Origin: Terriglobia bacterium
GTDB taxonomy: Bacteria > Acidobacteriota > Terriglobia > Versatilivoradales > Versatilivoraceae
Assembly: GCA_022452285.1 (NCBI GenBank)
Contig: JAKUNG010000009.1
Span: forward strand, 109,953 to 173,952
Length of the DNA stretch: 64,000 nt
Reading direction: 5' to 3'
A model generated the notes under the pieces. The model was not told where the DNA came from and searched no databases. It saw only the letters and a list, made by a program, of their open reading frames with translations. The position numbers and the translations under genes are program-made. Below, in pieces: positions 1-64,000 of the stretch (its first letter is position 1; each line of letters opens with the position of its first letter).

Positions 1-115
1 AGCAGAGATCTCTAGAACTCGGTAACAATAAAAACCTAAAAAATATTTAAACCGTTTTTTATCAAGGGCTTAAAAATTAAAATAGTGATTATTTTAATCT
101 CTACTTCCAGGAATT

Positions 116-718
116 TCAAAAACATCTTTCAGCCAATAAAGTCTCACGGAGTTGATGGGCTGATTCGGCAAGTGAAGGTTTCAGATAAGCAACTTCCTGA
201 GTAGATCCTCGGGATAATGGACCTTCATTACCAGATTCAACTTTCACTGTTAAAAAAGTAGGTCCCTTTTGTTTCAATATGCTATCTAGTGTCTGTTCAT
301 ACCTTTGTACGTCATCAAAATTATAACAATTCTTAAATCCTACTCCTCGTGCCAACATCGAAAAATCAATTCGATTGGCTGCTGGGATTGGCTGGTTCCC
401 TGTTATTTCAAAAGTTTCGTTTTGGACTATGAGGAGAATAAGGTTTTCCGCTCGAGCCTCAACAATGGTAGCTAATGAACCTAAAGTCATCAACATACTA
501 CCGTCACCATTCAAACAAATCACTTTACGTTTTGGCTGAGCAAGAGCAATACCTAACGCCAAATCAGCAGAGTGTCCCATTGCACTATCCGCAGATGCAA
601 AATCAAGATCACTATTAGAATATCTACCCCATGTACGCACAATGCTCATGGTAGTAACTACAACTGCATTTCTTCTTGCTGCAACTAAAGATCTCACAAG
701 TTCCTCTTTGCTAAGCAT
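116..718 (-). CDS. ThDP-binding (beta) subunit of a sulfopyruvate/phosphonopyruvate-type decarboxylase
   Basis: This is the C-terminal, ThDP-pyrophosphate-binding half of a 2-oxoacid decarboxylase. The GDGSMLMTLGSL segment followed about 30 residues later by QNETFEITGNQ is the usual Mg/ThDP diphosphate motif. At 200 aa it is a single-domain subunit, as in the ComE subunit of sulfopyruvate decarboxylase, rather than a full-length 550-aa enzyme. GAGGA lies 4 nt before the ATG. It starts 17 nt after the stop of the alpha-like gene on the same strand, so the two are almost certainly cotranscribed and form one active site at their interface. The substrate (sulfopyruvate, phosphonopyruvate or another 2-oxoacid) cannot be read from sequence alone. 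No phosphoenolpyruvate mutase or sulfolactate gene is adjacent. Confidence 0.85.
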   Translation of the reverse strand: MLSKEELVRSLVAARRNAVVVTTMSIVRTWGRYSNSDLDFASADSAMGHSADLALGIALAQPKRKVICLNGDGSMLMTLGSLATIVEARAENLILLIVQNETFEITGNQPIPAANRIDFSMLARGVGFKNCYNFDDVQRYEQTLDSILKQKGPTFLTVKVESGNEGPLSRGSTQEVAYLKPSLAESAHQLRETLLAERCF

Positions 719-735
719 ACTTTCCTCAATTAAAT

Positions 736-1272
736 TCAGGTCATATTCTCTGTCACTAATAAAACTACGGGGGAGCCTAGTTCTTCTGATAGCCTAATGC
801 TAGAGCTAATCTTCTTCGTGTCCTCTTCTCTACTGAGAAAATCAAACGGAAGCCCCCATGCTTTTAAGGTAGGTTCCGTAAACAGGGCAACAGAGTCTAA
901 ACTGGGCTGACTATACAAATGATTATTCTCTTTTTTGTGAAAATTCTCATTATGCTTCTTTGTCTTGGCATAACCTCGAAAAGTGACTAAGCATAATAAA
1001 GGAATTCTCATTCTCAAAGCAGTTCCTCTAAAACTATCTCCGCTCTCTAACAATCCGGTATTTTGAATTAAAATTATCGGCTTCTTACCACCAATCCAAA
1101 GGCCACTAGCCAGAGCGAATGCTTCACCTTCTCGACTTACCAAACGCAACTTAGGTTCATTTTTACTGTTTAATAAAGCAAAAAGAGTTGCCGAACAGTT
1201 GTCGGGAAGTCCAACAATATCTGTTATACCACAGTACAGAAGTTCTTTAAGGATTGACTGCGCATTAATCAT
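736..1272 (-). CDS. ThDP pyrimidine-binding (alpha) subunit of a sulfopyruvate/phosphonopyruvate-type decarboxylase
   Basis: This 178-aa protein is the N-terminal PYR half of a ThDP-dependent decarboxylase. It has the N-terminal stretch ITDIVGLPDNC (residues ~15-25) and the activating glutamate in LVSREGEAFALASG (residues ~44-57), followed by an IILIQNTGLLESGD segment typical of ComD-like subunits. A TAGG precedes the ATG by 7 nt. It is the first gene of a two-gene operon with the ThDP-binding subunit downstream. In ComDE enzymes this pair converts sulfopyruvate to sulfoacetaldehyde. In related Ppd enzymes the same fold acts on phosphonopyruvate. Assignment to one or the other is not possible here. 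Confidence 0.85.
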   Translation of the reverse strand: MINAQSILKELLYCGITDIVGLPDNCSATLFALLNSKNEPKLRLVSREGEAFALASGLWIGGKKPIILIQNTGLLESGDSFRGTALRMRIPLLCLVTFRGYAKTKKHNENFHKKENNHLYSQPSLDSVALFTEPTLKAWGLPFDFLSREEDTKKISSSIRLSEELGSPVVLLVTENMT

Positions 1273-1734
1273 TTATGGGCCTAGCAAAGTTATGAAGGGT
1301 CATAGATGGTTTAAATCAATAACATGGTGTTCCATGGGGTTTAGATTAAACGAGTAACGATTGTGCCTTATTTGAACAGTTAAACAATACCAGAACTGAA
1401 GAAAAATAAAACTTTCTCAACCACCTTTTCCAAAATTTTCTAAGTCGATCAACATATTTCAGAGAACAATAATAATAACTATACAATAATTAATGTAAGT
1501 GTCCCACTCACTAGACCTATTTAGAATAAGCATTTTCTCCACCGTCGAGGATTTAGATAAATCTGTTAGTAATAATTAGGAGATAATCATTCATGACAAC
1601 CCAAAAAAATCAAATCATTATCCTTTAATCAATTAAACTTTTATCTTTAAGACCCTGTTTTTAAAAATTATTATCAAGATCTTTAAGAATTTTGCTGAAC
1701 AGTTTTAACTACCTCTTATAGGAGGAACTCAAAA
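1273..1734. other. 462-bp divergent intergenic region
   Basis: This AT-rich gap separates the minus-strand decarboxylase operon from the plus-strand SDR and must hold both promoters. No convincing -35/-10 pair stands out. An 11-codon open frame (MTTQKNQIIIL) at 1593-1628 has AGGAG 10 nt upstream (1578-1582) and could be a leader peptide, but at this length chance is a fair explanation. The SDR ribosome site AGGAGG is at 1720-1725. Confidence 0.5.
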
Positions 1735-2502
1735 ATGATTGATCTTAAAAATAAAGTAGCTCTTGTAACCGGTGGGGGCTCTGGAATTGGCAAACGCATT
1801 GCTGAAGTTTATAGTCAGGCTGGAGCATCGGTTAGCATAGCAGACATTAATCTTTCCAACGCCTTAGAAGCAACTGAAAGAATCAATTCAAAAGGTGGTC
1901 GAACAATCGCATGTGCTGTTGATGTACGAAAAGAAGAAAGTGTAGCGAAAATGATATCCCATACTCTCAAAAACTTTGACAACATTGACATCTTGGTCAA
2001 CAGCGCCGGAAATGGTGTTACTAAGTCTTTTCTGAAAACGAGTCTGGAAGATTGGGAAAATATTCTAGCTGTCAATTTAAAAGGTACTTTTCTAGCAGGT
2101 CAGGCAGCAGCTCGGGAAATGGTTAGAAATAACTGGGGAAGGATCATTAATATCACTTCAATCGCTGGTCTAATAGGCATTCCAGGCAGATCGGCCTACG
2201 CAGCTTCTAAAGGAGGGGTAATTGCACTGACTAGAGTAATGAGTGTTGAACTCGGTACTCTAGGAATTACTGTTAATGCTATTGCCCCCGGACCAGTAGA
2301 TACCAATCTAACCAGTAGAATGCATACAAAAGAAACGCGTCAAGCTTACTTGAGCGGATCTCCACTAACTCGTTATGGAACCCTAGATGAACTAGCGGCA
2401 GCCGCTTTATTCTTGGCTTCTAAAGACTCTAGTTACATAACAGGCCAAACCCTGTCGGTTGATGGTGGAATTAGCTCTTCTGGACCATTATTTGCTATTT
2501 AA
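1735..2502 (+). CDS. SDR-family oxidoreductase (FabG/glucose dehydrogenase-like)
   Basis: This is a classical short-chain dehydrogenase of 255 aa, the usual length. The cofactor motif TGGGSGIG is at residues 12-19, NSAG at 89-92, and the catalytic tetrad is N114, S142, Y155 and K159. D37 at the end of the second strand predicts NAD(H) rather than NADP(H) preference. The C-terminal ITGQTLSVDGG segment is that of 3-oxoacyl-ACP reductase-like SDRs. A very strong AGGAGG lies 9 nt before the ATG. The dioxygenase-like gene follows after about 130 nt. Cytoplasmic; the substrate is unknown. Isolated SDRs like this more often oxidise sugars or small alcohols than work in fatty-acid synthesis. Confidence 0.92.
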   Translation: MIDLKNKVALVTGGGSGIGKRIAEVYSQAGASVSIADINLSNALEATERINSKGGRTIACAVDVRKEESVAKMISHTLKNFDNIDILVNSAGNGVTKSFLKTSLEDWENILAVNLKGTFLAGQAAAREMVRNNWGRIINITSIAGLIGIPGRSAYAASKGGVIALTRVMSVELGTLGITVNAIAPGPVDTNLTSRMHTKETRQAYLSGSPLTRYGTLDELAAAALFLASKDSSYITGQTLSVDGGISSSGPLFAI

Positions 2503-2635
2503 AACTATTTAAAATAAAAAGTTGATTTAAAAGATTTCTGAATATTCTGGAGGTTCTGTCAGATATTGTTTAAATTCTATTTGTTTCCTAGTAATATGAA
2601 CATAAATTCTTAACTTGACTGGAGGCATTATTACA

Positions 2636-3541
2636 ATGCAAGGTTGTGTTTTTAATCAAAAACCCATTCCCTCAGAATTGATTGATCAGCTTACTGAAAG
2701 TAGTCTTCAATCTGATAATTCCAATGCACTGCAGCGTCGTCTTCGGGATGACGGATATATTTTTTTGCGTAATGCTCTTGACCTAGATGACGCATTATCT
2801 GCACGTCAGGAGATTCTACAGGCTCTTGTTGATGTTGGTGAAATCAAAACACCAGCTATTGAAGGAATTTTCACAGGAAAAAGTCAACGTGTAGAACGCC
2901 CAGAAGGACTGGGACCATTTTGGAAATCGGTTAGCGAAGGTCAAGGCATTCGCGAAGTCACCCATGGTAAACAACTAAAACAAATCATGACCGACCTTTT
3001 CGGCCAAGAAAGTCGACCCCACGATTACATTTTCATTAGGGTTGCCCCGGTTGGCCGAGCTACTGGCCTCCACTATGATTATCCTTTTTTTGCAAGAGGC
3101 TCAGATCAAATATACACAGTTTGGATTGCACTGGGAGCTATCTCTATCGAAGAAGGCCCTTTGATAGTGGTTCAAGATTCTAATACATTCTTAGATCTTA
3201 TAGAAAGTTCTCGAGAAATTGACTACGATTCAACATCATCGCCTAAAGTAATGATAAAAATGGACCCAATTTCTTTAGCTAAAGAACGTCAAGTTAAATT
3301 ACTAACCACTTCTTTTCAAGCAGGAGACATCGTAGTTTTCGGAATGAATACTCTCCACGGATCAATGGATAATAATTCGACTGTCGGGCAGGTACGGCTC
3401 TCATGTGATGTACGGTTCCAGCCAGCTTCAGATCCCCTGGATGAGCGATATTTTGGTTCTGATCCAAAAGGCACAACAGGTATTGGCTATGCAGAACTGA
3501 ATGGAGCCAAACCCTTAACATCCTCTTGGCATCAGCGTTAA
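2636..3541 (+). CDS. Phytanoyl-CoA dioxygenase (PhyH)-family Fe(II)/2-oxoglutarate oxygenase
   Basis: This 301-aa protein is of the PhyH family. The facial triad is H146-x-D148 in GLHYDYP and H241 in NTLHGSMD. R254 (VRLSC) or R260 would bind 2-oxoglutarate. The frame is open from a TTG at 2615, but a clear GGAGG (2621-2625) lies inside that extension, 10 nt before the ATG at 2636, so I start there. PhyH proteins hydroxylate small carbon or phosphonate substrates using O2 and 2-oxoglutarate in the cytoplasm. The substrate is not predictable here. The next gene begins just downstream and may be cotranscribed. Confidence 0.88.
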   Translation: MQGCVFNQKPIPSELIDQLTESSLQSDNSNALQRRLRDDGYIFLRNALDLDDALSARQEILQALVDVGEIKTPAIEGIFTGKSQRVERPEGLGPFWKSVSEGQGIREVTHGKQLKQIMTDLFGQESRPHDYIFIRVAPVGRATGLHYDYPFFARGSDQIYTVWIALGAISIEEGPLIVVQDSNTFLDLIESSREIDYDSTSSPKVMIKMDPISLAKERQVKLLTTSFQAGDIVVFGMNTLHGSMDNNSTVGQVRLSCDVRFQPASDPLDERYFGSDPKGTTGIGYAELNGAKPLTSSWHQR

Positions 3542-3582
3542 TTCAAAATCTCCAACCAACTCACTTAGACCAGAAAGACTTC

Positions 3583-4929
3583 ATGTTTTTTAATTATTTT
3601 CGCATTAATGTTCTTGTTTTAATTAGCTATATTTTGGTTTTGAACTACTTTGTCTTTCCAGTTTTCGGTGAAGATTGGCCTGAATGGAGAGGTAAAGGAC
3701 GCCTCGGAATTTGGTCTGAAACTGAAATTCTTCGAGAATTTCCTAAATCAGGCCTTAAGGTAAAATGGCGACACCGTTTGGGGAGTGGCTACAGTGGTCC
3801 TGCAGTTTCCAATGGATTGGTATTTGTAGCTGACTTCCTACCTAAAACTGGCAATGATGGTACTGAACGATTAATGGCCCTACATGAAAAAACTGGTCGC
3901 CACATCTGGACCCATTCATGGAAAGTTAATTATGTTGGTTTAGCGAGGAGTTACGCACTAGGACCTAGGGCTACCCCTACAGTTGATGGAGATCGTGTTT
4001 ATGCCATTGGCGCTAAAGGGTCGCTAATCTGTCTTAATTCAGTGGACGGTCAATTAGTATGGAAAAAGAATTTTGTCCGTGAGTATGGAACCAAAGTTCC
4101 TGTCTGGGGAATGGTTGCCTCACCTCTAGTTGAAGGACCACTCTTGATTGCTTTAGTAGGAGGAGAAAAACAAGCTAAGGTAATGGCTTTTAATAAAGTA
4201 ACCGGTGAAGAGGTCTGGCGAGCCCTAGATTCTGACTCAGAACCAGGTTATTGTCCTCCTATCATAATTTCTATTGGTGGACGTAAACAGCTCATAATTT
4301 GGCATCCTAAGGCTGTACTGGCTCTTGAACCTCAAACAGGTAAGGTCTTGTGGCAGATGCCCTTTAGAGTTGACCGTGGTTTGACAGTGGCAACCCCAGT
4401 ATTTAATGGACTGAATTTACTGGTAACTTCATTTTTTAACGGTTCACTAATGCTAGAACTTGACGAAACTTTTCCTGGTGCTAAATTAGTCTGGAAAGGA
4501 AAAAGTAATAGTGAAATTGAAACAGACACCCTCCATTCATTGATAAGTTCACCAGTAATCGTAGGAAACTATATTTATGGAATTGGGAGTTATGGTCACT
4601 TGAGATGTTTAAATGCGAAAACTGGAGAACGAGTCTGGGCGACACTTGAAGTTACGGGAGAAAAGGCCCGATGGGCCAATGCTTTTTTAGTAAAAAATGA
4701 GAGTCAGTTTTTTATCAGTAATGATCGAGGAGAATTGATTATTGCCAAACTATCACCAAAAGGATATCAGGAAATTAGTCGTACGCAATTAATCTCCCCG
4801 ACATCAGACACTGGAATTGGAAGACGTCAAGCTGGCGCGGTTAACTGGTCCCATCCAGCTTATGCTAACCGACACATCTTTGCCCGTAATGATAACGAAA
4901 TCATCTCAGCTTCACTAGAGGCCAACTAG
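3583..4929 (+). CDS. Secreted PQQ-like beta-propeller (BamB-like repeat) protein
   Basis: After an N-terminal hydrophobic signal (about residues 8-28) comes DWPEWRG, the opening often seen in the exported PQQ_2 propeller proteins of planctomycetes and acidobacteria. Repeats of the form 'AL(D/N)xxTGxxxW' follow: LHEKTGRHIWTH, LNSVDGQLVWKK, FNKVTGEEVWRA, LEPQTGKVLWQM, LNAKTGERVWAT. These define blades of a propeller without catalytic residues for PQQ oxidation. The open frame begins at a TTG (3526) overlapping the oxygenase gene, but the signal peptide fits an ATG at 3583, giving 448 aa. Probably periplasmic or outer-membrane associated. The role is unknown; a binding or scaffold function is an inference. 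Confidence 0.85.
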   Translation: MFFNYFRINVLVLISYILVLNYFVFPVFGEDWPEWRGKGRLGIWSETEILREFPKSGLKVKWRHRLGSGYSGPAVSNGLVFVADFLPKTGNDGTERLMALHEKTGRHIWTHSWKVNYVGLARSYALGPRATPTVDGDRVYAIGAKGSLICLNSVDGQLVWKKNFVREYGTKVPVWGMVASPLVEGPLLIALVGGEKQAKVMAFNKVTGEEVWRALDSDSEPGYCPPIIISIGGRKQLIIWHPKAVLALEPQTGKVLWQMPFRVDRGLTVATPVFNGLNLLVTSFFNGSLMLELDETFPGAKLVWKGKSNSEIETDTLHSLISSPVIVGNYIYGIGSYGHLRCLNAKTGERVWATLEVTGEKARWANAFLVKNESQFFISNDRGELIIAKLSPKGYQEISRTQLISPTSDTGIGRRQAGAVNWSHPAYANRHIFARNDNEIISASLEAN

Positions 4930-5058
4930 GCCAAACAATTGAAAACTAAAAGAGATTTAAACCTAGAACAAACTCCTAAAAAAGTTCTTAGTTCTATCCT
5001 CAAAATTCAGAAAATCGTTTTTTTAAAAATATAATGATGGTAGAAAAATCAAAATATT

Positions 5059-6042
5059 CTACCACTTCCAACTAGATTTTAACTTTCCATTGACTACCGA
5101 GGATTCTGGCCACTTGCCATTAAAAAGATCAACAATATTTTGGGCAGACTCAACTGCCATATCCTCAACTGAACGAATATCAACACCAGCTGTGTGATCA
5201 GTTGCTAGAACATTATCTAATTGAATTAGAGGATGTTGAGAATCGATTGGTTCTTGGACAAATACATCTAGTCCTGCTCCACCTAAATGACCATTCTGGA
5301 GAGCTTCAAGCAAATCTTTTTCAACTACTAATCCTCCACGGGCAGTATTAATAAGAAAGCTGCCTTTTTTCATTTTCAAAATGCTTTGTCTATTGATTAA
5401 ACCACAATTCATTTCATTAAGAGGGACATGCAGGCTAACATAATCTGATTCTCTCAACAAACTATCGAGATCCACTAACTCTATACTATGACGTTGGGCA
5501 AATGTTACATCTGGGAAAGCTTCATGTGCTATCAATTTCATCCTAAAACCGGCTGCCCTCACAGCAACGCTGCGACCTATTCGTCCTAATCCAATTAAAC
5601 CTAAAGTTTTTCCACGAAGTGGTTGTGATGCTTCTCTAATCCAGTATCCTTGACTTATTTGACGGTTCCTTTGAATTAATTTTCGAGACACACCTAGTAA
5701 CAATGCCATAGTGTGTTCAGCTACAGCCTCATGATTGGCTGTTGCAGTAATCGTGACTAGAATCTGTGCTTTAGTTACAGCATCCAAATCAATTTGATCA
5801 ACTCCGACACCCCAACGCGAGACAACCCGAAGGTCAGGTAGTGCACTAACCACGCGATCACTGTATGGTTCTCCACCCGCTATTGTTGCTGATACTCCAT
5901 TCAACACTTTTATAGTTTCATTTTCATCAACAAGATTTGGATTTCTTGGATACTGGACCGTGAATCCAGCTTCATGCAATAGGTCTACATGACGACCAGG
6001 TTTTTCATGTAAGACGTCCGTAAAAATCATCACTGTTGGCAC
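5059..6042 (-). CDS. D-isomer-specific 2-hydroxyacid dehydrogenase (phosphoglycerate dehydrogenase-like)
   Basis: This is an NAD-dependent 2-hydroxyacid dehydrogenase of 327 aa. The Rossmann motif GLGRIG is at 151-156, E174 sits at the NAD-ribose position, and the catalytic triad is R235 (TARGG), E264 (QEP) and H283 (TDHTAG). It lacks the C-terminal ACT domain of biosynthetic SerA, so it is more like glyoxylate/hydroxypyruvate reductases or (S)-sulfolactate dehydrogenase SlcC. The start is GTG, fixed by AGGAGG 6 nt upstream. It stands alone and is divergent from fhs. A link to the sulfopyruvate-decarboxylase-like pair 4 kb away is possible but unproven. Confidence 0.9.
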   Translation of the reverse strand: MPTVMIFTDVLHEKPGRHVDLLHEAGFTVQYPRNPNLVDENETIKVLNGVSATIAGGEPYSDRVVSALPDLRVVSRWGVGVDQIDLDAVTKAQILVTITATANHEAVAEHTMALLLGVSRKLIQRNRQISQGYWIREASQPLRGKTLGLIGLGRIGRSVAVRAAGFRMKLIAHEAFPDVTFAQRHSIELVDLDSLLRESDYVSLHVPLNEMNCGLINRQSILKMKKGSFLINTARGGLVVEKDLLEALQNGHLGGAGLDVFVQEPIDSQHPLIQLDNVLATDHTAGVDIRSVEDMAVESAQNIVDLFNGKWPESSVVNGKLKSSWKW

Positions 6043-6291
6043 AATCTTTCCTCCTAAAAATAATAAATAATAAAAACAGCAGTAGCCTCAACCTAAGCTA
6101 TTATGACATGATGTTCACATTCAATAATAGTATCCTAAAAATAGCTGATCGACTCTTTGTCTAATCAAACAACCAAGAAATATAACAGCAAATAAAAACT
6201 TTTAAACCAAGAGCATCTATGATTTTACATTTCAAGAAACTAGTTTATTGATGATGAATCAACTTGTTGAAGAGGAGACCAATAAAAATCA

Positions 6292-7965
6292 ATGAATGAT
6301 ATTGAGATTGCCCTCGGGGCCAAACTAAGAAAGATTACTGATTTAGTTAAAGAAAAATTCCCAATTTTGGGAGAACACCTTGAACCCTATGGTCAATATA
6401 AAGCAAAGCTTTCATTTAAGAGCTTAAAGAACATCGGTAACTCTAGAAATGGAAAACTAATTCTGGTCTCAGCGATGTCGCCTACTCCTGCAGGAGAAGG
6501 AAAAACCACCACTGTAGTAGGATTAGGCGATGCTCTAAACAAGATTGGGAAAAAGACCATTATGTGCCTACGAGAACCGTCTCTTGGTCCATGTTTTGGT
6601 ATGAAAGGAGGTGCCACTGGTGGAGGTTATTCACAAGTTGTCCCAATGGAAGATATTAATCTCCATTTCACAGGAGACTTCCATGCAGTGAGTTTGGCTC
6701 ATAACCTGTTATCAGCACTCCTAGACAATCATATTCACCAAGGCAATCAACTAAACTTTGACCTGAGACGGATAATATGGAATCGCGTAGTTGACCTAAA
6801 TGACCGTGCTCTTCGTAAAATCACCGTTGGATTAGGCGGCGTTAGTAATGGTTATCCCAGAGAAGATCGATTCGAAATTGTTGTTGCCTCTGAAATAATG
6901 GCAATTTTATGTCTCTCAAAATCATTAGAAGAACTTAAAAACAGACTCGGTGAAATTACAGTTGGTTATTCCCGTCAGAAAAAACCTATCCAAGCAAAAG
7001 ATCTTAATGTACACGGTGCCTTAGCTGTCATCTTAAAAGACGCGATTAAGCCTAATCTCGTTCAAACTCTAGAAAATAATATTGCTTTAATCCATGGTGG
7101 TCCTTTTGCCAATATTGCTCATGGCTGCAATTCCGTAATTGCTACTTCAGTAGGATTGAAAATAGCGGATTACGTAGTAACAGAAGCTGGATTTGGAGCT
7201 GATCTAGGAGCAGAAAAATTTGTTGACATAAAATGCCGAAAAGGAGATTTTTCTCCCGCTCTTGTTGTAATCGTTGCTACTTTGAGGGCAATTAAATACC
7301 ATGGTGGAGCTAACAAAGATGCTTTAAGTAAGAAGGATCTAGAACATCTTGAAAAAGGAATTCCAAACCTAGAAAGACACTTAAATAATGTACGAAATCA
7401 CTTCGGTTTACCTTGTGTTGTGGCTCTTAATCAATTCAATAGTGATACTGATGAAGAAATTTTATTTCTGAAGAGTAAAATAGGGCACCACGGTGTTCCA
7501 GTGGTTGTTTGTAATCACTGGTCTCAGGGTAGTCAAGGAGCATTAGATCTCGCTAGAACAGCAGTCAATATAATTGATTCTACTCAAACTAACTTTAAGT
7601 TTGTCTATCAAGAGAACGACTCACTTTGGAAAAAGATTACCAAAGTTGCTACCAAGATTTATGGGGCTTCCGAGGTTGTAGCTGATACTAAGATTCGATC
7701 CAAAATTCAACAGTATGAAGACCAAGGGTTTGGGCACTATCCCGTATGTATTGCAAAAACACAATACTCCTTTTCAACTGATCCTTTACTGAAGGGGGCA
7801 CCCTCCGGCCATGTCTTACCTATTAAAGATGTCCGCCTAAATACTGGAGCTGAATTTTTAGTTGTTATCTGTGGGGATGTCTTAACCATGCCCGGACTAC
7901 CCAATACTCCTAATGCTCATCAAATTGATCTAGATCAAGAAGGGCAAGTACGGGGACTTTTCTGA
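6292..7965 (+). CDS. fhs: Formate-tetrahydrofolate ligase
   Basis: Fhs makes 10-formyl-THF from formate, THF and ATP, feeding one-carbon metabolism. The sequence has the N-terminal family signature, the P-loop [11 protein letters not shown] at 63-73, [19 protein letters not shown], and the family C-terminus with [10 protein letters not shown]. At 557 aa it is full length (usual 555-560). The nearest purine-rich ribosome site (GAGGAG) is 14 nt from the ATG, longer than optimal, but an in-frame TAA just upstream leaves no earlier start. It is monocistronic and convergent with the flavin reductase. No other folate or glycine-cleavage gene is in the window. Confidence 0.98.
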
Positions 7966-8010
7966 GGTCGGAGGTTCAATATGCCTAGAAATGGTTATTA
8001 TACTTTGAAG

Positions 8011-8511
8011 TCACTTTAGTTTGTCTATTCCAAGATAACTAGAGGAAAAAAATACTAGCGGGGACTTGGTATCATCAAGATTCAGTGCAACTACTTCTCC
8101 CAAAAACAAAGTGTGTGTCCCACCATCAAAAGATTGGGTTAATTGACAATCCAGATAAGCTTGGGTTCCCTTTAGAATAGGAGCTCCAGTAATATCAGTA
8201 GTCCAGGAGATACCTTCAAAACGATTGTTTTCTTTGTCTTTATGCCGTCCAGCAAACCGGTCAGAAATTTCAGATTGAGTCTGACTTAGAATATTAACTG
8301 CAAAGATCTGACTCTTCTCGATCAATGGCCAGGAACGGGTATCTTTAGCCACACTAACCATTACTGTACATGGCTTTACTGTGATAGAACAAAAAGCATT
8401 ACAGGTAAGTCCATGTATATCCTGACCTGAACGGGAAGTAACAACGGTAACACCAGTAACAAAGCGAGACATAATCTGACGAAATTGAGAAGAGTCTATG
8501 GAAGTTTGCAT
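8011..8511 (-). CDS. Flavin reductase (FMN-binding split-barrel, HpaC/RutF-like)
   Basis: This 166-aa protein has the flavin-reductase-like split barrel: MSRFVTGVTVVTS near the start, then GLTCNAFCSITVKP with the conserved T-x-N-x-F that contacts FMN, and FAVNILS. Such proteins use NAD(P)H to reduce free FMN or FAD for a two-component monooxygenase. No oxygenase is adjacent. The only flavin-monooxygenase candidate nearby is the luciferase-like protein at 31.4 kb, so any partnership is a guess. Some members of the fold have other uses. The upstream ribosome site is weak. Confidence 0.88.
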   Translation of the reverse strand: MQTSIDSSQFRQIMSRFVTGVTVVTSRSGQDIHGLTCNAFCSITVKPCTVMVSVAKDTRSWPLIEKSQIFAVNILSQTQSEISDRFAGRHKDKENNRFEGISWTTDITGAPILKGTQAYLDCQLTQSFDGGTHTLFLGEVVALNLDDTKSPLVFFSSSYLGIDKLK

Positions 8512-8687
8512 CAGTTAATCTTTCTGGAAATATCTTTCTAAACTAAATAAAATCAATATCTTAGCACATTTCACTTTAAACTTCAGACAATAAAATGGAA
8601 CAAAATATCAAATGAATTTTAAACCTAAATCAAAATAATTATAAATTAAGAAGACCAACCAAACTAAAAACCTATTTTTCTTCTTGT

Positions 8688-9395
8688 TCACAAGGCGGTT
8701 TGAATACAAAGCTTCATTGCAGGTGTAACTTCTTCAAAAATCGCTAGGATAGAATCCACAATGTCATTGCCAGAGGACTGTAATATCTCATCTTCCTTCA
8801 TTGAAAAATAAACCATAAAACTAGCCCATTCATCCTCCGGAGCACTTTTCAATTTTTTACGCAAATGAAGCATAGTTGGAAAGTTTGACTTGGAGAAATA
8901 TGATTTTTTAGAAGACCAAGACCCTGCCTGTAAAATGAAGGACTCACGTAAAACCAAACGTTTTAGCTCTATTTCCATTGGACTATTTGATCTTAGTAAT
9001 TTGATCAGTCTATGCCAGTCCCAGTCAGTCTCTAAGTTAAATCGAGAACTCTTATCAGATTTCTTGAGGTACCCTCGCTCTACTTGTAAACCACATTTGA
9101 AAAGTTGTTCGTCAGTATCAATCATTAAAAAGAACTTTGCACATCCGAAACTCACATTAGAAGAAATAGGTTTTGCTAGTTTGTTAGCTTTAACTACATA
9201 ACCAATCCATCTCCAATACACTCCCCTTCCCCAACGTTCAGTGACAAAAGATTGCTGGAATCGAGATTCCAACTCTACCTTAAGAATGCGTGTAATTCGT
9301 TCATGGTCACCGAGATTTCCAACACGGATCCCCCGGTGAAAGTCAAGAAACCTGGATTGAAATCCAACCATCTGTGATTCTTGAGCAAGCTTCAC
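8688..9395 (-). CDS. Conserved-looking protein of unknown function
   Basis: I do not recognise this 235-aa protein. It has no signal peptide or membrane segment, is rich in Lys, Ser, Phe and Trp, and has a basic centre. FFLMIDTDEQLFKCGLQVERGYLKK looks like a mixed alpha/beta core (residues ~87-111), followed by helices containing WDWHRLIKLLR and LHLRKKLKSAP. The start is GTG at 9395, supported by GGAG about 7 nt upstream. A 103-aa frame on the opposite strand inside it is probably a shadow. It is not obviously in an operon. A DNA-processing or defence role is possible but unsupported. Confidence 0.6.
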   Translation of the reverse strand: MKLAQESQMVGFQSRFLDFHRGIRVGNLGDHERITRILKVELESRFQQSFVTERWGRGVYWRWIGYVVKANKLAKPISSNVSFGCAKFFLMIDTDEQLFKCGLQVERGYLKKSDKSSRFNLETDWDWHRLIKLLRSNSPMEIELKRLVLRESFILQAGSWSSKKSYFSKSNFPTMLHLRKKLKSAPEDEWASFMVYFSMKEDEILQSSGNDIVDSILAIFEEVTPAMKLCIQTAL

Positions 9396-9495
9396 CTATG
9401 GCTCCATAAAAAACAACTGAAATAGGCAAAATGGTCAAGACAAACTTAAACTATTAATTCCAAAAAGTTTTCTTTTTAGATACTTCAATTCAAAC

Positions 9496-11109
9496 TTAGG
9501 ACATGCCAACTGTTCGGCCGAAGCTGTCTTGATAGGCTTCTGGATCAATTCGAGCATCGATTAAAGTAGTATGCTCAGATTTTAAAGATTTTTTCAATGC
9601 TACTTCAAAATCCTCTGGATTATTAACTGTAACTCCATTCAGACCAATTGATTTGGCCAAATCCTCAAAACAGATTGGATGAAGATCTAAACCATGAGAC
9701 TCGAAATCACGGATTTTCTGTCTAGCTTTCATTGTGCCAAGCGCTTGATCATTCATTATAATTAGTGGCACAGCAACACCAGTGCGCGCCAAAACTTCTA
9801 ACTCTCCTAAGCGCATTAATAAACTACCATCACCACCCAAGCCAATCATTGGTCGATTTGGCTCAGCAAGTTTAGCTCCACAAATAGCTGGAATTGTCAG
9901 ACCCATAGTCCGTCCACCAGAGGTTCCAAAATAGGTCCCAGGCTGATCTACACACCACAAATGTTCTAGCATACAGACAAAGACTCCCGTTTCAGAAAAA
10001 AGAATCCCATCTGATGGCAAAACTTCCTGGGTAATTTGAATGATGTCTTGTGCCGTAAAACGCGCATTGCTTGGACGTTTAAAAGAAGAAAGAATATTCT
10101 CTCTCAATCCTTGAGTTTTGTCAGGATTAAAACCTTTTCTTGGTTGGGATAGTAGGGACTTCAGGGTATCTTTAAGATTACCATTAACTCGAACAGATGG
10201 CTGTTGTGATAGTGGACGATATTCTGAACGGCCCAAGAGTTCCGCAGTCGGAAGACTTGAATTCCATGGAACGTGAGTCATTAAATCATCAACACCAACC
10301 AAAAGAACTGCATCACACTCATCAAATACCTGGGACTCAACTATGCCCGGAGTAAACTGGCCAATATAGACACCAGCCCAATTTTTGTGGGATTCTGGAA
10401 ATACTCCACGGGCTTCCATAGTCACTAGAACGGAAGCATTTAAATTTTCAACTAAATCAACTAGTTCCTTGCAAGCATTTTCCCTATCAACATCAGCACC
10501 TGCCATTACCACAATTTTTTCGTGGTTAGAAAGAAATTCTTTACAGGCAATAATTTCACTTTCCTTTATAGAAGAAGAAGGTGTCTTAGATCGAGGTGAA
10601 AGAGGCATACCACAAGTCGCCTCTCCAAGGTTTGCTGGAAAATTCAAGAGACTCGGCCCAGGGCGACCATCCTCAGCAAAAAAAACAGCCTCTTGAACCG
10701 ATAACGGCGCATTTTCAGTAGAAAGAGTTTGACGATAACGCTCTATACCACTAAACAGGTTTAACTGATCACAGTGCTGTGCCATTCGATACTTTGCACT
10801 TTCAGGAGGACAAGTTTCACAAATTGCTACCATTGGGACTCTTTCAAAATGGACATTAGCAGCTCCACCCACTAAATTAGCAGCACCCACTCCCCGAATG
10901 GTTAAAGCCAGACCAGGCGTACCTTTCATCAATCCATAGTAGGCTGCCATAATGGCAGCAGAAGACTCATGATTCACACTAATGAAATCAACCCCCATTT
11001 TTCGACCAGCTTCCATTAAATCCAGCGGAGAACCTCCCCCGGGAATTCCAAAAAAGTGCTGCAAGTTTCGATTTCGTGCTTCTGAAATAATCAGTTCAGC
11101 AATCGTCAT
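9496..11109 (-). CDS. ThDP-dependent enzyme, benzoylformate decarboxylase/acetolactate synthase family
   Basis: This is a full-length three-domain ThDP enzyme of 537 aa. The N-terminal PYR domain has FFGIPGGGSPLD and the activating Glu in SVNHESSAAIMAAYYG. The middle domain follows, and the C-terminal PP domain has GLGGDGSLLMRLGEL with NDQALGTMKARQK for Mg/ThDP diphosphate. A typical acetolactate synthase FAD segment is not obvious, so it is more likely a decarboxylase or ligase of benzoylformate-decarboxylase type. AAGGA lies 7 nt upstream of the ATG. It is the second of three ThDP-dependent decarboxylase-type systems in this window. The substrate is unknown. Confidence 0.88.
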   Translation of the reverse strand: MTIAELIISEARNRNLQHFFGIPGGGSPLDLMEAGRKMGVDFISVNHESSAAIMAAYYGLMKGTPGLALTIRGVGAANLVGGAANVHFERVPMVAICETCPPESAKYRMAQHCDQLNLFSGIERYRQTLSTENAPLSVQEAVFFAEDGRPGPSLLNFPANLGEATCGMPLSPRSKTPSSSIKESEIIACKEFLSNHEKIVVMAGADVDRENACKELVDLVENLNASVLVTMEARGVFPESHKNWAGVYIGQFTPGIVESQVFDECDAVLLVGVDDLMTHVPWNSSLPTAELLGRSEYRPLSQQPSVRVNGNLKDTLKSLLSQPRKGFNPDKTQGLRENILSSFKRPSNARFTAQDIIQITQEVLPSDGILFSETGVFVCMLEHLWCVDQPGTYFGTSGGRTMGLTIPAICGAKLAEPNRPMIGLGGDGSLLMRLGELEVLARTGVAVPLIIMNDQALGTMKARQKIRDFESHGLDLHPICFEDLAKSIGLNGVTVNNPEDFEVALKKSLKSEHTTLIDARIDPEAYQDSFGRTVGMS

Positions 11110-11353
11110 GATCTTATCCTTAACAATCCATTAACATTAATTTTAAATCGGTGACCCTGAATCCTCAGAGTATAACTACCACATTATTTTGAAGAGATAG
11201 CATTTGTCTCATTTTTAATACCCTTTGTAAAGATGGTTGAAAGAATATCTATAAAGGATATTAGAAAATGATAATGAGTTACTTGACCGTTTCTAACAAA
11301 ATAACTTAGGATCATTCTGTACTATAAAAATCAACTTGGAAAGGGTCGCTCTG

Positions 11354-14185
11354 ATGAAAGCTTTATATCTTACTCCATTAATAATCTTGGCCTTTCTTTG
11401 GCAATCTGTCTTTCAATTCCCTTCAGACAGACATCAAAAATGGTTAAACCATACTCTTTTTGAAGACTTTTCTCCGGGTTATTCTGAGGATAGTGGTTTA
11501 AACCTCTATGTCACAAAATCAGGATCAATACGTATGATCAATATGCTGGATTTTAATAATGATAGTTATCTAGACATATTTGTACCCCAGGATCACAACC
11601 AAGTTGAAAATGAAGATCTTCTTATATATTGGGGAAGTAACCAAGGACCTCAATCAATCCTCCCACCCCTACCTAAGCAACAACCACTCGGCCGACTACT
11701 TCGTGGAATCAATTCTCGAAAACAGTTGGCCACTAGGTTGCCTAGCGATGGAGGTGGCCCATCACTGATAGTTGACCTCAATAATGATGGGTATAAGGAA
11801 ATCGTTTTTTGTAATTTCATCCATAATTACACGGTTTATATGAATGCCATAATTTATTGGGGTAGTATAGATGGATATAACCCTGCAAAAACAACCAAGC
11901 TTCCAACCCTGATGGCTGCATCATTAGACGCTGCTGATTTCAATCAAGATGGCTATCTTGACCTTGTCTTTGCAAATAACGGTACCGAGGGTGGAGATCG
12001 TCATGGATATTTCCGTCACCTTGAATCTTATATTTATTGGAATGGACCTACTGGCTTCAGTGTAGAACGAAGAAGCTCCATTCCAACAATCAGTGCTATT
12101 GACTGCAAAACGGCTGACCTCAACGGAGACAGTTATCCAGATCTGATTTTCTTAAATAACAATTCTAAAGAAAGAAGTGTTTATCTTTATTGGGGTGGAT
12201 CTGAAGGTTTCTCAAAGGACCGGCGAAAGGTCTGGAATTGGGGAGAAAGTTCAGGGATTGAATTGGCAGATCTCAATCAGGACAGCATACTTGATCTAGT
12301 TTTGATCGGAAAAAATCAACTTGCACAAATTAAACTGGGAACCGGAACTGGATTTAGAGAAGAGTCTTGGCGAGATTTGCCTGTCGAGGGGGCAGCGTCT
12401 TGTACCATTTCTGATTTGAACAAAGATGGGTTTTTGGACTTAGTATTTCCCAACAGAGACGATGAATTTTCCTTTATTTACTGGGGAAATAAAAACGGAC
12501 CCTCAAAAGAAAATAGGATTGAGTTACCTACCCTACATGCAACAGATGCTACCCAAAGAGATTTTAATAATGATGGTTGGATTGATGTGGCATTTTCTAA
12601 CGAACATGATGAGAAAAGTTTTGACGTAAATTCTTATATTTATTGGAATAGTCCAACCGGTTTTCATGCAGCTCATCGACGTGAACTCCAGGGATTTGGA
12701 GCAGTTAGTCTAGCGGCTGACGACCTTAATCGGGACGGCCATCAGGATTTGGTTCTGATCAACCAAAATTCAGGAAAACGTAGCCCCCTCAATTCTTTTA
12801 TTTATTGGGGAAATCCTCACCATCATTATTCTGATTCCGCCCTATCAACATTTCCCAAATCAATGTCAGCGCCAGCTGTCGCTGATCTCAACCATGATAG
12901 TTGGATTGACATTGCGTTTCCACACGGATTAATCTACTGGGGTAATCCTAACGGTTATCATCTAAAACAAAGTCAACAATTACCTGTCACAAAGGGCATG
13001 GGAGCTGCCACTGCAGACCTTAATCGAGATGGTTATCTAGATCTTGTCATTACTGCAGGATTTGCTCATGCTGATGATTCTCAGCCAACTGCTTTTATTG
13101 TGTGGGGCAATGGTAAGGGTTATGACTGGAACCACAAAATGCAGCTTAAATTGAACGTAATTGGACCTCAAAGCCCAACGATTGCGGACTTTAATAAAGA
13201 CGGATTTCTCGATTTAATTGTTTCTGATGTAGACAGCAAGCAAGTAGATCTTTTCTGGGGAACATCAGAAGGTAAGTTCAGTAAAGACCACTACACCTCA
13301 CTTCAAATTCAACAATCCTCCACAATTGAAGTTGCAGACCTGAATGACGATAAGTGGCTAGACCTTATTGTGGGTGGAGGCTGGGATACTGCATTGTTTG
13401 GACGCCCAACCGATCATGTATCAATTGTTTGGGGAAGCTCTAAAGGATTTCAAGAGGATAATATTCTCCGTCTAGAAGGCTATGACCCTTTAGAACATGT
13501 TGTGGCTGATCTTAATAAAGATGGTTTCTTAGACATTGTGATGAGTAACTATCATGCCTATTTTACTAGAAGCATACCAGCGTTTATCTATTGGGGGGCA
13601 GCAGATGGCATCTATAGTGAATCCCGGCGAAGTCAAGTACCTGCTGAATCTTCTGGAGCTTTAACAGTGGCTGATTTCAATCAAGATTCTTGGCTTGATA
13701 TTGTAGTTTTTAATCATTTAGACAATGGTGATCACAGTACTGGTTCCAACATTTTTTGGGGGGGACCTGAAGGTTATTCCTACTCTCGGCGCCAATGGAT
13801 ACAAACCTTCGGACCTCATTTTGGCGCAAGGAGAGATATTGGCAATATTTATGATCGAAAACTGCAGGAAAGTTTTGTCTCGGCCCCAATTTTTGTACCA
13901 GCTAAAGTCAGACCAAGTCGTCTGCGCTGGGATGCAACCACACCGCATGGTACTGGTGTTAAATTCCAGATACGAACTGCCCAATCCAAAAAAGATTTAG
14001 AAAATAATAGCTGGATAGGATCTAATGGCATCAACGGTTTTTTCGAAAACTCTGGGGAGAATATTCACTCATCAGATACCTATCAATGGATTCAATATCG
14101 AGCCACGTTGACTACACCTAATGCTGGAAGTACACCCATACTAGAAGCTGTATACATCGACGTTGGTTCAGCAGGTGTCCAGTAG
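11354..14185 (+). CDS. Secreted FG-GAP/VCBS double beta-propeller protein with 14 repeats
   Basis: After a signal peptide (residues ~1-20) the protein is almost entirely FG-GAP repeats. I count 14 copies of the calcium-loop motif D-(F/L)-N-x-D-x-x-x-(D/E), for example VDLNNDGYKE, ADFNQDGYLD, SDLNKDGFLD and ADLNRDGYLD. Between them recurs (I/F)-(Y/V/F)-W-G-x-x-x-G, as in IYWGNPNGYH. Fourteen blades would fit two seven-bladed propellers with calcium in each blade. A non-repeat C-terminal domain (about 100 aa) ends with a predicted beta region. The ATG at 11354 is preferred to a TTG at 11336 because it follows GGAAAGGG and begins the signal. It probably acts outside the cytoplasm in adhesion or polymer binding. 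Confidence 0.9.
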   Translation: MKALYLTPLIILAFLWQSVFQFPSDRHQKWLNHTLFEDFSPGYSEDSGLNLYVTKSGSIRMINMLDFNNDSYLDIFVPQDHNQVENEDLLIYWGSNQGPQSILPPLPKQQPLGRLLRGINSRKQLATRLPSDGGGPSLIVDLNNDGYKEIVFCNFIHNYTVYMNAIIYWGSIDGYNPAKTTKLPTLMAASLDAADFNQDGYLDLVFANNGTEGGDRHGYFRHLESYIYWNGPTGFSVERRSSIPTISAIDCKTADLNGDSYPDLIFLNNNSKERSVYLYWGGSEGFSKDRRKVWNWGESSGIELADLNQDSILDLVLIGKNQLAQIKLGTGTGFREESWRDLPVEGAASCTISDLNKDGFLDLVFPNRDDEFSFIYWGNKNGPSKENRIELPTLHATDATQRDFNNDGWIDVAFSNEHDEKSFDVNSYIYWNSPTGFHAAHRRELQGFGAVSLAADDLNRDGHQDLVLINQNSGKRSPLNSFIYWGNPHHHYSDSALSTFPKSMSAPAVADLNHDSWIDIAFPHGLIYWGNPNGYHLKQSQQLPVTKGMGAATADLNRDGYLDLVITAGFAHADDSQPTAFIVWGNGKGYDWNHKMQLKLNVIGPQSPTIADFNKDGFLDLIVSDVDSKQVDLFWGTSEGKFSKDHYTSLQIQQSSTIEVADLNDDKWLDLIVGGGWDTALFGRPTDHVSIVWGSSKGFQEDNILRLEGYDPLEHVVADLNKDGFLDIVMSNYHAYFTRSIPAFIYWGAADGIYSESRRSQVPAESSGALTVADFNQDSWLDIVVFNHLDNGDHSTGSNIFWGGPEGYSYSRRQWIQTFGPHFGARRDIGNIYDRKLQESFVSAPIFVPAKVRPSRLRWDATTPHGTGVKFQIRTAQSKKDLENNSWIGSNGINGFFENSGENIHSSDTYQWIQYRATLTTPNAGSTPILEAVYIDVGSAGVQ

Positions 14186-14216
14186 CCTTATCCAATTAAT
14201 TCGTGACAATTGAGAC

Positions 14217-15320
14217 TCACTCTGTCCAGGCATCCCTAAAAAATCGGAGGGCGTTACCGTTCAAAATACCTAAAACCTCCGACTCAGAATATCCAGCCTT
14301 ATTTAAGACTGGAGAAAAATCCTGTAAATCACTGATTGTATCAATGTCAGTTGGCGCAATTTCAGCTCCGAAACCTCCATCCAAATCGGTTCCGATGGCA
14401 ATGTTTTCCAAAGAGCCTCCAGCAAGATTTTTAATGTGTTCGATATGAGGAATCAGCCCATCCATTCCATACTTTGACACATGAGTATTTTTATCTGGAG
14501 GATTTTCCCATTCTATTTCTGGATCAATAAAGTGTTGGCAAAATACCATACCAATGACACCCCGACGTCGAATTATTTCTTGAATCATTTCGTCAGTAAG
14601 ATGTCGCTGTCCCTTTACCACAGATCGGCAAACACAGTGTGAAGCCATCACTGGTCCATCCCAAATTTCTAGGGATTCCCAAACAGCCTGATCAGCCATG
14701 TGAGTAATGTCCAAGATCATTCCAGCATCACGCATTGCTTTATAAAGATCTTTAGCAGGTGGTTTTAAGCCACCAACAGTGTCAGTTCCATGGATATAGG
14801 TATTGTGGCCAAAATGAGCAGGTCCTACCACCCTTAAACCAGCATCCCACCAAAACTTTACATCCTTTGGATCAATAATAGGATCTGCACTTTCCATCGA
14901 AAGGATGTGATAGATCGGGGTCTGGTCTGTTGGATTTTTCCATGCTTCTTCTGCTTCTTCTAAGTCGATCAGTGATCGGACAGATTTAATTTGACCTTGT
15001 CTCTCCATGATCTGGTAGTAAGCTAGATGCCCACGTCCCATGGCAATTGCCTGTTCTTGTGTCCTCATTCCATCTCGCATTGCTCCTGCTCTTGATTGTA
15101 TACGGGACATGATAGTACTCAGCATCAAACCTACCTTTCCTTTACGCATTTCTGGAAAGGTGACTGTACAGATGCCAACATCATAATCAGATGCTACTTG
15201 AGGAGGTTCGCTAGATTCTTGATGACGCACTTCGTGGGCAGTTAAGGTAAGATCTCGATTCCAATAAATAGCATCCCAAGCTAGGTCAAGATGCAAATCT
15301 ATGATTAACGGCTGAGGCAT
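14217..15320 (-). CDS. Membrane-dipeptidase family (M19) metallopeptidase
   Basis: This is a renal-dipeptidase-like zinc enzyme of 367 aa. The metal motif H10-x-D12 occurs in IDLHLD. A bridging Glu is in ILSMESADP, the later metal histidines are in DITHMADQAVWE and MASHCVCRSV, and the catalytic-site Asp is in GTDLDGGFG. There is no signal peptide, so it should be cytoplasmic, hydrolysing dipeptides (L-D or D-containing) or a related amide. The start is at the internal ATG (15320), with GGAG about 6 nt upstream, rather than the TTG four codons earlier. It is convergent with the FG-GAP gene and stands alone. Confidence 0.93.
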   Translation of the reverse strand: MPQPLIIDLHLDLAWDAIYWNRDLTLTAHEVRHQESSEPPQVASDYDVGICTVTFPEMRKGKVGLMLSTIMSRIQSRAGAMRDGMRTQEQAIAMGRGHLAYYQIMERQGQIKSVRSLIDLEEAEEAWKNPTDQTPIYHILSMESADPIIDPKDVKFWWDAGLRVVGPAHFGHNTYIHGTDTVGGLKPPAKDLYKAMRDAGMILDITHMADQAVWESLEIWDGPVMASHCVCRSVVKGQRHLTDEMIQEIIRRRGVIGMVFCQHFIDPEIEWENPPDKNTHVSKYGMDGLIPHIEHIKNLAGGSLENIAIGTDLDGGFGAEIAPTDIDTISDLQDFSPVLNKAGYSESEVLGILNGNALRFFRDAWTE

Positions 15321-15587
15321 TTCATTCTCCAATATTCATTTAGGTATAAGCTACTCTCTAGGCTTTTTACAAATTCTCACATAAGATTAAGGGTGATGCA
15401 AATAAGACCTGTACAATCTTTAATTAGAAGAACTATTCTATGCATTATGATTGTTAACTAAAACTCTAATCATCTAGTACTAGTGGAGGATTTATTGCAA
15501 TATTTCTTATTATTATTGTAGTCAACAAAAATTAATTAAGAAATTACGCTTAATGACTTTATCAAGAATAGACCGGGAGACACAAAT

Positions 15588-16742
15588 TTGAAAATTACTG
15601 ACCTGAGAGTTTTTCATACAAGTGGGGGCCATGCAAATTGGATTTTCGTTAAACTGTATACTGATGAAGGAATTACTGGAGTAGGTGAATCCACCATGGA
15701 ACGTCATGACGCAGTCATCATTCAAGCTCTAGAATCTTTCAAGGACTTCTTGATTGGTCAAGATGCGCACCAAATCGAATACATTTGGAACTCTTTATAT
15801 AAACAGACCTTCTGGTATGGTCAACTTATTTGTCTCGCTGCCTTAAGTGGCATTGAACAAGCTCTATGGGATATCAAAGGTCAAGCCCTAGGGGTTCCAA
15901 TTCATGAACTCCTAGGTGGAAGACTAAGAAACGAAGTCAGGGTCTATTCAAATGCGTGGGCATTTCAGGAAGTTGTAACTGAAACTAAGCCAGAAGACAC
16001 GCCAGAATCAGTTGCTAACCGGGCTCTGGATATGGTTTCCCAGGGCTTTACTGCCATGAAGTGGGATCCTTTCAGAAATGGTGGCCAAGTCATCTCTAAA
16101 AGTGAAGAGAAGTATGCAATCAATTCAGTCATGGCAGTTCGAGAAGCTGTAGGACCCGATATAGATCTATTAATAGAATGTCATGGACGATTCAATGTCT
16201 TTAGTGCTATTCGCATGGCTCAAAAATTAGAACCTTTTGATCCATTTTTTTACGAAGAACCTATTCCCCCTGACAACATCGATGCCATGGCTGAGGTACA
16301 GCGATCTATTAATCTATCTATAGCCACTGGCGAACGCCTTTATACAAGATGGGATTTTCGTCCACTTCTGGAGAAACAAGCAGCTAGAGTGATTCAGCCT
16401 GACATCTGCCATGCTGGTGGAATTTTGGAGCTCAAGAAAATAGCTGCTATGGCTGAAGCCTATTACGTCAGCGTTCAACCTCACAACTCAAATGGTCCTA
16501 TTTCAACTGTAGCTAGCCTACAGCTAGATGCTTGTATTCCAAACTTACTGATCCAGGAATTTTTCTATCCTTATTTAGAACGCTATAACGAAATTTTAAC
16601 AGTACCTTTAGAATATCAAGACGGACATCTAAAAATTCCTCGAGGACCAGGAATGGGAACTGATATTAATGAAAATGTTATTGAACATTACCCTCCTATG
16701 GATTTACCTCATACTTCTACCTGGATGGGATCCTATTGGTAA
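15588..16742 (+). CDS. Mandelate racemase/muconate-lactonizing family enzyme, galactonate-dehydratase-like
   Basis: This is an enolase-superfamily sugar-acid dehydratase of 384 aa. It has metal ligands E197, E223 and E249, spaced 26 and 26 as in E. coli galactonate dehydratase (D183/E209/E235), with H199 and H299 matching that enzyme's H185 and H285. The first ligand is Glu instead of Asp. KWDP at 158-161 ends the third barrel strand. The start is TTG, supported by GGGAG about 8 nt upstream. The reaction is probably anti- or syn-dehydration of an acid sugar to a 2-keto-3-deoxy acid. The iron alcohol dehydrogenase downstream might act in the same catabolic route. Confidence 0.92.
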   Translation: MKITDLRVFHTSGGHANWIFVKLYTDEGITGVGESTMERHDAVIIQALESFKDFLIGQDAHQIEYIWNSLYKQTFWYGQLICLAALSGIEQALWDIKGQALGVPIHELLGGRLRNEVRVYSNAWAFQEVVTETKPEDTPESVANRALDMVSQGFTAMKWDPFRNGGQVISKSEEKYAINSVMAVREAVGPDIDLLIECHGRFNVFSAIRMAQKLEPFDPFFYEEPIPPDNIDAMAEVQRSINLSIATGERLYTRWDFRPLLEKQAARVIQPDICHAGGILELKKIAAMAEAYYVSVQPHNSNGPISTVASLQLDACIPNLLIQEFFYPYLERYNEILTVPLEYQDGHLKIPRGPGMGTDINENVIEHYPPMDLPHTSTWMGSYW

Positions 16743-16914
16743 ATGATTAAGTAATAGTGGTGTGCTCTTGACTAGAAACTAACTTACTTTTATATTTAAA
16801 AAAACTAAGATAGAGACTGATGATTGATAAACAGAAATATCGAAAGTCTAAAAGTTTTATTTAATACTTCGTAATACAGTTGTCAGTTTTTATCTGATTT
16901 TTGAGGAGGAGATA

Positions 16915-18120
16915 ATGAAAACTACATGGAGTTTCCATACCGCTGGGGCTATCCACTTTGGGATTGGAGCTACTGAACAGTTAAGTGAAATAGTGAAAGA
17001 ACTTAAAACTAAACGCGCTCTTTTGGTAACTGATAAAGCTATTGTAAAGGCTGGTTTAGCTGATCATGTCCAATCTAAATTGAGTTCTGGTGGAATTCAA
17101 GTAAAAGCCTTTGATGGTGGTGAACCAGAACCCTCTATTCAAGCCCTTCTCAACTGTTATCAATTTGCAGCAGAATGGACTCCTGACCTCCTAGTTGGAT
17201 TAGGTGGAGGAAGCAACATGGATTTAGCCAAGGTTGTTGGTGTACTTCTTACCTATGGTGGAACTCCTCAAGATTATTTTGGTGAAGGCAAGGTCCCAGG
17301 GCCAATAATTCCACTAATTGCTATCCCAACTACAGCAGGTACTGGTTCAGAGGTCACACATGCAGGAGTTCTGACTGACACCGAAAACAATATCAAGGTC
17401 GCTGTTGCTAGTAACTATTTACGCCCTAATGTAGCTGTTGTTGACCCTCTCATGACGGTTACTTGTCCTCCAAAAGCAACAGCAGATAGTGGCATTGATG
17501 CTCTAACCCATGCAATTGAAGCATACATGGCAACAGACAGTTCTGATCTTGAAGTTCCTGCTGGGGAAATTTCTATTTATCAAGGTCGAATGCCCCTGGG
17601 TAACTGTCTTGTAGAGTCAGCTGTTCCTTTAATCGTCCAACATTTACCTAATGCAGTTAATGATGGTAAAAATATAAAAGCCCGTGAGGGTATGCATTTG
17701 GGAGCTTTGATTGCAGGGATGGGTTTTAGTAACGTTGGTGTTGGAGCAGTTCATGCCTTGGAATATCCAATCGGTGGTGCAGTTCATTGTTCTCATGGTT
17801 GTGGTAACGGTTTACTCTTGCCCTATGTAATGAAATTTAATAAACCTGTCAGACTGGAAGCATTGGCTAGACTAGCTGAACTAATGGGAGTTAATGTAGA
17901 GGGGCTGACCCAAGAAGAAAAGGCTGATGCAGCTATTAATAAAGTTCGTACTTTAAGAAAAGAAATTGGAATTCCTGACAAACTCAGAGAAATTGGTGTT
18001 CAAGAAAACCAACTTCATTCTTTTGCAGAAATGGCCTTAAACATCAAACGACTGATGCGTAGTAACCCCCGATCACCAACAGTAGATGATTTGGAAGAAA
18101 TCCTTAAAGATGCTTACTGA
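16915..18120 (+). CDS. Iron-containing alcohol dehydrogenase
   Basis: This is a group III metal-dependent alcohol dehydrogenase of 401 aa. NAD(P) is bound by GGGS (97-100) and TTAGTGSE (139-146). The metal site is D195 and H199 (DALTHAIE), H280 (HALEYPIGG) and H294 (SHGCGN). GGAGGAG precedes the ATG closely. Compared with common members there is a 20- to 25-residue insert after residue ~206 (DSSDLEVPAGE...), before the active-site helix, which may shape the substrate pocket. Likely reactions are reduction of aldehydes or oxidation of primary alcohols, lactaldehyde or 4-hydroxybutyrate; the exact substrate is unknown. Confidence 0.92.
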   Translation: MKTTWSFHTAGAIHFGIGATEQLSEIVKELKTKRALLVTDKAIVKAGLADHVQSKLSSGGIQVKAFDGGEPEPSIQALLNCYQFAAEWTPDLLVGLGGGSNMDLAKVVGVLLTYGGTPQDYFGEGKVPGPIIPLIAIPTTAGTGSEVTHAGVLTDTENNIKVAVASNYLRPNVAVVDPLMTVTCPPKATADSGIDALTHAIEAYMATDSSDLEVPAGEISIYQGRMPLGNCLVESAVPLIVQHLPNAVNDGKNIKAREGMHLGALIAGMGFSNVGVGAVHALEYPIGGAVHCSHGCGNGLLLPYVMKFNKPVRLEALARLAELMGVNVEGLTQEEKADAAINKVRTLRKEIGIPDKLREIGVQENQLHSFAEMALNIKRLMRSNPRSPTVDDLEEILKDAY

Positions 18121-18147
18121 TTTATTGGTAAGATTACTGAATCAATT

Positions 18148-19473
18148 TTAGATAAGTTCCTGCAAAGGATGACCCATAACATCATTAATGGAATTAGCGA
18201 TATAAAGAGGACGACCCCCTGGATTAATATAATCCTTGGTCCAATCAATACCCATCGCCTTATAGATGGTTGCAAAAAGATCACCCATAGTAACCATTCG
18301 ATTGGCCACCTGAGCACCCTGATCATCACTAGCGCCAACTACTGTACCTCCCCTAATTCCACCTCCTCCTAACAATAATGACCAACAGTCAGGGTAGTGG
18401 TCTCTGCCATTGTTAGCATTGAGATGAGGTGTACGACCAAACTCACCCATTGCGAGAATAATTGTTGATTCCAGAAGTCCTCGCTGCTCTAAATCTTCCA
18501 ACAAAACTGAAAGCGTCTGGTCTAAAACTGGTGCCAATTTATCACGGAGAACTTGGTCATTATCCTTATGGGTATCCCAACTATTATGGGTATAACCAGA
18601 AGCCGTGACGAAGCGGCAACCAGCCTCAACTAGGCGACGCGCTAAAAGAGCACTCTGACCAACACGGCTTCGTCCATAAGCATCTCTAATTTGGTCCGGT
18701 TCTTGAGAAAGATCAAAAGCTTGTTTCACCGCTGGTGATAAAAGCATTGCTAGGGCCTGTTCAGAAAAGCGATCCATTTTATTAAATTCAGCATGCTTTT
18801 CTTTTTGTCGAAATCTGTGATCTACAATTTTCAAGAAGGATTTTCTATCCTCAATATCAGTAGCTGTCAAACTATCTGGCAAAGCTAAGTCTGGAATTGT
18901 GAATTCCTCCTGACTAGGGTCCGGCAAAATAAGCGGATCATATTCTGAACCTAAGAACGCGGAACTATATGCATCCATATAGGAAAAGAAGTCTGTCTGA
19001 TGATGCTGGGGGACCATAATATAAGGGGGAATATTTCTGCGAGAACCTAGCTCTTTAGAAATAATTGAACCTAAACTAGGAAAACTCAGAGCTGGATTTG
19101 GACTATGCCCAGTCATTACATAGTGAGTACCTTGAGGGTGATTGTTCTCCTCAGTGTGCATTGAGCGAACAATGGCTAGTTTATCCATATTTCTGGCAAT
19201 TCTAGGAAACAAATCAGAGATCTGAATACCATCTACCTTTGTTCGGATTGCTTTAAACTGACTGTGGGGCTTGGGATCCCAAGTGTCAATTTGAGAAGGG
19301 CCTCCTTCTAAAAATAAGAGGATACATGATTGAGCCTTCTCAACTGACTGTCCTCTAGAAGGAGTGGTCGCCAATAATTTGAGATGCTGAGCCAGATTTA
19401 GTCCCAGAAAGCTCAACGAGCCAATCTTTAAAAAATCGCGCCTTTGCTGGCTAAAAGGGTAAAAAGTCTTCAT
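18148..19473 (-). CDS. DUF1501 family protein, Tat-exported
   Basis: This 441-aa DUF1501 member has a twin-arginine signal (QQRRDFLKIGSLSFLGL, residues ~9-25). Typical family blocks follow: LFLEGGPSQIDTWDPKP, TEENNHPQGTHYVMTGHSP and GEFGRTPHLNANNGRDHYP. The fold is related to alkaline phosphatase/sulfatase. It is exported folded to the periplasm. It begins 11 nt after the DUF1549/1553 gene, so the two are translationally linked. Pairs of this kind are common in planctomycetes and acidobacteria. Their biochemical function is not established, though a role with the cytochrome-like partner is widely assumed. Confidence 0.93.
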   Translation of the reverse strand: MKTFYPFSQQRRDFLKIGSLSFLGLNLAQHLKLLATTPSRGQSVEKAQSCILLFLEGGPSQIDTWDPKPHSQFKAIRTKVDGIQISDLFPRIARNMDKLAIVRSMHTEENNHPQGTHYVMTGHSPNPALSFPSLGSIISKELGSRRNIPPYIMVPQHHQTDFFSYMDAYSSAFLGSEYDPLILPDPSQEEFTIPDLALPDSLTATDIEDRKSFLKIVDHRFRQKEKHAEFNKMDRFSEQALAMLLSPAVKQAFDLSQEPDQIRDAYGRSRVGQSALLARRLVEAGCRFVTASGYTHNSWDTHKDNDQVLRDKLAPVLDQTLSVLLEDLEQRGLLESTIILAMGEFGRTPHLNANNGRDHYPDCWSLLLGGGGIRGGTVVGASDDQGAQVANRMVTMGDLFATIYKAMGIDWTKDYINPGGRPLYIANSINDVMGHPLQELI

Positions 19474-19484
19474 TTTGTAACCGT

Positions 19485-22046
19485 CTAATGATTATAAGTG
19501 AACTCACGGGATGCAAGCAATCCCCAAGTTAAATTTTCTATCCTTTTTTTACGTGAGGAAGCTTTCTTCATTAAAACTCCAAGCTCACGATATTCTTTAG
19601 TTGTTGGGTATCTAGAGAAAGCTGCTAGATATAAATTTTCAATTATTTGTCTATCAGAGACTCCGTTTTTCAAATATAAATCAACCCTTCCTCCTTTAGC
19701 TGAAATCTTAGAACCATAAGTTGAACCAACTAGGAGGTGAAGTGCCTGCCTAAGAGTAGCTCTGCGATCTCTCCAAGGCATATTGTCTCGACTGATTGGT
19801 CTTCCAAACACTTCCAAAAATTGGGACGGAGTTACTTCTGGAATTAAATGAATTGCTCGAGTCCCAGTCGGCTCAGTTCCTCCGCCAACATATTTATGCA
19901 CCGGAAAAATTTCGGGGACACCGGTAACCTGTGAAATAGCATCTAGCAATACCTCTGCGTCTAATCTGCGAGGGAGAGCCCTAGAATAATTCACCTTGTC
20001 TGCCTCATTCGTTTTATTTAGATCACTTGACAACTGGTAGGTTTGAGATTGAGTGATTACCCTCATCAAACGTTTGATATCGTAACCGCTGCGACGAAAT
20101 TCTGATGCCAAAGCATCTAATAGCTCAGGATGAGTTGGAGGATTACTCGGCCTAAAATCATCCACAGGCTCTACTAGACCTCTCTGAAAAAAGTAGGACC
20201 AAATCCGATTAACAATGGCCCTGGAGAAATAAGGATTGTTTGAAGAAGTCATCCAATTTGCTAATTTCCCTCGAGGATCACCAACCAACTGATCAATAGA
20301 GGTTCCATCCAAAAACTTAGGTGAAACTTCCTCTCTGCGCCGAGGGTGAATCACCCGAGAACCTTCTGGGCGTTCCTCATTTCCAGCAGGGTCATCGAAA
20401 AATACCGATCCATTTCTGATTCGGGTTAACTGTCCATAGAAGGAAGTAAGTCCCCAAAACTGATCTTGTGCCCATGGTTCATAGGGGTGATCATGACATT
20501 GAGCGCAATCCAACCTTATTCCCAAAAATACCCTAACATCCTCACCCATTTTCTCATGAGGAAGCATCATCTCTCCAGAAACTGACTTTATGTAGTGGCG
20601 AGTTGCTCCAGTGTTGCCCTTACCTGCAATACGTTCCCGTGCCATTTGGTCATAGGGTTTATTTTGAACTAAGCTTTGTCGAATCCATTTTTTATAGGAG
20701 TAGGCATTTCGATATACCACTCTAAAAAAGTCAGCAAAACGAAAAGTCCAATAATCCACAAATTCAGGTGAATCTAGTAATTGTTCAATCAACTTTCTTC
20801 GTTTTCCAGGGTTTTGATTAACTATAAATTCTCGTACTCGTTCAGGAGGGGGCAGCATGCCTGTCAAATCAAGACAGACTCGACGTAAAAATTCTGAGTC
20901 GTTGGAAATGCCGCTTGGACGAATATGTAACTTTTTTAACTTGGCAAAAATATATTTATCAATAAAATTCTGTTTGGGAATCTTGGGATAATCTAATAAT
21001 AACTGCCCAATCACTCCACACTGAACGTGGATGATTTTTCCTAAAGTTCTTACTGTTACCAGTGTTTGCCCCGGATCAACAGCCTGAACAAAACCATCAG
21101 CAGTTACATTAGCTACTTCAGGGTTGCTAGACTCATAAAGTACTTCCTGGGTTAGATCTTCGACTCGACCGTCAGTGAAATGACCCATCACCAAAAGTTT
21201 GCGTTTTACCCCTGGTTCCATAATGATTTCTTTAGGAAACACTTTGAGTTGCTCTATCTGAGGAGAGGTTGTTAGTTGACTATCTGATGTGTATCTTCCA
21301 CCCCGACTGATCCAATCAAGTAAAATCTTGTAATCATCTGAGTCTGTTTCAAATCTCTGACCTCCACCATGAGGTACAGTCATAGTTGGTTTTAATAGCA
21401 GCAAACTTTGTTTTGGATTAGGCAGATTTATTCGAGGTTGAAATGGTTCTAGTGCTTTAGGAGATAGAACCTGGTAAATGCCTCCTTTTACTGTCCAGCG
21501 ATAATCTTCTTGAGGATTAATACCATTTAAAGATAGTTTGAATCCACCACGACCTTTGACTCCGCCATGGCATTCACTGCCATTACAACCATTTCGAGTA
21601 AAAACTCCAACTATCTCTCTAGGAAAACTAAATGATTTTTCTAGATCTGTATTTTTAATAAAAACTTGTGCAGTTAGCTGCTGGCCTGCAATATCAGCCC
21701 TCAACTTTAAATGACCATTGGCTTTACTGGTCAGACGCCCGCGTTTACTGACCTGAGCTAATTGATCATTTGAAACACTAAAGATACACTCTGAAGTAAT
21801 ATCAACTTCCAAACCTCTGTGATCTCGAGCCAAAACTAGAAATGACTGAGCTGCATTCTTTCCCTCTAAAATAACTTTTTCCGGCAAAAGAGTAAGCTCT
21901 TTCAATCCTTCTGCTCGGTTCAGTCCAACAAGTCTAGAAGCTTTGACTGAATCATTAACCTCTTCTCCAAGCAATCTTCCAGTTAATAGTACAATCACTC
22001 CAACAACCAAAAAAACGGGAATGAAAAATTGACTTAAACTTCTCAT
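19485..22046 (-). CDS. DUF1549/DUF1553 (planctomycete cytochrome-like) exported protein with BIG2-like domain
   Basis: Residues ~1-28 are a signal peptide or anchor. Bacterial Ig-like (BIG2) segments lie near residues 50-130 and 270-345 (ITSECIFSVSNDQL; VEDLTQEVLYESSNPEVANVTADG). Between them is NGCNGSECHGG, a C-x4-CH haem-like motif. DUF1549 follows, with RLDCAQCHDHPYEPW (CxxCH), and the C-terminal DUF1553 (NPYFSRAIVNRIWSYFF, LPRRLDAEVLLDAI). At 853 aa it is normal for the architecture. The haem-like motifs may bind haem or a metal. It is encoded between the PPC-domain and DUF1501 genes. Confidence 0.92.
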   Translation of the reverse strand: MRSLSQFFIPVFLVVGVIVLLTGRLLGEEVNDSVKASRLVGLNRAEGLKELTLLPEKVILEGKNAAQSFLVLARDHRGLEVDITSECIFSVSNDQLAQVSKRGRLTSKANGHLKLRADIAGQQLTAQVFIKNTDLEKSFSFPREIVGVFTRNGCNGSECHGGVKGRGGFKLSLNGINPQEDYRWTVKGGIYQVLSPKALEPFQPRINLPNPKQSLLLLKPTMTVPHGGGQRFETDSDDYKILLDWISRGGRYTSDSQLTTSPQIEQLKVFPKEIIMEPGVKRKLLVMGHFTDGRVEDLTQEVLYESSNPEVANVTADGFVQAVDPGQTLVTVRTLGKIIHVQCGVIGQLLLDYPKIPKQNFIDKYIFAKLKKLHIRPSGISNDSEFLRRVCLDLTGMLPPPERVREFIVNQNPGKRRKLIEQLLDSPEFVDYWTFRFADFFRVVYRNAYSYKKWIRQSLVQNKPYDQMARERIAGKGNTGATRHYIKSVSGEMMLPHEKMGEDVRVFLGIRLDCAQCHDHPYEPWAQDQFWGLTSFYGQLTRIRNGSVFFDDPAGNEERPEGSRVIHPRRREEVSPKFLDGTSIDQLVGDPRGKLANWMTSSNNPYFSRAIVNRIWSYFFQRGLVEPVDDFRPSNPPTHPELLDALASEFRRSGYDIKRLMRVITQSQTYQLSSDLNKTNEADKVNYSRALPRRLDAEVLLDAISQVTGVPEIFPVHKYVGGGTEPTGTRAIHLIPEVTPSQFLEVFGRPISRDNMPWRDRRATLRQALHLLVGSTYGSKISAKGGRVDLYLKNGVSDRQIIENLYLAAFSRYPTTKEYRELGVLMKKASSRKKRIENLTWGLLASREFTYNH

Positions 22047-22134
22047 TATTTTCTTCCAAAAACTGATGTTTATAACCAGAGTACTTTTAGATTTACAACT
22101 GTTGAAAAATTAATTCTGGAACTTTCAAAATAAT

Positions 22135-24135
22135 CTATGGGGTAGTCACCATTAATGGCATTTCACCAACCAATAATTTAGATCCAAGTCTATTATTTAA
22201 AACAGGCTGAGCCCACACCTTTACCATAAAAGGCATTTTAGTAATGGGCGCTGCTGGGTCTGCCCTTAATAAAATAATCACATCATTAACAAAAGCTGAA
22301 AAATTTTCTTGGCGTTCAGTAGTAGGTCCAATTGGTTCCTTGGGTTCCACTGTCGTAGCAGTTAAGGTTCTCACACCTGAAGGTAGTCCTTCAAGAGAGA
22401 AAGCAACATCACCAGTAAACCCTTCTTCTAACCCGGTAGTAACCTTAATCTTTTTGACTTGGTTCAAAACTAGATTTACCCGGTCCTCTTCTAAATTAAG
22501 CTCTCCAATATGAGGAATCTGCCCACGAACCATGAGTCGATACTTGAACCCAGAGCCTCCTTTCTGAGAAGTAATATCTCCTATCTGAAGATAATAACTC
22601 CCCCCAACTGCAAATTTCACTATCATCTTAGCTTCCAAAGATTCAAAAAAAGATAAGGAGGTTATTCCACAATCCCCCTTGTCCGAAAGATGTTGTTTCA
22701 AAAGTTCTATTAGAAAAATAGGATCTTGTCTAGTAAGTGCGATCTTCCTATGTTTGTTGTTAATTAACTCATGACCTTCAGAATCTAAAACTTTAAGACT
22801 GGGATTAAAAGCCGAAGGAGGTACGTTGGGCGTCTCAATTTCAAAAACTAACGACCGAGCTTCCGAAAGTTTAAAATGATATAAATCTATGTCCCCAGGA
22901 TTTTCAATCGTTCCAGTTACCAGGGAAGGTAAATTCAAGGTCACAGCTTGTACTTGTCTACCATTTGGCTCTTTTTCATCAGAAACTACAGTAACATCAT
23001 TATCGGTAAACATTGGAGGACCAGAATTTTCGGAATCTTGAAGACTGTCTTTTGACTGGGGCAATAATTGATTATCATGCGATTTCTGAGATTCATGTTT
23101 TCCAATTCTGATTGTCCGGGACCACAGGTCATCAATCCTAGTTGGTGTTAATTTTCTAGTGTACTTACGTTCACTCCATTTAGGAACTCTATCATGTTGA
23201 AACCATTCAGCTTGTCTTAAATAAGAGTCAACACCAGTAATTTTTAGTTGATAAACAAAACTGGAATCAGACTTACCATAAATCGATCCTATAGCAACTA
23301 TGTAATGACCAGCTTTGTTGAATCGATGCCTTGTCTGTCTTAGACTTCCAAGTTCCAGCTTTTGAGTCCTCATATATTCTGTCTCTTGATTAAACTCAAG
23401 TTGAAGAAGGCTCTCGTCCGATAGCCAACTGCCCTTACTATCATACAATCGAATAGTCGGTTGAAATGTCTCTGCCACCGTAAACAGCTGAAACAATAAT
23501 TCCTCATTAGAAGAGACCATAACCGAATAATAGTTAACTTCACCAGGCTGATCAATGGCACCATTGATAGCAACTGGATGTTTTACAGGCCTAGATTGAT
23601 GAGGCACTCGATTAGAATTACTAGATTCTTGAATGATTCGCTCTCCATTCACTACAAAGGTGACTGGATTAGATACACCTCTTTTAGAAACTAACCGGAG
23701 AGAATAAATTCCAGTTTTAGCTTTTGAACTAATCTCTAATTTGACTAAAACACGTTGTTTCTTTTGGCTTTTTTTTGTTTCTGCTGTCTCAGAATTATCA
23801 TTGACTGAGATCTCCTGAACAGCTAAGATCTTTCCCCACAAACCTTCTTTTGGAGCCCAGACCGCATAAACTCCATCCAAGAGCTTTCCTTCAAATTTGA
23901 CTTTGATAGATGAGCCTTGTTCACCACCCATAGGAAAAACCCAGTCAATCTTTGGTTCAGTAGGATCTTGGGACTCGGGTACTTGCGCTATAGACTTGAC
24001 GGTAAAAGCCAGAATCATTGTTATCGCAAGAGAGATTTCACAAATACTGCTAATCCTACTGTACAGAAAACTATTTTTTAGAACATCATCAGTCAATGAA
24101 ACATCCTCTTTATTTTGATATGAATATTTACTCAA
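22135..24135 (-). CDS. Exported PPC-domain (pre-peptidase C-terminal) protein
   Basis: This 666-aa protein has an N-terminal hydrophobic segment (residues ~31-51, EISLAITMILAFTVKSIAQ). It is built of beta-sandwich domains with PPC-type motifs: AIDQPGEVNYYSVMVSS near 194 and TGTIENPGDIDLYHFKL near 405. These recur in planctomycete and acidobacterial secreted proteins encoded beside DUF1549/DUF1501 genes. It has no peptidase catalytic domain, so the PPC domains probably bind a ligand or partner. The C-terminal part (LPSGVRTLTATTVEP) looks like another Ig-like domain. The start is a TTG with a weak upstream AAGAAAAG. Gene order with the next two suggests one complex. Confidence 0.88.
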   Translation of the reverse strand: MSKYSYQNKEDVSLTDDVLKNSFLYSRISSICEISLAITMILAFTVKSIAQVPESQDPTEPKIDWVFPMGGEQGSSIKVKFEGKLLDGVYAVWAPKEGLWGKILAVQEISVNDNSETAETKKSQKKQRVLVKLEISSKAKTGIYSLRLVSKRGVSNPVTFVVNGERIIQESSNSNRVPHQSRPVKHPVAINGAIDQPGEVNYYSVMVSSNEELLFQLFTVAETFQPTIRLYDSKGSWLSDESLLQLEFNQETEYMRTQKLELGSLRQTRHRFNKAGHYIVAIGSIYGKSDSSFVYQLKITGVDSYLRQAEWFQHDRVPKWSERKYTRKLTPTRIDDLWSRTIRIGKHESQKSHDNQLLPQSKDSLQDSENSGPPMFTDNDVTVVSDEKEPNGRQVQAVTLNLPSLVTGTIENPGDIDLYHFKLSEARSLVFEIETPNVPPSAFNPSLKVLDSEGHELINNKHRKIALTRQDPIFLIELLKQHLSDKGDCGITSLSFFESLEAKMIVKFAVGGSYYLQIGDITSQKGGSGFKYRLMVRGQIPHIGELNLEEDRVNLVLNQVKKIKVTTGLEEGFTGDVAFSLEGLPSGVRTLTATTVEPKEPIGPTTERQENFSAFVNDVIILLRADPAAPITKMPFMVKVWAQPVLNNRLGSKLLVGEMPLMVTTP

Positions 24136-24170
24136 CTTAGACTTTTCTTAATCCAGTCTACTAAATTCTC

Positions 24171-25229
24171 TTAGACTTCTGCATGGGTTTTTGTTATATC
24201 CGCAATCTTTACACGATCTTCGGATAAAACAGGTCTTAAAGGAAGACGAACTGGTCCTCCTGCTCTTCCAAGAAATTCAAGTGCCACCTTAATACCACTC
24301 ACATGGTAACCCGGTTTGACACTACGTACTTTAGCCATTGTATTAATTCTACTGTCTAGAATATTTTTCATCTGTTTACCTCTCCCTAATATGCCCTGTT
24401 GCCAAAATTCCCGACAGGCTTTAGGAACAAAAGTTGCAACAGCTGAAGTAGTTGCCTTAGCGCCTACCGGAAGAGCATGCAATGCGTGCCCTTCTCCACG
24501 GGCAACCCACACCAGACGCTCCTCAACTAGTGATCCAAGAGATTTCCCCATACTAATGCCACCACTGGAATCTTCAAACCCAATGACATTGGGAAGGTCT
24601 GCAAGTTTCTTGAGGACATATGGCCAATACTTCTCTCCGCCAGTTGGGAATTTATGACCAGAAACTGTGGCGAGAACCACACCAATATCAATGGATTCTA
24701 TTATATCCTTGAAGTATCGGATTATTCCCCCATCATATTCTGGAATCCAACTCCAATAAGGAGGGGCAAATAGGAGAATTGCATCGGCGCCTGCTACTTG
24801 AGCATTCTGAGCCATCTGCTTTGCAGTACTGTATCCTCCACAGGCACCAACAACTACAGGCAGTTTTCCTTGTGCACCAAAAACAGCTGACTCAGCCATC
24901 TTTCGATGCTCTTCCATATTAAGTGAAAAGATCTCACCCATTCCCCCTCCAACTACAATAGTCATATTTTTAGATTCTGCTTTGGCGTGTATGGCAATAT
25001 TACGGGAAAGACCTTCATGATCTAACTGACCATTTTTTAAAAATGGGGTAACCATAAAGCAATGAACACCATGAATATCGTTTCTAAGCTGATCCATGTT
25101 AAGAGCTTTTTTGCCACTGGATTTAACTAATGATTTATTAGGAGGTTGGTTGGAGCAGCCTTGTAGTGTTAATGCACCAGTTATGATACCAAACTTCTTA
25201 AGAAGGGATCTACGACTAGAGGTCGACAT
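24171..25229 (-). CDS. DapA-like (dihydrodipicolinate synthase family) Tat lipoprotein, catalytic Lys absent
   Basis: This 352-aa protein is a (beta/alpha)8 DHDPS/NAL-family member with an unusual N-terminus. SRRSLLKKF (residues 5-13) is a Tat motif and LQGC (22-25) a lipobox, so the barrel should be exported and lipid-anchored. Aligned with DapA, the GTTGE signature reads GGGMGE (94-99). The NIVGIKEATG segment carrying the Schiff-base lysine reads NVIGFEDSSG, with E219 at the lysine position. Y158 in APPYWSW is near the usual active-site Tyr. It therefore probably does not perform the standard aldol chemistry. AGGAG about 10 nt upstream fixes the start. It is the first gene of the four-gene operon ending with DUF1501. 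Confidence 0.9.
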   Translation of the reverse strand: MSTSSRRSLLKKFGIITGALTLQGCSNQPPNKSLVKSSGKKALNMDQLRNDIHGVHCFMVTPFLKNGQLDHEGLSRNIAIHAKAESKNMTIVVGGGMGEIFSLNMEEHRKMAESAVFGAQGKLPVVVGACGGYSTAKQMAQNAQVAGADAILLFAPPYWSWIPEYDGGIIRYFKDIIESIDIGVVLATVSGHKFPTGGEKYWPYVLKKLADLPNVIGFEDSSGGISMGKSLGSLVEERLVWVARGEGHALHALPVGAKATTSAVATFVPKACREFWQQGILGRGKQMKNILDSRINTMAKVRSVKPGYHVSGIKVALEFLGRAGGPVRLPLRPVLSEDRVKIADITKTHAEV

Positions 25230-25401
25230 TTTTTTAACTCCTGATAAATTCCTGTTAAATGTTCATGTCAGATTTAATAGAAATGTTATCATTGCCTGAG
25301 TAGCTAACACAATCCCGATTGACTTACAATTACTCTGTATTTGTACCTAATTGTTTCAAGACCCCAGTCATTATTATATTTATTTAGAGAGAAAAAACGT
25401 A

Positions 25402-26739
25402 ATGAGACACATCAAAAAAAAGAGTTTTTTGACTGTGTTTGTTTTAGTTTCTAGCCTATCAATTATTCTAACTTTGAGCTCTTTTAGAAGTTCAGAAACT
25501 ATTTTCTCACTGCGTGTAAAGGGAGAACGCCTAGCAAAACACATAATAGAACTAGGTGCAATTGGAAAAAACCTAAAAGGAGTCACTCGTTTAGCTTTTA
25601 CTCAAGCAGATATACTTGGAAGAAATTATGTTATTACTCGGATGAAAGAGGCTGGCTTAAAAGTCAGGATCGATCCTGCTGGGAACATCTTAGGCCGACT
25701 TGACGGAACCAACCAACACTTACCTGCCATTTTGTTGGGATCCCATATAGATACGGTTCCCCTTGGAGGAAATTACGATGGTGTACTTGGCGTCATGGCA
25801 GCCATTGAATGCATCCAGGTTATACAAGAAAATGACTTTCAACTTAAACATCCCGTGGAAGTTATCGTTTTTACGAATGAGGAAGGGGGAATGACTGGAA
25901 GCCGTGCCTTCATTGGTGAATTAAAACCTGAGGTTTTGGAACAAGTCAGTCGGAGTGGTCTGTCTATCAGAAATGGACTTCAAAAAATTGGTGGAAATCC
26001 AGAAAAATTAACCCACGCAATTCGAGATCCAGAAAAAATTAAAGCCTATTTAGAATTGCACATTGAACAAGGGGGAATTTTAGAATCTAAAGGAATCGAT
26101 ATTGGGATCGTTGAAGGTATCGTAGGGATTCGTTGGTGGGATGTAATTGTACAGGGGTTTTCTAACCATGCCGGGACAACACCCATGGGTATTCGGCACG
26201 ATGCTCTCCTAGCATCTGCCCATCTAATTATTGCTGTTAATGAGATTGCTAAATTGATAGCTGGAGATCATGTAGCAACAATTGGTCGAATCAAAGTTCT
26301 GCCTGGTGCTCCCAATGTAATCCCGGGAAAAGCTGAAATGAGTTTAGAGCTGAGAGACCTATCGACCAAAAAAATCGACGATCTCTTTACTAAGATCCAA
26401 AAGAAGTCTAAGTTAATTGAAAAACTAACAAAGACGAAAATTGATTTTAAAGAAATTGATATTGGAGTCAGACCAATCCTAACAAATGTCAATATCAAAC
26501 ATATACTTAGAGAATCGGCTAAGGAATTAACCTTAAGTTTTAATAACATGCCAAGTGGTGCTGCGCATGATGCCCAAAATATTGCTCGTATTGCACCAGC
26601 TGGAATGATTTTTGTACCAAGCGTTGGAGGAATTAGCCATTCACCTAACGAATACACCCACATTCAAGATTTAACTAATGGTACTAACTTACTATTACAG
26701 GCATTATTAAGATTGGACTCTTCAAAATCTAAAGAATGA
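25402..26739 (+). CDS. Exported M20-family amidohydrolase (allantoate/N-carbamoyl-amino-acid hydrolase type)
   Basis: This is a binuclear zinc hydrolase of the allantoate amidohydrolase/N-carbamoylase group. Metal-binding motifs are H115 (GSHIDTVP), D126 (NYDGVLG) and E161 (TNEEGG), with LELHIEQGG and a C-terminal HSPNEYT histidine. The dimerization insert (VVGIVGIRWWDV...) is present. The N-terminus is basic then hydrophobic (KKKSFLTVFVLVSSLSIILTL), a signal peptide or anchor that is rare in this otherwise cytoplasmic family. The ATG at 25402 gives 445 aa; the TTG 17 codons earlier lacks a good ribosome site. Substrate unknown; extracytoplasmic cleavage of ureido or carbamoyl compounds is an inference. 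Confidence 0.92.
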   Translation: MRHIKKKSFLTVFVLVSSLSIILTLSSFRSSETIFSLRVKGERLAKHIIELGAIGKNLKGVTRLAFTQADILGRNYVITRMKEAGLKVRIDPAGNILGRLDGTNQHLPAILLGSHIDTVPLGGNYDGVLGVMAAIECIQVIQENDFQLKHPVEVIVFTNEEGGMTGSRAFIGELKPEVLEQVSRSGLSIRNGLQKIGGNPEKLTHAIRDPEKIKAYLELHIEQGGILESKGIDIGIVEGIVGIRWWDVIVQGFSNHAGTTPMGIRHDALLASAHLIIAVNEIAKLIAGDHVATIGRIKVLPGAPNVIPGKAEMSLELRDLSTKKIDDLFTKIQKKSKLIEKLTKTKIDFKEIDIGVRPILTNVNIKHILRESAKELTLSFNNMPSGAAHDAQNIARIAPAGMIFVPSVGGISHSPNEYTHIQDLTNGTNLLLQALLRLDSSKSKE

Positions 26740-26750
26740 CTGCAATCATA

Positions 26751-28571
26751 TTACCCAGGAGTTTCCATCTGTAAGTCCCAGCCCCCAAGGGCTCGAACTT
26801 TTAGTGAGTTGGGCAAATGAGGAGGCTGACCTTTTTCCATCCATTCAGAAACTTCTTTTTGGTGACCAAGTCGCAAAACCTTCCGTACCCTTTCGGTGCC
26901 GTCCCAAAAAAATAGGTTTTCTACGCCCGCTTGGTAAAGTTTATTAGCTTTTCTATAATACTCTTCCGCAGTCAAGTCCCTAGGGAGAAAATTCAGTGCC
27001 AATCGACACTTTGTTCCTTTCACTAAAGACACAAACCAATTCACATCTTCAGGGTTTTCCCATGTTGGTTCAAAGGCACCCAAACGCACAGCAGAAGAGT
27101 AGGGTATAATCGTATCTACTAAATCCTCTTTAATCCAAGCAGCCAGATCCATACCATGAAATAAATTTTCTTCTCCCCGAGAAACAACAGCCGTTATCTC
27201 AAGTCGTTTTTTTAGTTTTAGCTGTTGACCTACTTGATCCAGTTCGTGACGCAGTTCTCTCATGAACTGCGTAAGAAATCCTGCCCGGAACTTTAGCCAG
27301 CGCGGATCTGTTTCTGGAATTTCCCTTGGATCGATACCAAACTTTTTTTTAAATCCTTCTACTATAGGAGTTTCATACGCTAGTAGAGGAGGACGGCGAT
27401 TATAGAGAACCGCTACCCCATCAATAGGGTTGTCAATTGCCATTTCCCGGAACAATGATAAGACATATTTTCTTGTTTTAGAAAATGCATACGACATTCT
27501 GGGCAGTGGCTTACCATCTCGAGATATGCAAACAAGTTGAGGGTGTTTTTCGTAAAAACTCTCTCCGGGCAGGATAACGTTTGGGGGAGGATAAATAAAA
27601 CCACCCGGCCTATAAGCAGCGTGAAATTCAATGTTTATTTTTCGGGCATACTCTGCAGCAACTTTAAAAGGATCTATACCGTTCTGATGATAAGCCATCC
27701 AGGTCTCTGCAAACCAACGGGAATATGGATGGGCAAAGAAAGCCTTGCCTGTAATTGGTTTTAAAAGTTCCATTGAATGATTTCGAGCTATTTTTGAAAA
27801 GCGTTTAGCTCGATCTCCTGTAGCTCCTTCCCAATAGATTCTGGAGACATCTGAAAATTTAAGTGGCTCTAACGTATCAAGAATTTCCTGAGGAGTTCCT
27901 GCTAGGTTAATGACACCTCCATCATTATGAACCCACAGGCGTTTAGAATCGGAGCGCTGACGATCAGAATGAAGATCAGCAATCTCTTTAGGGGATAAAG
28001 GTATGAGCTTGATAAAAGCAATCCAAGCATGTTGCACTACTGGCTGGACAATTTGTCTGAAAATAATCTTTTCCCCAGTTAAGTCAGCTGCCTTCCAGAA
28101 AATTTCATCAATTAAATGGTCTCGGTGATCCTTAGCCCCATCTAGTCCTTTAACAGATGTGTAGCCAGGATCACTACTTAACTTAACCTTCACCTGTTTG
28201 GGTGAGGTGAAAGGTTTACGATAGATCCCAATATAGACCGCATGCCAGCCCTTCCTGTCTAATGGATAAGTAACATCTGGAGGGCGACTATCTTCAGTTG
28301 CCAATAGGAGAGTTCCATTAAAATTCTTTGTTCCATAGCTTAGCAAACGCCATTTATTGTGTCTCCAACTCTGGGCTAAGGCAGAGGCTGGTTGACATTT
28401 TTCAAGATCAGACAGATAAATTGGTGTTCTTTTAGAACCTGATCGTTGATATTTTTCACCTGATTGAGCATTAAGATAAGCTTGATTGAAACTGAAACAT
28501 GACAAAAAAAGGATCAAAAACCATCTAACTTTGCTCCCTACTCCAAAATCATTAATCCATCTGTGTTTCAT
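26751..28571 (-). CDS. Secreted glycosidase-like TIM-barrel protein
   Basis: This is a 606-aa protein with a signal peptide (residues ~10-34). The N-terminal ~190 aa look like a beta-sandwich (KQVKVKLSSDPGYTSV). From ~215 onward there is a barrel-like stretch: SRIYWEGATGD, INIEFHAAYRPGGF, NPIDGVAVLYNRRPPLLAYE, KRLEITAVV, and CRLALNFLPRDLTAEEYY. This arrangement resembles family-10-like putative glycoside hydrolases of planctomycetes, but no exact catalytic pair can be assigned. The 542-aa protein at 50.1 kb shares the same general scheme without the signal peptide. AAAGGA lies 8 nt before the ATG. The sialidase-like gene lies just upstream on the same strand, suggesting joint polysaccharide work. 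Confidence 0.78.
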   Translation of the reverse strand: MKHRWINDFGVGSKVRWFLILFLSCFSFNQAYLNAQSGEKYQRSGSKRTPIYLSDLEKCQPASALAQSWRHNKWRLLSYGTKNFNGTLLLATEDSRPPDVTYPLDRKGWHAVYIGIYRKPFTSPKQVKVKLSSDPGYTSVKGLDGAKDHRDHLIDEIFWKAADLTGEKIIFRQIVQPVVQHAWIAFIKLIPLSPKEIADLHSDRQRSDSKRLWVHNDGGVINLAGTPQEILDTLEPLKFSDVSRIYWEGATGDRAKRFSKIARNHSMELLKPITGKAFFAHPYSRWFAETWMAYHQNGIDPFKVAAEYARKINIEFHAAYRPGGFIYPPPNVILPGESFYEKHPQLVCISRDGKPLPRMSYAFSKTRKYVLSLFREMAIDNPIDGVAVLYNRRPPLLAYETPIVEGFKKKFGIDPREIPETDPRWLKFRAGFLTQFMRELRHELDQVGQQLKLKKRLEITAVVSRGEENLFHGMDLAAWIKEDLVDTIIPYSSAVRLGAFEPTWENPEDVNWFVSLVKGTKCRLALNFLPRDLTAEEYYRKANKLYQAGVENLFFWDGTERVRKVLRLGHQKEVSEWMEKGQPPHLPNSLKVRALGGWDLQMETPG

Positions 28572-28664
28572 AAAATAGTTCCTTTTTTTTATTAGCTAAT
28601 TAACTACAATATGTTTAATGCGATAACCTCAAATTTAAAAACATTAACAATGCTTGAATCTCTG

Positions 28665-29939
28665 TTAAGGTTGTGGAACAGTCATATCTGCAATCATACT
28701 GTCAGGTATTTTTTTTCCTAAGACAAACTGCTTTCGGTCAGCATACCAGAAAGTTCTCTCACCATTCTTTTCAGTAAGACTAGCATACATGGCTAGCCAC
28801 CAAAGCTTTGTCACCCCACATACAACTTTTTGAGTATCAAAAAGGAATTTTGGTTCACTAAACCAGAGTGGTTGTTGTGCGTTGGGTCTAAATTCTCCTA
28901 CTGTGATATACATTGGACGACGACCATCCATGTCCCATGGGCCTGTAGCTCCATCTCGATAACCTGAATGATTGTGGTAAACCAATAGATAACGTCCATC
29001 TGACAACCGATATAGTGGTTCAGGTGACTTGGGGTGTTCAACTTTGGGGCCATTATCCCGATAAAGTAATGGTTTAGTAGGTCGCCAACTATGACCATGG
29101 TCATCCGAAACTGTATACCAAATATACCCTGTTACCGTTCTCATTGTTGTAAATAGTCGACCATCAGGTAACAGTGTAAGGCCTGGTTCCTGAGCTAAAC
29201 TATAACCCCGGGAATGCTCGGGTTCAATGTTAGGAGAAACCCGAATTGTACCAACTTCATCAGGTAACCAGGTAATTTTCAAATCTTTAGGATGAGGGCC
29301 TTCATCAATGTTGTCAAATCGCATAAATTCAATGCCACTGTCACCATGATTTCGATTTCCCCCGATTGGTCTTGGAAACACCATTGGACTGCTCCAGCGC
29401 GTAAAGCCCACAATCATACGATCCTTTGCATCACGTATTGGTTGTTGCCAGACAACTCCTGTTGGATGAACCTTTGGGTCCGGATGGTCAAAACGGGTGT
29501 GTCGCCACTTAATATCCACACCACTAGAAATCCAAGTGTGCCCATCGTCATCTGAGTACTTTACTCTTAAGGGTGATGAATACAGTCCCCCACTACCATA
29601 TCCAAGGTGTTGATTATAGAGACAATAGATTCTTCCTGTACGACTCACCAAGGGAAATCCTAATGAAGGTGTCATATTTTTATATTTAGGTTCATCAATA
29701 GCAATAATGGAGCTCCAAGTCTGCCCACCATCCTTGCTTCTTGAGCATACAACCCGAAGATCGGGTGAACTCTCATAGGAACCCTGAGTCCACATGCACA
29801 TAAGATCCCCGCCAGGAGTAAAAAATACATGAATATGGTCAGCATACTCATCGCGCTCCCCCGGATTTTTTGGCAAATATATTGAATAATCAGGAGTAGT
29901 TCTCATCCATTCATCTGTATAACAATTTTGTTTGGGCAT
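28665..29939 (-). CDS. Sialidase/BNR-repeat six-bladed propeller protein
   Basis: This 424-aa protein contains three Asp-box (S-x-D-x-G-x-x-W) motifs: SKDGGQTWS, SDDDGHTWIS and SDDHGHSWRP, diagnostic of the neuraminidase-like propeller. The conserved arginines and Tyr/Glu of true sialidases cannot be paired with certainty. There is no recognisable signal peptide, unusual for a polymer-degrading enzyme; it could be retained in the cytoplasm or exported by another route. AAGGGAA precedes the ATG. It lies upstream of the glycosidase-like gene (93 nt between) and may share its transcript. Substrate unknown; sialidase-family members also act on KDO, rhamnogalacturonan and other sugars. Confidence 0.9.
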   Translation of the reverse strand: MPKQNCYTDEWMRTTPDYSIYLPKNPGERDEYADHIHVFFTPGGDLMCMWTQGSYESSPDLRVVCSRSKDGGQTWSSIIAIDEPKYKNMTPSLGFPLVSRTGRIYCLYNQHLGYGSGGLYSSPLRVKYSDDDGHTWISSGVDIKWRHTRFDHPDPKVHPTGVVWQQPIRDAKDRMIVGFTRWSSPMVFPRPIGGNRNHGDSGIEFMRFDNIDEGPHPKDLKITWLPDEVGTIRVSPNIEPEHSRGYSLAQEPGLTLLPDGRLFTTMRTVTGYIWYTVSDDHGHSWRPTKPLLYRDNGPKVEHPKSPEPLYRLSDGRYLLVYHNHSGYRDGATGPWDMDGRRPMYITVGEFRPNAQQPLWFSEPKFLFDTQKVVCGVTKLWWLAMYASLTEKNGERTFWYADRKQFVLGKKIPDSMIADMTVPQP

Positions 29940-30245
29940 TGGTTTTCCCTTCTACTTAATGGATTAACTAATTGTTCGTTGTGGAAAGAATTATCTCAAT
30001 AATGGCATACTGCTTTAAAATATCCAAAGATCACTCAAGATTCCTTACCAGATCCTATTAATTTATCTAAATTGAAAAATATCTCAAAGAAAACAATTAC
30101 CTAGTATTAACATTCTATGGCAAATCTATGTTTTGACATTAACAAAAAAGTTAGTTCTCTTTGAAAGTAAAGAATAACATGTGCGCTGGAATCAAGTAGA
30201 ATGATCTTTCAACTAAACTTAAGAACACTAGGAGAGAAAACTGGA
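29940..30245. other. 306-bp divergent intergenic region
   Basis: This spacer separates the minus-strand sialidase-like gene from the plus-strand epimerase and must contain both promoters. It is AT-rich, and I see no convincing -35/-10 pair, hairpin or repeat. AGGAG at 30230-30234 is the ribosome site for the epimerase ATG at 30246. Confidence 0.4.
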
Positions 30246-31001
30246 ATGACAAAGAAAGTGCTTGTCACGGGAATGAGTGGCTTGATTGGACAGGCAGTAT
30301 ACAAGAACCTCGGCAGTCAGTACGATTTAAGTGCACTTAATCGACGGAAAATACCAAATGTTTCATGCCACCGTGCTGATATTTCCAATCTTGATGCTAT
30401 CCAACCAGCATTTGAAGGCAAGGATTCTGTAGTACACCTCGCTGCTGAAGTTGCAGCTAATGCCACATGGGAGAAGGTTCTTCATCACAACATTATTGGA
30501 ACCTACAACGTTTTTGAAGCGTCTCGTCGAGCCGGGGTTAAACGAATTATTTATGCTAGCAGTGGAGCTACTATCTCAAAATGGGAGGATACTCAACCCT
30601 ACAAATCTCTTGTCCAAGGAATTGAAAGTGAGATTCCAAGGAGCTGGGAAAAACTAACTAAACACTCACCTACCCGACCATCAGGGCTATATGGATGTAG
30701 CAAAGTTTGGGGGGAAGTTCTAGCCAGACACTTTACTGACACTTCACCGCTTTCCATTCTATGTGTTCGTATTGGAGCTGTTAATGTGGATAACCGTCCA
30801 AGTAAAAAACGTGACTTTTCAGTGTGGTGCAGCCAAGGAGATATTGTTCATATGATTGAATCCTGTCTCAAAGCTCCAGAGAATTTAAAGTATGACGTTT
30901 TTTTTGCTATATCTAATAATATTTTAAGCTATCGAGATATTAAACACGCACAGGAAAAGATAAACTTTCAACCACTGGACTCTGCAGATAACTATCGTTA
31001 G
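30246..31001 (+). CDS. NAD-dependent epimerase/dehydratase (uronate-dehydrogenase-like extended SDR)
   Basis: This is a 251-aa extended SDR. The nucleotide motif GMSGLIGQ follows the start, VHLAAEVA marks the third strand, YASSG the fourth, and the catalytic YGCSKVWGE gives Y-x-x-x-K. The C-terminus (FAISNN...YRDIKHAQEKINFQPLD) resembles uronate dehydrogenase rather than the longer nucleotide-sugar epimerases. AGGAG lies 11 nt before the ATG; an upstream extension has no independent ribosome site. Substrate unknown; aldonic or uronic acids are plausible given the sugar-acid dehydratase elsewhere in the window. Confidence 0.85.
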   Translation: MTKKVLVTGMSGLIGQAVYKNLGSQYDLSALNRRKIPNVSCHRADISNLDAIQPAFEGKDSVVHLAAEVAANATWEKVLHHNIIGTYNVFEASRRAGVKRIIYASSGATISKWEDTQPYKSLVQGIESEIPRSWEKLTKHSPTRPSGLYGCSKVWGEVLARHFTDTSPLSILCVRIGAVNVDNRPSKKRDFSVWCSQGDIVHMIESCLKAPENLKYDVFFAISNNILSYRDIKHAQEKINFQPLDSADNYR

Positions 31002-31386
31002 TTAAATTCTAAAGATCATTTTCTATTCTTTTGTTACTTTATTCCTGATTCTCCCAAAAATGTAAGACTACGAATTGCCTTAATTGATCTTGATACATCC
31101 TATAAGTGGTTTAGAATGAATTTCTGGATTAGTTAAGAGACAACAGATTCGATAAACAAAATCTTTTCCAATTGATTTAGTGGGAAGGCGGGTGTATTCT
31201 GCAGGTTAGAGAAGGTTAGCATTAAAATGTATTTATTTTAGTCAGAAATGTTTTTTCAATATACTCTTTCTACTAGCTTTAACAGAGGATTTTCCTCACT
31301 AAACCAAACTTGACAGATCTTGTTTAGTTTTATTTTATAGTTTCTTTACCAGCTAATTTATTACTTCAACATTTAAGGACTTAACT
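31002..31386 (+). promoter_or_regulatory. 385-bp gap before the luciferase-like gene, with a candidate promoter
   Basis: This AT-rich gap follows the epimerase. The best promoter candidate for the next gene is TTGACA at 31310-31315 with TTTTAT 17 nt later (31333-31338), a full -35 match and 4 of 6 at -10. AAGGA at about 31375 is its ribosome site. No other structure is evident in the rest of the interval. Confidence 0.35.
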
Positions 31387-32511
31387 ATGGATAATAATCA
31401 ACCTCTTAACGCTGGCATGTTCATGATGCCAATCCATAATCCAAATAAACCTAAAGCTCAGTGTTATGACGAAGATCTAGAAATGATTGTTAATTGTGAA
31501 GAATGGAATTTTCAAGAATTTTGGGTTGGTGAGCACCATACTTCTGATTATGAGAATATTGTCATGCCGGAGATTTTTTTAGCTAAAGCGCTTGGTATGA
31601 CGCAAAAAATTCGTTTAGGGCCAGCACCTGTCTGCTTGCAATATCACCACCCCGCTCAGGTCGCTAGCCGACTGGCTTTCCTAGACCACCTTTCTAAAGG
31701 ACGTCTGAACCTTTGTTTTGGACCTGGTGCTGTTCCCTCAGATCTTGAAATGCACCAAGTAGTTGACATGAAACAAAGTGGAGCTATGGTTGCTGAATCG
31801 ATAGATACAATTTTACAGCTTTGGTCGGAAAATCCTCCCCGTGATATAAAAGGGAAGTACTGGAATTTCAAACTCACTGAAAATGTATTTTCCGAGTTTG
31901 GTTGCGGAGTTATTCATCGTCCATTACAGCTCCCTCATCCTCCTATTGCTGTACCCTGCGTTAGCAGAGGATCAGGAACTATTAAAATGGCAGCATCCAG
32001 AGGATTTCAACCCTTTAGTCACCACATGGTCCACCCAGATGTTTTAAAAGATCACTGGAAAACTTATTCAGATACAGCTGAACACTCCGGAGGGGAAGCT
32101 CGTCCTGAAAATTGGAAAGTAGCTAGAAATATTTTTGTTGCCGATTCTACGACAGAAGCTAAACGCCTTGCTAAAAAAAATACGCTTGGATGGACCATTG
32201 ATTTTATTCTTAAATCCACAAAAAAGTTTGCAGGAAGTATAAACATGTGGAAACGAAACGAAGAAATGAGTGAATCTGACTGTAATCTAGATTATTTCAT
32301 GAATGAAGTAGTAATTGCTGGAGACCCACAAGAAGTTACAAAACAAATCCTTCAACTCCGCGAAACGGTAGGACCTTTTGGAACCTTGGTATTAGTTGCT
32401 CATGATTGGGATGATAAAGAACGACATCTCCATAGCCTCGAGCTTTTCTCAAAGGAAGTTATGCCTGCTCTTAACGGACTACTTTCCCCGGTAGGAACTT
32501 CTTCGACTTAG
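31387..32511 (+). CDS. Luciferase-like flavin-dependent monooxygenase (LLM)
   Basis: This 374-aa enzyme is of the bacterial luciferase-like family. Conserved segments are MFMMPIH near the start, FWVGEHHTSDYENIVMPE, IRLGPAPVCLQYHHPAQVASRLAFLDHLSKGRL, and the C-terminal GDPQEVTKQI. The family uses reduced FMN from a separate reductase and O2 to hydroxylate or cleave small hydrophobic molecules, including monoterpene and alkane-type substrates. AAGGA is about 7 nt before the ATG. The window has one flavin reductase (8.0 kb), which could serve it in trans but is far away. Cytoplasmic; substrate unknown. Confidence 0.9.
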   Translation: MDNNQPLNAGMFMMPIHNPNKPKAQCYDEDLEMIVNCEEWNFQEFWVGEHHTSDYENIVMPEIFLAKALGMTQKIRLGPAPVCLQYHHPAQVASRLAFLDHLSKGRLNLCFGPGAVPSDLEMHQVVDMKQSGAMVAESIDTILQLWSENPPRDIKGKYWNFKLTENVFSEFGCGVIHRPLQLPHPPIAVPCVSRGSGTIKMAASRGFQPFSHHMVHPDVLKDHWKTYSDTAEHSGGEARPENWKVARNIFVADSTTEAKRLAKKNTLGWTIDFILKSTKKFAGSINMWKRNEEMSESDCNLDYFMNEVVIAGDPQEVTKQILQLRETVGPFGTLVLVAHDWDDKERHLHSLELFSKEVMPALNGLLSPVGTSST

Positions 32512-32715
32512 TTGGCTTAGACATCCTTATTTTTAAAGTTGAGAGTTAGAAACTATATTTTGCATTAAAGGTGACAGGATTATTTCTGTAGCGTATAATT
32601 TATTGTAATTGGAATAATTTGCTCGGTCTTCGGCATTTAACTGAATGCTTCATACCGAATTGGTAAAGGATGTCGATAAAGATTCTATAACCTGAGATTA
32701 CTATGGGAGGTCAAT

Positions 32716-33819
32716 ATGAGACGACTTTTTAAACTTGTGTTTATATCTTGCTTGGTGTTGACATTTCTTTTCCTGTTCAACCCGACAGATGCTTCTGCCC
32801 AACGTGGAATCCTTGAAGGCAGCTTATTTTTAGATGGGCAACCTGTCAACAAAGCACAAATTGAGATGGTATCGCTAGGTTCAGGGAAAAAGCTGAAGAT
32901 GAAAACGAAAAAGAATGGCAAATTTATGCGCGGCTTTATTCCTATTGGACCATACAAGGTAACCGTTTACTTGGATGACAAACCAGTTTGGGAAAATGTA
33001 GTAAGCATTTGCAGTCCAGGCACCGAATGCCTGAATTTTAGAAATTCTCGGGTTTTACCACCCATTCGCCTCCAATCAGGCAAAAAAGGTTCTGGTTCTG
33101 GTACTGGTTCTGGGACTGGGACTAGTTACCAAACAAGTGGTGGAATTGATGCACAACGATACAAAAAACTAGACAAAGAGTTTCAAAGTGGGATCAATTT
33201 TCTGAAGTCAAAGAATTATAGAGAAGCCGTTAAAGCCTTTAAAGAAGCAGTCGTAATTGACCCTAAACAACATGTTTATTCATACTTTCTGGCTAGAGCT
33301 TATAGAAGAATGGGAAGATATCCCCAATCAGTAATTAATTACAAAAAGGCTATTTCTCTTCTGGCTGAATCCAAAAATTCTGATGTCAAAGAGCAGATAA
33401 CCTACAATACAGAATTAGGAATATCTTATGCCATGTGGGGTAAAGCTCCGGAAGCTTTTGCTACTGCTGAAAAAGCTGTTAAGTTGAATCCTAAAAGAGC
33501 TGCTTCAACTTACTACAGATTAGCGGCTGGGTTTGTGCAAGTTGGCAGCTCCAGAGACGCAGTAACGGCCTTTAAGAAATCACTGAAAGCTAACCCTAAA
33601 AATGCCATCGCTCATTATCAGTTAGCAGTCACTTTAGTAAGCTTAGCCAAAGTAACTGAAGCAGGACAGACGATCGCTGAACCAGGCACTGTTGAAGCTT
33701 ACAAGGCCTATTTAAAACTTGAACCAAATGGACAACATGCTGATGAGGCAGATTCTATGATTATGGCCTTATCCCAAAAGGTCGACACAAGTTTTTCTAA
33801 AAAGAAAGGCAAAAAATAG
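32716..33819 (+). CDS. Exported TPR protein with N-terminal carboxypeptidase-regulatory-like domain
   Basis: This is a 367-aa protein with a signal peptide (residues 1-29, ending ASAQ). Residues ~30-105 form a CarboxypepD-regulatory-like beta domain (GSLFLDGQPVNKAQIEMV, GKFMRGFIPIGPYKVTVY). A Gly/Ser/Thr linker (~120-142) then leads to TPR motifs up to ~330, for example DAVTAFKKSLKANPKNAIAHYQLA. AGG lies 7-9 nt before the ATG. Periplasmic TPR proteins of this type usually hold protein partners. It is followed by an intergenic inverted repeat and a convergent SMP-30 gene. Confidence 0.9.
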   Translation: MRRLFKLVFISCLVLTFLFLFNPTDASAQRGILEGSLFLDGQPVNKAQIEMVSLGSGKKLKMKTKKNGKFMRGFIPIGPYKVTVYLDDKPVWENVVSICSPGTECLNFRNSRVLPPIRLQSGKKGSGSGTGSGTGTSYQTSGGIDAQRYKKLDKEFQSGINFLKSKNYREAVKAFKEAVVIDPKQHVYSYFLARAYRRMGRYPQSVINYKKAISLLAESKNSDVKEQITYNTELGISYAMWGKAPEAFATAEKAVKLNPKRAASTYYRLAAGFVQVGSSRDAVTAFKKSLKANPKNAIAHYQLAVTLVSLAKVTEAGQTIAEPGTVEAYKAYLKLEPNGQHADEADSMIMALSQKVDTSFSKKKGKK

Positions 33820-33846
33820 CCCTGCAGGAAATCAAAACTAAAGCTA

Positions 33847-33883
33847 TTGGGCAGGGGACTCAAACACTGGACTTTCTGCCCAA
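33847..33883. repeat. Inverted repeat between convergent genes (possible bidirectional terminator)
   Basis: The perfect 8-bp arms TTGGGCAG (33847-33854) and CTGCCCAA (33876-33883) flank a 21-nt loop. The position between the ends of two convergent genes fits a bidirectional terminator. There is no strong T-tract on either side; on the minus strand the sequence below is moderately T-rich. Could also be an RNA-stabilising hairpin. Confidence 0.45.
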
Positions 33884-34013
33884 ATGCACCACTTAATTCG
33901 AAGTTATTATTATCCTCAATTCTTTCCAAGCTAAAATCAGATTCAACTGTCCGGGCAGACAAGTTTCAAATCCAACTTAAAGTATTGAAGTCATCGTGAT
34001 ATTTTAATTTTTT

Positions 34014-35123
34014 TCAAGTGAGATGGGCACCCTGTGTCTCTACATAGACAGCATAAAGAGACTGACTACCTGTCATAAACAACCGATTCCGCTTGGTACC
34101 TCCAAAACAAACATTAGAACAAATTTCAGGGAGTTTAATTAGACCAATACGATCTCCAGTCGAAGAGAAAATGTGTACTCCGTCATATCCATCTCCTACC
34201 CAACCAGCACTAGCCCATATATTGCCATCAACATCCGCTCGGATTCCATCGGCAAAACCTGATTTTCCATTAAGTTCCATGGAAGAAAATTCTCTTCCAT
34301 TTTTCAGTTTGCTCTTATCTTTAATATCCCAAACTTTAATGTTTTTAGGAGCTTGAGGATAATGGGATCCGCCTGTATCAGCTACATACAGTTTTTTATA
34401 ATCTGGCGAAAAACACAGGCCGTTGGGTTTATAAATTTCATCCGACATTTTTTTAATTTTCCCGTTCTGTAAATCAATACGATAGATAGCTTCCTTCTGA
34501 AATGGCTGGGGAGACCCCGTATTCATTCGGTTCCCTTCATAGTTCATGAGACTGCCATACCCAGGATCGGTAAACCATACTGCACCATCTTCTGGATGGA
34601 CAACTGCGTCATTAGGGGCATTAAGTTGCTTGCCCCCATAAGAATCTGCCAAAACTGTTGTTTTACCATCGTACTCATATCGAACGACTCGCCGATTTCC
34701 GTGCTCACATGAAATTTGTCGACCTTGAAAGTCAAAAGTATTGCCATTGGAATTTCCTGAAGGGAAACGAAAACGGCGCGTCACATGGCCATCTTCTTCT
34801 AACCATCGAAGTTGCTCATTATTAGGGATGTCACTCCATAATAGGTATCGACCAACACCATTCCAAGCAGGACCCTCCGCCCAGAGAGTTCCCTTATATA
34901 ATCGTAAAATTGGGGAATTTCCCAGCTTGTACTTTTTAAAACGTTTGTCCAGAACAACTACATCTGGTTCGGGATAACGAACTGGCTCAGCATCTCGACC
35001 AAAATTTCGACTAAATGCTTCCTGACTCATTGCAGTTATTGCAGCTAAGCGAGCAGCATTTCCGATAAAAGATCTTCGAGAAATTTCGATGCTAGTTTTT
35101 GAAAAAAATACTTTTCTTTTCAT
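34014..35123 (-). CDS. SMP-30/gluconolactonase-like protein, Tat-exported
   Basis: This 369-aa calcium-dependent propeller protein resembles gluconolactonases. A Tat signal (SRRSFIGNAARLAAI, residues ~14-28) precedes the propeller. Metal/active-site residues are in LWAEGPAWN (Glu), LNAPNDAVVH (Asn), KPNGLCFSPDY (Asn) and GFADGIRADVDGNIW (Asp). AGAGGAGA is 5-6 nt before the ATG. The enzyme would hydrolyse sugar lactones in the periplasm. The cytoplasmic form is more common in proteobacteria, while Tat-exported forms occur in planctomycetes and acidobacteria. It is divergent from the selenoprotein gene; a functional link is not suggested by this alone. Confidence 0.92.
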   Translation of the reverse strand: MKRKVFFSKTSIEISRRSFIGNAARLAAITAMSQEAFSRNFGRDAEPVRYPEPDVVVLDKRFKKYKLGNSPILRLYKGTLWAEGPAWNGVGRYLLWSDIPNNEQLRWLEEDGHVTRRFRFPSGNSNGNTFDFQGRQISCEHGNRRVVRYEYDGKTTVLADSYGGKQLNAPNDAVVHPEDGAVWFTDPGYGSLMNYEGNRMNTGSPQPFQKEAIYRIDLQNGKIKKMSDEIYKPNGLCFSPDYKKLYVADTGGSHYPQAPKNIKVWDIKDKSKLKNGREFSSMELNGKSGFADGIRADVDGNIWASAGWVGDGYDGVHIFSSTGDRIGLIKLPEICSNVCFGGTKRNRLFMTGSQSLYAVYVETQGAHLT

Positions 35124-35354
35124 CTGCTTCTCCTCTTTAAGATTAGTTCATTATCTTCAAATAGATTGCATCGACATTTTATCAAAAAATTCATTAATAG
35201 CATGTAGTTAGGAATATGTTTAATTTCTAATCAAAACGATGAAAGAAAATTAGTGTCAAAAACAATAATTAGATTACACTAGCTTATAAAGTGTTTTATT
35301 TACTAAAACTGTAGACTTTTCTTCAAGTATCCAAAAGGGAAAAATGGAAAAATT

Positions 35355-36488
35355 ATGAGTAAAACTAAAATCTTTTTGGCCTGGTTTTTAGTTCTTTGTC
35401 TCATAGAAATAGCTCTTACTCAAATCAGAGGAATAGACCACTTAGCTTCTTCTAGGTCAGCAATAAATAATTTTGAGAAACAAGCACCTAAAATTGGGTC
35501 TAAATTACCAGCATTAAAGGTTTTTGATGAAAATGGTATGAATTTTAATACCAGTAGTTTAATAGGGAATTATACCGTCTTGGTATTCGGATGTTTAACG
35601 TGACCAAGCTTTCTGAATAACGTCCCCAGTTTGGAGACGGTTCGAAATGATTTTGCTCCCAAGGGAGTTAAATTTTATTACATCTATAAATCCTTAGCTC
35701 ATCCAGGACTCCGCGGATATGTTTCGCCATTGACCATACAAGAACGATTGATGCATGTGCATGAGGCTAAACGATTACTGAGGTCAAAGATTCCATGGCT
35801 CTGTGACACTATGGATAACGATCTTAAACATGCCCTAGGCAATGCCCAAAATTCTGAGTTCTTGATTGATCCTGAAGGAAAAGTAATAACACGACAACCT
35901 TGGAGTCATCCGGGAAAACTTAGAACAGTGCTAGAAACCATAATAGGCCCTGTAGATCGGCCTACAACTGTAAGTGAATTGGGTTCAGAATTTATTGTTA
36001 AATGGCCTTCCTCTAAAATTCCATCTGGTCTAATTCCAAAACTCCAGCTACCTAACAAAATGGTCCCTTTAACAATCCTTCCCTTAAAGCAAGAAAGTTC
36101 TCTTCCCTTCTATGTAAAGTTACATGCACAAGTTGACCATTCTTTTCTAGATCATGGTAAAGGCAAACTATATCTTGGTTTTTTTTTAGATCCCATCTAC
36201 AAAGTCCACTGGAACAACCTTACAAAACCTCTTGAATTTAGTCTCAAAATTCCCACAGGTGTTAAGATTTCTCCGACTAAAGGGTTTGCCGCTAAGGTTA
36301 AAGAACCAGCTGACAAGGATCCTCGTGAATTTATTCTAGCTATTGACTCTAGTAACTATGAGCAACCACTGGTTCTTAAAACCCGCTACTTTGCCTGCGA
36401 TGACGCTGACACTTTTTGTGTTCCAGTGACCCAGCAATATTCAGTTTATCTAAAACCTGATTTGGATGGAGGATCAATGCAGCAATAA
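35355..36488 (+). CDS. Selenoprotein: deiodinase-like thioredoxin-fold domain fused to a DsbD N-terminal-like domain (in-frame UGA = Sec)
   Basis: This is one reading frame interrupted only by TGA at 35601-35603. Reading TGA as Sec gives 377 aa with Sec83 in VFGCLTUPSF, corresponding to the FGSCTUPPF active site of iodothyronine deiodinases. AHP at 115-117 and DTMDN at 151-155 match the vertebrate enzymes' EAHP and DTMQN. The Sec is preceded by C80, making C-x-x-U, a redox pair rather than the vertebrate C-T-U. Residues ~5-22 are a signal anchor. From ~200 the second domain ends with RYFACDDADTFC (C348-x6-C355), like the C-x5-C disulfide region of DsbD's periplasmic N-terminal domain. A SECIS-like hairpin follows the TGA. 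A frame-preserving sequence error is the alternative. Probably a periplasm-facing thiol/selenol oxidoreductase, not necessarily a deiodinase. Confidence 0.9.
35621..35639 (+). promoter_or_regulatory. Candidate bacterial SECIS element
   Basis: Immediately after the Sec UGA, CGUCCCC (35621-35627) pairs with GGAGACG (35633-35639), giving six pairs and one C-A mismatch (35625/35635). The loop is AGUUU, with G in the second position. The distance from UGA to the loop is 24 nt. Bacterial SECIS rules, as remembered, call for a stem with a G in the first two loop bases and 16-37 nt spacing, all satisfied. SelB would bind here. It lies within the coding sequence. Confidence 0.7.
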
Positions 36489-36675
36489 ATGGAGCTTTAT
36501 AGTTTGATCAACTACCTCAATTGCGAATTAGAGTAGGAATATTTTATAACTCCTTAATAGCTATGATCGCAGTATCTTGTTGTATTCTAAATTAAAACTG
36601 ACTACCATCGGCATTTTAATTAATCGCTAATTGTGCTAATCAACTAATTCTTATCCTTTTGAAAATTAAGGCGTA

Positions 36676-37707
36676 ATGGAACAAGCACTTCAGTCATTTG
36701 TCTCTACTCAACATTGGGTTGTCGTAGCCGGCTTATTTTTGGTGAGTCTTCTGATCTTAGCTAAAGCAGCAGACTGGTTAATTGATTCAGCTGTAATCTT
36801 GTCAGAACAATCAAAAATTCCAAAGGTGGTGATTGGCGCCACAATTGTGAGTCTGGGAACTACCACTCCCGAAGTAGCTATTTCCGTTTTAGCAGCAGCT
36901 CGTGGCCAATCCAGTCTAGCTCTGGGTAATGCGGTTGGTTCTGTCATTTGTAATACCGGCCTGATCCTTGGCCTCTCCTGTCTTTTGGCTCCACCTAAAA
37001 TCAATCATAAAATATTAAATCGCCAAAATACTATCCAAGTAATAGCTTTACTGTTTTTGGTTTTAGCTTGCTTTCCTTGGCAATCTCCTGGGAATGTATT
37101 TACCCAGGGTGGCCAAATTTCTCAACTGTTAGCTCTAGTTCTATTAATAGGCCTTGCAGGATTTACCTGGCAATCAGTGCGTCTGGCTAAAAATATTGAC
37201 CCAACCTTACATGAGACACAAGATCACGAAGAACACACCTCTATTTTAGTTATTGTTGGGAAGCTCATTGGAGCTATCATATTAGTAGTTATTTCAGCTC
37301 GCATTCTTCTTCCAACAGTTACTGAAACAGCTATTAGGTGGAATGTCCCCGAAAGTGTTATTGCGGCCACGTTAGTTGCTTTTGGAACTTCCTTGCCTGA
37401 ACTAGTTGTTACAGTAATTGCAGCCCTAAAGGCTCATGGTGAGTTAGCTCTCGGTAATATAATAGGGGCCAATATTCTCAATATACTTTTTGTTGTCGGG
37501 GCTGCAGGGGTAGTAGCACAAGAGGGATTAACGGCTGGACCTCATTTTTTTATCATCCTTTTTCCTGTAATGCTGATACTTCTGGTTATCTTAACTGTTG
37601 GGCTGCAGAGCAATCAGAAAAAACTACAACGGTCTTACGGAATTATTCTGCTCTCAATCTATGTCATCTATACAGTCATTAACTATGTTGTCAAAAGTTC
37701 CAGTTAA
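36676..37707 (+). CDS. Sodium/calcium exchanger (CaCA family, YrbG-like)
   Basis: This 343-aa membrane protein has about 10 transmembrane segments and two inverted alpha repeats. Repeat 1 has ATIVSLGTTTPEVAISV and ALGNAVGSVICNTGLILG. Repeat 2 has ATLVAFGTSLPELVVTVIAA and ALGNIIGANILNILFVVG. The Glu in each T-(T/S)-x-P-E and the Asn residues form the cation sites. It exchanges Ca2+ for Na+ or K+ across the inner membrane. The ribosome site AAGGCG is 6-8 nt before the ATG. It follows the selenoprotein by 187 nt and is probably separate. Confidence 0.94.
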   Translation: MEQALQSFVSTQHWVVVAGLFLVSLLILAKAADWLIDSAVILSEQSKIPKVVIGATIVSLGTTTPEVAISVLAAARGQSSLALGNAVGSVICNTGLILGLSCLLAPPKINHKILNRQNTIQVIALLFLVLACFPWQSPGNVFTQGGQISQLLALVLLIGLAGFTWQSVRLAKNIDPTLHETQDHEEHTSILVIVGKLIGAIILVVISARILLPTVTETAIRWNVPESVIAATLVAFGTSLPELVVTVIAALKAHGELALGNIIGANILNILFVVGAAGVVAQEGLTAGPHFFIILFPVMLILLVILTVGLQSNQKKLQRSYGIILLSIYVIYTVINYVVKSSS

Positions 37708-37801
37708 CAACTCTCACCTTTACCAATAACAATAGAATGTTTTGAAGTTCTACAGGATCAAAATTTCTGGAAAACCATCACTGTTATTCAATTACTTTCA
37801 T

Positions 37802-39448
37802 TCAAGGACTTTTTCGAGTGGCAATATCTAGTTCCTCACTAGTAATAAACTCTAGAACTGCTGGTTGACCTTCTTGAGTCTTAGCAATCCCACGTTTTAG
37901 GGCGGCCAAAACTTCCCCAGGCTCTTCAACTCTTTCACTGTAAGCTCCCAGGCCCTTTGCAACCTCACTAAAATTTCCTGACAAGCTTTTCGTACCAAAT
38001 CGAGCAACAGCCTCAGGAATATACTGTTCATAGCCTCCCATGGCAAAATTATTTAAGATAATTGTCAAAATGGGAATTTTTTCTCGAACTGCGGTTTCCA
38101 CATCCATTCCTACCATTCCAAAAGCAGCGTCGCCCATTAGATTGATCACTAGTTTCTCAGGAATTGCTAATTTAGCTCCCATTGAAGCACCCAAAGAGAA
38201 ACCCAGTTGGGTCGAATTACCCCAACCTAAGTATCCTCTGGGATTAACAGCTTCATATATGGGTGCTAACTGATCTCTGGGCGTTCCAGAATCGTGAGTT
38301 ATGATTGTTGTGGCTGGATCAACTATTTTCATAATGTCTCCAATAACCCTATAAGGACTAATAGGAATTTGGGATGACTCGAGGTTTGATTGCCAACGGT
38401 TTTTCCATTGTTCTCGAGCATTCTTTAGATTATTTTCTAACTTTTCGTTGGAAGATTTCCCTTTTTCTCTTTGTTGCAAATGGACTTCCTCTAACATCTG
38501 CTGAAGAATTAATCGAGCATCCCCCAAAATAGGTACATCAGGTCTATAGTCCTTATAGAGATCATGCCAGTCAACAGTTGCATGAATAAGGATTCGTGAT
38601 CCATTTGGGATCGTCGGTGCAAATAATGACTTTGTTAAACTAGAGCCTACAACAAAAATTGCATCACTCTGCTCCAAGTAGTGGCCAACCATATCAGTTT
38701 GGCTATACCCTGTAGAACCTAATGATAGGGAATGCTTTTCATTAAAAGCACTTTTACCCTGTAAGGAAGTCATTACAGGAGCTCCTATTAGTTCAGCAAG
38801 TCTAGTCAATTCTTTGGAAGCCTCTGCATACAAAACACCCTGTCCTGCCCAAATTATTGGATGCTTAGCAGCCAACAATAATTTAACTGATTCTTGAATT
38901 GCAAAAGGATCCCCTCCACTCTTAGCACTCTGCACAGAACGATAGTCTAGGCTTCCAGAAAATTTTTCTTCTGTAACATCAATAGGAAGTTCAAGCAAAA
39001 CCGGACCCGGAGATCCAGTCCTTAAAGCCAAAAATGCACGTTCCATTCGATTAGGGATATTACTGGCAGACATAATTCGATCTGCCCACTTAGTTGCATT
39101 CTTGTAGTTTTCGAGTGCCTCAAATGTAGGTGGGACCCCTATCCGGTCGCGCCCAGGATGACCGGGCAGAAAAAGTACAGGACTAGAATCACTTCTTGCT
39201 TGTGCAATTCCGGCAAAGGCGTTTTCTGAACCTGGACCTTGTTGTACACTAACAACACCAATATGTTTACCAAAACTCACTCTGGAATAGCCATCGGCCA
39301 TGTTGACAGCTACCCGTTCCTGTCGGGCAACTATTGGACGAATTCCTTCTACAGCCAGCGCATCTAGAATAGGAGTGAACGGGAAACAAAATACTTGTTT
39401 AACTCCTTCTAATTTTAGAATTCTAGCTATTACTTGTGAACCTAACAT
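37802..39448 (-). CDS. ThDP-dependent enzyme, acetolactate synthase-like
   Basis: This is a full-length, 548-aa three-domain ThDP enzyme. The catalytic Glu is in VARQERVAVNMADGYSR (residues ~40-56). The C-terminal diphosphate motif is LMGDAAFGMVGMDVETA followed by NNFAMGGYEQ. The FAD-type acetolactate synthase signature is not clear, and similar orphan 'ThDP-requiring' proteins are related to sulfoacetaldehyde acetyltransferase, oxalyl-CoA decarboxylase or gluconate-derived carboligases. GGGAG is about 10 nt before the ATG. It stands alone, minus strand, convergent with the exchanger. Substrate unknown. Confidence 0.88.
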   Translation of the reverse strand: MLGSQVIARILKLEGVKQVFCFPFTPILDALAVEGIRPIVARQERVAVNMADGYSRVSFGKHIGVVSVQQGPGSENAFAGIAQARSDSSPVLFLPGHPGRDRIGVPPTFEALENYKNATKWADRIMSASNIPNRMERAFLALRTGSPGPVLLELPIDVTEEKFSGSLDYRSVQSAKSGGDPFAIQESVKLLLAAKHPIIWAGQGVLYAEASKELTRLAELIGAPVMTSLQGKSAFNEKHSLSLGSTGYSQTDMVGHYLEQSDAIFVVGSSLTKSLFAPTIPNGSRILIHATVDWHDLYKDYRPDVPILGDARLILQQMLEEVHLQQREKGKSSNEKLENNLKNAREQWKNRWQSNLESSQIPISPYRVIGDIMKIVDPATTIITHDSGTPRDQLAPIYEAVNPRGYLGWGNSTQLGFSLGASMGAKLAIPEKLVINLMGDAAFGMVGMDVETAVREKIPILTIILNNFAMGGYEQYIPEAVARFGTKSLSGNFSEVAKGLGAYSERVEEPGEVLAALKRGIAKTQEGQPAVLEFITSEELDIATRKSP

Positions 39449-39524
39449 CGTCTTCGCTCCCTATTTCTGAACTGTCAAATTTAACATTGGAATCGAATAT
39501 TAAAATTGTTCCCGATTTTCTAGG

Positions 39525-39932
39525 TCAACTATCAAGAGGAAGAGAGTCTTTTAAAAAATCTCTTACAAAGAGAGTTCTTAAGTTGTAAGAAACATTTAAC
39601 GGATACTGAAAACGCAGTCCAACAGGGAAATAAAAACACCATGCACATTCAGACTCGTTAGTTGTGGAACTCCACACCCATTGTGATGTTAACTCAAAAG
39701 GACTTCGAATTTTTCGAGTAGACGAATCCCATAAATCTTGAAGTTCTATAATAGATGGCAAACGCCAATCTTTGAAATCACCAAATATAAGTTCTTCAGC
39801 ACAGAGTTTAGCCTCATACCAGTTAAGAGGGTTACCGTTATCTTTACGAACCCACATTAGCCCTGTTGTGTTATCTTGCACAAGATCATCAGAGGAGGAC
39901 TTTGAAATCATCATATTGTTATTAAGAATCAT
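39525..39932 (-). CDS. DUF1566 (Lcl C-terminal) domain protein
   Basis: This 135-aa protein is a single DUF1566 domain. Characteristic pieces are VQDNTTGLMWVRKDNG, NWYEAKLCAEEL, FKDWRLPSIIELQDLWD and WVWSSTTNE, matching the family's repeated Trp pattern (GLMW, DWRLP, WSST). The family often occurs in secreted or adhesin-like proteins, but here no signal peptide is evident. No clear ribosome site precedes the ATG, and two Met residues at 7-8 could be alternative starts. Function unknown; binding or adhesion is usual for the domain. Confidence 0.85.
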   Translation of the reverse strand: MILNNNMMISKSSSDDLVQDNTTGLMWVRKDNGNPLNWYEAKLCAEELIFGDFKDWRLPSIIELQDLWDSSTRKIRSPFELTSQWVWSSTTNESECAWCFYFPVGLRFQYPLNVSYNLRTLFVRDFLKDSLPLDS

Positions 39933-40055
39933 CTAAAATGAATATTAAACACTTTGGCAGTTGGTTTAAAGAGACTAAGCAGAAAATATTTCAAAGGATA
40001 AAAACCTATTAACTGTACAACTCTTCTCTATAGTTGGGTCAATTTAAAGTTTACA

Positions 40056-40436
40056 TCAGACTGAAATTTCATTTTTTTTAAAAGCTTTGTATAACCGATT
40101 AAACAAAAACTTTCTAATTATTTGACGACAAGTTGGAATCAAACAAAAAAATCCAATAGCATCAGTAACAATTCCGGGGGTCAACAACACAAGTCCAGCG
40201 ATTAAAATTATAGCTCCATCAAGTAAGACAACCGCAGGCAATCTTCCTTCTGACATCTCTTTTTGAATTTGACGTAATACCAAGAGACCCTGACTAGCAG
40301 CAAGATAAGCCCCTAGAACTCCTGTGGTTAAGATCAATACCAAGGTGGATAGAATGCCAAATTCACGACCTATCTCGATCAGGACAATTAATTCCACTGC
40401 TGGAATCAGCAAAAAAAGAATAAGAAGTTTAATCAT
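40056..40436 (-). CDS. fxsA: FxsA family membrane protein
   Basis: This is a 126-aa inner-membrane protein with four hydrophobic segments. Conserved FxsA elements are LIPAVELIVLIEIGREFG, LILTTGVLGAYLAASQG and LVLLTPGIVTDAIGFFCLIP. FxsA is known in E. coli for reducing phage T7 exclusion by the F plasmid; its normal function is unclear. Start is the first ATG, without a strong ribosome site. It stands alone between DUF1566 and an intergenic hairpin. Confidence 0.93.
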   Translation of the reverse strand: MIKLLILFLLIPAVELIVLIEIGREFGILSTLVLILTTGVLGAYLAASQGLLVLRQIQKEMSEGRLPAVVLLDGAIILIAGLVLLTPGIVTDAIGFFCLIPTCRQIIRKFLFNRLYKAFKKNEISV

Positions 40437-40555
40437 AAAACCATTAGGCCGTAGGATTAAAGAAAAATTAAGTTTTCACAGCAAACAAAGGGGTTTAGAA
40501 GTTCTACTATTTAAAACTCCACAAGAGGAACTACTTTTTGAAATGGCAGGGGCTT

Positions 40556-40592
40556 GTGAAATGGAGAGGAATTGAAACACCCTCTCCATCAC
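40556..40592. repeat. Long perfect inverted repeat downstream of the DUF5818-like gene
   Basis: Arms ATGGAGAGG (40561-40569) and CCTCTCCAT (40581-40589) are perfect 9-bp complements around an 11-nt loop. GTG/CAC (40556-40558, 40590-40592) extend the stem past an AA bulge. It lies 33 nt after the end of the minus-strand small gene, a terminator position, but no T-tract follows in that direction. Confidence 0.5.
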
Positions 40593-40624
40593 TAAAAAAC
40601 TGACGATGAAACTATATCCAGTCC

Positions 40625-40945
40625 CTATGGGGCAAGATGTTGCAGAGTTTTGATGGTTAAAGTCCCATCTTTAAGAGTGCCTGTTACTTTTACTTGATGG
40701 CCAAGATGTCCCTTTACTTTATCCTGATTAGCAATCTTAACAACCGTCTTGTCTTCGGTTATAAACACTGCACTTGCGCCACCACCAACACAACCCTTGA
40801 CACAACTAATCGACTTTGCAGAAGCATCTGAATGACCAGCACCACATTTAGAATCAGAGATATGTCCTGTAAAAGATTCACCTGCGGAAACTGACCCTCC
40901 TGCTATAAGAGCTATCATAACCAGCAAAAATAGTATTTTTTTCAT
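40625..40945 (-). CDS. Small exported DUF5818-like protein
   Basis: This 106-aa protein has a signal peptide (residues 1-21, ending SVSA), followed by FTGHISDSKCGAGHSDASAKSISCVKGCVGGGASAV. The pattern 'SDSKCG...H...C...KGC..GGA' and the end DKVKGHLGHQVKVTG match the DUF5818-type proteins seen in many acidobacteria (recognised from memory). The three Cys plus His might bind a metal, or two form a disulfide. The ribosome site AGGGAG is 6 nt before the ATG. Periplasmic; function unknown. This gene is one of the reasons for suspecting an acidobacterial host. Confidence 0.82.
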   Translation of the reverse strand: MKKILFLLVMIALIAGGSVSAGESFTGHISDSKCGAGHSDASAKSISCVKGCVGGGASAVFITEDKTVVKIANQDKVKGHLGHQVKVTGTLKDGTLTIKTLQHLAP

Positions 40946-41080
40946 ATAAACTCCCTAGAAACTTTAGATACAGTCTAGAAAAAAGATCAAGCTAAACAAG
41001 GCCCATCATATACTAAGTTAAAGCCATTTCAAACAAAATAAGGACCCAACCTTCTTTGAACACTCTTACACTGAGTTCAA

Positions 41081-41503
41081 TTAACCTTCTATTGGACTAA
41101 ATCCCAAGATCGTATGGACATTACTGTCGCTACCCTCCTTCAAAAATTCAACCTTTACAGGAAGTCCAACTTTAATAGTATCTGGATTAAGCGAATCAAC
41201 ACCTTTAAGCCTTGCAACAACTCTTGTCTTTTCCTTTAGTTCCACAACTCCTGTACAGTAAGGATTATCCCGACCGTAACCTTGTTGCACCATGGATGGT
41301 GGACCAATAGAAATACTGGTAAAAGCTACTAATCTTCCAACACCCTCCATAGTCTGCCATTCCATGTTGAATGAATTACATTTAGAACAAAGTGGTCTAG
41401 GGGGAACAAAAACAGACTGGCAATCTATACACCTTGAGCCCATCAATTGACGTTCGTCTAAAAATTGATTAAATGAATGGTCACTGAAAGATCTTTGTTC
41501 CAA
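41081..41503 (-). CDS. Zn-ribbon/OB-fold protein (DUF35, thiolase partner)
   Basis: This 140-aa protein starts with a rubredoxin-like zinc ribbon (C-x2-C in CIDCQ and C-x2-C in CSKCN, residues ~23-42), followed by an OB-fold (GRLVAFTSISIGPP, NPYCTGVVELKEKTRVVARLKG). DUF35 proteins pair with thiolase-fold partners, for example in archaeal HMG-CoA synthesis and in the ChsH2/Ltp2 steroid side-chain aldolase. The start is a TTG preceded by AAAGGCGG. It lies 4 nt after the thiolase gene in the same direction, so a complex is expected. Confidence 0.92.
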   Translation of the reverse strand: MEQRSFSDHSFNQFLDERQLMGSRCIDCQSVFVPPRPLCSKCNSFNMEWQTMEGVGRLVAFTSISIGPPSMVQQGYGRDNPYCTGVVELKEKTRVVARLKGVDSLNPDTIKVGLPVKVEFLKEGSDSNVHTILGFSPIEG

Positions 41504-41507
41504 TTGA

Positions 41508-42770
41508 CTACCGCCTTTCTAAGATTGTAAAGGTTGAGGTTCCACCGGTACCCCCAAGATTATGGGCAGCCCCAAATTTCAAATCACCTGAAACTTGCCT
41601 TTGTCCAGCCTGTTGCCGAAGTTGAGTCCAAACTTCAACCAGTTGAGCTGCTCCAGTTGCTCCTACAGGGTGTCCTTTACACTTTAGTCCACCGGAGGTA
41701 TTGATTGGTTTAGAACCTTCAAGTCGAGTATGGCCTTCTTCAACAGCTTTATACCCTTCCCCTGCTTTAAAAAATCCAAGATCTTCAATATGGAGCAATT
41801 CTGCAATTGAGAAACAGTCATGTACTTCTGCAAACTGGATGTCTTTAGGTCCTAAGCCTGACATTTCATAGGCTTCATGCGCAGCATATCGAGTAGCCTC
41901 AAACGATGTTAGATCCTGTGCAGCATGAAGACCACGCCCACTCCCTTGTCCCATACCCGCAACGTAAAGTGGATCATCGGTAAAATTTTTAGCAATATCC
42001 TCACCAACCAATAACAAACAACTTGCACCATCACTAATTGGACAACAATCAAAAACATGAATAGGCCAAGCAACTGCAGGGTTAGCTCTGGGATCATTGA
42101 GAAAAGCCTTAGCATCGATCCAAGTTGGAGTAGGTCTCCCCTTACTTTCGGCACGCTTAATTCTAGCTGCCATTACATCTTCCATTGAAGCATTGAGTTG
42201 TGCTTTAGGGTTACGGGCGGCATTTTCATGACTTTTAATCGTTACATTCATCAAGTGATCACGTGAAGCTCCATATCTCTCAAAGTAGGCAGTAGCAATC
42301 GTTCCAAAAACTCCTGGAAACGTGAAACCTACTTGACTTTCATAGGGAATCGCAGCTAGCGACAAACCCTCAGCCACTTCTTCAGTTGAACCCTTGGACA
42401 TATCTTCAACTCCACCCACTAGCACCGCATCATAAAAACCAGAGGCTATGGCAAAAACTCCTTCTCGAAAAGCCAAAGCACTAGAAGCACAGGCCCCTTC
42501 GGTTCGAGTCGCTGGCCGAGGCACAAAGCTTAGAGCATCTGATAAGATGGCACCCCAGTGTGACTGGTGTACAAAAAAATCATTGGTAAAATTCCCTACA
42601 TATAGTGCATCAATTTCCTGCGGGTTACACCCCTTATCCACAGAGGCCAACATGTTTTGGAAAGCTTCTAAAAATAGATCTTTTGAATCTCGATCCTTAA
42701 ACATGTCGAATTTCGACATGCCAGCACCAACCAAAGCTACCCCTCTTCCTAATTTCCTTTTTTTTATCAT
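41508..42770 (-). CDS. Thiolase-family protein (acetyl-CoA acetyltransferase / SCP-x-like)
   Basis: This 420-aa thiolase-superfamily protein has the acyl-enzyme Cys in TEGACASSALAFREG (residue ~89), histidine in HDCFSIAEL, and the C-terminal KGHPVGATGAAQ. The single C-terminal Cys of degradative thiolases is not where expected, which is common in the SCP-x/DUF35-associated group. With its DUF35 partner it may act as an aldolase or carry out Claisen condensation or cleavage of an acyl-CoA. It is the first gene of a two-gene operon; no other beta-oxidation genes are near. No clear ribosome site precedes the ATG. Confidence 0.92.
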   Translation of the reverse strand: MIKKRKLGRGVALVGAGMSKFDMFKDRDSKDLFLEAFQNMLASVDKGCNPQEIDALYVGNFTNDFFVHQSHWGAILSDALSFVPRPATRTEGACASSALAFREGVFAIASGFYDAVLVGGVEDMSKGSTEEVAEGLSLAAIPYESQVGFTFPGVFGTIATAYFERYGASRDHLMNVTIKSHENAARNPKAQLNASMEDVMAARIKRAESKGRPTPTWIDAKAFLNDPRANPAVAWPIHVFDCCPISDGASCLLLVGEDIAKNFTDDPLYVAGMGQGSGRGLHAAQDLTSFEATRYAAHEAYEMSGLGPKDIQFAEVHDCFSIAELLHIEDLGFFKAGEGYKAVEEGHTRLEGSKPINTSGGLKCKGHPVGATGAAQLVEVWTQLRQQAGQRQVSGDLKFGAAHNLGGTGGTSTFTILERR

Positions 42771-42942
42771 AATTTTTTACCAATTAGTGTATGGACCAAC
42801 ACCATATAATCTCTGTTTTGTTGTTCCTCCATTTTATCACATTCAGGTTAAGTGTCTTGATAGATTAGGTCTCTTAAAAAATACTTACCGTCCTATATTA
42901 TTATTGGTTAAGGATAGTTTAAACCTGTGATTAGTTGCATAC

Positions 42943-44421
42943 TCATACAAACTGTAAACTGTAGATCCTTGCTCGACGCATTCGAAAACGTATCCTGATT
43001 GGCTTATTAGCCCAAGTAGAAAGATCAGACTGCTTCTGCCAAGTCACAGTTTGGTTAATACAGTCACCCGAGATAGGGTCACAATCATCAAAGGAATGAC
43101 CAGGTATAGCTGGAGAAGGAGTAAATCGAGTATCATTTGCAGCATCGGCTAATTCCACAAAAATATCACCTCCATAACGTGTCCAGCAGTTAAGTTTCAG
43201 ATGATTTCCTGAAAAAGTTGAAACTACCGTGGAACATTGTCCCAGTGAGTCTGCTTCAAGTGATACGAAACCGTCCTGTCTCCACGTAGCTGTTAGGATT
43301 CCATCTTCTGGATTTGAATTGTCGTAAAACACTTGATTATGTGAAGATCGTCTAGGCGCATAGGTTAATGAAATCTCTCCTTTGTTGAAACTGGCAAGAC
43401 CACAACCTGCGTAAACTCCCCCTTGAGAGTTTGTACCTGGCTCTCCACCTGGAATTACTGGCTGTCTTAATGGACGTTGCCATTTTAAACCGTCTCGACT
43501 GGTCATCATGTGTACTTCAGTATAATCACCATTACGAATATAAAGGGCGGGAAACATCAAATGGGCGTCAGCATTTGGCCAGCGAACATAAGAATTTGTA
43601 TAAATGTCCGTGTCAGGTCTGTCAAGCATGTCTGTTTCAACTACTGTTCTAGGGACAGGCCACTTCTCAAAACAATCAGTTTCTGCATAGGTAATGGTTC
43701 GACGACCATGAGAAGCTAAATGTTCATGATGAGTCCATCCTCGGAAATAACCAACATAACGATTCTTTTCTGGATTAAAACAAACCCCTGTTTGGACATC
43801 ATTGAGATAGGTAGAAATTAATGGTTTTTCAATCATCTTCCAGTGCAACCCATCAGCAGAGATCGCTCCTAAAACAGCAAACCGACCTTGATAGGCTCCT
43901 TGATGAACCATCTTATACTTTGCTTCTGGTGGCGCACTTGGATCTTTAAAGACACTTGATCCATGGGCATCCCGACCTGGTGAAGCATCTAAACCATAAA
44001 TTATATTGTTGTTGCGGGACCCATTAAAAGAAACAATGCCTAAATTGGGTTTGACCCAATGAATACCATCAGTTGATTCTGCATAGGCAAGTGTTCTCTG
44101 GGTTCCTAATTCTTCTTTAGCTTCCAGCACTCCACTTTCATCTCCACTATCATAATAAAGACGATAGCGACCATCGTCCTCAAAAAGAGTGCTGTATACA
44201 CCCATTCCAGATTTGGCATTTCCATGTTCCCAAGGCTTATCTGGTGAAATTAAGGGGATTCTGTCCAATCTTGGCAAATGTGGCTTTAGGAGAACACCGG
44301 AGGGCATCTCCCAACTTTCCGATTGTTCTCCACCAAACGACAAACCATACCCTGGTTCGATCAGACTCCAATCGATAAATACATGTTTTTTGTTTTTGAG
44401 ATCGTATGGCTTATAAGGCAT
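42943..44421 (-). CDS. GH32/GH43-like five-bladed propeller glycosidase-related protein
   Basis: This is a 492-aa beta-propeller protein. Sequences such as GVYSTLFEDDGRYRLYYDSG, TLAYAESTDGIHWVKPNLG, YKMVHQGAYQGRFAVLGAISADGLHWKMIEKP and MTSRDGLKWQRP are typical of the putative glycosyl hydrolases of the GH32/43/130 group in planctomycetes. The C-terminal ~100 aa look like a beta-sandwich. No signal peptide is seen. The ATG at 44421 follows AGGAG with a 4-nt spacer; a further ATG five codons earlier lacks a site. Catalytic acids cannot be assigned. Probably sugar-binding or hydrolytic. Confidence 0.8.
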   Translation of the reverse strand: MPYKPYDLKNKKHVFIDWSLIEPGYGLSFGGEQSESWEMPSGVLLKPHLPRLDRIPLISPDKPWEHGNAKSGMGVYSTLFEDDGRYRLYYDSGDESGVLEAKEELGTQRTLAYAESTDGIHWVKPNLGIVSFNGSRNNNIIYGLDASPGRDAHGSSVFKDPSAPPEAKYKMVHQGAYQGRFAVLGAISADGLHWKMIEKPLISTYLNDVQTGVCFNPEKNRYVGYFRGWTHHEHLASHGRRTITYAETDCFEKWPVPRTVVETDMLDRPDTDIYTNSYVRWPNADAHLMFPALYIRNGDYTEVHMMTSRDGLKWQRPLRQPVIPGGEPGTNSQGGVYAGCGLASFNKGEISLTYAPRRSSHNQVFYDNSNPEDGILTATWRQDGFVSLEADSLGQCSTVVSTFSGNHLKLNCWTRYGGDIFVELADAANDTRFTPSPAIPGHSFDDCDPISGDCINQTVTWQKQSDLSTWANKPIRIRFRMRRARIYSLQFV

Positions 44422-44553
44422 AACACTCCTTTTCATTAATTGCAGGAATTAATGGAATTAAAAACAATCGTATTGTCGATTTACTTTGTGCGAACTAATT
44501 TTCAATAACTTTTTAAAACAATTAAATCTTATTTCTGATTGCTCACTAATAGT

Positions 44554-45237
44554 CTAACTAATGGAAGTATCCTCTGGAACAGAAATAAGATATCTTTTAC
44601 TCAGATAACGAACAATTAAACCGGCATTTTCTTCTGGACTACAAGAGATAGTGTCTAATCTAATTTCTGGACTTTCTGGAGACTCATAGGGATCATCTAT
44701 ACCGGTAAACCCTCTGATTTCTCCTCGACGTGCCTTAGCATAAAGGCCTTTGGAATCCCTTCTCTCACAAACTTCTAAGGGCGTATCAACAAATACTTCG
44801 ACGAAATGATGGTGCCCTATTTCTTTACGTACATCATTGCGCGTAGACTTGTAAGGACTGACGGTAGCGCAAATTACCAGACCCCCATGATGAACAATTT
44901 CTGAAGCCACAAAGCCAACCCGCCTAATGTTGATATCTCGATCACGCTTGCTAAATCCTAAGCCTTTAGAGAGATTTGCTCGAACAATATCTCCATCCAA
45001 TACTGTTGATCGTTGACGGTATTCTTGCAAAAGGTCTGCTAAGACCTCAGCAGTTGTTGACTTTCCCGATCCACTAAGACCTGTTAACCAAATACATGTA
45101 CCTTTGTTATTCATTGACGAAGAAACATCAGATACATTACCAACTATCTGGGTTTCTATAAACCACGACGGAAGTGGTTTACCCTCATCTAGGAGATCTT
45201 TCCAAACCTTTAAAATTTCTGGATCTACAATATTCAT
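44554..45237 (-). CDS. cysC: Adenylylsulfate (APS) kinase
   Basis: CysC phosphorylates APS to PAPS. The P-loop GLSGSGKST is at 53-61. DGDIVRANLSKGLGFSKRDRDINIRR, ATVSPYKSTRNDVR and FVEVFVDTPLEVCERRDSKGLYAKARRGEI are canonical. A roughly 45-residue N-terminal extension (WKDLLDEGKPLPSWFI) precedes the kinase domain and is not part of the usual short CysC. No CysN/CysD is nearby, so PAPS may serve sulfation of polysaccharide or lipid, or the other sulfur genes lie elsewhere. Weak ribosome site before the ATG. Confidence 0.95.
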   Translation of the reverse strand: MNIVDPEILKVWKDLLDEGKPLPSWFIETQIVGNVSDVSSSMNNKGTCIWLTGLSGSGKSTTAEVLADLLQEYRQRSTVLDGDIVRANLSKGLGFSKRDRDINIRRVGFVASEIVHHGGLVICATVSPYKSTRNDVRKEIGHHHFVEVFVDTPLEVCERRDSKGLYAKARRGEIRGFTGIDDPYESPESPEIRLDTISCSPEENAGLIVRYLSKRYLISVPEDTSIS

Positions 45238-45522
45238 AAACTTTTCTTAATATCTTCAATCATCTAGTTTTATCAGTTGTCCAAGAATTCTACCATGCCA
45301 TTATTTTTTACTACTCTTCTAATTTCTCTTGGACTTTAAAGGCCAGTATACATCTTAGGTATTACTGAGTTACATCGGAGTCAATTCAACTAAGATTAAC
45401 AGAGACCCATTTTAAAAACAGCTGTCTTACCGCCTTATAAAAAAAATTAATGCCTAAACTCTTTCAGTAAATTCATATCAGCGATATAATTTACTTTAAA
45501 TTATTTCTTGAAATAGAGCTTA

Positions 45523-48402
45523 TTGAAAATTTACCAAATGAAACAACTCCATTTAATCTTTACTATTTTTGCCCGACATGAATATGCTCGGTTCTTCCTC
45601 CAGCTAGTATTTACTGTTGTCGGCACAACATTGTTATCTTTTGGAAAATCTTCTGATCCTATCGATTTCTTTGAAAGAAACATTCGACCCATCCTAACTG
45701 AGCATTGTCATGCATGCCATAACCATGAGTTGAAAACTGCTGGTTTAGATTTAGAAACAGCTGCTGGGCTTAAAATGGGAGGACAAAGTGGCCCTCTTGT
45801 CTCAATCAATAATCCTGAAGACAGTCTTTTGTTGAAAGTGCTGAGTTATAAAGAAAATCTAAAAATGCCCCCTTCAGGGAAATTAAACATTCAGGATTTG
45901 AATAGCCTTAAAACGTGGGTACACATGGGCACTCCTTGGCCTGAATCAATCAAGGCTCTTGTTTCGAAAAAAAATGTATCAACAAAAGATCGTAACAAAG
46001 CTAATGGTAGCCTTTGGGCCTTTCAACCGATTTCAGACCCAACCCCTCCCCAAGTTATGAATCAGTCATGGATTAAAACATCCATTGATCGTTTTGTATT
46101 AGCAAAATTGGAGGAAAAAGGACTTAGACCTTCAGCCTCAGCTAGAAAAGAAACATTACTCAGGCGAGCAACATTCAATTTAACTGGCCTACCACCTACT
46201 ATTGATCAAATTAAAAAATTTGTCGAAGATGATTCTCCTGAGGCTTTTAAAAAGGTGATAGAAAAATTGTTGGCTTCACCAAGATATGGGGAACATTGGG
46301 CTCGACATTGGTTGGATGTAGCTAGGTATGCTGATTCTACCGGCAGTGATGAAGATCACAAATATCCTTATGCATGGCGCTATCGAGATTATGTGATTGA
46401 AGCTTTTAACAAGGACCTGCCTTATGACAGATTTGTAGTTGAACAAATCGCCGGAGATTTACTCCCAAAATCGACGGAACTTGAAGTTAATCAACAGAGA
46501 ATTATTGCCACTGGATTCCTGGCTCTCGGACCAAAAGCAATTGCACAACAAGATAAAACTAAAATGCTTTATGATGTTTACGATGAACAACTTGACGTTA
46601 TCTCTAAAGGGTTTTTAGGACTATCAATCACTTGTGCTCGATGTCACGATCATAAGTTTGATCCAATATTAACTAAGGATTATTATTCCTTGATTTCAAT
46701 TTTAGCTAGTACTCGAAACTTTAAAGATTCAACTTCACATGTAGCTAGCCTTTTCATGAAACCTTTGGTTTCTTCTAAGGAGTACCAAGAATATCAGACT
46801 CATCAAGATAAAATCGCTGCTAAGAAAACAATTCTGCAGGAAGTTGTAGGTAAAGTTAACGAACGGTTAATTGAAGTTGAGAGTACCAAACTAGTCGATT
46901 ATTTTGTTGCGGCCCATCAAATATATACACAAGGTAAAAACCCCAAAGTCTTGGCTAAACAATACGGTCTTCATGAGACACTTCTGAAGAAGTGGAGCTC
47001 CTATCTAGCTCCAAATCAAACCTTTCGACCTCATCTTCTCGACTGGCAGAGGGCCAGACCCACAGATCTTTTCTTCGTTGCTAGAGATTACCAAGAAAAT
47101 TTTCGCTTACAATTTACTGAATGGACAAGCAAATTAAACCAATGGCGTCAGAACATTAAACAAATTTCTAAAAAAGAAGACAGAGAACCTGCTCCTAAGT
47201 TTTTGCCGGGTAAAGACCGATTCTTTTATGAAGTTTACTTAAATTCCAAACCTAAAAACGAAAAAATAACGGCTCCTTTTTTGATTAGTGATTCTGATCA
47301 CGAACTATTCTCACCAAAAACAGTTGATATTATTAAAAGATTAAAAAGAGAAATCGAATTCTTACAAAAAATATCCCCAAAGGAACCTCAAATGGCTAAT
47401 GCTGTTGAGGAAGGTATTATTGTTGACCAACAAATATTTCGTCGAGGCAATCACAATATTCTAGGAGAACCTGTTCGAAAAAAATTCCCTGTAGTTTTTG
47501 ACGACAAATGCAAAGATTTTGTAATTGAAAAAGGTAGTGGCCGTTTGCAATTAGCAAAATGGTTGACTCAACCCTACCATCCGTTAACGGCTCGTGTAAT
47601 AGTTAATCGGGTCTGGCAATGGCACTTTGGAGAAGGATTAGTCCGAACACCAGACAATTTTGGAACCACAGGAAATAGACCAAGTCATCCCAAATTACTT
47701 GATCACTTAGCGCGAAAGTTTACCGATGGAGGATGGTCTATAAAAAATCTACACCGTTTTATTATGCAGTCTAACATTTATCAACAAGCTAGTTTCCGAT
47801 CAAAGTCAATGATTTCAATTGATCCTAATAATGAACTTTGGTCTTATTTCCCTAGACGACGACTGGATGCTGAAGAAATACGTGATGGGATGCTTGCTGC
47901 AGATAACACTCTTGATCCAAAAATGGGAATCATTCTTCAAGAGGGCACCGGATTTCAACCAGAAAATAGTTCTGACCGACTAAGTCTGGACCCTGAAAGC
48001 GTTTTGTTTCGAACAGTATATCTACCTTTAAGGCGGGCTAATTTACCCCCTTTTCTTAGATTGTTTGATTTTGGGGATGCTACCAATTCCTCAGGCAAAC
48101 GCCTTCAGACTAATGTGCCACCACAAGCTCTGTTCATGATGAATAGTAAATTCGTTGAAGAAAGATCACATAATTTAGCTAATATGTTATTAAAGTCCTC
48201 TCTATCAAGTAATCGAGAAAAAGTACAATATGCCTATCTTCGGATACTCAACAGGTTGCCTAGTGTTAAAGAAGAGGATACTGCTCTAAATTATATTGAA
48301 AAATTTCAGCAGAAAACAAATAAAACTAAAGATGGTCTTAATAGCTGGCAGAGCTATTGCCATATACTCTTCTCTTCTAATGAATTTATTTATGTTGATT
48401 AA
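45523..48402 (+). CDS. DUF1549/DUF1553 (planctomycete cytochrome C-type) exported protein
   Basis: This 959-aa protein has an N-terminal hydrophobic signal (residues ~17-40). A PSCyt1-type haem motif follows, HCHACHNHE (CxxCH), in the usual IRPILTEHCHACH context. Next come DUF1549 (RRATFNLTGLPPTIDQI, HWARHWLDVARYADSTGSD and ITCARCHDHKFDPI, a second CxxCH) and the C-terminal DUF1553 (HPLTARVIVNRVWQWHFGEGLVRTPDNFG). The start is TTG at 45523, but the ATG at 45538 is equally possible. It is followed 56 nt downstream by DUF1501, the standard pair. Confidence 0.93.
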   Translation: MKIYQMKQLHLIFTIFARHEYARFFLQLVFTVVGTTLLSFGKSSDPIDFFERNIRPILTEHCHACHNHELKTAGLDLETAAGLKMGGQSGPLVSINNPEDSLLLKVLSYKENLKMPPSGKLNIQDLNSLKTWVHMGTPWPESIKALVSKKNVSTKDRNKANGSLWAFQPISDPTPPQVMNQSWIKTSIDRFVLAKLEEKGLRPSASARKETLLRRATFNLTGLPPTIDQIKKFVEDDSPEAFKKVIEKLLASPRYGEHWARHWLDVARYADSTGSDEDHKYPYAWRYRDYVIEAFNKDLPYDRFVVEQIAGDLLPKSTELEVNQQRIIATGFLALGPKAIAQQDKTKMLYDVYDEQLDVISKGFLGLSITCARCHDHKFDPILTKDYYSLISILASTRNFKDSTSHVASLFMKPLVSSKEYQEYQTHQDKIAAKKTILQEVVGKVNERLIEVESTKLVDYFVAAHQIYTQGKNPKVLAKQYGLHETLLKKWSSYLAPNQTFRPHLLDWQRARPTDLFFVARDYQENFRLQFTEWTSKLNQWRQNIKQISKKEDREPAPKFLPGKDRFFYEVYLNSKPKNEKITAPFLISDSDHELFSPKTVDIIKRLKREIEFLQKISPKEPQMANAVEEGIIVDQQIFRRGNHNILGEPVRKKFPVVFDDKCKDFVIEKGSGRLQLAKWLTQPYHPLTARVIVNRVWQWHFGEGLVRTPDNFGTTGNRPSHPKLLDHLARKFTDGGWSIKNLHRFIMQSNIYQQASFRSKSMISIDPNNELWSYFPRRRLDAEEIRDGMLAADNTLDPKMGIILQEGTGFQPENSSDRLSLDPESVLFRTVYLPLRRANLPPFLRLFDFGDATNSSGKRLQTNVPPQALFMMNSKFVEERSHNLANMLLKSSLSSNREKVQYAYLRILNRLPSVKEEDTALNYIEKFQQKTNKTKDGLNSWQSYCHILFSSNEFIYVD

Positions 48403-48458
48403 ACTTCAAAGATGATAAAAGGGTAGTTGCCTAACTATAGAAGGCTTACCGAAAGTCT

Positions 48459-49919
48459 ATGGATTTACTAAATACACCTACATACAAATCTAGGCAGATC
48501 TCTCGTAGAGCCATTCTCCGTGCTGCCAGCTGCGGTTTTGGTTACTTAGGCTTAACAGATCTTCTCAGTGAAAAATCTAATCTCCAAGCCAGTTTTGCTG
48601 ATGGTGGCGCAACTGCACCGACAGGACACTTCGAATCTAAAGCAAAACGTGTTATTTTTCTTTTTATGCATGGTGGGCCCTCTAGTATTGATATTTTAGA
48701 TCCTAAAGAACGCCTGCATCAAGATGATGGAAAATCTCTTCCAATAAAACGCCCTTTAGCCTTTGATGATGAAAATCCCGCGGGTCCTTTAATGAGGTCT
48801 CCTTGGAAATTTAAGCAAAGTGGTCAAAGCGGAATTCCAATGAGTGACCTATTTCCTTATACCCGAGAATGTGTTGATGATCTTTGTGTAATCCGCTCTA
48901 TGGTAGGTGAAGGCGTTGACCACGGGGCTGCCATGTTACAGACATTTACCGGGACCAGTACATTTACTCGACCCAGTATGGGTTCATGGGTAGTATACGG
49001 TCTTGGAACAGAAAACAAAAATTTACCGGGCTTTGTAACAATCAAGCCAGCATTGTCACATGGTGGTGCTAAGAACTGGGGTTCAGCTTTCCTCCCCAGT
49101 TCTTATCAGGGAACGGCTATAGGACACGGCGGTCTCTATGTCAAAGATGTCAAAAATGAACCTATCAAATATCTAACTAACAACAACCTTTCTCCAGAAT
49201 TAGCACGCTTTGAACTCGAAATGCTGCAAAACATAAATGAAAGACATCGTTCCTTACGAAAATATGATCCAGAATTGGAGGCTAGGATTCAAGCTTTTGA
49301 GTTAGCCTTTCGAATGCAATCAGAAGCACCAGAGGCCTTTGAAGTTGATAAAGAGTCTACACTAACTAAAAAGCTTTATGGTTTAGACAATCCAGTTACC
49401 AGTGACTTTGGGTGGCAATGCCTCCTTGCTAGGAGACTGGCTGAACGTGGTGTTCGTTATATCCAATGTACCCATACCTATATGCCAGGTGGCGTAGGTT
49501 GGGATCAACACGGAGAACTGTTTGCTAAACATACTGAAAATGCCATGCAAGTGGATAGACCTATTGCAGGTTTACTCAAAGATTTAAAGGCCAGAGGATT
49601 ACTTAAAGACACCCTTGTGATTTGGGCTGGTGAATTCGGTCGCACCCCAGTTTCTCAAAATGGAGATGGAAGGGATCATAACCCTTACGGATATTCTATT
49701 TGGATGGCTGGTGGTGGCGTTAAGGCAGGCTTTATTTATGGAGCTACCGATGAATTTGGATACCATGCAGTCAAAGACCGGATGCACATTCATGATTTTC
49801 ATGCCACAGTACTTCACCTTCTCGGACTTGACCACGAACAGTTAACCTATACTTTTGGAGCACGCGATTTTAGACTAACCGATGTCGCTGGCAAAGTGGC
49901 TCAAAAGATCCTCGCATGA
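48459..49919 (+). CDS. DUF1501 family protein, Tat-exported
   Basis: This 486-aa second DUF1501 protein has a Tat-type signal (SRRAILRAASCGFGYLGL, residues ~14-31). The blocks MHGGPSSIDILDPKERLHQDDG, VDHGAAMLQTFTGTST, GWDQHGELF and GEFGRTPVSQNGDGRDHNPYG are typical of the family. It differs from the shorter 441-aa copy at 18.1 kb by extra segments, so it is a paralogue of the same family, not a recent duplicate. Encoded with the DUF1549/1553 gene upstream. Exact function unknown. Confidence 0.93.
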   Translation: MDLLNTPTYKSRQISRRAILRAASCGFGYLGLTDLLSEKSNLQASFADGGATAPTGHFESKAKRVIFLFMHGGPSSIDILDPKERLHQDDGKSLPIKRPLAFDDENPAGPLMRSPWKFKQSGQSGIPMSDLFPYTRECVDDLCVIRSMVGEGVDHGAAMLQTFTGTSTFTRPSMGSWVVYGLGTENKNLPGFVTIKPALSHGGAKNWGSAFLPSSYQGTAIGHGGLYVKDVKNEPIKYLTNNNLSPELARFELEMLQNINERHRSLRKYDPELEARIQAFELAFRMQSEAPEAFEVDKESTLTKKLYGLDNPVTSDFGWQCLLARRLAERGVRYIQCTHTYMPGGVGWDQHGELFAKHTENAMQVDRPIAGLLKDLKARGLLKDTLVIWAGEFGRTPVSQNGDGRDHNPYGYSIWMAGGGVKAGFIYGATDEFGYHAVKDRMHIHDFHATVLHLLGLDHEQLTYTFGARDFRLTDVAGKVAQKILA

Positions 49920-50125
49920 CTTTCATACAAAACTTTAGCCTAGTTTTAAAGAGTCCTTGAGATCTTGGGACAGGCTATTCAAAATTTAACCTCCTTATTG
50001 TCAATTACATTAACAAGAAGAACATATAAATTCAGACGGCTGTTAAAGGATTTTCATCAATTTAACAATAAAATGGTTCAATAAAAAATACCATTTAGTT
50101 AAAAATTTTTCTTGTCGAGTCGAGC

Positions 50126-51754
50126 ATGCCCTACAAACAGCAGCAGGGGAAACCCCGTGTCATCTTATTTAGCGATGGCAGACACGCAGCAGGATTGGAC
50201 TGCTTTGAACCTCCTATAACAAAAGCTGAACACGGCATCATTGCTAATGAAGTTTCAAATAGTGGGATTGATACAATAGTCCATTTTTCAGCTGGAGAAG
50301 GAGGAACTGTTCTTTATGATAGTAAAGTTGCTGAAAGGTGGGGCGCTGTCACTAAAAAGTGGGACCATTATGTTTGGTCCAGGACGGCTCGCGCATTAAA
50401 TCAGCTTATTACTGATGGTCATGATCCCTTAGACGTTTTGTGTAAAAGCTGTCACGAGAAAGACTTGCTCTTCATTGCTAGTGGGTGGGTAAGTATCCAT
50501 GGAGGGACTAGAAAACAACATGAAGGACTTGGCCGTTGGTCTGCTTTTGCTCTCGACAATCCAGAATTTCAAGTTGGCTTTGATCCAGATCCCCGAGCAA
50601 ATACAGTCATAAAAACTCGTTTTAGTTTTTTATATCCTGAGGTTAGACGAGAAAGGCTTTTAATTTTTCAGGAAATGCTTTCCAAATATGAAACTGACGG
50701 CATTGAATTAAATTTAACATCAGATATACCTTATTGTCGATTTGACCAGGTTCACCAACTCGCTCCCCGTATAACTCAATGGATCCGCGATCTCCGTCAA
50801 ATAGCAATAAAATCAGAAAAACGTCAGGGTAGACGTAAAAAACTTTATGCACGTATCCCCGCTCATTCAAAAGCCTGGGAATTGGCTGGATATGAGGTCC
50901 AAACCTGGGTCTCAGAAAATTTAGTTGACGGCCTATTCTGTGAGAGTAGCTTTACTGAAGATGATGGAATAGATCAGGATGCAGATCTGACAGATATAGT
51001 CAACATTACTCGCAAAACAAGCTGTAGTGTTTTTTATTCTCTACACACAAATTTATATAGACAATTCCACCGCAGCGCTCCTCAAGCCGCTATTTGGGCT
51101 GGGGCAGCAAATGCCTATGATCAAGGAGTTGATGGTATTGCCATAGCAGATCACCTCTGGACCCCTAATGGTTGGCCATGGACTCCACAGGAGTATGAAA
51201 CGGTTCGACTTCTTGGAGATCCCCAACTATTAGCAACTGCTAAGAAGCACTATCTTGTTCGATCAGAGGTTCAAGACACAACTGGACTTAGCTGGTTACC
51301 CGGACGATCATATCAGCTCCCAAAAGTATTGTTAGAAAATGAATCGGCAGAAATTTCTTTTCGTGTTTCTGATGATTTAAACCACTGGAATGGGCTGAAC
51401 AGAATCAAAGCTGTCATTCTTAGAATACGTTTTGGTGGAATTATTATTAACTATGACAAGGTACAAGTTAAACTAAACAGGCAACTTCTTCCTGACTTTA
51501 TTCTTAAAAAAGTAGACATGACTTATCGGTTGGTCGACCAAGCCTCCAGTTCTCATTCTATTACACCTTATGGCTATGCCTATGACTATTACTTAGATAG
51601 AAACAACTACCCAAAGCGTGGCCGTAACTATTTAACAGTTACCCTTCTCAAAAGAGACCCAAATATCGCTCAGGAATTTTCAATTGATCGGGTTGACTGT
51701 AGGATTGAATATCAGTTTCACCAACACTATGAAGAGGAACCTCTCCAATACTAG
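50126..51754 (+). CDS. Putative glycoside-hydrolase-like TIM-barrel protein (cytoplasmic)
   Basis: This is a 542-aa protein with barrel-like segments such as PRVILFSDGRHAAG, GIDTIVHFSAGEGG, DLLFIASGWVSIHGG, YETDGIELNLTSDIPYC and WVSENLVDGLFCESSF, and a C-terminal beta-sandwich after residue ~400 (EISFRVSDDLNHWNG). This matches the plan of planctomycete putative glycosidases and resembles in outline the secreted 606-aa protein at 26.8 kb, but no signal peptide is present. No catalytic pair can be assigned. ATG start, weak ribosome site. Possible substrate: an oligosaccharide released by outer enzymes. Confidence 0.72.
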   Translation: MPYKQQQGKPRVILFSDGRHAAGLDCFEPPITKAEHGIIANEVSNSGIDTIVHFSAGEGGTVLYDSKVAERWGAVTKKWDHYVWSRTARALNQLITDGHDPLDVLCKSCHEKDLLFIASGWVSIHGGTRKQHEGLGRWSAFALDNPEFQVGFDPDPRANTVIKTRFSFLYPEVRRERLLIFQEMLSKYETDGIELNLTSDIPYCRFDQVHQLAPRITQWIRDLRQIAIKSEKRQGRRKKLYARIPAHSKAWELAGYEVQTWVSENLVDGLFCESSFTEDDGIDQDADLTDIVNITRKTSCSVFYSLHTNLYRQFHRSAPQAAIWAGAANAYDQGVDGIAIADHLWTPNGWPWTPQEYETVRLLGDPQLLATAKKHYLVRSEVQDTTGLSWLPGRSYQLPKVLLENESAEISFRVSDDLNHWNGLNRIKAVILRIRFGGIIINYDKVQVKLNRQLLPDFILKKVDMTYRLVDQASSSHSITPYGYAYDYYLDRNNYPKRGRNYLTVTLLKRDPNIAQEFSIDRVDCRIEYQFHQHYEEEPLQY

Positions 51755-51813
51755 GTCTCTAGTAACACACTTTTGCCCCAAATTAATCTGAAAATTGTCT
51801 CATCAAATCAAAA

Positions 51814-53073
51814 CTAAAATCGATCGATTTTAAAAGGATTAATATTTATGTGGGGAGGACGTTCAGCAATCAAATCGGTAATGATTTTCCCAGTTGTAGC
51901 AGCTGCAGTAAGTCCAAGATGACCATGTCCAAAAGCAAAAAACACTGATTCATGAACAGGTGACTGACTAATCACTGGCAATGAATCAGGCATTGAAGGA
52001 CGACAACCCATCCATTGGGTTGCCCCTTTATCACTAAGAGATGGTAGAACTCCTTTAGCGGCGTTTAATAAATTATCTGCCCGAGCATAGTTGGGTGATG
52101 CATTGACACTGGCAAGTTCTACTGTACCTGCCAAGCGAAGCCCCTCCTGCATTGGAGTCATACCGAAGTAGCGGTCTCCATGCACAATCGTCCGATTTAA
52201 ATGGATTCCAGAGTGTGGTAACATCACATGATAACCTCGTTCAGTATCCAGGGGAACTTTGTTACCAAGCTTTGCTGCAAAAGGGCGAGAAAATGCACCT
52301 GCTGCAATGACTATTTTATCGAAGGTATGATCGGAAATATTAGTCTTAATCGATGGAACACCTGTTGATTTTAATTGAAAGTCGTTAACTTTCTCACGTA
52401 GTATTGATCCCCCATTCTCCTGAAAAGCCTTTGCTAATAACTGGGTTAATTGCAGGGGGTTTGTCGTGTGAACCACATCTGGGCAGAATGCACCATACTG
52501 ACATTTTTCGTTCAACTCTGGTTCTAATTCAGTAATTTGTTTTGAATTGAGTAATTCAACTCTAACACCACGATTACGAAGCAGGTTGAACTTGTATTGT
52601 GCCTTATCAAACTCATGTCCTGATTGGTACACATCCAGTCTACCTTTAGCTACTAACAGATGCTCAGCTTTAGCTAATTTAATCAATGGATCAAAGGTCT
52701 TCACCGCATCTTTATTCAGTTCATACAGGGCATCAGCAATTCTCTCAACACGCTCAACAGAACTAGACTGAACAAAGCGCAATAGCCAAGGCATTAGGTA
52801 TGGTAAATATTGCCACCGTATAGTTAAAGGCCCCAAAGGATCCATTAACATTCTTGGCACCTGTTTGATAATCCCAGGCAAACCCAGAGGGACACAATAA
52901 CTTGTAACAATTTGTCCGGCATTTCCACTACTACAACCAGTGCCAGGACCATTCTGATCTATAATAGTAACATTATTTCCATCTAGTTGAAGGCATAGAG
53001 CACAACATGTACCCACAATACCGCCACCAACTACAGCAATTCGAAGTTGACTATCCTTGACTCGAATATTCAT
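51814..53073 (-). CDS. D-amino acid dehydrogenase-like FAD oxidoreductase
   Basis: This is a 419-aa FAD-dependent oxidoreductase of the DAO/DadA family. The FAD motif VVGGGIVGTCCALCLQ (residues ~14-29) is followed by GPGTGCSSGNAGQIVTSY and a C-terminal AFGHGHLGLTAAATTG. The MLMDPLGPLTIRWQYLPYLMPWLLRFV stretch is typical of DadA. DadA deaminates D-amino acids to 2-oxoacids at the inner membrane, passing electrons to quinones. AGGAG is 9 nt before the ATG. It follows ugd by 96 nt and may be independent; no alanine racemase is adjacent. Confidence 0.9.
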   Translation of the reverse strand: MNIRVKDSQLRIAVVGGGIVGTCCALCLQLDGNNVTIIDQNGPGTGCSSGNAGQIVTSYCVPLGLPGIIKQVPRMLMDPLGPLTIRWQYLPYLMPWLLRFVQSSSVERVERIADALYELNKDAVKTFDPLIKLAKAEHLLVAKGRLDVYQSGHEFDKAQYKFNLLRNRGVRVELLNSKQITELEPELNEKCQYGAFCPDVVHTTNPLQLTQLLAKAFQENGGSILREKVNDFQLKSTGVPSIKTNISDHTFDKIVIAAGAFSRPFAAKLGNKVPLDTERGYHVMLPHSGIHLNRTIVHGDRYFGMTPMQEGLRLAGTVELASVNASPNYARADNLLNAAKGVLPSLSDKGATQWMGCRPSMPDSLPVISQSPVHESVFFAFGHGHLGLTAAATTGKIITDLIAERPPHININPFKIDRF

Positions 53074-53169
53074 TGAGGAATACTCCTAAACTTCGCTTTC
53101 CTCCACAAGCCATTCCAATAAAAAGAAACCCTATTCAGTTGGTTTTTTTTCAATAAGATTGTTGATTGC

Positions 53170-54474
53170 TCAACGACCCTGGCCAAAGTATTGAAAACCA
53201 ATTTTCTTCATCTTCTGTGGTTCAAAAATATTTCGTGTATCAATAACAACTGGGTTTTTCATTAGTGATTTAACTTTTATTAGATCTATGTTACGAAATT
53301 CATTCCACTCAGTTGCAATAACTAATCCATCAACCTTAGTAACGGCATCATAAGCATTTTCACAAAAAATCACGCCTTCTCCGCTTAACACCTTACGACT
53401 ATTAGGAACTGCAACCGGATCATAGGCTTGAATGATTGCATGATTTTCAACTAGCTTTTTGCAGATTGCCAAAGAAGGTGACTCCCTAACATCATCAGTG
53501 TTTGGTTTAAAGGATAATCCTAGTACACCAATCCTTTTTTGATCCAATCCTTGTAATGCTCTATCAATTTTGGCAACAACTATTTCACTCTGAGCTTGAT
53601 TTATCTGTAATACTATTTCAGCTAATCTTTGAGGTGAATTTAACTCTTTGCCGGCTTCTACAAGTGCTCTGACATCTTTTGGAAAACATGAACCTCCAAA
53701 TCCAGGACCAGGATGTAGAAACATCGAACCAATGCGTTTGTCTAGACCAAGGGCATAAGCTACATGGTGAACATCGGCACCTATTTTTTCACACAGGTTA
53801 GCAACTTCGTTAATAAAGGTAATCTTCGTGGCCAAAAAAGTATTGGAGGCATATTTAATCATTTCTGCTGCTTCAGGAGTTGTCACAATAAAAGGAGTCT
53901 CAATAATATAGAGTGGTCGGTAAATTTCTTTAACAACTCTAGTGGCTTCCTTACTATCAGACCCGATAACAACTCTATTGGGTCGCATGAAATCCTCGAT
54001 AGCCGTCCCTTCTCGTAAAAATTCTGGATTGTATACAATGTCGAATTTTACCTTTCGCTTTTGTTGTTTTTTGATCAGGTCATTTAACCGACGCGTTGTT
54101 CCTAACGGAACAGTACTTTTCACTACAATCACTTTATATTCCTGTATAGAGCTTGCTAAAGACTGAGCAACTGTTTCAATTTGACTAAGGTCAGGTTTAC
54201 CATTAGCACCTTCGGGAGTACCTACTGCAACAATGATTACTGCTGCTTGTTGAATAGCTGTTTTGAGATCCGTTGAAAACTTTAAGCGATGATTTTTGAC
54301 ACAACGTTTTAAAATCTCTTCTAAACCAATTTCATAAATTGGCATTTCACCACGTTGGAGAGCAGAAATTCTTTGTTGGTTGCAGTCAACACAGGTTACA
54401 TTCAACCCAAAATCTGCCAAACCGACTCCACAAACTAGTCCAACATATCCTGTTCCAATAACAGTCACGCGCAT
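53170..54474 (-). CDS. ugd: UDP-glucose 6-dehydrogenase
   Basis: Ugd oxidises UDP-glucose to UDP-glucuronate with two NAD+. The nucleotide motif GTGYVGL is at residues ~7-13. The catalytic Cys is in GFGGSCFPKDV, and VVKSTVPLGTT and VYNPEFLREGTAI are conserved. I start at the ATG at 54474, with AAGGA 6 nt upstream; the longer open frame (38 residues more) overlaps the preceding gene and lacks homology. The start overlaps the end of the YfhO-like gene by 10 nt, so translation is coupled. The product feeds the decarboxylase-like Uxs at 57.4 kb to make UDP-xylose. Confidence 0.96.
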   Translation of the reverse strand: MRVTVIGTGYVGLVCGVGLADFGLNVTCVDCNQQRISALQRGEMPIYEIGLEEILKRCVKNHRLKFSTDLKTAIQQAAVIIVAVGTPEGANGKPDLSQIETVAQSLASSIQEYKVIVVKSTVPLGTTRRLNDLIKKQQKRKVKFDIVYNPEFLREGTAIEDFMRPNRVVIGSDSKEATRVVKEIYRPLYIIETPFIVTTPEAAEMIKYASNTFLATKITFINEVANLCEKIGADVHHVAYALGLDKRIGSMFLHPGPGFGGSCFPKDVRALVEAGKELNSPQRLAEIVLQINQAQSEIVVAKIDRALQGLDQKRIGVLGLSFKPNTDDVRESPSLAICKKLVENHAIIQAYDPVAVPNSRKVLSGEGVIFCENAYDAVTKVDGLVIATEWNEFRNIDLIKVKSLMKNPVVIDTRNIFEPQKMKKIGFQYFGQGR

Positions 54475-56834
54475 AGTGTTTCCTTGTTCTTTATAGTCAT
54501 TCTCCTGTAAATCAATAAGGCAGTAACAATCAAAATAACTCCTGCTGTCCCTGAGGAAATCAAACTCCAATAAAAATGAGTAGGCCAATAGTTAAATTCA
54601 ACCTGAGAGGTTCCCGAGTCGAGAGTTACTCCCATCAATGTCCCATAAACCCGGCTGATAGGACGAGAAGTTCCATTAACAGTGACCGTCCACCCAGGAT
54701 ACCAATTCTGACTTACCACGAGTAACACTGGATTCTTTCCTTTTCTACTCACAAAAAACCGATTGGGGGTATATTGTTCAAGTGAAAGATGATCAGAAGC
54801 GTTTGACTCAGTCAAGTAACCATCCTTAGTATCTTTAATTAAAGATAGTGGTCTAAAAGGCATCCCATCTTCAATGACGGCCTCTTTTAAGGGATCAAAC
54901 GAGGGCTCCCGCATTCTACGAAACACCTGATCAACATTGATTCCAGAAGTTACCTTAGAAACACACCAAACCCTGGGCAAAACTGAAAGATTCTTATAAA
55001 CCGTAGATTTTTGTCCTTCAAATATCTTGGGGAGGTTGAGTTCTTTACTGGAAACAATATAGCGGACATTAAGTAATTCCAAACTTCCAACTGCTCCGTT
55101 AAAAAAGTCAACAAGTCGACTAAGCCGAGTTGCACCATAGCTATTGATTGTTTCCAGTTTAGCTACCTGACCAATATTCCTAGGATAATTCATATCTTGA
55201 AAATCAACTCGGAACGTTTCCTCTTTAGACTGAAGAAATTTAAGTACATCGTCTTGACGATAGTATTGCCAGGGCTCAAAGTTCTGGACTCGGTCAAAAT
55301 CCGTCTTCAGTTTGAAGTGCGGACTGAGGAAAACATAATAATCCAAGAGCAGTAACATAACGGCAGCAATTTTTAGCGAAACTACAATTCTAGAACCAGA
55401 ATAAAAACGTAAGATTCCTAATGAGGAAGTCGCAATCAGCAGAAAACAGGTAAAGGACTGGAATCCAAAGTCAGTTGGTTGGTTAAGCACTTGAGTACGA
55501 TAAAAATAGCCTACAAACACTATAGTCGTAACAAACAAAGAAAAATTACAATAGAATTTGACCAGGCGCATCTTAAAAGTTTTGAAATTTTTACTTGTCG
55601 CCTTGAAAAAAGTCTGGCATCCAAAACCCGCAAGGAGACTCATGGCAGCATGTGCAAGCAGAAGAAGCCTTAGAGCTTCCCTACCTTTATCAAATCCTGG
55701 AATTACTGCATAAAAAAGACCATGTAACAAAAAGTATTCCCCTAAGGACAACCCTAGAAAAAGTAGAGCTAGCAGCCAAATCCATCTCACTACATGAGAT
55801 TTTCTGATTTCGGCAATCGAGAACATAATAAAGAACAATGCTAAGATCCCGACATAGGGACTAGTTTCGAGGGCTATAATATAGGGGAAAATCATAGCCA
55901 GAAATCCTTCAGGAGGTAGGGCGTGTGCCTCTCCTGCAATAGAGTATGGGATTGTCTCTGTAGCTATAACTGGAGTGGCATCAGTTGTCCACCGATATGC
56001 CTCAGAGGCATATTCCAAAGAAATAAAAAGCTGAGGAGCACTATAGGCCAGAGCAAAGAAAAAAACTAAACCCGTCAAAGCAATAATCCATTTACGCGCA
56101 CTACCTTGTAATGAACAGATACCTCCAACTAACTGTTCTCTTAACGATCTTGAAAACCAGAAGATTAAACTAAGAATTAAAACTGCTAGAGAGACGTATA
56201 AGAATGGTTGATGGTGGCCTGCCAGAATGCATAAACCAAGAAAGAGACCGGCAATGTTAGCATAGAAGATTCTTCTAAACATTCCAGATGGTTTAAGCGA
56301 TTTTAAAAAGAAAAGTAATACAGCAGGAACCCAAATAGAAGAGTATAGTAGATTAGCCTGACCAAAAGACCGCCAACCAATGGAACCTGAGTAAGCAAAG
56401 ATCAATCCAGAAATAAATGAGCTAAAGTGATTTAATCCAAACTGGCGAGCTAATAAATACATCAACCATGAAGATATGATGCAATGAAGAATAATAAATC
56501 CTTCAACAACAGAAATTGGAATCAGACCTCGACTATTAAGAGGAATAAGTCCTAGTATTAGGTTAAAAGGATAAAAAATTCCAGTTTGCATCTCACCACC
56601 GAAGGATCGGCCAGCATCACTATAGATATCCCAGAATGGAAAGCTGCCCTGATGCAACATTTGGGCAATATATTGAGTCCAAGGATAAGTCTGGGAAGCA
56701 GCATCCTGATATGTGAGCAGAGAATATTCATCAATCAGAATGACTTTCCAAAATACAAGTACCCCAAAAAGGAAGAGAGATCCTATGTACATCCAGGCAT
56801 TTCTTTTTCCAGAGCCTAACAATTGATGTTCCAT
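54465..56834 (-). CDS. YfhO-like polytopic membrane protein
   Basis: This is a 789-aa protein with roughly a dozen hydrophobic segments in the first ~500 residues and a C-terminal soluble domain containing VVSQNWYPGWTVTVNG, a feature of the YfhO family (PF09586). N-terminal DAASQTYPWTQYIAQMLHQGSFPFWD fits the family's first periplasmic loop, which in GT-C-type proteins carries an acidic residue. YfhO proteins may transfer sugars onto lipid-linked or teichoic substrates. The ribosome site is weak. Its end overlaps ugd, suggesting a shared role in making a surface polymer. Confidence 0.88.
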   Translation of the reverse strand: MEHQLLGSGKRNAWMYIGSLFLFGVLVFWKVILIDEYSLLTYQDAASQTYPWTQYIAQMLHQGSFPFWDIYSDAGRSFGGEMQTGIFYPFNLILGLIPLNSRGLIPISVVEGFIILHCIISSWLMYLLARQFGLNHFSSFISGLIFAYSGSIGWRSFGQANLLYSSIWVPAVLLFFLKSLKPSGMFRRIFYANIAGLFLGLCILAGHHQPFLYVSLAVLILSLIFWFSRSLREQLVGGICSLQGSARKWIIALTGLVFFFALAYSAPQLFISLEYASEAYRWTTDATPVIATETIPYSIAGEAHALPPEGFLAMIFPYIIALETSPYVGILALFFIMFSIAEIRKSHVVRWIWLLALLFLGLSLGEYFLLHGLFYAVIPGFDKGREALRLLLLAHAAMSLLAGFGCQTFFKATSKNFKTFKMRLVKFYCNFSLFVTTIVFVGYFYRTQVLNQPTDFGFQSFTCFLLIATSSLGILRFYSGSRIVVSLKIAAVMLLLLDYYVFLSPHFKLKTDFDRVQNFEPWQYYRQDDVLKFLQSKEETFRVDFQDMNYPRNIGQVAKLETINSYGATRLSRLVDFFNGAVGSLELLNVRYIVSSKELNLPKIFEGQKSTVYKNLSVLPRVWCVSKVTSGINVDQVFRRMREPSFDPLKEAVIEDGMPFRPLSLIKDTKDGYLTESNASDHLSLEQYTPNRFFVSRKGKNPVLLVVSQNWYPGWTVTVNGTSRPISRVYGTLMGVTLDSGTSQVEFNYWPTHFYWSLISSGTAGVILIVTALLIYRRMTIKNKETLCA

Positions 56835-57358
56835 CCTTATCTATTAAATGAAAAGCCACTTGAAAAACAGTCAATATTAGAGTTTGTCATCTCTTTTATT
56901 GCCAAGAATTGATTTAACAGGCGACTAACTTCTTAAATATTTTTTCAAATGGTTCTTAACACAACTCAAACTATAAAATTATTTGACCAGATTTGGTCAA
57001 AGCCACTCTTGATGTTTATGATAATCTTTTGGATCCCCAATTAGCCAGTCTTCATTGAGATTTTATTTATTCAAACTAATCAAAAATCATCATTTTGAAT
57101 AGAAACGAATTTATAAAAATTCTCTTCAAGATTTAATGTAGACAAGAAAAATCTCTAAACTTAGATTGATTTCTTAACAGCTGAAGCTGTTCCTACAGCT
57201 AGCTTGGATTTATTGTTCTCACTAATTCACAATAAAGTAATGGAGAACTTGAAACTTTTCTGATGTTTTTTAAGATTTTCTCTTCGATCAGATTGCTATC
57301 TATACCCTCTTCTCCTAAAATATTAGTGAATTTAAGAGTAATAGGGAGAATTTTCATT
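56835..57358. other. 524-bp divergent intergenic region with alternative hairpins
   Basis: This AT-rich gap lies between the divergent YfhO-ugd operon and the uxs-like gene. The only notable structure is at 57176-57200. AACAGC-TGAA-GCTGTT (57176-57191) and AGCTGT-TCCT-ACAGCT (57185-57200) are two perfect 6-bp hairpins sharing the middle strand, so only one can form at a time. They lie about 160 nt before the downstream start. GGGAGA (57344-57349) is the ribosome site. Confidence 0.45.
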
Positions 57359-58306
57359 GTGCATATCCTAGTAACAGGTGGAGCAGGATTCATTGGCTCT
57401 CATCTCTGTAAATCTCTGATTGAGAAAGGTAATAATGTCATTTGTCTCGACAATTATCTCACAGGTTCAAAGGAGAATATTAGTCACCTGAAAGATTCAA
57501 AAAACTTTAAAGTTTTAGAACACGATATTATTAATCCTATTACCTTAGAAATTGATCAAATTTATAATCTAGCATGCCCCGCCTCTCCAGTTTATTACCA
57601 AAACGATCCAATACGGACGATTCACACTAATGTGATAGGAATTACTAATATGCTTGAGTTAGCTAAGCTAAAAAAAGCTAGAATTCTCCAAGCATCAACC
57701 TCAGAGATTTATGGAGATCCCGAAGTCCATCCTCAAACAGAAAATTATTGGGGAAATGTTAATCCTATTGGAATTCGGAGTTGTTACGATGAAGGCAAAC
57801 GTGTAGCAGAAAGCCTAATGTTAGATTATCACCGTCAATATCAGGTTGATATTAAAATTGTCAGAATATTCAATACCTATGGGCCAAAAATGTCTCCTAC
57901 TGATGGTCGTGTTGTAAGTAACTTTATCATGCAAACCCTGTTGAATCAGGAAATTACTGTTTATGGAGAAGGCAGACAAACCCGGTCATTTTGTTATGTC
58001 TCTGATTTAGTCGAAGGACTCCAGTCAATGATGAATATAGAAAATTTTCAAGGACCTGTAAACCTGGGTAATCCAACAGAATATACAATTTTGAACTTAG
58101 CTAAAAAAATCATCCATTTGACTGGTTCAAAATCAAAAATTGGATATAAACCACTTCCTGTTGACGATCCCAACCGCCGTCAACCTAATATAAGTTTGGC
58201 CAAACAAAAATTATCCTGGTTCCCAAGAGTTGATATTGACGAAGGTTTAAATAAAACTATTCAGTATTTTTCAAACCTTATGGTTAAAGAGAAAATGCAG
58301 AAATAA
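57359..58306 (+). CDS. UDP-glucuronate decarboxylase-like (UXS) NAD-dependent epimerase/dehydratase
   Basis: This is a 315-aa extended [12 protein letters not shown] is the NAD motif, [14 protein letters not shown] and the catalytic YDEGKR (Y-x-x-x-K) follow, and [10 protein letters not shown] with [20 protein letters not shown] is characteristic of Uxs. The start is GTG at 57359 with GGGAGA 9 nt upstream; the longer frame adds 32 residues of no homology. Decarboxylation of UDP-glucuronate gives UDP-xylose, matching ugd encoded divergently. dTDP-glucose dehydratase is less likely given the RSCYDEGKR motif. Confidence 0.92.
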
Positions 58307-58495
58307 TTGCAGAACACAAAAAATAACAAACTTGAATTGCCCATAATATATTAATTTTTTGCTTCTAACCTGTGACACTGAATCATTCTCCTTGATTGCT
58401 ATGGGTTCATAATCAAACATACAATTTTTTGATTATCTATTGCATAATATTGTTGTCTTTATCAAATATGAAATAGTTTATTGGAAATTTTAGGT

Positions 58496-60196
58496 ATGAA
58501 GGCATTAATGAATTCTGTAAAAATAAGCTCTTTATTTATATTTTTTTTCGTCACAACCAATCCGCTGATTAGTCTTACCAATCAAACAAACTCCAGCATT
58601 AGCACGAAAGAAAAACTTGGTGTCATCAAAGGAAAGATCCTCGCAAACAACAGTGAGATACCCCTGAGAAAAGTAATTTTGTCTCTTCGAACAGCACAGA
58701 GTCGTAATAGAGAACAACCAAAAACCACTCGAACTAATGATAGTGGCGAATACGAATTTAAAGGAATAAAACCTGGAAAGTATGTTTTGCGTGCTACTCG
58801 TAATGGTTATATACCTCAAAATTATGGTCAAAAACCTGATAACTTTTTAACCCAAAGAATAATGTCTGGGACTCCGTTAACAGTCCGTGCTGATGAGATT
58901 TTGGAGGGAATTAACTTCAAGCTTATCCGAGGTGGTGTCGTAGAAGGTCGAGTCGTTGACCAAGACAGTGAGCCTCTCTCACGTGTGAGAGTTTTATTAA
59001 GTCGTTATGGAAGCTTTCAAGGGCAACGTCGTTTGTTACCAATTAGAACTGATCAAACTGATGACAGGGGCCAGTATCGAATTTTTGACGTTGCACCAGG
59101 ATCCTACTACCTAAGTGCAAATTTATCATCTCCTTTTGGCCGCAACTCGGCTAGACCATCTTTTCCTTCTACCTACTATCCAGGAGTTCTGAATCCTCAA
59201 GAGGCTATTAAAGTAGAAGTCTTATCCGGCAATGAGATAGGCGGTTACGATATAACTTTAATTGAAACTTTAAGTTATAGTGTAACTGGTCAGATTCTTC
59301 AAAGCGATGGAAGACCAGCCGATTCAATAAGAGTGAGTTCAACCAAAGATTCAGGAGATTCTTTTTTTTCTATGAGTAGGGGAACTACCAATTCAGATTC
59401 CCAAGGAAATTTTGAAATCTCTAATTTAATGTCAGGACGATACCGTCTCATAGCTAGATCACGAATAAACGACGGAATTCAAACTGCTAGTAAAACGGTA
59501 GAAATAACGAACCAAAATTTAGATGGAATAACCTTGACTCTTGGAAATGGTGCTCAAATCTCAGGAAAACTTTTCCCTAAAGAAAACTTGAAGGATATTG
59601 ATCCCCGACAAATTCAAATCCGCATGATCCCAAGCATATCAACTCGTGGAATGTTTGGAAGAAGCAGGGCCACAATCAATGAAGATTTCACGTTTCAAAT
59701 AGAGAACATTTTAGAAGGACTCTATCAGTTTTCTGTTAATTTACCTCCGGGGAATCACTATGTGAAGGCGATTCAATCAGAGGGACAAGATTTTTCCGAT
59801 ACTGCTTTTGAAGTTCGAAATGGTGATCGAATTAGGAACCTGGAGATTCAAATTTCATCCGAAGGAGCTGAATTAACTGGTTGGGTTGAAAAAAAAGAAT
59901 CTCGTGAAAGAGTCGAGGGAGCAACGGTACTATTATTTTCAAAAAATTCCAATTTTTGGAAGAGTCCGGCTCGATTTACTAAGACCACGCAAACTGATCA
60001 AAAAGGTAATTTTTCAGTTCGAGGACTTATACCAGGAGAATACCTTCTTTGCGCACTGTTGGATCATGAACCCGGTCGTGAAAGTGAATTTAATTACCTA
60101 AAAAAATTGGAAACTGAGGCAAAGCAACTGAACCTGGTTCCAAATAAAGTCTTGCAGACAACAATAGTGGTGATACCCACCCCTACATCCGACTGA
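58496..60196 (+). CDS. Secreted protein with repeated carboxypeptidase-regulatory-like domains
   Basis: This is a 566-aa secreted protein with a hydrophobic signal (residues ~8-22). At least four CarboxypepD-regulatory-like repeats are visible: GKYVLRATRNGY at ~90, VRVLLSRYGSFQG... GSYYLSANLS, RPADSIRVSS... GRYRLIARSR, and VEGATVLLFSKNS... GEYLLCALL. Each ends in the family's 'G-x-Y-x-L-x-A' type strand. Proteins of this kind abound in acidobacteria and planctomycetes. The ATG at 58496, not the TTG five codons before, begins the signal. No enzyme domain is seen; surface binding is likely. Confidence 0.87.
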   Translation: MKALMNSVKISSLFIFFFVTTNPLISLTNQTNSSISTKEKLGVIKGKILANNSEIPLRKVILSLRTAQSRNREQPKTTRTNDSGEYEFKGIKPGKYVLRATRNGYIPQNYGQKPDNFLTQRIMSGTPLTVRADEILEGINFKLIRGGVVEGRVVDQDSEPLSRVRVLLSRYGSFQGQRRLLPIRTDQTDDRGQYRIFDVAPGSYYLSANLSSPFGRNSARPSFPSTYYPGVLNPQEAIKVEVLSGNEIGGYDITLIETLSYSVTGQILQSDGRPADSIRVSSTKDSGDSFFSMSRGTTNSDSQGNFEISNLMSGRYRLIARSRINDGIQTASKTVEITNQNLDGITLTLGNGAQISGKLFPKENLKDIDPRQIQIRMIPSISTRGMFGRSRATINEDFTFQIENILEGLYQFSVNLPPGNHYVKAIQSEGQDFSDTAFEVRNGDRIRNLEIQISSEGAELTGWVEKKESRERVEGATVLLFSKNSNFWKSPARFTKTTQTDQKGNFSVRGLIPGEYLLCALLDHEPGRESEFNYLKKLETEAKQLNLVPNKVLQTTIVVIPTPTSD

Positions 60197-60291
60197 ATTT
60201 AAATTAAGTTTTAGTCAGAAAATTTGATTTATATTTTCCCTGACTTACCAAATTTCTTAAAGAAAACAGAACTAAACAAGAGAAAACCCTA

Positions 60292-61371
60292 ATGATACTA
60301 GTTATTTGGCCAGGTCAGTTGCCAAGAAGGTTCTTTCGTTTGGTATCAAAAGCTGATCGGTTGTTGATTGCTGCACAAGTATTGATTCTTTATGCAGCAG
60401 GAGCCTTCTTGATGCCATTGTTTGAAGGTCCAGAGAGTGTTTTTGCTTCACTACTGGACTATAGTTGGTGGTTTATTGTAACAGCGACTACAGTTGGTTA
60501 TGGGGATATTTCTCCAACTACTGTAGGTGGTAAGTCCGTAGCTATGATTATCATGTTACTTGGAATCGGGGTTATTGCAGTGGCTGGAGTAAAGTTAGCA
60601 GATAGCATTTTTGACATAGGGAGGAATCGTATGAAGGGATTAAATCAACTCAATGAGGAAAATCATTTGGTTATTTTCGGGTATACACAGGGATTAACAG
60701 AAGAACTGGTCCGAGAAATACGTAATGATCAAACAGCCAAGAAAATGTCTATTGTTTTGTGCTCTAGCCGAACTGAAGAAAATCCTTTACCCAAAACAGT
60801 TCATTTTGTTAAAGCTGAATTAAGCTCTCACGATGTTCTCCAAAGAGCTTGTGTTAATCGTGCCAGTGGTATTATCGTGCATGGTCACGATGACAATGAA
60901 AGCCTAGTAATAGCACTTGCAGTGAGGAGTGCTAATTCTAAAGCCCATATTGTTGTCCAGCTTGATAAAGAGGAAAGCGAGTTACATATCAAACGAATTG
61001 ATCCCTATATCGAGTGTGTCACACCCTTATCTATTCCTCTCATTGTTCAAGCTGTTCAAGATAGAGGTGCAACTTTAGTTATTAAGGCTCTCCTAAGTAA
61101 CATCACTGACGACACAATTTTCAGACTAGACATACCTTTTAATAATCAAAACTGGGACTTTAAAACGTTGCAGAGGTTCTTTAAAGATCAATTAGAATCA
61201 ACCTTAATTGCAGTAACCACAAGTTCTTCACCACAAGCGCCAATCAAAGTAAATCCTCCATCAAATTTCTTAGTTGCTAGTGGTACGTCAGTATTCTATA
61301 TAGGACCGAGGCGTTTAACTCCTAAGGCAATTAAATGGGAAAACATTCAGGCCAAAGTAAACATCGACTAA
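60292..61371 (+). CDS. Potassium channel with C-terminal TrkA-N (RCK) domain
   Basis: This 359-aa protein has two transmembrane helices flanking a pore loop with the selectivity filter TVGYGD (residues ~65-70). An RCK domain (NHLVIFGYTQGLTEELVREI...) begins near residue 121 and has a second RCK-C-like part after ~260. It gates K+ flux in response to ligand or nucleotide. It lies next to, and convergent with, the spermidine-synthase-like and DUF350 genes. Channels of this type occur with those families in membrane-stress gene clusters. Ribosome site weak. Confidence 0.93.
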   Translation: MILVIWPGQLPRRFFRLVSKADRLLIAAQVLILYAAGAFLMPLFEGPESVFASLLDYSWWFIVTATTVGYGDISPTTVGGKSVAMIIMLLGIGVIAVAGVKLADSIFDIGRNRMKGLNQLNEENHLVIFGYTQGLTEELVREIRNDQTAKKMSIVLCSSRTEENPLPKTVHFVKAELSSHDVLQRACVNRASGIIVHGHDDNESLVIALAVRSANSKAHIVVQLDKEESELHIKRIDPYIECVTPLSIPLIVQAVQDRGATLVIKALLSNITDDTIFRLDIPFNNQNWDFKTLQRFFKDQLESTLIAVTTSSSPQAPIKVNPPSNFLVASGTSVFYIGPRRLTPKAIKWENIQAKVNID

Positions 61372-61406
61372 TTGATATGAAAACCTTGCCGAGGTGCATT
61401 GAAAGA

Positions 61407-63062
61407 TTAATTTTTCCATGAATTACGGTAATATCTAAGGATAGTTGGTTGAAATTTTGTGTTGATGGCAATGTGATCGTCATTTAACCAGTCTTTACCG
61501 AAAATCATTGATGTGGATACAACTTGAGGAGTAACGTATTGGGTAGTGATTGGTATTGACTGAATGGATGCTAATTTATTCTGCATTTCAGCTTTCTCCG
61601 GACCACCCTCCCATGCTAAATGCCAGCCCCATTCACCGAAACTAGGGACGTTTTGATGATATGGTAAAGCTCGATACCCTGAAGCACGTAAAGTTTTTCC
61701 AATACAAAGGAATATTTCCTTTGAATGATAGGGAGAAGTTGATTGTACAGCAATCAAAGCATTTGGTTTGAGGCGATGAGCTAAGTTTTTGTAAAAATCT
61801 CTCGAGTATAACTTGGCGGAACCAATACTATTTGGATCAGAAAAATCAATAATAACTAAATTATATCGAGCTGAACTCTCTTGGATAAATCGGTCGGCAT
61901 CTACATTGAATAAGTGAACTGATGAATTAGAGTAGGTTTGTTCACTTAAAAGTAATCGGTTCAGTTTGGTCTTTCTAGTAACAGCATATTCCTCTGACGG
62001 CGATACCCCTCCAGGAGCCAGAAGTGAAACTCTAGAATCCATTAAAGCACCTTCGTTAAGTTTGATAAGATCAGGGTGACTAGCAGCTAATTCGGTAATG
62101 GCAGGATCAATATCGACAAGATCAACCTTCTTAACAGCTCCGTATTTAAGAACTTCTCTAAGTGCTAAGCCATCCCCACCACCCAAAATTAGGACCTTTT
62201 CTTGAGAAGAGGCGACAGCAAAAGGAACGTGGACTAGCATTTCATGATAAATTTCTTCATCTTGAGAATTGAATTGAAGATGGCCATTAATGTAAAGACT
62301 GAGCCTGTCATTTTTCTTTGTCAGCACAATGTGTTGGTATTTTGAGGTCTGACTATGGATGATTGGATCTCTATAGGTCCTCTGTTCTAGTGAAATTCTC
62401 CAGTTGTCAGAGAATACAAACAAACAAATTAATACTGTTAATGAAGCACAGCCTAAAACAGACAACTTTTTAAAATGACTTACTAGTGGTCGAAAATAAA
62501 TTAACCCTATAATGGCAATCAAAAGATTAATACAACCTAATAAGGCTGCAATTTGGTCTACTGCTAGCCAGGTTAATAGTACATAGGTAAATAAAAGAGA
62601 TCCTATTAAGGAACCAACATAATCCATACTCAGGATATCTGATAAATTCGTTTTCAAACTTTTTGAGTATTCTCGGTTAATCCTAATCAATAAAGGTATT
62701 TCCAAACCAATTAATAATCCTATTCCTAGTGAAAATCCCCAGAGCAAAAGCATATAACTAGAGGAAAAGATATAGGAAAAATAGATTACTAAAGCACTAA
62801 CACCACCTGTCACACCAAGAATAATCTCCAGCAGTAAAAATTTAGTAATGAGGTTGCCAGCGATGTTCCTCTGTAGAGTTGCGCCTACACCCATGGCAAA
62901 CATCATCAATCCAATGACAACAAATATTTGTTCGTGTGAAGAGCCCATCAAGTTATTACCCAGAGCTCCTAAAGTATATTCGTAGGCAATTCCACAGGCT
63001 CCCATTATCAACATAGAGCCAGCTAAAACTTTTCTAGCATGTACAAATTGAGGATTATTCAT
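61407..63062 (-). CDS. Membrane-fused spermidine synthase-like protein
   Basis: This is a 551-aa protein with about seven transmembrane segments (residues ~10-210), followed by an aminopropyltransferase-like Rossmann domain: KVLILGGGDGLALREVLKYG (~290), VDLVDIDPAITELA and VIIDFSDPNSIG. GGGDG and DFSDP correspond to the SAM/decarboxylated-SAM and polyamine sites of SpeE. Such fused proteins may aminopropylate an amine other than putrescine or modify a membrane component. The start ATG overlaps the DUF350 stop by 4 nt (ATGA), so the two are translationally coupled. Confidence 0.9.
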   Translation of the reverse strand: MNNPQFVHARKVLAGSMLIMGACGIAYEYTLGALGNNLMGSSHEQIFVVIGLMMFAMGVGATLQRNIAGNLITKFLLLEIILGVTGGVSALVIYFSYIFSSSYMLLLWGFSLGIGLLIGLEIPLLIRINREYSKSLKTNLSDILSMDYVGSLIGSLLFTYVLLTWLAVDQIAALLGCINLLIAIIGLIYFRPLVSHFKKLSVLGCASLTVLICLFVFSDNWRISLEQRTYRDPIIHSQTSKYQHIVLTKKNDRLSLYINGHLQFNSQDEEIYHEMLVHVPFAVASSQEKVLILGGGDGLALREVLKYGAVKKVDLVDIDPAITELAASHPDLIKLNEGALMDSRVSLLAPGGVSPSEEYAVTRKTKLNRLLLSEQTYSNSSVHLFNVDADRFIQESSARYNLVIIDFSDPNSIGSAKLYSRDFYKNLAHRLKPNALIAVQSTSPYHSKEIFLCIGKTLRASGYRALPYHQNVPSFGEWGWHLAWEGGPEKAEMQNKLASIQSIPITTQYVTPQVVSTSMIFGKDWLNDDHIAINTKFQPTILRYYRNSWKN

Positions 63063-63943
63063 ATCATGAAATAAATCACAGCTGCCATACCGATAGCTAC
63101 TAAACTTTCAATCCAAGCAGCTCCCAGATTCTTGTCAACTGCAATTTCATGAGCAATTGAGGTCTTTGGTAATAGAGCGTGGTCAACTAACTGACGAATT
63201 AGAAAAAGAACAATAAAACCAATAAACGTCAAAGTTACATACTCCATTACGCTAGATTGAAGTGATTCAAAATGATGTGCAGAAGCCTTTAGTAACAGAA
63301 CACCAAGAGCGATCATGTTACCTCCAAATGCTACACCTGCAGCCACATTATCTTTTTCAATTTCCTCGTGAATATCATATTTTGTAATACGTTGGTAAAA
63401 AACAGAGAAGAGAATCAGTGTAATCTGCCCAGTAAAGAAATAACACAAAGCTGTTATCGGTCCGGTCCAAGGTCCAGCAAATGCTGCCTCTGGAGGTACC
63501 TCCCCGTATATCCCCCCGGCTAGAATGAGTGCAGTAGCTATATAACTACCAAACAGAACAGCTCCTGTCCCTACGTTCCTATCCTGAACTAATTCCTTAT
63601 AAATACTAAATTGCCTTAAGACCATTCGATCTAATATTTTTCGGCCTAAGTTCAACAAAATGATCCCACCAAGAGCATAAGTAGCATCCACTGCCATTTC
63701 TGGTATCAGTTGGTCAAAAAGAAAGTCTCCTTCCTCAAAACCAAGGGCAGCACCCAAAAAAATAATAATTACCCCAGCATAGTAACCAGTGAGACTTAAT
63801 CCAACCGCTTGATTATTATTAACTGTCAATTCTGTGTCGAGATGGTATGGTGTCAAAAGATCATTGAAAAGCTTTGCAATGATAAGTAAAACAGCACCTA
63901 AAACTACATAAGATAAGCTAATTCCTAAATCAAGCCATTCCAT
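63059..63943 (-). CDS. Membrane protein with two DUF350 repeats
   Basis: This 294-aa protein has two tandem DUF350 units with about eight transmembrane segments. Each unit has a (D/N)-x-(N/A)-x-A-x-G-x-S/F-type loop: LTVNNNQAVGLSLTGYYAGV and LVQDRNVGTGAVLFGSYIAT, then EKDNVAAGVAFGGNMIAL and AVDKNLGAAWIESLVAIG. DUF350 proteins (YjfL-like) occur with PspA, spermidine-synthase-like and DUF4178 genes in membrane-stress operons. GGAGGG precedes the ATG by 8 nt. It is coupled to the next gene through an ATGA overlap. Confidence 0.92.
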   Translation of the reverse strand: MEWLDLGISLSYVVLGAVLLIIAKLFNDLLTPYHLDTELTVNNNQAVGLSLTGYYAGVIIIFLGAALGFEEGDFLFDQLIPEMAVDATYALGGIILLNLGRKILDRMVLRQFSIYKELVQDRNVGTGAVLFGSYIATALILAGGIYGEVPPEAAFAGPWTGPITALCYFFTGQITLILFSVFYQRITKYDIHEEIEKDNVAAGVAFGGNMIALGVLLLKASAHHFESLQSSVMEYVTLTFIGFIVLFLIRQLVDHALLPKTSIAHEIAVDKNLGAAWIESLVAIGMAAVIYFMI

Positions 63944-63945
63944 AT

Positions 63946-64000
63946 TTATTTCCCTCCAAATGAACGACTTCCACCAAAACGATAAGATCCACCTCTTCCA
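63946..64000 (-). CDS. Partial CDS: glycine/serine/arginine-rich C-terminal tail, gene runs off the right edge
   Basis: Read on the minus strand, the last 55 nt end in a TAA just 2 nt before the DUF350 ATG; the tail is GRGGSYRFGGSRSFGGK. This Gly/Ser/Arg-rich ending recalls DUF1190/YgiB-type proteins, which accompany DUF350 in some operons, but 17 residues cannot prove it. The GGAGGG ribosome site of the DUF350 gene lies within this tail, so the genes are in one operon. Confidence 0.6.
   Translation of the reverse strand, partial: GRGGSYRFGGSRSFGGK

Follow-up and report, generated by a model that had tools for sequence, protein, structure and literature searches.

A predicted two-domain CxxU selenoprotein in a Terriglobia genome, a variant of known deiodinase-like and redoxin selenoproteins

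Closest described selenoproteins and the locus

Bacterial deiodinase-like selenoproteins have been in print since 2005, when they were described from the Sargasso Sea (PMC1088965). The CxxU motif appears in the GOS study of 2008 in the Trx-like 1 selenoproteins, which were assigned to COG0526 TrxA (PMC2398784), and a 2021 account of marine selenoproteins lists deiodinase-like/EF-hand and Prx-like (U/CxxC)/PF11412 fusions (PMC9402790). The deiodinase-like family is given as UxxC in a 2026 inventory of 119 families, where no entry in the part of the text available names the architecture described here (PMC13188914). Since deiodinase-like, CxxU thioredoxin-like and Prx-like/PF11412 selenoproteins are thus already in print (PMC1088965, PMC2398784, PMC9402790), the gene described here is a variant of known selenoprotein kinds, and its domain architecture (two domains, CxxU) is the addition.

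The gene was found in a 64,000-nucleotide stretch of DNA from a Terriglobia bacterium (the window), and a single TGA is the sole interruption of its reading frame (Table 1). The first-pass annotation had described two open frames in the same phase parted by this TGA; its coordinates and phase were confirmed, as was the read-through product of 377 residues, and the placement of Cys80 and Sec83 (residues 77 to 86, VFGCLTUPSF) agreed as well. The match to the vertebrate EAHP stretch held for AHP and failed for the Glu, the sequence here being LAHP (Leu in 27 and Val in 3 of the 30 family members in alignment A2). When called mechanically by itself, the downstream half starts at TTG 35631. Four in-phase TGA-split pairs, this gene being one, occur in the window when at least 60 codons before and at least 80 after the TGA are required, stop to stop. 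At window position 18118, a frame of 422 codons ends in TGA and has an in-phase continuation of 83 codons. Residues 1 to 24, of which 3 to 24 form a helix in the model, are likely a signal peptide or membrane anchor, and the starts of homologues were judged by eye to be signal-peptide-like stretches.

Table 1. Positions in the window of the predicted selenoprotein gene, its parts and its neighbors
Feature	Position	Strand	Basis or remark
SMP-30/gluconolactonase-like (SGL) gene, divergent neighbor	34014..35123	-	synteny conserved
Whole selenoprotein gene (predicted)	35355..36488	+	377 aa when TGA 35601-35603 is translated as Sec
N-terminal hydrophobic helix, residues 1-24	35355..35426	+	sequence; model helix 3-24
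Deiodinase-fold (thioredoxin-like) catalytic domain (predicted), residues 42-199	35478..35951	+	
Cys80 (Sec-3), likely resolving residue	35592..35594	+	invariance in family
In-frame TGA, predicted Sec83	35601..35603	+	TGA in homologous loci, Cys in relatives, Sec genes
Bacterial SECIS-like stem-loop, apical loop GUU 35629-35631	35621..35639	+	comparative
C-terminal Ig-like domain, DsbD N-terminal-like, residues 236-368	36060..36458	+	profile, fold, hhalign
Cys348, second redox pair	36396..36398	+	Cys in 30/30 A2 rows
Cys355, second redox pair	36417..36419	+	Cys in 30/30 A2 rows
Na+/Ca2+ exchanger gene, downstream neighbor	36676..37707	+	synteny conserved

Comparative evidence on the in-frame UGA

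A scan of GTDB contigs returned 36 loci, 31 covering the TGA site and 5 matching the C-terminal part only. All 31 loci covering the site carry TGA at the Sec position (as GCLTU) at 42 to 64% identity to the window protein, and since the frame is conserved before and after the TGA in every one of them, chance is excluded. Rather than ending at the TGA, an outcome that the first-pass annotation had named as counting against its reading, similarity and frame pass through it in 31/31 loci. Relatives were then taken from two protein searches (the best 120 of 937 and the best 120 of 642 matches), giving 207 different listed proteins; a length filter of 0.55 to 1.75 times the query places short N-terminal fragments outside this listing. 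Among the 207, 24 span the site, and 23 of these have Cys at both columns 80 and 83. The sole exception among the 24, P0140, reads VFGDLTNASF, with Asp at column 80 and Asn at column 83. P0140 retains Cys348 and Cys355, and its closest member on the tree is a TGA carrier, L035. Both kinds of homologue by which the claim of a hidden selenoprotein could be checked, Sec and Cys at position 83, were therefore found (31/31 TGA loci; 23 of 24 listed spanning relatives), and the claim is supported.

The remaining 183 of the 207 listed relatives start downstream of the site, and in 122 cases the alignment opens at residue 93. Database names among the listed relatives include "EF-hand domain-containing protein" for some. 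In a sample of Acidobacteriota, the family was present in 8/247 genomes (the window's own included) with 10 matches, 9 of which have the TGA; the tenth begins past the site. On the best tree of 54 members (24 non-Sec rows, P0140 counted among them), the Sec/non-Sec label switches five times, and at least two switches are forced by well-supported branches. The comparative evidence is strong, and the reading of this UGA as Sec, in a product that is itself predicted, is well supported.

A putative bacterial SECIS element was assessed in a gap-free alignment of 32 sequences (31 distinct) covering 42 nt from the TGA onward. The stem begins 17 nt past the TGA, and 217/248 cells are paired (87.5%), compared with at most 57.3% in slid versions of the stem. 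Seventeen cells carry changes in both stem strands, versus 4.7 in shuffles (0/500 as high), and a synonymous-codon null, in which codons were shuffled among sequences, gave 206.4 (sd 1.8) paired cells versus the 217 observed (0/2000). RNAalifold returned the identical stem from the alignment alone, save for one inner mismatch. The Leu codon past the loop is TTG following AGT (22/23) and CTG following GGT (8/8). Covarying pairs (2) and further pair types (6) were not above shuffles (191/500 and 330/500 as high, respectively), the outermost stem pair is broken in 5/31 distinct sequences, the region folded as a single sequence is unremarkable (z = -0.57), and the Rfam SECIS families searched gave no match to it. 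Judged from the alignment, the candidate stem-loop covaries beyond the codon-preserving null, and its small apical loop contains the G by which bacterial SECIS elements are recognized.

The genome assembly (3.24 Mb, 87 contigs) contains all four genes, selA, selB, selC and selD, by which Sec decoding could be checked: SelA scored 545.4 bits, SelB 339.6 bits, and tRNA-Sec with anticodon TCA 65.9 bits (tRNA-SeC by ARAGORN). SelD (340.8 bits; G000:C1:113647-114576, minus strand, L073) has its own in-frame TGA at the SCAGUASKL active site and is likely a second predicted selenoprotein of the same genome. These Sec genes sit on contigs other than that of the window, in an assembly with an estimated contamination of 7%. 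SelB was above the cut-off in 26/29 carrier genomes versus 161/246 sampled Planctomycetota (Fisher P = 0.006, the genome common to both sets having been taken out of the Planctomycetota sample); in 3/29 carrier genomes, SelB was not above the cut-off.

The two predicted domains and their distribution

The first domain is predicted to have the deiodinase fold. When 1,000 realigned chains were ranked by VIA Z, Dio2 and Dio3 took ranks 1 and 2 among solved structures; DipZ and ResA came first when ranked by Foldseek E value. The joined protein matches the T4_deiodinase family (PF00837) at 25.4 bits, short of the gathering score of 27; relative P0029 scored 27.6 bits, and 30/30 members match at an E value of ≤0.01. 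Against NCBIfam NF038285 (deiodinase_rel), the window protein scored 37.3 bits versus a cut-off of 250. Cys80 is present in 30/30 A2 rows and in 23 of the 24 listed spanning proteins, the exception also lacking Sec or Cys at position 83. Another deiodinase-like frame occurs in same-class genomes (loci L061, L069, and L070); it reads FGSYTU or FGSHTU at a TGA, and its match to the window protein is limited to the first domain.

The proton relay of iodothyronine deiodinases (Ser, Thr, Tyr, Glu, His, His) is incomplete in the window protein. Thr82, Tyr111 and His116 are retained, Ser is replaced by Cys80, and Glu is replaced by Leu114 (Leu or Val in 30/30). The second relay His, in what we take to be its numbering, lies inside a Dio3 stretch without counterpart in the window family. 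The interpretation of the first-pass annotation, that the C-x-x-U pair suggests a thiol/selenol redox role rather than one in iodide removal, is supported.

The second domain resembles the N-terminal domain of DsbD and carries an invariant Cys348/Cys355 pair. Both Cys residues are present in all 183 listed N-truncated relatives, and Cys355 falls in a gap in 1 of the 24 listed spanning proteins (P0170). PF11412 was detected in 19/28 A4 members at an E value of ≤1 (best, 1.8e-5) and in only 5/30 full members at ≤0.01; the window's own C-terminal domain had no match to it, the gathering score of 25 bits was not reached (relative P0116, 23.0 bits), and precomputed PF11412 assignments were found on 5 of the best 120 rows of one protein search. 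The top three Foldseek hits of the domain were DsbD-alpha, with a best E value of 2.2e-3 and none reaching 0.001, and its VIA Z to DsbD-alpha was 6.8, several other Ig-like folds being higher. Comparison by hhalign with the N-terminal family of the genome's own DsbD gave a P value of 2.3e-4 and a probability of 44%; the first Cys of the pair falls on the first DsbD Cys, and the second is out of register because the spacing differs (C-x6-C versus C-x4-C).

An EF-hand motif lies behind the second domain in 16/31 loci and ahead of the catalytic domain in 1/31; the window protein has no EF-hand match. Seven loci (L019, L027, L031, L034, L036, L041, and L044) have, in place of EF-hands, another C-terminal extension, mutually alike by eye.

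By record titles, the two-domain fusion occurs in three phyla, Acidobacteriota, Planctomycetota and Verrucomicrobiota. When eleven relatives of the same taxonomic family were examined by protein search, six (all of one other genus) gave a match to the C-terminal part only, and five gave none; SelB was above the cut-off in 10/11. In all five long loci of the other genus (L047 to L051), the C-terminal part lies between the SGL and Na/Ca-exchanger neighbors known from the window; the TPP enzyme gene that comes next is also shared, as are, in 4/5, the DUF1566-like and FxsA genes. In the two loci read in detail, L048 and L049, an extra gene separates the domain from SGL; Pfam identifies it as MatE in L049, and its start is nearly the same in L048. 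The single-domain loci keep both Cys residues and have a likely signal peptide of their own. Because the fusion is found in three phyla, we infer that the Sec domain was lost in the other genus and that the second domain can work alone; in the loci keeping only this domain, nature has in effect separated the two parts.

Proposed electron path, alternatives and known systems

On balance, we lean toward a likely exported two-domain selenoenzyme, in which the deiodinase-fold Cys80-x-x-Sec83 site would reduce an oxidized substrate and the DsbD_N-like Cys348/Cys355 pair would re-reduce the site. SelB and tRNA-Sec would decode the UGA as Sec, aided by the stem-loop, and the product would be exported to the periplasm, as its N-terminal helix and the starts of its homologues suggest. 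Sec83 would attack the oxidized substrate, most likely a peroxide or another electrophilic small molecule, and become oxidized; Cys80 would resolve it to a Cys80-Sec83 selenenylsulfide; and the Cys348/Cys355 dithiol would reduce this bond, to be reduced in turn by the membrane reductase DsbD, to which it is presumably coupled. The genome encodes a complete DsbD of 629 aa (DsbD_N, DsbD_TM and thioredoxin domains), and the distance between its gene and selB, which share a contig, is about 7.5 kb (G000:C1:571521-582785).

In DIO1, Cys124, two residues ahead of Sec, is required for re-reduction by glutathione (PMC9141512). This precedent, together with its invariance and its joint loss with position 83 in one homologue, points to Cys80 as the resolving residue. 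On that analogy, Cys80 is the likely resolver of Sec83, and the resulting bond is likely reduced by Cys348/Cys355 with DsbD electrons. More tentatively, the electrons may run from DsbD to Cys348/Cys355 and on to Cys80-Sec83 within one exported polypeptide, a DsbD_N-type carrier thereby serving a selenoenzyme in cis. The exact re-reduction mechanism of individual deiodinases is described as unclarified (PMC9141512). If true, the path would be a bacterial answer to the re-reduction of deiodinase-type enzymes, in a three-phylum family fragmented in databases, and a DsbD-like dithiol domain fused to the same predicted fold would be a testable system for that step. Gene calling conceals such selenoproteins, and some of their database fragments are labeled as EF-hand proteins.

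Two other functions appear unlikely, to a similar degree. As a reductive dehalogenase, the protein would use its deiodinase-fold domain, in the manner of Dio enzymes, to strip iodine or bromine off environmental aromatics, and its C-terminal domain would act as the reductant; however, the relay Ser (Sec-3) and Glu are replaced as described above, eight Dio3 residues that lie after AHP and before SLEDR are unmatched in the profile, and, by name, none of nine neighbor genes scanned with Pfam belongs to a known halogen-related family. A TlpA/ResA-type thiol-disulfide reductase acting on protein disulfides or in cytochrome c assembly, with Sec replacing the first Cys, is consistent with the high ranks of ResA and TlpA-like chains by fold and by profile and with the name of Cys relative P0195 ("TlpA family protein disulfide reductase"), but all 30/30 members have Phe at position +3 and carry the partner Cys on the upstream side, at -3, and none of the seven recurring neighbor groups shown resembles a cytochrome assembly gene by eye. 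The loss of the relay Glu and the lack of a second CxxC Cys speak against both simple deiodination and simple TlpA-type disulfide reduction. A genuine stop codon or a sequencing error at the TGA, in a pseudogene or ahead of a shorter protein starting downstream, is highly improbable and, judged by conservation, close to refuted: callers do start most listed relatives downstream of the site, but frame and protein similarity cross the TGA in every locus covering it, Cys replaces it in relatives, the SECIS-like region covaries, and the genome has the full set of Sec genes.

The proposed selenoenzyme shares with the bacterial deiodinase-like selenoproteins (PF00837) a deiodinase-like sequence, Sec or Cys forms and a bacterial SECIS (PMC1088965, PMC2398784). 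Their motif is given as UxxC (PMC13188914, Table 1) or not given (PMC2398784, Table 2), whereas the window protein is CxxU, with the partner Cys ahead of Sec, and continues into a DsbD_N-like domain. Compared by description only, the Trx-like 1 form has the thioredoxin-like CxxU in common, and the part of its description available mentions no second domain (PMC2398784). The Prx-like/PF11412 fusion (there called DsbC) likewise joins a redoxin selenoprotein to the same Pfam family; by description only, its motif is U/CxxC and Prx-like, versus CxxU/C in the window family, and, so far as that account describes it, the fusion may overlap or equal the window family (PMC9402790). The deiodinase-like/EF-hand fusion (PMC9402790) and NF038285 share the deiodinase-like domain with the window protein. 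The second domain is likened to nDsbD (PF11412), an exported Ig-like fold whose conserved Cys pair sits close to the C-terminal strand; the Cys spacing is C-x4-C in the genome's own DsbD and C-x6-C here, and, whereas nDsbD sits on the DsbD membrane domain, the window-family domain is fused to a selenoenzyme or stands alone. With vertebrate Dio1 to Dio3, the protein shares the predicted fold, the FG..TUPPF site, the relay Tyr and one His, and a Cys near Sec; it differs in being bacterial, in having this Cys at -3 rather than -2 and the relay Ser and Glu replaced, and in carrying a second redox domain.
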